From the IMG/VR virus record IMGVR_UViG_3300042887_000783, positions 1 through 23,007 of that record: a DNA stretch of 23,007 nt. One strand, written 5' to 3'. Below are positions 1 through 23,007 of this stretch, piece after piece. This DNA is from a virus. Numbering within the stretch: the first letter of the stretch is position 1; every line of letters starts with the position of its first letter. The translations under genes and the position numbers were made by a program. Below the pieces are notes generated by a model. That model did no database searches and was not told the origin of the DNA. It worked only from the letters and a program-made list of their open reading frames with translations.

Positions 1-361
1 GTCTAGTCCACGGTTCCATTTTAGCGTTAATATCACCTGGTAGGAAACCATGTTTCTCATCATCCACCCCTACCGCTGGACGAGTTAGTACAATCTTCTT
101 CACCTCCCCTTCTTTATAGGCTTTAATACCGGCTAACACGGCTAACATGGTTTTACCCGTACCGGCTGGACCCGTAGCAAAAACAATACTCTTGCTATCA
201 TCGGTCAATAAATTAATATACTCTTCTTGGTTAATACTCTTAGGAATCAGTTGAACTGATTTTCGTTGCTGGACATAATTATTAAAACTTACTACGGTGC
301 TATCTACTACAAATGCTGATGTGTTGTTACTGCGGCTATTGCTTCTGCGATGTCTTGGCAT
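1..361 (-). CDS. phoH: PhoH-like P-loop ATPase (N-terminal part; cut by window start)
   Basis: The reverse strand reads open from an ATG at 361 to the window edge, giving 120 residues. A Walker A motif GPAGTGKT lies at residues 64-71, preceded by a hydrophobic strand (SIVFAT) and followed by the PhoH-typical VLTRPAVGVDDEKHGFLPGD stretch at about 91-110. PhoH-family proteins are ATPases, often linked to RNA helicase/nuclease functions, and are very common in marine and freshwater T4-like phages; their role in infection is unsettled. The start is supported by an AGGGAG ribosome binding site a few bases upstream on the minus strand. The gene diverges from the plus-strand gene at 558. The C-terminal half, including Walker B, is outside the window, so nothing can be said about its integrity. 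Confidence 0.93.
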   Translation of the reverse strand, partial: MPRHRRSNSRSNNTSAFVVDSTVVSFNNYVQQRKSVQLIPKSINQEEYINLLTDDSKSIVFATGPAGTGKTMLAVLAGIKAYKEGEVKKIVLTRPAVGVDDEKHGFLPGDINAKMEPWTR

Positions 362-557
362 ACTGCTCCCTTTTCTAATTGATTGTACAGATTAAAGGCA
401 TCATGTACACAGGTATTTAAGAGAGTAAATTTAGTTTTTTAGTGAGCAGTTAAAAAGGAAATCTAGTGACTAAATATTAAGCTATCCGAGCAATTCAGTT
501 TTTCTTATATTCACCCTATCATCAAAATCTGCATAAATAACTAAAAGAGTTATAACT
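362..557. other. divergent intergenic region
   Basis: This is the longest clearly gene-free stretch, 196 bases between the divergent phoH and the gene at 558. It holds an ATAAATA motif at 533-539 for the rightward gene. A weak sigma70-like pair on the minus strand (TGTACA, 16 bases, TACAAT, about 382-409) could drive phoH, but its -35 box matches only four of six consensus bases. I see no hairpin terminator and no small ORF of note. Confidence 0.5.
533..539 (+). promoter_or_regulatory. T4-type late promoter motif ATAAATA
   Basis: ATAAATA lies 18 bases before the ATG at 558. By analogy with T4 late promoters (TATAAATA, start site about 6 bases after the last A) transcription would begin near 545. 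Confidence 0.5.
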
Positions 558-1088
558 ATGTCAAAAGCAATCTCAGATGTAATTGAAAATACCAAAGATA
601 TATTCATGACAGACAGCAGTCTAGTAAGCCTATTGGACTTTGAACGTGTGCTAGATGAATTAGATATCTACGTATATAAAAATTGGCAAGATGGCGAACT
701 TGTTGAAGGTCCTATCTACGAAAAATACTTTGTAAGCTGTACGTTTATGTGGCCTTACAAACTTATGCCAGATCCTCGTGGCGGCGAACGTCTAATGGAT
801 TATGACTGTGAAGTTTTCTACAGCAAAGACCAATTAGAATATCCTATCAAAATCGAAACACCAGACGACTTTGAAGCAGGTACTAAGATGCCTAAAATGG
901 GCAAAAAGCCGGTTTGGTTAGTTACTATAGTAATGCCTAAGAAACTAATGCAGGAAATACAGCAAGGTAGTTTAGATTTAGAAAGCGCAACACTTGATTT
1001 AGAGGACGTTGAAAATGCCTATGAAGAGGGTGATGATCAAACAACACAATTTGATGCTAGTGAAGAAGAAAATGCAAACACCATCTAA
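558..1088 (+). CDS. conserved-looking phage protein of unknown function (acidic C-terminus)
   Basis: A 176-residue soluble protein with no signal peptide or membrane segment. The N-terminal 130 residues mix predicted helix and strand and are rich in aromatic and charged residues (YVYKNWQDGE, CTFMWPYKLMPDPRGGERL). The last 40 residues are strongly acidic (LDLEDVENAYEEGDD...EEE). I do not recognise a domain. The end overlaps the following gene by 17 bases, so the two are probably co-translated and may work together. A late-type motif at 533-539 suggests late expression, which would fit a virion or assembly role, but this is only inferred from context. Confidence 0.8.
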   Translation: MSKAISDVIENTKDIFMTDSSLVSLLDFERVLDELDIYVYKNWQDGELVEGPIYEKYFVSCTFMWPYKLMPDPRGGERLMDYDCEVFYSKDQLEYPIKIETPDDFEAGTKMPKMGKKPVWLVTIVMPKKLMQEIQQGSLDLESATLDLEDVENAYEEGDDQTTQFDASEEENANTI

Positions 1089-1635
1089 TACATTAAACGA
1101 AAACTTAGAATACGGCGATCTTAAACGCCTAGTTCACGATGAACTGCACATTGACGAATACAAGTCAAAGATGGGCGATGATGCCGATGTATGTGTATTG
1201 AGTTTTAAAGTCGCAGGTAAAGAGCCTAGTATAGACTTAGTAAACTTCATCGAAAAAGGCTACGAGTTTGTGCTCGATGCAGATGTTAGCTCAGGTGAAA
1301 AAGAAGGCGGAGATTATCTAGTGTTTGTTGAACTAGAACGCACCAAGGACTTGCCAGAACAAATCATGCGTTTGTTAGGTGATATTAAAAACTTAACAGA
1401 AGTAGATCCTAGCGAGTGGCGTGTTGTTTATCGTAAATCAGACAAAGAACACGATCTAACAGAAGAAGCGTTAGCTAGACTTATTCCACTAACACCAAAT
1501 GAATACAACAGAAAATACCAACGCGAACAAGACGAACTCGACGCAATGAGGGCAGTTGCGGGTGTAAAAATTACAACCAAAGCACCTAAAAATGAATATA
1601 CGGAGAGCTTACGAATAGCAGCCGGCCTAAAATAA
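1072..1635 (+). CDS. unknown phage protein, translationally coupled to upstream gene
   Basis: A 187-residue soluble protein. The open frame extends back to an ATG at 1009, but that would overlap the previous gene by 80 bases and add a lysine/methionine-rich N-terminus unlike the rest. The ATG at 1072 has a purine-rich GAAGAAGAAA just upstream and gives a sensible MQTPSNTLNENLEYGDL start, so I prefer it. The protein appears alpha/beta, with a hydrophobic strand VCVLSFKVAG and a helix-rich second half (LPEQIMRLLGDIKNL, REQDELDAMRAVAGV). The last part (IPLTPNEYNRKYQREQDELD) is basic/acidic mixed. No family recognised. It overlaps the preceding gene by 17 bases and is followed by the endolysin 17 bases downstream. 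Confidence 0.75.
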   Translation: MQTPSNTLNENLEYGDLKRLVHDELHIDEYKSKMGDDADVCVLSFKVAGKEPSIDLVNFIEKGYEFVLDADVSSGEKEGGDYLVFVELERTKDLPEQIMRLLGDIKNLTEVDPSEWRVVYRKSDKEHDLTEEALARLIPLTPNEYNRKYQREQDELDAMRAVAGVKITTKAPKNEYTESLRIAAGLK

Positions 1636-1652
1636 ATTGAAAGGAATCAATC

Positions 1653-2498
1653 ATGCAAATTTCAGCATCAGTAATCAAAGCAATATTTCCAAAGTATAAA
1701 CATCCAGAAGACCTGGCAGAAGTACTTACAGAGCAATTTGAAAAGTACGAGATTAACACAGTTAATCGTGCTGCAGGTTTCCTAGCACAATGCGGACATG
1801 AGTCGGCAGGCTTTACAATTCTTAAAGAAAACTTAAACTACTCAGCAGAGGGTTTAAACAAAATCTTTAAAAAATACTTCCCAACACTAGCAGATGCAAC
1901 ACCTTATGCACGTAATCCACAAAAGATTGCTAACAAAGTCTACGGTAATAGAATGGGCAATGGTCCAGAATCAAGTGGCGACGGCTTTAAATTCTGTGGT
2001 CGCGGTGCAATCCAATTAACGGGCCGTGACAACTACACACAGTTTGCTAAATCAGTAGGCATAACTGTAGAAGAAGCAGTGGCAGACTTAGAAACACTAG
2101 ATGGTGCTATTGAGTCCGCTTGCTGGTTCTGGAAAAAGAATGGATTAAATGCTATATGTGATGCAGATGACATTGTTAAAATGACCAAACGTATTAACGG
2201 TGGTACAATTGGCCTAGAAGACCGCACAAAACACTACAAAGAAGCTAAACACTTGTTAGGCGGCGGGCATGTAGCGGAGTCACATGCAGCACCTGCAGCT
2301 GCTACAGAGTACGTAACAGTGCGTGTAGGTAGCAATAACGACACAGTTAAAGCAGTACAAAAGGCTCTAGGACAAACAGCAGATGGTAAGTTTGGCCCAG
2401 GTACAGAGAAAGCAGTTAAAGCGTGGCAAACTAAAAATGGCCTAACAGCAGATGGTATTGTTGGCCCAGCAACTATTCGTAAAATGCTAGGAGAATAA
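1653..2498 (+). CDS. endolysin: GH19 chitinase-like lysozyme with peptidoglycan-binding domain
   Basis: A 281-residue enzyme predicted to cut the glycan strands of host peptidoglycan at lysis. Residues 1-200 form a glycoside hydrolase 19 domain: the catalytic Glu is probably E50 in GHESAGF, and the conserved GRGAIQLTGRDNY block sits at 116-128. A short Ala-rich linker (about 203-217) leads to a C-terminal PG_binding_1-type domain (218-281; repeats TADGKFGPGTEKAVKAWQ and TADGIVGPATIRK). No signal peptide is visible, so release to the periplasm should depend on the holin encoded downstream. The ATG at 1653 has a good AAAGGA ribosome binding site. It heads the lysis cassette and is followed one base later by the i-spanin. 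The modular design, with the wall-binding domain at the C-terminus, is known for some gram-negative phage endolysins. Confidence 0.9.
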   Translation: MQISASVIKAIFPKYKHPEDLAEVLTEQFEKYEINTVNRAAGFLAQCGHESAGFTILKENLNYSAEGLNKIFKKYFPTLADATPYARNPQKIANKVYGNRMGNGPESSGDGFKFCGRGAIQLTGRDNYTQFAKSVGITVEEAVADLETLDGAIESACWFWKKNGLNAICDADDIVKMTKRINGGTIGLEDRTKHYKEAKHLLGGGHVAESHAAPAAATEYVTVRVGSNNDTVKAVQKALGQTADGKFGPGTEKAVKAWQTKNGLTADGIVGPATIRKMLGE

Positions 2499-2499
2499 C

Positions 2500-2955
2500 G
2501 TGTTCTTACTACATTTTTTGCCAGATGGGTTCTTACAATTCATTATCAACATTGTACTACTAACAGGTTTAGGGTTAACTAGCATTGGTTTCTTCCTAGT
2601 AGGATTTATTCCAGGCTTACGTAGCTACAAAACCCTTATTCAAATTGTTGGTGTTGTTCTATTAGCACTGGGTATCTACTGGAAAGGTGGCTACGGTGTT
2701 GAAATGGAATGGCGTGCGAAGGTTGCCGAACTGCAAGAGAAAGTAGCAGCAGCAGAAGCTAAATCAAAAGAAACTAATACTGTTATCCAAGAGAAAATAG
2801 TTACTAAAGTTAAACATATTAAAGATGTACAGGTTAAAATTCAACAGCAAATTGTTGAAAAAGAAAAAATTATCAACAGTGAATGTACAGTGTCTTCGGA
2901 AGCTATTGCAATCTTAAACAAAGCTGCAGAGAAACCAGTAGGAGAAGTCAAATGA
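2500..2955 (+). CDS. i-spanin (Rz-like), two predicted TM segments, GTG start
   Basis: A 151-residue membrane protein starting with GTG at 2500 (TAGGAG ribosome binding site just upstream). Two hydrophobic segments lie at about 11-36 and 45-61, followed by a long alpha-helical, coiled-coil-prone region (about 68-125) and a small C-terminal module with one cysteine (C129) and the SSEAIAILNKAAE ending seen in Rz-type proteins. Spanins connect inner and outer membranes and complete lysis of gram-negative hosts. The position directly after the endolysin and overlapping the lipoprotein gene (ATGA at 2952-2955) matches Rz/Rz1 arrangements. A classical Rz has one TM segment; two would require the N-terminus to be periplasmic, or the first segment not to span the membrane. 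Confidence 0.75.
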   Translation: MFLLHFLPDGFLQFIINIVLLTGLGLTSIGFFLVGFIPGLRSYKTLIQIVGVVLLALGIYWKGGYGVEMEWRAKVAELQEKVAAAEAKSKETNTVIQEKIVTKVKHIKDVQVKIQQQIVEKEKIINSECTVSSEAIAILNKAAEKPVGEVK

Positions 2956-3212
2956 GATACTTATTAATAGCGTTATTGTTAACAGGTTGCTCAACACTAG
3001 TTCCTGTAAAACAATCATTCCCAGAACTACCAAGCGAATTGGCGGTTGAGTGTCCTAATCTTAAACAACTGCCGCCAGAAACAACTAAACTAACCGACGT
3101 AGTAAGTACAGTAAGTGAAAACTATGGTACATATTACGAGTGCCAAGCACGTAAAGAAGCATGGGTAGAGTGGTATAAAGCACAAAAACAAATCTACGAC
3201 GGAGTTAAATAA
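2952..3212 (+). CDS. o-spanin-like outer-membrane lipoprotein
   Basis: An 86-residue lipoprotein. The frame is open from 2883, but the ATG at 2952 immediately precedes the signal peptide MRYLLIALLLTGC and overlaps the i-spanin stop (ATGA), so it is the right start. The lipobox LLTGC gives a lipidated Cys13. The mature protein is mostly polar with an early proline-rich stretch (PVKQSFPELPSELAVECP), two further cysteines (ECP, YEC) and a helical C-terminus. By position and lipoprotein nature it is the likely partner of the i-spanin upstream. Unlike lambda Rz1 it is not embedded within Rz. It overlaps the next gene by one base (TAATG), so the four small lysis genes form a tightly coupled unit. 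Confidence 0.72.
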   Translation: MRYLLIALLLTGCSTLVPVKQSFPELPSELAVECPNLKQLPPETTKLTDVVSTVSENYGTYYECQARKEAWVEWYKAQKQIYDGVK

Positions 3213-3613
3213 TGAAACGTTTAGTTGTAGTATTAGCTTTATTATTAAACGGTTGCGCACTTATTGACTACTACAATATGGCTAAATGGGATAACAATGA
3301 GTATATGATTGTTAACCAAATCCGTACAGAAGCACAATTAGGTGCAGAACATTGTGCTGTTAAAAAAGAAGTATTACCTAGTGTAAACTTTATCTACAGT
3401 AAGAGTGTAGAACTTAAAAACTACAGTTCCACTATCAGTCATAACGAAGAAGCAGCTAAGATGTCAGATGAATTATTAGCTATAACAAAAGGCCTAAAAG
3501 AGCGTTATTATAGCGGTGATGAAGTTAGTCAAAAGTATTGTGAATTAAAATTCAATACTATTGATACTAGCACAACTACAATACAGAAATCTCTAGGAGC
3601 TAAACCACGATGA
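3212..3613 (+). CDS. second predicted lipoprotein in the lysis cassette
   Basis: A 133-residue protein starting at the TAATG junction. The N-terminus MKRLVVVLALLLNGC is a short lipoprotein signal with lipobox LLNGC and lipidated Cys15. The mature part is largely alpha-helical and polar, with two other cysteines (EHCAVKK, KYCELK). I do not recognise the family. It could be an additional envelope or spanin component, or a lipoprotein that alters the envelope, for example for superinfection exclusion; the sequence alone does not decide. Overlap with both neighbours argues for expression with the lysis genes. Confidence 0.72.
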   Translation: MKRLVVVLALLLNGCALIDYYNMAKWDNNEYMIVNQIRTEAQLGAEHCAVKKEVLPSVNFIYSKSVELKNYSSTISHNEEAAKMSDELLAITKGLKERYYSGDEVSQKYCELKFNTIDTSTTTIQKSLGAKPR

Positions 3614-3816
3614 CCACACCATTAGACGTAATAGCAGAAGCGCATACGCTAGAAAATGAATTCAAAGCAGGCAGACTTAATGCTAGCGAGTTAAAAGAAA
3701 TGTTAGATGATTTAAAGCACACTAAAGCTATTTTAGCAGCCGCAGATGATCTTACAGTAAGAGGTGAGATACACCAATTAATAGACGGTATTATAGCCGC
3801 AGCTGGTGCAGTTTAA
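3610..3816 (+). CDS. small helical protein, unknown
   Basis: A 68-residue soluble protein starting in an ATGA overlap with the previous stop. Composition and pattern suggest two or three amphipathic helices (LDVIAEAHTLENEFKAG, ASELKEMLDDLKHTKAIL, RGEIHQLIDGIIAAAGAV). There is no membrane segment or signal. Its place between the lipoproteins and the holin suggests some role at lysis, such as a cytoplasmic regulator, but nothing in the sequence proves it. Confidence 0.65.
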   Translation: MTTPLDVIAEAHTLENEFKAGRLNASELKEMLDDLKHTKAILAAADDLTVRGEIHQLIDGIIAAAGAV

Positions 3817-3825
3817 TCAAAACCA

Positions 3826-3832
3826 ATAAATA
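3826..3832 (+). promoter_or_regulatory. T4-type late promoter motif ATAAATA
   Basis: Lies in the 48-base gap before the holin. The expected start site near 3838 leaves a 27-base leader containing the strong TAGGAG site at about 3852-3857, giving the holin its own late transcript separate from the endolysin/spanin block. Confidence 0.55.
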
Positions 3833-3864
3833 CTATTATAATCAATTACACTAGGAGTTAGACA

Positions 3865-4143
3865 ATGACAACAAAAGTAGAAAAAAAAGAAGATTTTATG
3901 ACGTCTAAATGGCGCCCAATGATGGCTATGACCTACATGGCTACCATCTTATTTGACTTTATTTTAGGCCCAATTTTATTTAATGTATTACAATACTGGA
4001 ATCCAGGTCAAGCAATTGGCATGTGGGTACCGTTAACATTACAAGGCGGCGGCATGTACCATATTGCCATGGGTGCTATTTTAGGTATCTCAGCATTTAC
4101 TCGTGGTAAAGAAAAAGTAGCAGAGATCGAAGCGGGAAAATAG
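3865..4143 (+). CDS. holin of the three-TM type (zero-frame product, 92 aa)
   Basis: A 92-residue membrane protein resembling the GTA/phage three-TM holin family: a polar N-terminus with SKWRP (14-18), then hydrophobic segments at about 19-45 and 51-84, and a charged C-terminus (FTRGKEKVAEIEAGK). Holins accumulate in the inner membrane and open it at a set time, releasing the endolysin. The ATG at 3865 has a strong TAGGAG site; a second ATG at residue 12 (before TSKWRP) could give a shorter form, as in dual-start holins. The stop at 4141-4143 directly follows a GGGAAAA slippery heptamer, and the -1 frame stays open for 72 codons beyond it, so this is probably only one of two products (see 4140-4358). 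Confidence 0.8.
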   Translation: MTTKVEKKEDFMTSKWRPMMAMTYMATILFDFILGPILFNVLQYWNPGQAIGMWVPLTLQGGGMYHIAMGAILGISAFTRGKEKVAEIEAGK

Positions 4144-4177
4144 AGGGGTACGGAACAGCCCCAGAAGTAAGTGTTCC
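4134..4177 (+). promoter_or_regulatory. putative programmed -1 ribosomal frameshift signal (slippery site plus H-type pseudoknot)
   Basis: The heptamer G GGA AAA (4134-4140) is in the correct phase X XXY YYZ relative to the holin frame, immediately before its TAG. Four bases later, stem 1 can form between GGGG (4145-4148) and CCCC (4159-4162). The loop sequence GGAACA (4152-4157) is perfectly complementary to TGTTCC (4172-4177), making stem 2. Loop 1 is 3 bases, the inter-stem base is one G, and loop 3 is 9 purine-rich bases. This is textbook H-type pseudoknot geometry, although stem 1 is short and the spacer is at the low end. All pairings were read by eye. Confidence 0.75.
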
Positions 4178-4358
4178 AGCAGAACCCGAATGGGTAGATA
4201 CTCCACCAGTGGCAACAGCAACAGTAGCTGATGTAACGCCAGTAGAGGCTCCTGTAGCACAACCTGAGGTAGTAGAAGTAGCAGAGGCACAACCGCTAAC
4301 TGAAACTACAGAAGACGCAGTAGATCCAAGTCGTCCAGCTAGACGTAAGAAAAAATAA
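4140..4358 (+). CDS. -1 frame extension of the holin (72 residues, no start codon of its own)
   Basis: After slipping at 4134-4140 the ribosome would continue IEGYGTAPEVSV... to TAA at 4356-4358, making a 164-residue holin-extension product. The extension is Pro/Ala/Val/Glu-rich (PVEAPVAQPEVVEVAEAQP) and ends in a basic PSRPARRKK tail, so it looks like a disordered cytoplasmic or periplasmic tail. The frame has no ATG; its upstream boundary is a stop at 4107-4109, so the shift must occur between 4110 and 4140, exactly where the slippery site is. One GTG exists about 70 bases in, without a clear ribosome binding site. A transcription terminator follows at 4387-4420. A sequencing error would also join the frames but would not explain the signal. 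Confidence 0.7.
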   Translation: MEGYGTAPEVSVPAEPEWVDTPPVATATVADVTPVEAPVAQPEVVEVAEAQPLTETTEDAVDPSRPARRKKK

Positions 4359-4371
4359 CTTACCAGTTTAG

Positions 4372-4400
4372 TTGACATTAAATAAGAAGGCAAGTATACT
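4372..4400 (+). promoter_or_regulatory. sigma70-type promoter for the methyltransferase gene
   Basis: TTGACA (4372-4377), a 17-base spacer, then TATACT (4395-4400); start expected near 4407. The -10 box lies within the terminator hairpin that ends the holin transcript. Confidence 0.8.
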
Positions 4401-4420
4401 ATATGTTACTTGCCTTTTTT
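4387..4420 (+). terminator. rho-independent terminator after the holin
   Basis: A ten-base-pair stem AAGGCAAGTA / TACTTGCCTT (4387-4396 with 4407-4416), a ten-base loop, and a run of T through 4420. It closes the lysis transcript. The predicted start of the next promoter is at the beginning of the 3' arm, so the downstream mRNA cannot form the hairpin. Confidence 0.8.
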
Positions 4421-4441
4421 CACATTCAATTAGGAGTTACA

Positions 4442-5158
4442 ATGGCCGTAACAGTAGAAGAACATAGTCCGTTTTTAGAAGCATTGATCTATTTAAATCA
4501 AGCTAAAGTAGTAGTAGAAGTAGGTGTAGCAGAAGCTAAAACTACAGCATTTTTATGTCGTGGTGCTGCACGTGTCAACGGCAAAGTCTACGGTTACGAT
4601 ATTTGGGACACACACGGCCTACAAAATCAATTTGAACATTGGTCAAGCAAAGAAAAATGTGAAGAATACCTACGTAAAGAAGGTCATGTTAATTTTGAAT
4701 TAACTAAGATCGACAGCAAAACTTCAGAATTCCGTGAGTTAATCAAAACTAAACACCCACGTGTCGACCTAGCATTTATTGATGGGTGCCACAGCTATAA
4801 CGGTATCAAAAATGACTTTGAAGCTATCTATCCACAGCTAAGTGAAACTGGTATTATTGTATTCCACGATACTATGAGTATTGATGGTTGTCGTGAGTTT
4901 ATGATTGAATTACGCACTAAGTTATGGGACGGCACATTTGATCTAGTTACGTTCCCATTTGGTAGCATGGTATATGGTGATGGTAATGTAGTAGATCGCA
5001 GAACTGGTGTTAGTATGCTGGTTAAACGTGGCTTTGCTGTATCAACACAACCAATTGACGAGCAATGTAACCTAGATGAACACTTCAATGACATCTATGT
5101 AGCAGAAGAAGATTGGTATGAAGCAGAACTTAAACGTGCTGCTAAATCTAAAAAATAA
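4442..5158 (+). CDS. class I SAM-dependent methyltransferase (Methyltransf_24-like)
   Basis: A 238-residue protein. The frame opens at an ATG at 4403, which would lie upstream of the predicted transcription start; the ATG at 4442 has a TAGGAG site and is preferred. The SAM-binding motif I is VVVEVGVAEAKTT (residues 23-35). Further Rossmann elements follow: KVYGYDIWD, and DLAFIDGCHSYNGIKNDF followed by GIIVFHDT, where the FIDG.HSY and HDT elements are typical of the Methyltransf_24 family. The substrate is unknown; relatives modify sugars, small molecules or surface glycans. It is expressed from its own sigma70-type promoter (4372-4400), separating it from the lysis genes. The C-terminus is lysine-rich. 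Confidence 0.85.
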   Translation: MAVTVEEHSPFLEALIYLNQAKVVVEVGVAEAKTTAFLCRGAARVNGKVYGYDIWDTHGLQNQFEHWSSKEKCEEYLRKEGHVNFELTKIDSKTSEFRELIKTKHPRVDLAFIDGCHSYNGIKNDFEAIYPQLSETGIIVFHDTMSIDGCREFMIELRTKLWDGTFDLVTFPFGSMVYGDGNVVDRRTGVSMLVKRGFAVSTQPIDEQCNLDEHFNDIYVAEEDWYEAELKRAAKSKK

Positions 5159-5161
5159 ATA
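5155..5161 (+). promoter_or_regulatory. ATAAATA late-type motif overlapping the methyltransferase stop
   Basis: Lies just before the sigma70-type promoter of the dnaJ-like gene. It could add late transcription of the chaperone pair, but part of the motif is the TAA stop codon of the preceding gene, so chance is possible. Confidence 0.35.
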
Positions 5162-5162
5162 C

Positions 5163-5191
5163 TTGACAAACTAATAGTTTTCTTATAGAAT
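5163..5191 (+). promoter_or_regulatory. sigma70-type promoter for the dnaJ-like/clp pair
   Basis: TTGACA (5163-5168), 17 bases, TAGAAT (5186-5191). The predicted start near 5198 falls on or beside the ATG at 5199, suggesting an mRNA with almost no leader. No Shine-Dalgarno sequence is seen before this ATG. Confidence 0.7.
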
Positions 5192-5198
5192 ATAAAAT

Positions 5199-6065
5199 AT
5201 GGCTAATGCATATGAAACTCTAGGTGTGCCTAAAGGGGCATCTGAAGAAGAAGTTAAGAAAGCGTATCGTAAACTAGCAAGTAAACATCACCCAGATCGT
5301 GGTGGTGATACTGCTAAGTTTCAAGAGATACAATCCGCTTACGACACCCTCTCAGACCCCAACCGGCGTGCCCAACATGACAATCCTAGTCCGTTCAGTG
5401 GTTTTGACCAAGGGCAACAGGGAGGTAGTCACTTCGAATTCCACTTTGGTGGTGGTAATCCCCATGACATATTTGAGCAGATGTTCCGACAAGCACATGG
5501 CGGTGGCAATCCATTTAATCAAAGAGGGCAACAACACCAACCTAGACGCAACAAAGATCTGCGTGTGCAATTAACCATTAACATATCTGAAACCCTACAA
5601 CAAATACGTAAAACAATCAGTGTACAAACCACTAAAGGCGATCGCTATAATGTAGACGTTGATATTCCACGTGGAGTAAGTAACGGCACTACTATCAAGT
5701 ATTCACATATGGGTGATAATATGTTTGATACATTGACAAGAGGCGATTTATATGTTATAATTGTTGTTAACAATGATAGTAACTGTGAAATTCATGGTAT
5801 CAATCTGGTCAAGCATATTGGTGTAAGTGCAATTGATGCTATGCTAGGAACAGATGCTATTGTACGTGGAATCGATGGCCGTGATTTTTCTGTTAGAATT
5901 CCACAAGGCTGTCAACATGATATGAAATTTGGTCTAAGCGGACAAGGCTTATATCAAATGAATACCAATGTTAGAGGTGATTTAGTTGTAGTAGTTGATA
6001 TAGTAATTCCTGTACTCAACGAAGCTCAATTAACTGCACTTAGAAACATTAAAACCATTAACTAA
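5199..6065 (+). CDS. DnaJ-like J-domain co-chaperone (zinc-finger-less, type II)
   Basis: A 288-residue protein. Residues 4-60 are a J domain with the diagnostic HPD at 31-33 and the helix I-IV pattern ([36 protein letters not shown]). A Gly/Phe-rich linker spans about 64-112 ([31 protein letters not shown]). Residues 118-288 resemble the DnaJ C-terminal substrate-binding domains; the CxxCxGxG zinc-finger repeats are absent, as in CbpA-type proteins. J-proteins stimulate Hsp70 ATPase and deliver substrates, so this phage protein may recruit host DnaK for phage protein folding or takeover. It is followed after 23 bases by the Clp ATPase, and the pair probably forms a proteostasis module. Confidence 0.9.
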
Positions 6066-6088
6066 ATATTTTTAAGAAGAGGTGTACA

Positions 6089-8392
6089 TTGTCAGAAATG
6101 CGCTCAAACCCTGAGATCGAAAAGATTATTGTAGCAGCTACTATTCTAGCAAAAGAATACAAGCACCAATATGTCACCTTAGAACATATCAGCATTGCAT
6201 TGATAGAATTCCCAGACTTTAACAAACTGTTGGACGAGTTTGGTGTAGAGGTAGAAAATCTACTGCGCGATTTGTATGACTATGTTGGCCAGCAAGATCA
6301 CTTGGTCTTGTTAGAAGGTGACGTAACTCCGCAACGTACACATAGTTTAGAGCGTGTGTTTAATCGTGCGTTTACACAGGTATTGTTTAGTGCCCGTGAA
6401 GAGATGTTGCCCATTGATCTATTCCTAAGCATCAGTCAAGAGCCTAACAGCCATGCGGCATATTTCTTTCTCAAATACGGCATTAATCGTAAGAAATTGG
6501 TGGAATTCTTCTCAGAAAACAACCAAGAACGCCTAGGACATAAGCCAACTAAACGTGATACCACTAAAAAGGATTATGCAGATAAAATCCTTGAAGAGTT
6601 CTGTACCAACCTTAATCAACAGGTTAAAGATGGCAAGATTGACCCTGTAATTGGTCGTGAATACGAGCTTGAAGAGATTGCACAAGTATTAGCTCGTCGT
6701 CATAAATCCAACGTACTAATGATTGGTGACCCCGGTGTAGGTAAAACTGCTATTGCAGAAGGGCTAGCACACAAAATTATTCATGGCGAAGTACCAGAGT
6801 ACTTAAAAGAATACACAGTATACAATCTAGAGATTGGTAGTTTACTAGCTGGTAGTAAGTATCGTGGCGAGTTTGAAGAGAAATTCAAAGACGTTATGAC
6901 TGCCCTAACCCAAAAAGGTAAAACAATCCTATTCATTGATGAAGCGCATCAGATGCAAGGTGCTGGTGCAGGTAGTTCAAGTTCAGTAGACTTTGCTAAC
7001 ATGATTAAACCAGCATTGGCCAAAGGTGGTATTAAAGTTATTGCGTCAACTACCTATGAAGAATACACACAGTCATTTGAAAAAGACCGTGCCCTAATGC
7101 GCAGATTCTACAAACTAAATGTAGACGAGCCTACAGCTAAAGTAGCCAAGGATATCTTATACGGTCTACGTAATCACTTTGAAAAGTTCCACGGTGGTGC
7201 TATTGCTGATGAAGCAGTTGAAGCCGCAGTTGACCTAAGTGTACGCTATCAAACAGACAAACGCTTACCAGACAAAGCAATTGACCTTATTGACATGAGC
7301 TGTGCTAAAGCTAAGATTAAGAATCCAGACTTTGTTATTGGTAAAGAGGAAATTGTTGATACTATTGCTAAAGCCACAGGTATTCCACGTGAAAACTTGC
7401 TAAGTGAAAAGGCCAAAGATAGCCTGATCAATCTCGAAGCAACGATCAAAGACAAACTATACGGCCAAGATGATGCTGTAGATCAAGTATTAGAAAAGAT
7501 CTACGTAGCCAAAGCTGGTATGAAGTCACATAATAAACCAGTAGGTAATTTCTTATTCTTAGGTCCAACAGGTACAGGTAAAACAGAATTCTGTAAGCTA
7601 CTAGGTGAAGCATTAAGTATGAAGTTGATACGCTTTGATATGTCAGAGTATCAAGAAAAACATTCAATGGCTAAACTTATTGGTGCTCCTCCAGGCTATG
7701 TTGGCTATGAAGATGGCAACTTAGGTGGTGGCTTGTTAATTAGTGAGATTGAACGTAACCCACATTCAATTATCTTACTAGATGAAATTGAAAAAGCTCA
7801 CCCAGACATCAGTAACTTGTTGTTACAGATCATGGACGAAGGTACAATTACTGGTAGTAACGGTAAGAAAGCAGATGCACGTCACGCTATTGTTATTTTA
7901 ACCAGCAACCTAGGTGCTAGTGATGGTGAGAAAAACGCCATTGGATTTGGTCGTAGTCAGACCAAAGAAGGCACAGATGATGAAGCGGCTAAACGTTTCT
8001 TTAAACCAGAGTTCCGCAATCGTTTAGATGCTGTGGTTAAGTTTAATAAACTTGATAAACTAGCTATGAAGAAAATTGTTGTTAAATTCTTAAATGAGTT
8101 AAACACATTACTAGAAGAAAAATCTATAGTAGTACGCCCAACAGAAGCACTTGTAGATCATTTAGTAGATGTTGGCTTTGATCCTGCAATGGGCGCACGT
8201 CCACTAAGCCGTAAGATTAACGACTTAATCAAAGTACCGTTAAGTAAGAAAATCTTGTTTGATCATATTGATGACGGTAGCATTATCACTGTAGATTGGG
8301 CCGAAGACACTGTTAAATTTAACGTTGCAGCCCCTGTATTAGATTTAATAGAAAATAAGACAGTTGACGAAAACGGGATCATAATTTTATAG
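6089..8392 (+). CDS. ClpA/ClpC-type AAA+ unfoldase (TTG start)
   Basis: A 767-residue two-ring AAA+ protein, close to ClpA in length and lacking the ClpB middle domain. Residues 1-145 form a Clp-N domain. D1 has Walker A GDPGVGKT (213-220), Walker B LFIDEAH (281-287) and a YRGE pore loop (259-262). D2 has GPTGTGKT (492-499), ILLDEIEKAHPD (562-573) and the GYVGYED pore loop (536-542). An IGF tripeptide (618-620, in NAIGFGRS) matches the ClpP-docking loop, so it probably feeds a ClpP peptidase; none is encoded here, suggesting use of host ClpP. The start is a TTG at 6089, six bases after AGAGG; the ATG at 6098 is too far from that site. It shares the promoter of the dnaJ-like gene. Confidence 0.93.
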   Translation: MSEMRSNPEIEKIIVAATILAKEYKHQYVTLEHISIALIEFPDFNKLLDEFGVEVENLLRDLYDYVGQQDHLVLLEGDVTPQRTHSLERVFNRAFTQVLFSAREEMLPIDLFLSISQEPNSHAAYFFLKYGINRKKLVEFFSENNQERLGHKPTKRDTTKKDYADKILEEFCTNLNQQVKDGKIDPVIGREYELEEIAQVLARRHKSNVLMIGDPGVGKTAIAEGLAHKIIHGEVPEYLKEYTVYNLEIGSLLAGSKYRGEFEEKFKDVMTALTQKGKTILFIDEAHQMQGAGAGSSSSVDFANMIKPALAKGGIKVIASTTYEEYTQSFEKDRALMRRFYKLNVDEPTAKVAKDILYGLRNHFEKFHGGAIADEAVEAAVDLSVRYQTDKRLPDKAIDLIDMSCAKAKIKNPDFVIGKEEIVDTIAKATGIPRENLLSEKAKDSLINLEATIKDKLYGQDDAVDQVLEKIYVAKAGMKSHNKPVGNFLFLGPTGTGKTEFCKLLGEALSMKLIRFDMSEYQEKHSMAKLIGAPPGYVGYEDGNLGGGLLISEIERNPHSIILLDEIEKAHPDISNLLLQIMDEGTITGSNGKKADARHAIVILTSNLGASDGEKNAIGFGRSQTKEGTDDEAAKRFFKPEFRNRLDAVVKFNKLDKLAMKKIVVKFLNELNTLLEEKSIVVRPTEALVDHLVDVGFDPAMGARPLSRKINDLIKVPLSKKILFDHIDDGSIITVDWAEDTVKFNVAAPVLDLIENKTVDENGIIIL

Positions 8393-8400
8393 TCACCAAA

Positions 8401-8439
8401 CGGCTCCGATAAATAATGTTAGCATATTATTAGGAGCCG
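8401..8439 (+). promoter_or_regulatory. hairpin hiding the ribosome binding site, with a late promoter inside
   Basis: CGGCTCC (8401-8407) pairs with GGAGCCG (8433-8439), with a possible inner AATAAT/ATTATT stem. The 3' arm contains the AGGAG ribosome binding site (8432-8436) of the gene at 8443. The late motif lies between the arms at 8409-8415, so a late transcript starting near 8421 lacks the 5' arm and leaves the site free. Confidence 0.65.
8409..8415 (+). promoter_or_regulatory. T4-type late promoter motif (GATAAATA)
   Basis: ATAAATA inside the 8401-8439 hairpin, 27 bases before the ATG at 8443. The predicted start near 8421 gives a 22-base leader with AGGAG. Confidence 0.6.
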
Positions 8440-8442
8440 ATC

Positions 8443-8607
8443 ATGGCAAAATTGCATGAAGAAGTAATCGTAGTAAAAGTAAGTAAACTGTTAAAAGATA
8501 GCGACAATGAAGCTGTTATCTTAGACAGCGATACTTTAGCTAGTATCGAAGCAGTAGTACAAGAGCTTGCAGGCGCAGGCACACTTGTAGAAGTTCAAAA
8601 AGCATAA
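8443..8607 (+). CDS. small acidic protein, unknown (54 aa)
   Basis: A short gene with an excellent ribosome binding site (TAGGAG, 6 bases before ATG). The 54-residue product starts MAKLHEEVIVVKVSKLLKD and ends AGAGTLVEVQKA. The pattern suggests strand-helix-strand, with hydrophobic strands EEVIVVKV and TLVEVQ around a helix LASIEAVVQELAG. I do not recognise it. Its translation appears to be confined to late transcripts by the upstream hairpin, which suggests that early expression is harmful or wasteful; a virion-associated or glycosylation-related role with the next gene is possible. Confidence 0.7.
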   Translation: MAKLHEEVIVVKVSKLLKDSDNEAVILDSDTLASIEAVVQELAGAGTLVEVQKA

Positions 8608-8631
8608 TTCAATTAATAAGAGAGATTTTCA

Positions 8632-9480
8632 ATGAGCACAAAACAATCAAAGCGCATCAAACCCAACGCACCTAGCATAATCAAAGGTGCACCAGGACAG
8701 GCAATGGCTGTGCCTGCAGGTGGTCAACCTCAAGGTCAACAATTTGACTTTAGTAAAGTGCATATCCACTTTGGTATTCCATGTTATGGTGGTATGATCA
8801 CAGAGCCATGTATGACCAGTTTCCTACGTTTCATCTTAATGGCAAGTAAAATGGGCTTACAATGGTCATTAGACACTATGGTCAACGAGTCATTAGTTAC
8901 ACGTGCTCGTAACAACTTGATGGCTAAGATGATGACTAATCAAGCGGCAACACATTTTATGTTTATTGACGCAGACATCCGTTTCCAACCAGAAGCTATC
9001 TTTATGATGATTGCAGCTGATAAAGATGTTATCGGTGGATTATACCCTAAGAAAGCATTACCTATCAGCTATGTGATCAACGTTAAACCGGGTACACAGA
9101 TCATTAACGATATTTTCCCTGTTGATACTATGGGTACTGGCTTTATGATGTTTAAACGACACGTATATGAAAAACTATGTGTTGCACACCCAGATAGCAA
9201 ATATGTAGATGATGTTGGTCTAGGTAAACAATACGAGCCAACTATGTTTGCAATCTTTGATTGCGTAATTGATGAAAAAGGTCACTATCTGTCAGAAGAC
9301 TGGACATTCTGTCGTCGTTGGGCAGCGTTAGGCGGCGAGATCTATGCTCATGCTAAAGTGTTATTAAACCACTGCGGTCACTATGAGTTTGCAGGTGACT
9401 TGAGTGTATTAACCGGTGGAAAGCCAACTATGCCAGATATCACACCAGATCAAATGGAAGCCAAGAAAGCACAACAATAG
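8632..9480 (+). CDS. GT-A fold glycosyltransferase-like protein
   Basis: A 282-residue protein. After a flexible 40-residue N-terminus rich in Pro, Gly and Gln, a GT-A-like domain begins (VHIHFGIPCYGG at 43-54). The segment ESLVTRARNNLMA (86-98) is followed by FIDADIRF (111-118), whose DAD is the metal- and nucleotide-sugar-binding DxD motif (113-115). A second acidic patch SEDWTFCRRW (221-230) fits the catalytic-base region seen in phage and hypothetical GT2-like enzymes. The donor and acceptor are unknown; phages use such enzymes to modify virion proteins, phage DNA or host surface glycans. It is 24 bases downstream of the small gene with an AGAGAGA site, likely in the same late transcript. 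Confidence 0.8.
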   Translation: MSTKQSKRIKPNAPSIIKGAPGQAMAVPAGGQPQGQQFDFSKVHIHFGIPCYGGMITEPCMTSFLRFILMASKMGLQWSLDTMVNESLVTRARNNLMAKMMTNQAATHFMFIDADIRFQPEAIFMMIAADKDVIGGLYPKKALPISYVINVKPGTQIINDIFPVDTMGTGFMMFKRHVYEKLCVAHPDSKYVDDVGLGKQYEPTMFAIFDCVIDEKGHYLSEDWTFCRRWAALGGEIYAHAKVLLNHCGHYEFAGDLSVLTGGKPTMPDITPDQMEAKKAQQ

Positions 9481-9482
9481 TC

Positions 9483-9929
9483 GTGAACAACGAAAATCTC
9501 AAATTTGAAATCTCTCTAAGCGGAACATACTGGGGTAAAAAACCCCAGTTTTCTGTTTGGTTAGATGATCATCCTGTAGTACAGACTGAACTAGCAAACC
9601 CTACACAGACAGTTACCTTTGAGCGTGAAGTTATTGAAGGTCCCCACGAGCTCAAAATTCGTTTAGAAAATAAAGATCAAAAAACTGATACTATAATTGA
9701 AAATGGTGCAATAGTTAAAGATATGCTACTCAATATCGATGACATTACCATTGATGATATCAGTTTAGGCAACTTACTTTGGTCAGCTGAATATCATTTA
9801 GATGCTCCACAACAATATCAAGATAAGACTATTACACAACTAGATAGCTGTGTTAATCTAGGGTGGAATGGCACCTATGTTCTTAAATTTTCAAGTCCTT
9901 TTTACATTTGGCTACTAGAAAAGCTATAA
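9483..9929 (+). CDS. beta-rich protein, unknown, possible carbohydrate-binding fold (GTG start)
   Basis: A 148-residue protein starting with GTG three bases after the glycosyltransferase stop; no in-frame ATG occurs until the middle of the gene. Alternating hydrophobic patterns (LKFEISLSGTYWG, PQFSVWLDDHPVV, HELKIRLENKD) suggest a beta-sandwich of the kind found in small carbohydrate-binding modules, but I cannot assign a family. The later part contains DIDDI-like acidic strands and an aromatic C-terminus (SPFYIWLLEKL). The protein at 10826 has a loosely similar plan. A perfect terminator-like hairpin lies inside the first 25 codons (9529-9552), which is odd for a gene expected to be read through from the glycosyltransferase. 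Confidence 0.7.
   Translation: MNNENLKFEISLSGTYWGKKPQFSVWLDDHPVVQTELANPTQTVTFEREVIEGPHELKIRLENKDQKTDTIIENGAIVKDMLLNIDDITIDDISLGNLLWSAEYHLDAPQQYQDKTITQLDSCVNLGWNGTYVLKFSSPFYIWLLEKL
9529..9552 (+). terminator. intragenic terminator-like hairpin
   Basis: ACTGGGGT (9529-9536) and ACCCCAGT (9542-9549) form a perfect 8-bp stem with a 5-A loop, followed by TTTCTGTTT. It lies about 50 bases inside the gene starting at 9483 and could terminate or attenuate transcription coming from the glycosyltransferase. Confidence 0.6.
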
Positions 9930-9930
9930 G

Positions 9931-9937
9931 ATAAATA
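9931..9937 (+). promoter_or_regulatory. T4-type late promoter motif (GATAAATA)
   Basis: ATAAATA in the 30-base gap before the ATG at 9960; predicted start near 9943, leaving a 17-base leader. Confidence 0.6.
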
Positions 9938-9959
9938 TAGTAAAGACACTGGATTTACT

Positions 9960-10826
9960 ATGTTCCTTACTGAATTATTTGAAGCAACAAACAAAAGACA
10001 TGCGAGCTTCTGCTTTGGTCGTATGAACCCGCCCACAGTTGGTCACGGTCAACTAATTGACACTGTAGCTAGTGCAAGTCAAGGTGGCGATTACTTTATA
10101 TTTGTTAGTCAAACACGCGATAGTAAAAAGAATCCCCTAGATTACGCTACAAAAGTTAAATTCATCAAAGCATTATTCCCAAGTCATGCCGGACATGTAG
10201 TATATGATCCAGAAATAAAAACAATCATGCAGGCAGCTAATTGGTTGTTTAACGCAGGCTATCGTTCGGTTACGTTTGTGGCTGGTAGTGATCGACTAGC
10301 TAGCTTTAAAGAACTACTAACCAAATATAACGGACAGCCAGACGGATACAACTTTGATAGTATTAATTTTGTCAGCAGTGGCGATCGTGATCCTGATGCT
10401 GACGGGATAGCAGGTGTTAGTGCTAGTTCAGCACGTGCCGCGGCCGAAGCAGGCAATTTAGATGCATTTGCACAAGCAACAGGTGCTGGTAAACTAGCCG
10501 AACCTTTATACAATGCAGTACGTAAAGGCATGTTGTTAGCAGAAGCAGAATCAGTACCAGCACATGCTCCTATCGGAGCAGACTGGGCCCGGTTACCAGA
10601 ATGGAAAAAAGAATGGTATCGTAATTGGACAGGCGGTTTATGCAAACATCCACAACCATATCACGAACCCCGTTGGTATGATGCAAACAGACCAATGTCA
10701 GAATCTAGCGGATATATTCCAAAGAATAAGAAAGAAGCTCGAGACCCTCGTTGGTCAAATGCGCTTACTGTAGACGTACACCCAGACACCCCAAATAAGA
10801 ACCTCAAAGCATTTAAGTTAGCATAA
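9960..10826 (+). CDS. nucleotidyltransferase of the cytidylyltransferase/NMNAT superfamily with capsid-targeting-like N-terminus
   Basis: A 288-residue protein. Residues 15-27 (ASFCFGRMNPPTV) and the following GHGQLI match the nucleotide-binding HxGH-type motif of the cytidylyltransferase/NMNAT fold, here TVGH (26-29). VTFVAGSDR (104-112) and GVSASSARAAAEAG (152-165) fit the later nucleotide-binding motifs. Such enzymes transfer AMP or CMP to make NAD, CDP-alcohols or related compounds; the substrate here is unknown. The N-terminus MFLTELFE, followed by A, matches the T4 prohead protease rule (L/I-x-E before A/G), as does LLAE/A at 195-196. Residues 196-288 are a separate proline-rich, aromatic tail ending in a VDVHPDTPNKNLKAFKLA-type motif. 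It may therefore be packaged in the head and cleaved. Confidence 0.82.
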   Translation: MFLTELFEATNKRHASFCFGRMNPPTVGHGQLIDTVASASQGGDYFIFVSQTRDSKKNPLDYATKVKFIKALFPSHAGHVVYDPEIKTIMQAANWLFNAGYRSVTFVAGSDRLASFKELLTKYNGQPDGYNFDSINFVSSGDRDPDADGIAGVSASSARAAAEAGNLDAFAQATGAGKLAEPLYNAVRKGMLLAEAESVPAHAPIGADWARLPEWKKEWYRNWTGGLCKHPQPYHEPRWYDANRPMSESSGYIPKNKKEARDPRWSNALTVDVHPDTPNKNLKAFKLA

Positions 10827-11146
10827 TGTTAGTTGATATGTGTGTAGAAGTCCATTGTATTCAACCAAGTTGGGTACAACTAGAAAATAGTCGATACAGA
10901 ATCTACTTAGATAACGAACTTATGACCGAACGTGATTGGGTTTGGGATCAAAACATCTATATCAACGAACATTTACTTGCAGACATTTTACCCAATACTG
11001 CACATACTATCAAAGTTGAAGTTATTAAATCTAATCCGGCGCATCTAACAGAGCTAGTTTTTAGAAATTTCCTAGTAGAAGATGTGCTACACGATACTTA
11101 TACCCACGAAATACACAGAGATACTGTATCCTTTAGTATAGCATAA
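10826..11146 (+). CDS. small beta-rich protein, unknown
   Basis: A 106-residue protein starting at a TAATG overlap with the previous stop; an alternative ATG lies 12 bases further on. The sequence is strand-rich with several Trp/Tyr (SWVQLENSRYRIYLDNELM, HTIKVEVIKSN) and resembles in plan the 9483 product: a YLD/WLD turn, then a strand ending in KVEV or KIRL. No membrane segment or signal. Function unknown; a small virion protein or sugar-binding module is a guess from fold pattern alone. The stop is directly followed by a late motif. Confidence 0.7.
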   Translation: MLVDMCVEVHCIQPSWVQLENSRYRIYLDNELMTERDWVWDQNIYINEHLLADILPNTAHTIKVEVIKSNPAHLTELVFRNFLVEDVLHDTYTHEIHRDTVSFSIA

Positions 11147-11149
11147 ATA
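11143..11149 (+). promoter_or_regulatory. T4-type late promoter motif ATAAATA
   Basis: Overlaps the preceding stop codon. The expected start site, six bases after the last A, is 11155, exactly the A of the next ATG, which would make a leaderless mRNA. Confidence 0.5.
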
Positions 11150-11154
11150 CACAT

Positions 11155-11319
11155 ATGAAGATAAACGAAATTACTAAGAACATAAAAGAAGACGCCAGTG
11201 GCGGCGGCACTAGCTCAGGTGGCATTGCCACTAGTATGGGCGGTGGTGCTGGATTTGGTACTAGTATTTTCATGCGCAGAAACCCTGCCCCAAAGAAAAC
11301 TAAAAAGAGTAAGAAATAA
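11155..11319 (+). CDS. small Gly/Ser-rich, basic-tailed protein with capsid-targeting-like N-terminus (54 aa)
   Basis: A 54-residue product: MKINEITKNIKE, then DASGGGTSSGGIATSMGGG, then a basic tail (MRRNPAPKKTKKSKK). The N-terminal helix ending in I-K-E before D resembles T4 internal-protein leaders cut by the prohead protease. The Gly/Ser core with TSSGGIAT and the lysine-rich end would suit a small DNA-associated head protein. There is no Shine-Dalgarno sequence; the gene depends on a late motif placed so that transcription may start at the ATG. It ends in a TAATG overlap with the Dps gene, so the two are co-expressed. Function is inferred from pattern only. Confidence 0.7.
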   Translation: MKINEITKNIKEDASGGGTSSGGIATSMGGGAGFGTSIFMRRNPAPKKTKKSKK

Positions 11320-11759
11320 TGGATGAAAAATTTATCAATGGCTTAAAAATTGCATTTGCTAGCCAATATGCGTTTGCTATCAAAGCACAGAACTTTCACT
11401 GGAATGTAGAAGGTCAAGACTTTTACCAACTACACCAGTTGTTTGAAGATATCTATAACGAAACCTACGGTGCTGTTGATGCATTTGCAGAAAACATTCG
11501 TAAGATTAAAGCATATACTCCAGCTAGTCTACATCGATTCTCAGTGCTATCAGCAATTGATGATGAAACTGGTATATTACCACCAGAAGCTATGGTAGCA
11601 GAACTGCTACGTGATAGTGAAAAAATGCAAGAAATTATGAAGCATTTATTTGTACAAGCAGAAAACATTGGCGAACATGGGTTAAGTAACTTCCTAGCAG
11701 ATCGTCAAGATGCATTTGCTAAACATGCATGGTTCCTAAGAGCTACAGCAAAGGCATAA
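11319..11759 (+). CDS. dps: Dps-family miniferritin
   Basis: A 146-residue four-helix protein of typical Dps length. The ferroxidase signature is complete: H27 in FHWNVEG, H39 and E43 in LHQLFED, D54 and E58 in VDAFAENI. Dps proteins form 12-mers that oxidise and store iron and, in many bacteria, protect DNA from oxidative damage. The usual lysine-rich N-terminal DNA-binding tail is short here (MDEKF). It starts in a TAATG overlap with the small head-like protein and sits between two proteins with capsid-targeting-like N-termini. It might protect phage DNA or scavenge iron during infection; Dps itself carries no leader of that type. Confidence 0.9.
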   Translation: MDEKFINGLKIAFASQYAFAIKAQNFHWNVEGQDFYQLHQLFEDIYNETYGAVDAFAENIRKIKAYTPASLHRFSVLSAIDDETGILPPEAMVAELLRDSEKMQEIMKHLFVQAENIGEHGLSNFLADRQDAFAKHAWFLRATAKA

Positions 11760-11763
11760 TATT

Positions 11764-12582
11764 ATGGATATGAAGAAACTGTTAGAAGCAGTAGATAAGT
11801 TCGCAGGTGAAGTAGTAGGTCAAAAGCCGGGTGATCAATGGAAGGGCACAGATAAAGCACCTCCAGGTAAAAAACTAGTAGGTGACAGTATCCTTAAAGA
11901 TCTAAGTCGCGGCCCTACTCCTAAAACTAAAGAACAAGATCTAGCAGAACAGTTTGAACAGTTCTTACAAGCCTTAGAAGAAGAAAACCTAGGGGTAAAC
12001 GCTAAACGTCCAAAACGCACAAGCGATCGTCCTTCGCGTGAGTATACTCCGTTGGATAAACCAAGTAAACGTTATACTACAGTCAAACTAGATACAGACG
12101 AAAGCCGAGGGCACAAAATAATTGCTACTAAATTGGATAATATGGATCGTATGCAGAACGTACAAATTCCATCTCCACAAGAACGTCAGGCACAGTTAGC
12201 TAAACAAAAAGAACAACAACCCAAAAAACAAGTTAAAGAATACGGTGCTAATCAGCCACAAGGCACTGCTGGCCAAACCTCTGTTAGTCAACAGCCTGCA
12301 GCACAGCAAACTCAACCAGATCCCAAACAGTTAGCGGCTACAAATCAAGCACTAACAGCTATGAAGTCTGCTACGGGTTCTAGTGCGCCAACTACAAACA
12401 TTGCCAAAGCATTAGATGCCGCCAGTCAAGGTAAGCCTGTTAATCAAACAGATATGAAGACTCTAGAGCCAATGATGAAAGATATGGCTACTGTAGCACA
12501 AGATCCAAAACTCGCTGGTCAGTTTAAAACTTTAGCCCAACAAATACAACAAGTTCAACAACAACAAAAACAAAAACCTTAG
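11764..12582 (+). CDS. Gln-rich low-complexity protein with capsid-targeting-like N-terminus
   Basis: A 272-residue hydrophilic protein, largely disordered. MDMKKLLE before A (8/9) fits the prohead-protease-like leader. Next come a KPGDQWKGTDKAPPGKKLVG segment and an acidic helix (KEQDLAEQFEQFLQALEEE, about 57-75), then basic stretches (KRPKRTSDRPSREYTP). From about 140 onward Gln is very abundant, with a final helical region ending QQIQQVQQQQKQKP. There is no enzyme motif. Composition and leader suggest an internal head protein or scaffold-like factor; known T4 internal proteins are likewise small, charged and cleaved. The gene ends tail-to-tail with the minus-strand gene, the two stop codons overlapping at 12579-12582. 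Confidence 0.75.
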   Translation: MDMKKLLEAVDKFAGEVVGQKPGDQWKGTDKAPPGKKLVGDSILKDLSRGPTPKTKEQDLAEQFEQFLQALEEENLGVNAKRPKRTSDRPSREYTPLDKPSKRYTTVKLDTDESRGHKIIATKLDNMDRMQNVQIPSPQERQAQLAKQKEQQPKKQVKEYGANQPQGTAGQTSVSQQPAAQQTQPDPKQLAATNQALTAMKSATGSSAPTTNIAKALDAASQGKPVNQTDMKTLEPMMKDMATVAQDPKLAGQFKTLAQQIQQVQQQQKQKP

Positions 12583-13016
12583 TCGTCTAAGTCTTCTGAA
12601 ATTTCAGCTGCTAACCGCAATTCTTTGTCTAGTTGTTTGATCCGTGATTTAGCAGAACTTAATTTGTTAAACAATCTAGCTTGACGCTTTCGGTTAACGT
12701 AGATACAAAACTTATCACTTTCATCTTTTTTTACTTCTGCCAGTATATCGCCTCTAAATCCAATCTTAGCAGTATACACCGGTGGTACATCTAATAGTGT
12801 ATCAAACCACAATAGAATACTATCACCTTTTTGCCCAACTTTAACCAGAGTTTGCTTAAACTGGCCGCTGGTATTAGCCTTACGCATAACCATTGCCGCA
12901 GTGCGAACACCCTGCACTTGTATAAGTCCTTCTTCGTCAACCCAGAAGTCTACACCCTCTTCCATCCCATTGTAAGGATCTGAAATAACTTCCAATAGTT
13001 GTTCTAATATTTCCAT
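12579..13016 (-). CDS. unknown protein, only minus-strand gene inside the block
   Basis: A 145-residue soluble protein. Strand-rich core with FWVDEEGLIQVQGVRTAAMV and DSILLWFDTLLDVPP, then a basic stretch (FCIYVNRKRQARLF) and a C-terminal helix rich in Lys and Glu (SAKSRIKQLDKELRLAAEI). I do not recognise the family. It is transcribed against all its neighbours from a near-perfect sigma70-type promoter (13054-13082 on the minus strand), so it is probably expressed early by host polymerase, unlike the late genes on both sides. An early host-takeover or regulatory function would fit this but is only an inference. Confidence 0.78.
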   Translation of the reverse strand: MEILEQLLEVISDPYNGMEEGVDFWVDEEGLIQVQGVRTAAMVMRKANTSGQFKQTLVKVGQKGDSILLWFDTLLDVPPVYTAKIGFRGDILAEVKKDESDKFCIYVNRKRQARLFNKLSSAKSRIKQLDKELRLAAEISEDLDD

Positions 13017-13053
13017 GGTTTAATATATACCTTGAGTAGTTGATGATAGACAC

Positions 13054-13082
13054 ATTGTAACACCTTTTCTAATCGTTGTCAA
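13054..13082 (-). promoter_or_regulatory. sigma70-type promoter, minus strand
   Basis: Reading the minus strand: TTGACA (13082-13077), 17 bases, TACAAT (13059-13054). Start expected near 13047, leaving a roughly 30-base leader to the ATG at 13016. Confidence 0.8.
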
Positions 13083-13096
13083 GACTTTTATTGTTG

Positions 13097-13103
13097 ATAA
13101 ATA
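13097..13103 (+). promoter_or_regulatory. T4-type late promoter motif (GATAAATA)
   Basis: Late motif for the gene at 13122, start near 13109; the leader keeps a GAAGGA site (13111-13116). It lies only 15 bases from the -35 box of the divergent minus-strand promoter. Confidence 0.65.
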
Positions 13104-13121
13104 CTCTATAGAAGGAATTAT

Positions 13122-13469
13122 ATGTTAGTTACTGAATTATTTGAAGACAGTTGGTCAGGGCCTGATAATGCTTGGCATAATCAAGGTGAAGATGACCAGT
13201 GGTATGACGGTAATGATCAATGGCATGGTCAGGCAAGTGGCGATATGATGGAAGAAGACTTTGCTGTTACCAATATGGTTGCAACAGAAGGTACAGAGTT
13301 CAGTGACATTATTATAGCACGTGAACTAATTGGCGGTGCTATCTACGATCCATTAAACGAAAAACACAAATATTTTGAATTCCTCAAACATTTAAGAACA
13401 AAACACGGCGTAGAATACAGTACACAAGTACATCAAAAAGCCGCCAAACTAGCGAGAGATAAGGCGTAA
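13122..13469 (+). CDS. small Trp/Asp-rich protein with capsid-targeting-like N-terminus
   Basis: A 115-residue protein. MLVTELFE followed by D resembles the leader of the nucleotidyltransferase at 9960 (MFLTELFE). Residues 9-42 are unusual: rich in Trp, Asp, Gly and Gln (SWSGPDNAWHNQGEDDQWYD, then NDQWHGQ). The rest (44-115) is helical, with EGTEFSDIIIARELIGGAIYD and a basic C-terminal helix (HQKAAKLARDKA). No known domain. Leader, late promoter and location next to the tail-fibre genes suggest a virion or internal head protein. Confidence 0.72.
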   Translation: MLVTELFEDSWSGPDNAWHNQGEDDQWYDGNDQWHGQASGDMMEEDFAVTNMVATEGTEFSDIIIARELIGGAIYDPLNEKHKYFEFLKHLRTKHGVEYSTQVHQKAAKLARDKA

Positions 13470-13472
13470 CCA

Positions 13473-15113
13473 ATGGCAGATATTACATATACCATAATAC
13501 TTCAAGATTCTGACATTAAGGCATTTACTATGCCAGATGGATTTTGGCCCGATGTAGAGATACACTGCTGGGGTGCTGGCGGCGGCACTGGATGGGGCGG
13601 TGCACTTGGGGGCGGTGGTGGATATGCCAAAGCAACTGTAAATCTAGTTACAGGAGATGAAGTATCATTACAAATAGGAAAACCGGGTCTTAGTGCTACT
13701 AGTGCAACAGTAGCCGGTGCTGGTGGCTTAGATACTACGTATCGAAGATACCGTGGTGGCAATGGCGGCGGACGCGGATACTGGTGTGGCAATGTTAACG
13801 GCCCTTACCCAAGTGGAGGTGGCGGTGGTGCTAGTTGGGTAGCAGTTAATAACTATCCAGTTTGTGTAGCTGCCGGAGGCGGTGGCGGTGGTGGCTATGG
13901 ACATAAAGGCGTTAAATATTCTGGTAACCCGGGTGGGGTATATTCTGGGTTAACTACTATTCCACAAGGTGGGGATGCTATTTATGGAGGTGGCGGTGGA
14001 GCAGGTTACTTGGGAGGGATCAGTGGTAGCCGTAGAGGTCACGAAGTAACTGGCGGCAATGGTGGGCTAAACTATGGTAATATAACTTTAGCAGGCAGTG
14101 GTGCTTCTCCGGGAGGCACTAATACAGATTACTATCCGGGCGATAAAAAAGGCACAGCAGGTTATCCTGGTTATATTGCTATTGTTTTACGTAAGAAACT
14201 TAATGTTAGCATTAAAGATGCAGATGGTAGTGGAAATTGGGCAAATATAGCATCGGCTTATGTAAAGATGCCTGCACAAACTGTTTCAACATTGGGTGGC
14301 TCTGTTACTACTTCCGCAGCAGGATGGAAACAAATACAAGCAGCATGGACAAAAATTAATGGATCATGGAAACAAATCCTAACAAACAAATCAATCGATC
14401 TTTATAATTATCCAGTTAAACGTGTATCAGCCAATATTATAATTTCATCAGATACTAACGATTATAATTTATATAATAATTTACCAGCAGAATATTTTGA
14501 AGGCCTAATGGACATTAGCGTTTGGGTATTACCTGGGGTGGTAATCACCGGTAACACTTCTTCAACAGCATTTACTATCAATGGATTCAACCCTGGAGAC
14601 ACTGTACAACTTAATAACTACGGTACTATAGAAGGTGTCGGTGGCCGTGGCGGCAATGGTGGTTATACATATAGCGTTGGAAAAAATTCGTATACTGCAT
14701 TGCCCACTGCTGGTCAGGCGGGTGGTACTGGTTTATTATTACAGTTCCCCACTGTGGTTATAAATAACGGTAATATAGCAGGCGGTGGTGGTGGTGGTGG
14801 CTCTGGTGGAACAACTTCCACTACATCAGGTAAAACAACTACAACTTACCTTGGTGGTGGTGGTGGCGGTGGTGCAGGCTACGGTCAAGCGGGTATAGGT
14901 TCTCCAGCAGGTAATGGTGGTACACTAACATCAGGCGGTGCTGGTGGTGATTCTACTGGTGGAGATGGCGGATCGGGTGGTGCTAGAGGAACTCGTGGGT
15001 CGGATGGTGCTTCAGGTGGTATGGCGGGTGGCGCGGCAGGATATGCAATATCTGGTATATTCTATCTAAAACCAGGATCTAACACAGGCGCATACTTTGG
15101 GCCATTAGCATAA
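13473..15113 (+). CDS. glycine-rich tail-fibre / receptor-binding adhesin
   Basis: A 546-residue protein with two glycine-rich modules (about 34-235 and 395-525) separated by a beta-structured region containing a WKQIQAAWTKINGSWKQI repeat, typical of phage fibre tips. The Gly runs (GGGGG, GGGGGGG) with interspersed Asn, Tyr and Ser resemble the polyglycine type II helix sandwiches of T4-superfamily distal-tail adhesins such as gp38 of Salmonella phage S16. Those domains bind outer-membrane proteins through variable loops, so this is probably the host-recognition protein. The start has no obvious hydrophobic leader. Nearly all Gly are GGT or GGC, making the DNA low-complexity and a likely spot for recombination and variation. 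Followed 23 bases later by the next small gene. Confidence 0.8.
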   Translation: MADITYTIILQDSDIKAFTMPDGFWPDVEIHCWGAGGGTGWGGALGGGGGYAKATVNLVTGDEVSLQIGKPGLSATSATVAGAGGLDTTYRRYRGGNGGGRGYWCGNVNGPYPSGGGGGASWVAVNNYPVCVAAGGGGGGGYGHKGVKYSGNPGGVYSGLTTIPQGGDAIYGGGGGAGYLGGISGSRRGHEVTGGNGGLNYGNITLAGSGASPGGTNTDYYPGDKKGTAGYPGYIAIVLRKKLNVSIKDADGSGNWANIASAYVKMPAQTVSTLGGSVTTSAAGWKQIQAAWTKINGSWKQILTNKSIDLYNYPVKRVSANIIISSDTNDYNLYNNLPAEYFEGLMDISVWVLPGVVITGNTSSTAFTINGFNPGDTVQLNNYGTIEGVGGRGGNGGYTYSVGKNSYTALPTAGQAGGTGLLLQFPTVVINNGNIAGGGGGGGSGGTTSTTSGKTTTTYLGGGGGGGAGYGQAGIGSPAGNGGTLTSGGAGGDSTGGDGGSGGARGTRGSDGASGGMAGGAAGYAISGIFYLKPGSNTGAYFGPLA

Positions 15114-15136
15114 AATTCAATTAAAGGAAATATTCA

Positions 15137-15487
15137 ATGTCAAAAATTAAAGTTAAAATAGTCGAGATAGATCAACGTACTCGATCAGTAGTAGTTAAAT
15201 TTGCTTCTGAATCAAGTAAAAAATCAATCGATGAGTACGACGGGCTTGCGTTTCAAGTGTCAAACTTTACAGCAGTAACGCCTAAAGATTTTATTGATGG
15301 CATCACTACTCAAATCAGTAAACTAGTAGCGATCAGAGATTCTTCTGAAAACGTAGTTGCCAACCTCGACTTAACTGAATGGGCAAATTATGCTACTGAA
15401 ATCGATGCGGTAGAAATATCTGAGGTTGCGCCAGCAGCTAGCGCACAACTAATACAAGCGTTAGCAACTCCAGAGGTAGTACTATGA
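15137..15487 (+). CDS. small protein downstream of the adhesin, possible tail-fibre accessory
   Basis: A 116-residue protein with a good AAAGGA site. The first half is strand-rich (MSKIKVKIVEIDQRTRSVVV), the second alpha-helical (KDFIDGITTQISKLVAI), with an Ala-rich end. No family recognised. By position after the adhesin it could be a fibre assembly chaperone or a capping protein. It overlaps the next gene in an ATGA junction. Confidence 0.7.
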   Translation: MSKIKVKIVEIDQRTRSVVVKFASESSKKSIDEYDGLAFQVSNFTAVTPKDFIDGITTQISKLVAIRDSSENVVANLDLTEWANYATEIDAVEISEVAPAASAQLIQALATPEVVL

Positions 15488-15993
15488 TTTTAAATAATGC
15501 AGTTAATACAGGTAATTTTATATACTGTATAGCATATTTTGGTCCAAACGAGTCAACTACTTATTTTAATGGAGGTCATGGGCACTATCATCAATGTTTT
15601 TATATTGCCGAAGGATCAGCAACAGCAATTATCAGAGACACTGAACACGGAGAACCTGTAGAAATAAACACCACTAAACAGCCCGGAACATTAGTTGATC
15701 AAAGACATAACTACGGCAAATGGACCAACGTTGTAACAAAAGATGAAAATATTTCATTGATGTTTTTTAATCCTATTCCCGATACTAGAGATCTAAAAGT
15801 AGATATTTTAAAAGGTGCAGGAACCCATACCATTACAGCAGATGAGACTAGAAAAGTAATAGTTTGTATTACTGGTCCTATTCAAGCAAACGACAAAACA
15901 TTAGTAAGTCTACAACATGCTAAGATATTTCCGGGTAAGACTGTGGAATTAACATTACCAGAAAATACTGTGTGTGCGGTAGTATCGGAATAA
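15484..15993 (+). CDS. cupin-like protein, probably two beta-barrel halves
   Basis: A 169-residue protein beginning in an ATGA overlap. Residues 31-44 (GHGHYHQCFYIAEG) fit cupin motif 1, with possible metal ligands H32, H34, H36 and E43; a matching motif 2 histidine may be H75 in QRHNYGKW. The second half (about 108-169) repeats the barrel-like pattern without the histidines and contains GPIQANDKTL and a FPGKTVELTLPE turn. Metal-binding cupins can be enzymes, sugar-binding or structural proteins; which applies is unclear. Coupling to the adhesin genes suggests a virion/fibre-associated or glycan-related role rather than metabolism. Confidence 0.65.
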   Translation: MILNNAVNTGNFIYCIAYFGPNESTTYFNGGHGHYHQCFYIAEGSATAIIRDTEHGEPVEINTTKQPGTLVDQRHNYGKWTNVVTKDENISLMFFNPIPDTRDLKVDILKGAGTHTITADETRKVIVCITGPIQANDKTLVSLQHAKIFPGKTVELTLPENTVCAVVSE

Positions 15994-16005
15994 GTTTATT
16001 AGCCA

Positions 16006-16034
16006 TTGACTTCAGATAATTAGTAGTATATACT
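16006..16034 (+). promoter_or_regulatory. sigma70-type promoter for the lipid-modification operon
   Basis: TTGACT (16006-16011), 17 bases, TATACT (16029-16034). Start near 16041, giving a short leader to the ATG at 16054. Confidence 0.75.
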
Positions 16035-16053
16035 ATTATTATTTGGACGTAGA

Positions 16054-17289
16054 ATGGAACAATATGTAGTTACAGGTATAGGAATATACAATGGATTGGG
16101 CGCAACAGCAGAAGAAAGTTGGCAGAATCTATTATCAGGTAAATCTGCCGTAACTACATTAGTATGGCCAGAAGATGATCCACACAAATTTCCTCCATCG
16201 TATTCAATATTCAAACCAAAAATAGCAGCAATTAGTCCTCGGTTACAGGATAATGATGCACACCCAGAACATTTTTCATATGGGTGGGCTAACTGGGATC
16301 CAAATACTCGCGCATGCTTATTAACAGTAGACGAAGCAATAAATGATGCTAAACTAACATCTAAAAATGTTGGAGTAGTTGTTAGCACATTTGGGTCAGG
16401 TACTACGTTACGGTTAACTATGTTCTCTGCAATGATGAACGGCATTAAGAAAACTCCCCCAAGAAAAATACTTAACATTGGATTAGATTTTCCAGCGGCA
16501 CAGGTAGCGGCTGTGTACAAAGTAACAGGTCCAAATACATCAATGGATAGTGCCTGCACCACTGGCATTACTTCTATAGATCATGCTGTTAATATGTTAA
16601 AAGTTAATCCCGAATTAGATGCAATGATTGTAGGTGGTGCTGATCACATGGCAGAACCAATTTACATGTATTGGTTTCAAAATTTAGGAGCATTGTGTTT
16701 ATCTGATGAGTTAACTGCTAATTGTCCATTTGATACCAAGCGAAGTGGCTTTGTATTAGGCGAGGGTGCTGCAACTATGATTATAGAACCATTAAGTAAA
16801 GCACAAGCACGCGGGGCGCACATTTACGGAAAGGTATTAAGTACGAATTTATACACTTTATTCGACAGTGATACTAGTCCAGATCCCACCGGAATAGGTG
16901 CACGTACCTGCGTACAAACAGCACTAAACAAGGCAGGTATTATTTCCAATGATATAGATGTTATTAATGCTCATGCTACAAGTACCCCAGTTGGTGATGA
17001 AATAGAATTTAATGCTATGTTAGAGCTGACCCCCGGTCGTACTATGGTCAGTAACAAAGGACAGATCGGACATAGCATGAGTGCTTCGGGTATAGTAGAA
17101 ACTATCTATACACTATTAGGCATGCGCGATAGTCGTCAACCGGGCAATGCCAACTTAGTTTCGCCGCTAGGTGAAGGTATGATATTACCTGTAACCGCAA
17201 TAGATTTAAATGTTAAATATGCTATAAAGAATAGTTTTGGATTTGGGGGGCGTAATGCCAGCATGGTTCTCGAAAGATATGATAGCTAA
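16054..17289 (+). CDS. fabF: beta-ketoacyl-ACP synthase, FabF (KAS II) type
   Basis: A 411-residue thiolase-fold condensing enzyme, the same length as E. coli FabF. The catalytic triad is intact and at the usual positions: C168 in MDSACTTG, H307 in NAHATSTPVGDEIE, H340 in KGQIGHSMSASG, plus K335. KAS II condenses malonyl-ACP with acyl-ACP, lengthening chains from C16 to C18 and governing cis-vaccenate content. The C-terminal glycine loop reads GFGGRN, where T is usual after GFGG, so substrate or partner use may differ. Residues 38-90 (PHKFPPSYSIFKPKIAAISP) differ from housekeeping FabF. It is the first gene of a unit with two desaturases and an oxygenase and is read from a strong host-type promoter, so it is likely expressed early to alter host acyl chains. 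Confidence 0.93.
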   Translation: MEQYVVTGIGIYNGLGATAEESWQNLLSGKSAVTTLVWPEDDPHKFPPSYSIFKPKIAAISPRLQDNDAHPEHFSYGWANWDPNTRACLLTVDEAINDAKLTSKNVGVVVSTFGSGTTLRLTMFSAMMNGIKKTPPRKILNIGLDFPAAQVAAVYKVTGPNTSMDSACTTGITSIDHAVNMLKVNPELDAMIVGGADHMAEPIYMYWFQNLGALCLSDELTANCPFDTKRSGFVLGEGAATMIIEPLSKAQARGAHIYGKVLSTNLYTLFDSDTSPDPTGIGARTCVQTALNKAGIISNDIDVINAHATSTPVGDEIEFNAMLELTPGRTMVSNKGQIGHSMSASGIVETIYTLLGMRDSRQPGNANLVSPLGEGMILPVTAIDLNVKYAIKNSFGFGGRNASMVLERYDS

Positions 17290-18061
17290 ATTAATTAAAC
17301 CAAGTAGATGGTTTAGTAGTGCAATGCAGATTGCTGTATTTTTCGCCATCGCCTACGGCATTAGTTTAGATGTTAGCTGGTATTGGTGGGCAGGTACTAT
17401 ATTCTTTTATCTAATAATATATTCAATGATTGGTAATAACATTGCTCTACATCGTTACTTTACCCACGGTCACTTTACAGTTAACAAATATGTTGAATGG
17501 TTTTTCTTATGGACCGGCAGCATGATTGGGTTGGGTGAGCCTATTAGTTATGCTATGACACATGCTGTCCATCACAAGTATAGTGATGTCTCTGGCATCG
17601 ATCCTCACGGCCCTACTAATAAGGTTCGTTCAATTTTTATATGGTTCCACAGAGAAGTTGATCCCGTAAAAACACCAATTTATAGTAAACATATTGTTAA
17701 TTTAGGCCGTAGATACTGGTGGCTGCATAAATTTTATGTGCCTATTGTATTATTAAATGCCGCAGTATTATGGCTTATTGATTTTAAAATATTTTTATTC
17801 TTGTGGTTAATACCTGCAGGTATCACCTGTTGGGGAGTTGCGTGGGCTGTGTGGCGACAACATTGGCATTATGAAGCAAATAACAGTCCGTTACATCGAT
17901 GGGATTGGGTCTACGAAGGATTGCATTTAAATCATCATTTATGGCCAATGGCTCCTAACACCGCAGTTAGAGCCAACGAAATAGATTGGACTTATCAATT
18001 TAGTAAACTGTTTAGACCTAAATATAACATGCAAGGGCAACCCACAGATGTCAAAGATTAA
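17279..18061 (+). CDS. membrane fatty-acid desaturase 1 (delta-9/stearoyl-CoA type)
   Basis: A 260-residue di-iron membrane desaturase. Three histidine boxes are complete: HRYFTHGH (58-65), HAVHH (95-99) and HLNHH (216-220). Hydrophobic segments lie at about 14-55, 73-92 and 153-190, giving the usual topology with boxes on the cytoplasmic side. Such enzymes use oxygen and an electron donor to insert a double bond into an acyl chain. The frame is open from 17237, but the ATG at 17279 aligns the N-terminus (MIAKLIKPSRW) with that of the next desaturase (MSKIKWIIQPNY), so I prefer it; it overlaps fabF by 11 bases. Together with FabF it should change membrane unsaturation. Confidence 0.9.
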   Translation: MIAKLIKPSRWFSSAMQIAVFFAIAYGISLDVSWYWWAGTIFFYLIIYSMIGNNIALHRYFTHGHFTVNKYVEWFFLWTGSMIGLGEPISYAMTHAVHHKYSDVSGIDPHGPTNKVRSIFIWFHREVDPVKTPIYSKHIVNLGRRYWWLHKFYVPIVLLNAAVLWLIDFKIFLFLWLIPAGITCWGVAWAVWRQHWHYEANNSPLHRWDWVYEGLHLNHHLWPMAPNTAVRANEIDWTYQFSKLFRPKYNMQGQPTDVKD

Positions 18062-18791
18062 ATGGATTATTCAGCCCAATTATTTATGGATGACTGCCAT
18101 GCAGATATTAACTCCAGTGTGGGTATACCTAGCCTGGGGTAGTGAATGGTATTGGTGGGCAATAGCGTTTGTATTTTATTTTTTATATCTGTGTATAGGT
18201 AATAATATCGGCATGCATCGTTATTATTGTCATAGATATTTTGAAATGTTAAAACCCGTAGAATATTTTGTAGCGTGGTGCGCATTTATGGCCTGTTTAG
18301 GTAGCCCATTGAGTTATGTAAACATTCACAACGTACATCATAGATACCCCGATACAGAACAAGACCCACACGGTCGTAGTCGTGGTTGGAAGAGTTTACT
18401 ATTTTGGCATCACAAACATCTATGGCCTTGTGATATGATCTTTACTCGCAACCTATTAAAATTAACAGCCAAGTATAAACTATTACATGACTACTACTGG
18501 CTGTGGGTATTTGGTACAGCTGGATTGATGTATGCATTGGGTGGATGGAATATTCTATTATTCTGTTGGTTATTGCCTGCAGGACTTTCACTATGGGCAG
18601 TAGCATTAGTGTTGTTACTACAGCACGACAATAATGGTCCTAGTAATACTAGAAATTATATGTGGTTTAGTTTTGGCGAAACTTGGCACGGTAATCATCA
18701 CGAAGATCCTAGTCTAATAGATCATGCTAAAGGCAACGGAGTAGATTGGACTTACGAACTATGCAAAATCCTATCCAAGTCAAAGAAATAA
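18048..18791 (+). CDS. membrane fatty-acid desaturase 2, diverged paralogue
   Basis: A 247-residue homologue of the preceding protein with the same plan: HRYYCH (57-62), HNVHH (94-98) and HGNHH (214-218), hydrophobic segments at about 16-50, 72-92 and 150-192, and the same IGNNI.(L/M)HRY and (D/V)DWTYE-like C-terminal elements. Identity to desaturase 1 looks modest, so the duplication is old or the two were acquired separately, and different regio-specificity is likely. The box-3 context (ETWHGNHHED) is closer to bacterial acyl-CoA desaturases (GE.WHNNHH). It starts 14 bases inside the end of desaturase 1 and overlaps the oxygenase gene, so the operon is translationally coupled. Confidence 0.9.
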   Translation: MSKIKWIIQPNYLWMTAMQILTPVWVYLAWGSEWYWWAIAFVFYFLYLCIGNNIGMHRYYCHRYFEMLKPVEYFVAWCAFMACLGSPLSYVNIHNVHHRYPDTEQDPHGRSRGWKSLLFWHHKHLWPCDMIFTRNLLKLTAKYKLLHDYYWLWVFGTAGLMYALGGWNILLFCWLLPAGLSLWAVALVLLLQHDNNGPSNTRNYMWFSFGETWHGNHHEDPSLIDHAKGNGVDWTYELCKILSKSKK

Positions 18792-19378
18792 ATTTAGACC
18801 TAGAACGTCTAAAACGTGACTGTAGACGTATTAACACTAAGGTATGTAAAACTTGGGGTGATGCAGAAGTTGCTACAGATCGAACATATCAAGCAACCTT
18901 AGCTGACCAATTAAGTAGTGCCCCTAAGTCGAGTCGCTTACACGATTACTATAATGTGTTTACATTCCCTTATGATGGCATTAACGAATTATACAGAGAA
19001 GTATGTATTGCCTTTAACGAAATAAACACCTATAATGAACCCTACTATGTACACGCATGGTTAAACTATCAAAACAAGGGTGAAAGTATTCCATGGCACT
19101 ATCATTGGGGTAAACTAAGCGGACTACATAAAACGTTTGTCTGTAGCTACTATGTAAATGCAGAACCTAGCGTTACTACTTACAAGTTTCCAGAAGCAAC
19201 ATATCCAATGCAGGCTAAGAACAATACCATTACCATATACGAAGATGTAGGCGATATACACATGGTTGATGTATGGCAAGGCGACGAACCTAGAATTAGT
19301 ATTAGTATGGACTTTGTGCCAATGAAGTACATACAAGGCAGTCCATTTCCGTTGAATACGTGGATGCCAGTAGTATAA
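18761..19378 (+). CDS. putative 2-oxoglutarate/Fe(II) oxygenase
   Basis: A 205-residue protein from the ATG at 18761; an ATG at 18746 would add five residues. WHYHWG (112-117) followed by a strand CSYYVNAEPSVTTY, then EDVGDIHMVD with H167 and RISISMDF with R178, fit the double-stranded beta-helix of phage 2OG-Fe(II) oxygenases (2OG-FeII_Oxy_5-like: HxH region, distal His, 2OG-binding Arg). Such enzymes hydroxylate proteins, nucleic acids or small molecules. As the last gene of the lipid operon, with a 31-base overlap, its substrate might be an acyl chain or lipid, but T4-like phages carry related oxygenases in other contexts, so this is inference. The iron ligands cannot be fixed with certainty without alignment. 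Confidence 0.65.
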   Translation: MQNPIQVKEINLDLERLKRDCRRINTKVCKTWGDAEVATDRTYQATLADQLSSAPKSSRLHDYYNVFTFPYDGINELYREVCIAFNEINTYNEPYYVHAWLNYQNKGESIPWHYHWGKLSGLHKTFVCSYYVNAEPSVTTYKFPEATYPMQAKNNTITIYEDVGDIHMVDVWQGDEPRISISMDFVPMKYIQGSPFPLNTWMPVV

Positions 19379-19381
19379 ATA
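19374..19381 (+). promoter_or_regulatory. T4-type late promoter, full TATAAATA
   Basis: The only copy here with the exact eight-base T4 late consensus. Predicted start 19387, a 22-base leader with TTAAGGG before the nuclease ATG at 19409. Part of the motif is the preceding stop codon. Confidence 0.65.
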
Positions 19382-19408
19382 AACATAGTATATAATTAAG
19401 GGTTTACA

Positions 19409-20122
19409 ATGAAGAAATTAGTATTATTAGCAAGTCTATTATTAAGCATATCAGCTTATGCAGGTATCAATCAAGAGTGTCCGGCATTAACAGCCGCAGG
19501 CGCTGCAACATACGCAGCCAAACCGGGCGATCAAGAAATTTGTCACAAGAACTATGCTGTTATACATAGCTGTGCGGTTAAAGCACCTATCGCAGTGTTT
19601 GAACGTTTGTCCATGGAAGACATGACAGGTCCTGCTAAACGTAAAGATGACTTCCGTCCAGATCCAAAAGTTACTCCGGCTTGTTCAGCTACGCTTGCTG
19701 ACTATGCTACAGTAGGTAAAACACATGATCGTGGTCATATGAGTCCAGCTGGTAACAACACACAAGATCCGGCGGTCATGAGTGAAAGTTTTTACCTAAG
19801 CAACATGGAACCACAAATAGCCAACAACAATCGTGGTATTTGGAAACAATTAGAAACATACGAACGTGAGTGGGCTCGCCAATTAGGCACAGACTATTAC
19901 ATTATCAGTGGTGGTATATTTGATGCAGGCCATCAAAAGACAGGCAATGGTCTAGGTATTCCTACACGTTTATACAAGATTGTTATCGAAAAGAACAGCA
20001 AAAAAGTTCGCGCTTGGCTAATGCCAAATACTGCATTACCTGTAGCAGACTTGTCTAAATATGAAACTACTGTAGCTAATGTAGAGCAAGCATCAGGGTT
20101 AAAGTTTGCATTGCCTAAATAA
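19409..20122 (+). CDS. exported DNA/RNA non-specific endonuclease
   Basis: A 237-residue member of the Endonuclease_NS (beta-beta-alpha-Me) family. The signal peptide MKKLVLLASLLLSISAYA, cleaved before G19, directs it to the periplasm by Sec. The catalytic motif DRGHM is at 107-111 (H110 general base) and the metal-binding NNNRGIWKQLE helix at 140-150 (N141 likely Mg ligand). Four cysteines in the first half (C24, C45, C55, C92) could form disulfides in the periplasm. A phage nuclease sent to the periplasm or medium could destroy incoming DNA of competing phages or degrade host DNA after lysis. It has its own late promoter and a terminator just after it, so it is a single-gene unit. Confidence 0.9.
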   Translation: MKKLVLLASLLLSISAYAGINQECPALTAAGAATYAAKPGDQEICHKNYAVIHSCAVKAPIAVFERLSMEDMTGPAKRKDDFRPDPKVTPACSATLADYATVGKTHDRGHMSPAGNNTQDPAVMSESFYLSNMEPQIANNNRGIWKQLETYEREWARQLGTDYYIISGGIFDAGHQKTGNGLGIPTRLYKIVIEKNSKKVRAWLMPNTALPVADLSKYETTVANVEQASGLKFALPK

Positions 20123-20134
20123 CTAATCCAAACC

Positions 20135-20161
20135 AAAAAACCGTCCAAGTGGCGGTTTTTT
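20135..20161 (+). terminator. rho-independent terminator after the nuclease
   Basis: AAAAAACCG (20135-20143) pairs with CGGTTTTTT (20153-20161) across a short TCCAAGTGG loop that may pair slightly further; the T tract runs into the next promoter. It can also work in the opposite direction. Confidence 0.8.
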
Positions 20162-20162
20162 A

Positions 20163-20191
20163 TTGACATTTTAATCAATTGGTAGTATAAT
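20163..20191 (+). promoter_or_regulatory. perfect consensus sigma70 promoter
   Basis: TTGACA (20163-20168), exactly 17 bases, TATAAT (20186-20191): the full consensus with ideal spacing. Start near 20198, 27 bases before the nucleotidase ATG. It begins two bases after the nuclease terminator. Confidence 0.9.
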
Positions 20192-20210
20192 ACGGTATAT
20201 TACAATTACG

Positions 20211-20217
20211 ATAAATA
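20211..20217 (+). promoter_or_regulatory. T4-type late promoter motif (GATAAATA)
   Basis: Follows the sigma70 promoter, so the nucleotidase operon has early and late options. The late start would be near 20223, two bases before the ATG. Confidence 0.55.
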
Positions 20218-20224
20218 CTACAAT

Positions 20225-20779
20225 ATGCGATCAGATGAACTAATTAGAGCAACAGCTAACACCAAAATCTATTTAGATATGGATGGTGTTCTTGCTGACT
20301 TCTTCCATGAATATGCTAAACTAGCAGGTGTTCCTGCTAACGAGTTTGGTAAACATGATTATAGATCAATACCCCCTGCTAAGAGTGATCCTACCCTAAA
20401 CAAAATGATTGGTACTGATTTCTTTTATCGATTACCTAAGTTCCCTTCGGCAGATAATCTAATACAATTAGCATTATCATATGCTCCACATTACAGCATT
20501 TGTTCTAGCCCCCTACGTGGTGATCATGCTAATAGTGGTCACTGGAAAAAAGAGTGGATTAGAAAGCATTTACATCCGCATCCTGCTACAGTTGTTATTA
20601 CAGGTACAAAAGAAACACACGCAGTAAACTCAGATGGTAGTCCTAACATCTTAATCGATGATCGTGGCCAAAACATTGCCCGTTGGACTGCTCGTGGCGG
20701 CATTGGTATTAAGTATCAAGCAGATGAAGATAGCTTGGATAAAGTAGCAAAAGGACTGATGTTAGCATATGGCTATTAA
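20225..20779 (+). CDS. HAD-family 5'(3')-deoxyribonucleotidase
   Basis: A 184-residue HAD phosphatase of the NT5C type. The nucleophile motif is YLDMDGVLADF (D18 and D20), and the acidic motif ILIDDRGQNIARW (about 150-163) supplies the metal-binding aspartates. The lysine/serine elements are probably ICSSPL (about 93-98) and K109. Such enzymes dephosphorylate deoxynucleoside monophosphates, adjusting dNTP pools or removing host nucleotides; phage-encoded versions are common in T4-like viruses. No Shine-Dalgarno sequence precedes the ATG. It overlaps the nucleotidyltransferase gene by 11 bases, and the consensus sigma70 promoter upstream predicts strong early expression of the pair. Confidence 0.88.
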   Translation: MRSDELIRATANTKIYLDMDGVLADFFHEYAKLAGVPANEFGKHDYRSIPPAKSDPTLNKMIGTDFFYRLPKFPSADNLIQLALSYAPHYSICSSPLRGDHANSGHWKKEWIRKHLHPHPATVVITGTKETHAVNSDGSPNILIDDRGQNIARWTARGGIGIKYQADEDSLDKVAKGLMLAYGY

Positions 20780-21515
20780 TTTATTTGAAGGTGGCAACGT
20801 ATTTAAAGATGCCAAGGGAAATCCAGCAACAGGGCGCATCACTCGCGATAATGTTGTGCCTACAGTGCAATGGTTAGAAGGTCTAACTGGACTTAACCTA
20901 GTAGACAATATGCTAGGTAGTACAGGCAAGGCAGAAACCAGCGGTGATTTGGATTTAGGTATTGATAGTACTAAAATAAGCAAAGATGTACTGGTACAAC
21001 AACTGTTACGCAAAGGTGTTAAGAATATCGACATTAAAAAGACAGGCGATGCTGTACACTATAAAGCACCTATCTTGGGTGATGCCGCTAATGGGTTTGT
21101 ACAGGTAGACTTTATGTTTACAGAAAATCCCAACTGGCAACACTTTTATATGGCTGGTGGAGTTACTGGTAGTAAGTTCAAAGGGGTGCATCGTAACGTA
21201 TTGATGGCCAGTTTAGCCAAAGCACAGAACATGAAGTTTAGCCCAAAGTTTGGTCTATTGGATCGTGCTACTAACGAAGTTATTACACAAGATCCTACAG
21301 AAATCGCTGTACGTTTACTAGGACAAGGGCACACTGCTAACGACCTAGTCAGCGTAGAAAAGATAATTAATAGTATAAAAGGCCGCACAGAGTTTGAACA
21401 TTTAGTAGCAGACGCTAAAGAAGCGTTTGCTCGAGACAATTTAGTATTACCAGAAAGTAGCCCATTGCCGGGCACCGGTGCTTGGTTCCGCACTTGGCAA
21501 AAATTAGATATCTAG
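20769..21515 (+). CDS. nucleotidyltransferase-fold protein with capsid-targeting-like N-terminus
   Basis: A 248-residue protein. The polymerase-beta/KNTase-like motif is LGSTGKAETSGDLDLGID: GS at 50-51, metal ligands D60 and D62, third acid D114 in FVQVDFMF. This family transfers NMPs to proteins, RNA, drugs or sugars; toxins of the MenT/AbiEii kind share the fold. Substrate unknown. The N-terminus MAINLFE followed by G fits the same leader rule as at 9960 and 13122. Homologues in other T4-like phages, as I recall them, are annotated only as nucleotidyltransferases. It starts inside the end of the nucleotidase gene and is followed after nine bases by the large modular protein. Confidence 0.8.
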   Translation: MAINLFEGGNVFKDAKGNPATGRITRDNVVPTVQWLEGLTGLNLVDNMLGSTGKAETSGDLDLGIDSTKISKDVLVQQLLRKGVKNIDIKKTGDAVHYKAPILGDAANGFVQVDFMFTENPNWQHFYMAGGVTGSKFKGVHRNVLMASLAKAQNMKFSPKFGLLDRATNEVITQDPTEIAVRLLGQGHTANDLVSVEKIINSIKGRTEFEHLVADAKEAFARDNLVLPESSPLPGTGAWFRTWQKLDI

Positions 21516-21524
21516 GAAGATAAA

Positions 21525-23007
21525 ATGAGAGCAAAACAATTTACACGTAAAGTTTTTGAAGCTATGGGCGATGGTAACGTTGCTAATGCTGTAGTAGCTG
21601 AAGTTATCAAACTTATTGGCGAAGGACATACAGAAGTAAGTCCAGACGTCATTACTACTAAAGTATCAGCGGCGTTAGGTCGTCCGTTCATGCTTAAAGA
21701 TCTAGTGGCAGCTAACAATAGTAGTCCAGAACTACAACACTACATTGACAGCATTAACCCAAGCAAAATTAAATTCTCAACAGATATCTTAACAGTTAAA
21801 AATCAAGACCCAGTTAAAACAAAAGAAAAAGCCGAAGCTGGTGTAGCTAATATGGCTTCACGTGCTGCTAGTCGTCCTAGACTAGGTGAAAGCGTTAGTG
21901 AAGGTTGGAACACCGGCAATAATCGTGTTAGTTTACCTGATACGCCACACACTTACTGGAGTGGTACTGGCGCATTACAAAAAGAATATGATGCTCTATA
22001 TGCAGAATTAGTGCCAAGTCAAGGTAAAGCAGATACTATTGAAGGCGAAGTATTACGTGCGTCTAGTAAAATTGTATATCGTCACTATAATGACGGTGAT
22101 GAATTTAACGAGGCTAGTTTTGATCAATTAGAGCCGTACATTGGTACAGTCACTGGCTACGATGATCTAGCACATAAAGCTATAGAATTTGCAGTTAAAG
22201 CCAATGGTAACTATACTCCAAACCCAGACTGGGATAGCTTAGACGTTATGGACTACGGTCCAGCGGAAGAAGATGACTACGATGACGAAGATGATTACGG
22301 CGATGATGGATGGCCTGATGATGACGAAGAAGAAGTTGACGAAGGTCGTGGCGATAGCAAAGGACTACATAAAAAGGTTACTATCGTTAAAGGTCGTGAT
22401 GCTGGTAAAACTGGATATGTTCGCCAAATCAAAACTGACAAGTTAAGAAACCGTGTATATCTTGACCTAGACTTAGAAGACGGCGGACAAGCAGTAGTGC
22501 TTAAACAAGATGTACGCCTAGTAAAAGACCTAGCAGAAGGCTATACTGGTCGTGAGACTAAAGACGGTGTTTGGCGTGTATTTAAAGATGGTCAAGGCGG
22601 AAGTGTTGCTGGTCCATTTAAATCAGCTGAAGAAGCCAATGCATGGATTAAAAAGCAAAATCAAGGTGTGGTGGAAGCACGTACTACGTGGAACAACGAT
22701 TTCTATGTGTACGATCCAAAAACTCTAGCAGTTAAAAAGAAATTTCGCACACACAAAGGTGCTAAACAGTACGCAGAAGCCAATGGTTTAAAAGTAGCAA
22801 GTGCTGAATACTACCATGATTCTGTTAGTAAAGAAGTAGATGAAGGTTGGGAAAGTGGTCCTGAAGAACGTACTAGAGTCGAACGTGATCCAGATGCCGA
22901 ATATGATGCACGTCGTCAAGAGAAAGCTGATGATGAGATGCATGCTCAACAGGCTAAACGTCCGCAGTCCAAAGTTTACACTTTATCGGGTCGTGGTCCT
23001 AACCAAG
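21525..23007 (+). CDS. long modular acidic protein with KOW-like segment and several candidate protease sites (3' end outside window)
   Basis: Open from the ATG at 21525 (GGAAGA site upstream) to the window end: 494 residues so far. The N-terminus MRAKQFTRKVFE before A is a candidate leader. Modules in order: helical 13-115; a Tyr/Asp-rich helical domain about 140-240 (LQKEYDALYAELVP...RHYNDGDEF); a strongly acidic Asp/Glu linker 247-273; a KOW-like beta module 284-334 (KVTIVKGRDAGKTGYV); and two small repeats about 348-380 and 388-432, each ending in a helix like a SPOR- or WGR-sized fold. The modules are separated by LGE/S (122), VSE/G (126), VDE/G (273), LAE/G (338), VVE/A (384) and VDE/G (440), which resemble prohead protease sites. 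Function unknown; an internal head polyprotein is possible. Confidence 0.75.
   Translation, partial: MRAKQFTRKVFEAMGDGNVANAVVAEVIKLIGEGHTEVSPDVITTKVSAALGRPFMLKDLVAANNSSPELQHYIDSINPSKIKFSTDILTVKNQDPVKTKEKAEAGVANMASRAASRPRLGESVSEGWNTGNNRVSLPDTPHTYWSGTGALQKEYDALYAELVPSQGKADTIEGEVLRASSKIVYRHYNDGDEFNEASFDQLEPYIGTVTGYDDLAHKAIEFAVKANGNYTPNPDWDSLDVMDYGPAEEDDYDDEDDYGDDGWPDDDEEEVDEGRGDSKGLHKKVTIVKGRDAGKTGYVRQIKTDKLRNRVYLDLDLEDGGQAVVLKQDVRLVKDLAEGYTGRETKDGVWRVFKDGQGGSVAGPFKSAEEANAWIKKQNQGVVEARTTWNNDFYVYDPKTLAVKKKFRTHKGAKQYAEANGLKVASAEYYHDSVSKEVDEGWESGPEERTRVERDPDAEYDARRQEKADDEMHAQQAKRPQSKVYTLSGRGPNQ

Follow-up and report, generated by a model that had tools for sequence, protein, structure and literature searches.

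Does the small gene at 3865-4143 of this viral DNA, predicted to encode a holin, end in a site at which some ribosomes change frame to make a second, longer protein, and what would that second form be for? The question comes from a preliminary description of the window (by which we mean the whole analysed stretch of 23,007 nucleotides from IMG/VR record IMGVR_UViG_3300042887_000783), which had read a programmed -1 frameshift at the end of the gene and had suggested an antiholin or timer role for the extended product. The recoding site, the pseudoknot, the -1 extension, the terminator-like hairpin and the genes of the lysis cassette, together with a box upstream of the holin gene, all lie on the plus strand.

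A candidate recoding site at the end of a holin-like gene

The zero-frame ORF for the short holin (3865-4143) consists of 92 codons followed by TAG, and its 3' end reads GCG GGA AAA TAG. Direct reading places the slippery heptamer GGGAAAA at 4134-4140, in phase as G GGA AAA and abutted by the zero-frame stop TAG (4141-4143), and a four-base spacer, TAGA (4141-4144), lies between the heptamer and the first of two stems. Stem 1 (4145-4162) pairs GGGG at 4145-4148 with CCCC at 4159-4162, with an optional extra wobble pair U4149-G4158, and stem 2 (4152-4177) pairs GGAACA at 4152-4157 with TGTTCC at 4172-4177; the two stems are interleaved and would form an H-type pseudoknot. The heptamer, its phase, the stop, the spacer and the pseudoknot coordinates had been given in the preliminary description exactly, base for base. 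None of 400 shuffles, and 0.06% of window positions, gave a pseudoknot stem energy as good as the observed -14.2.

The -1 frame reads GGG AAA ATA GAG... and extends over 4140-4358, with 72 codons (4140-4355) followed by TAA at 4356-4358. A shift at GGG AAA keeps the last two residues of the holin (GK), and the predicted long product would have 164 residues compared with 92 for the short form, with the junction peptide ...EAGKIEGYG... (junction EAGK-IEGYGTAPEVSVPAEPEW). We found no ATG in the -1 frame of the window and a single GTG, at codon 25, which had no Shine-Dalgarno-like sequence. Direct reading thus bears out the 72 open codons of the -1 frame, its lack of an ATG and its end ahead of a terminator, the last being a terminator-like hairpin, GGCAAGTA/TACTTGCC, followed by a T run (4389-4420; hairpin 4389-4414, T run 4415-4420), whose 10-nt loop is above the limit of our hairpin scan. 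Between the tail and the methyltransferase gene we also noted a sigma-70-like promoter, TTGACA-17-TATACT (11/12), at window 4372-4400, where it overlaps the terminator hairpin. Transcriptional slippage at the heptamer was considered and rejected because the A run, read directly, is only 3-4 long.

Gene identity and the lysis cassette

The holin ORF matched PF11351 (GTA_holin_3TM) at 24.6 bits, just under the gathering cut-off of 24.8 and over the second half of the model only, and matched the PHROG 3427 holin with E=9e-6. By region, the short holin comprises an N-terminal region, two predicted helices and a short charged end, and its AlphaFold model (pLDDT 86) has two long helices at residues 11-45 and 64-89. 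Foldseek returned four best viral matches named 'Holin of 3TMs', all of them GTA_holin_3TM, with E-values down to 3.8e-7. In phage PA5oct, a distant homologue (26% identity) carries the annotation of virion structural protein, based on mass spectrometry (ESI-MS). This annotation and the marginal PF11351 score are what one would expect if the gene encoded some other small membrane protein, e.g., of the virion or for membrane remodelling, with a frameshift giving two isoforms as in structural genes; we consider this improbable, as all of the best Foldseek matches are to GTA_holin_3TM and the conserved cassette around the gene holds an endolysin and two spanin-like genes. The gene product is likely to be a holin.

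The cassette begins with the endolysin (1653-2498; PHROG 181, PG_binding_1), followed by a probable inner-membrane spanin (Rz-like, 2500-2955; PHROG 312, E=0.0014, and synteny), an outer-membrane spanin that overlaps it (Rz1-like, 2934-3212; PF23793 LysC), a lipoprotein (3212-3613) and a small 68-residue ORF (3610-3816), the latter two being placed in the cassette by conserved synteny. The order endolysin, Rz-like, Rz1-like, lipoprotein, small ORF, holin is kept in most relatives with enough flank. A AATAAATACTATTATAAT box at 3825-3842, 22-40 bases ahead of the holin start, was recognisable in 14 of the 15 loci that share the frameshift arrangement (that of L142 being somewhat different) and also in L158, a relative with a fused tail; it may be a late promoter of the T4 type. 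Across the whole window the core WATAAATA was not enriched.

Several observations were made beside these. The lysis gene order differs in the branch of L300 and L289, where the holin overlaps the start of the Rz-like frame (ATGCC TAG). Elsewhere in the window, 16054-18791 holds a ketoacyl-synthase-like ORF and two adjacent fatty-acid-desaturase-like ORFs (recognised by eye), an unusual cargo for a phage. In four relatives with shorter holin tails (L163, at 613-1496; L164; L171; L049) the gene immediately 5' of the holin encodes a baseplate hub protein like T4 gp26 (PF12322, PHROG 150). An in-phase T TTT TTC precedes the stop of this gene by one codon, and the -1 frame past the heptamer codes for a baseplate hub assembly catalyst like gp51 (PHROG 634). 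To judge from these four loci, in which it is conserved, this looks like a second -1 frameshift, joining the gp26-like and gp51-like proteins.

Conservation of the recoding signal among relatives

Scanning IMG/VR with the holin sequence and its profiles gave ~70 distinct relatives, and 15 distinct loci (18 contigs), the window counted among them, share the arrangement described above; the family is one of environmental viruses of bacteria. In all 15 the heptamer is in phase as GGGAAAA or GGGAAAG (G GGA AAR), the zero-frame stop follows 0-3 codons past it, and the -1 frame is open over 64-95 codons; the spacer to the pseudoknot is 4-5 nt in most, which falls in the range of 4-8 nt expected for a stimulatory structure. 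A broken -1 frame beside an intact holin, which would have counted against programmed frameshifting, was not seen in any of the 15 loci. A sequencing indel or assembly error at the heptamer was ruled out, as 18 contigs agree.

The signal also appeared to be specific to this gene. A DNA pattern combining heptamer and pseudoknot found 15 stretches in IMG/VR, every one in a contig of this holin gene family, and among 1398 distinct ORF ends in the fetched DNA the combination of G GGA AAR with an open -1 frame of at least 60 codons occurred in the holin family alone. A tail profile scan of IMG/VR, which used the C-terminal motif D[PS][NSD]RP[LAK]RRK only, found 17 confirmed loci, all on contigs of the holin gene; 16 of them have the frameshift arrangement, and the other has the mirror arrangement to which we return below. 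By the search method used, no relatives were found in 84,980 bacterial and archaeal genomes. The T4 major capsid protein gp23 (PF07068) was missing from 9 of 10 partial contigs of frameshift loci. In its holin core the window clusters with L170, which has another, fused tail, and the recoding site and tail start of the window are nearly identical to those of L153; judging from these similarities, the 3' recoding cassette of the window may have been exchanged by recombination (window 3865-4190).

Pseudoknot covariation and selection

For covariation we used 16 distinct sequences, mirror and fused loci included. Of the pair cells, 88.8% were paired, whereas shuffles gave 76.3% and sliding the partners by 1-3 columns gave 41-64%; the shuffle controls ignore relatedness, and the slide control, which takes account of it, agrees with them. 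Stem 2 showed double-sided (compensatory) changes in five of its six pairs, double-sided changes amounted to 22 cells where 7.4 were expected, and the covariation score of 0.395 was reached by 0 of 500 shuffles (shuffle mean 0.168). Across the loci, stem energies were better than those of 98-100% of shuffles. Stem 1 was less regular, with three invariant or near-invariant G-C pairs and an outer pair that in some loci is missing or out of register; its description as GGGG/CCCC holds for the window and has to be relaxed for several relatives, which have 3-4 Watson-Crick pairs with A in place of the outermost G.

At unchanged residues, codons had changed in 21% of cases within the pseudoknot, versus 40% for the holin core and 47% for the tail beyond the pseudoknot, and in comparisons of the window with L153, L148, L150 and L151 none of 12 pseudoknot codons had changed while 45-48% had in the core. 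Between close pairs, substitutions in the tail fell mostly at third positions of the -1 frame (4, 4 and 14 at the three positions for L148/L151). The covariation, the codon-change rates, the third-position bias and the invariant residues of the tail together argue that selection acts on the RNA element as well as on the -1 protein.

These patterns bear on whether there is any programmed event at all, since the tail could be the decaying remnant of a once-fused C-terminus, or an assembly error. Relatives with a fused tail do exist (L158, L149, L155 and L156), and in the wider family the tail is not always present; however, 18 contigs share the heptamer and an intact tail, and the third-position bias, the compensatory changes in the pseudoknot and the mirror arrangement are all contrary to decay, such that we find this reading scarcely credible. 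The proposal of a programmed -1 frameshift, by comparison, draws on heptamer, covariation and open -1 frame in all 15 loci, and the comparative sequence evidence makes it very likely that a conserved frameshift in the window gene is real. Conservation in homologous loci was one of the checks that the preliminary description had named, and it came out in favour on each element (heptamer, pseudoknot covariation and open -1 frame).

The C-terminal tail

The tails contain 11-25% Pro, and their net charge is -6 to -16 over the body and +5 or +6 over the last eight residues, a composition and charge in keeping with the earlier wording of a Pro/Glu-rich tail with a basic end. Every tail shares GK..G, P.W and an end of RPxRRK type; those of the frameshift loci end in (D)(P/S)xRPxRRKK, and that of the window ends in DPSRPARRKKK. 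The tail body varies freely in length, and the far end (e.g., DPNRPLRRKK) and P.W are the most conserved parts. No start codon was conserved among the tails, and the -1 frame had no ATG, GTG or TTG close to the stop.

The start codons are relevant to a different route to the tail, by reinitiation at the stop codon or readthrough of it. A stop codon does lie beside the site, and translational coupling is common in phage operons; however, the -1 frame offers reinitiation no start near the stop, let alone a conserved one, the zero frame closes 5-29 codons past the stop, which leaves readthrough no way to the tail, and the heptamer is kept even where the stop is 1-3 codons off (L152, L157). We regard both routes as very improbable.

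The tail of the long holin is probably cytoplasmic, as would be expected from the positive-inside rule because basic residues flank both helix ends. For comparison, the C-terminus of the lambda holin is described as a cytoplasmic regulatory domain (Blasi 1999, as cited in PMC7312051). More distant holins of the same cassette carry different tails, some with basic ends (RATPTRKIT, KPTRKKPNF), or have none. Of the relatives, L184, L210, L160 and others have no tail, and some have fused tails of an unrelated kind. Since tail-less and differently tailed relatives exist, the tail is not essential to the holin family, and since fused relatives tail every molecule and others none, the tail would be neither inhibitory nor essential as such.

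Another possibility is that the frameshift is real and that the tail mainly serves to hold a partner, with the RRKK end or the acidic body binding endolysin, spanin, nucleic acid or membrane. That conservation peaks at the far end (DPNRPLRRKK) and at P.W is as one would expect of a docking motif; no partner is known, however, and any such partner would have to be optional, given that the distant cassette holins vary or omit the tail. We consider this reading unlikely, though deserving of more weight than the idea that the gene is something other than a holin.

Mirror arrangement and fused relatives

Homologues with the two frames fused had been named in the preliminary description as a finding that would speak against it, and such homologues were found in L149, L155, L156 and L158. 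The frameshift claim nevertheless stands, because three of the four keep the pseudoknot together with G GGU UUU and an instant -1 stop. In L149, L155 and L156 the tail is encoded in frame 0, with an in-phase G GGU UUU AAU located 5 nt 5' of GGGG, at which a -1 shift would read GGG UUU UAA and meet an immediate stop. The pseudoknot of L149 is the same as in the frameshift loci, and L155/L156 have a different stem 2, GGUGCUU with AAGCAUC or AAGCGCC, which is fully paired when G-U wobbles are included. As -1 ribosomes would stop at once, these mirror loci should yield both forms with the roles of the frames swapped; the long form should be the major product there, and the isoform ratio, if relevant, would differ between lineages.

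A search for the mirror pattern in IMG/VR found exactly these three contigs and none elsewhere. In a tree of holin cores L149 was placed apart from the L155/L156 pair, although this tree is short and weak, and recombination is likely. About 2-3% of ORF ends have an in-phase heptamer of any kind close to the stop, and fewer still would have a -1 stop directly after it, making it unlikely that two mirror lineages arose by chance (a rough estimate, not a computed probability). On these sequence comparisons, the simplest reading would be that selection kept both isoforms while the frame of the long form changed.

In the fourth fused relative, L158, stem 2 is weaker and a canonical heptamer is lacking; it carries A CCU UUU AGU, at which a -1 shift would give UAG, and it may have lost the frameshift signal. 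Recoding in more distant fused relatives was rejected, as there was no in-phase heptamer at a suitable position. A G GGT TTT in L170 was likewise rejected as a recoding site; it lies 50 codons into another tail and has no GGGG/CCCC stem behind it.

Comparison with known systems

Tailed phages are known to use -1 frameshifts mainly in tail genes and some structural genes, and those of the tail chaperones are reportedly conserved (Xu, Hendrix and Duda 2004). The closest parallel is lambda gpG/gpGT, where G GGA AAG gives a few percent of shifting: in both, the -1 shift is by tandem slippage at G GGA AAR, close to where a phage gene ends, both give a short and a C-terminally extended product, and in both the signal is conserved in many phages. 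The window gene differs in encoding a holin-like membrane protein in a lysis cassette rather than a tail protein, in having a disordered charged tail as its extension and a covarying H-type pseudoknot after the site, and in that some relatives swap the frame of the long form. We found neither homology to tail chaperones nor a place before a tape measure gene; the matches are instead to holins, and the setting is the lysis cassette.

In dnaX of E. coli (tau/gamma), the shifted ribosome meets an immediate stop and makes the short form, giving two isoforms with a common N-terminus, and L149, L155 and L156 would resemble it in that a shifted ribosome stops at once to give the short form. Unlike the genes studied here, dnaX is bacterial, uses A AAA AAG with a stem-loop, and is unrelated in sequence. 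The membrane part of the holin is similar to GTA_holin_3TM (PF11351) and PHROG 3427 in fold and sequence; the isolate phages have distant holins only, and unlike the window gene none of these has the frameshift signal (Phosso, Atu_ph07 and PA5oct checked).

Frameshifting has been tied to phage lysis before, expression of the MS2 lysis gene being, it is said, 'dependent on a frameshift'. The likeness to the MS2 lysis gene (Kastelein 1982) goes no further than this tie, for in MS2 a ribosome that shifts within the coat gene terminates, which allows initiation at the overlapping lysis gene, and the lysis protein is not extended. In the literature we searched, mostly papers outside subscription, we found no published -1 frameshift in a holin: the word holin is absent from the available portion of a 2016 recoding review and from the PRFect paper, and in the papers retrieved that deal with both, holins and frameshifting appear as separate features. 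A +1 frameshift is described for the tail tube protein of SPP1 (PMC6316719).

Discussion

The explanation that we favour, and hold to be somewhat probable as a whole, is that the frameshift in the holin gene yields short and long isoforms and that the tailed share sets the timing of lysis. Most ribosomes would stop at the UAG past the heptamer and make the 92-residue holin, with two membrane helices and, probably, both termini in the cytoplasm. As the stop codon enters the A site and the pseudoknot lies in front, some ribosomes at G GGA AAA would shift to GGG AAA and add a 72-residue disordered tail of acidic body and basic end, giving the 164-residue holin. Sharing their membrane part, the two forms should co-assemble, and the fixed share of tailed subunits, governed by the efficiency of the shift, would set the triggering time of the holin array.

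A timing role for the tail is plausible, though we hold it far less firmly than we do the signal, its covariation, the selection on the tail as a protein and the place of the gene in a lysis cassette, which comparison of the relatives supports. That the long form is simply an antiholin, as had been suggested, is unproven, and the relatives argue against it: the mirror loci would make mostly the long form, L158 the long form only, and several relatives none. The tail would therefore tune rather than block, or bind something. The fullest version of the proposal, which we see as possible rather than probable, is a lysis clock set by recoding, in which a charged C-terminal tail goes to a fixed share of holin subunits and both isoforms are under selection strong enough for the mirror arrangement to have been rebuilt around the same pseudoknot in two places of the tree.

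Holins are tuned by dual starts and antiholins. Like lambda S105/S107, the lambdoid dual starts and T4 T/RI, the window gene would be a lysis locus with two related forms whose ratio sets the time of lysis; in those systems the forms come from two start codons or a separate antiholin gene, whereas here they would differ at the C-terminus through recoding. If true, a covarying frameshift signal in a holin would be a third means of setting the ratio between two holin forms, with that ratio under the control of the ribosome. The mirror arrangement would then be a natural experiment that separates the need for both isoforms from the need for this particular ratio.
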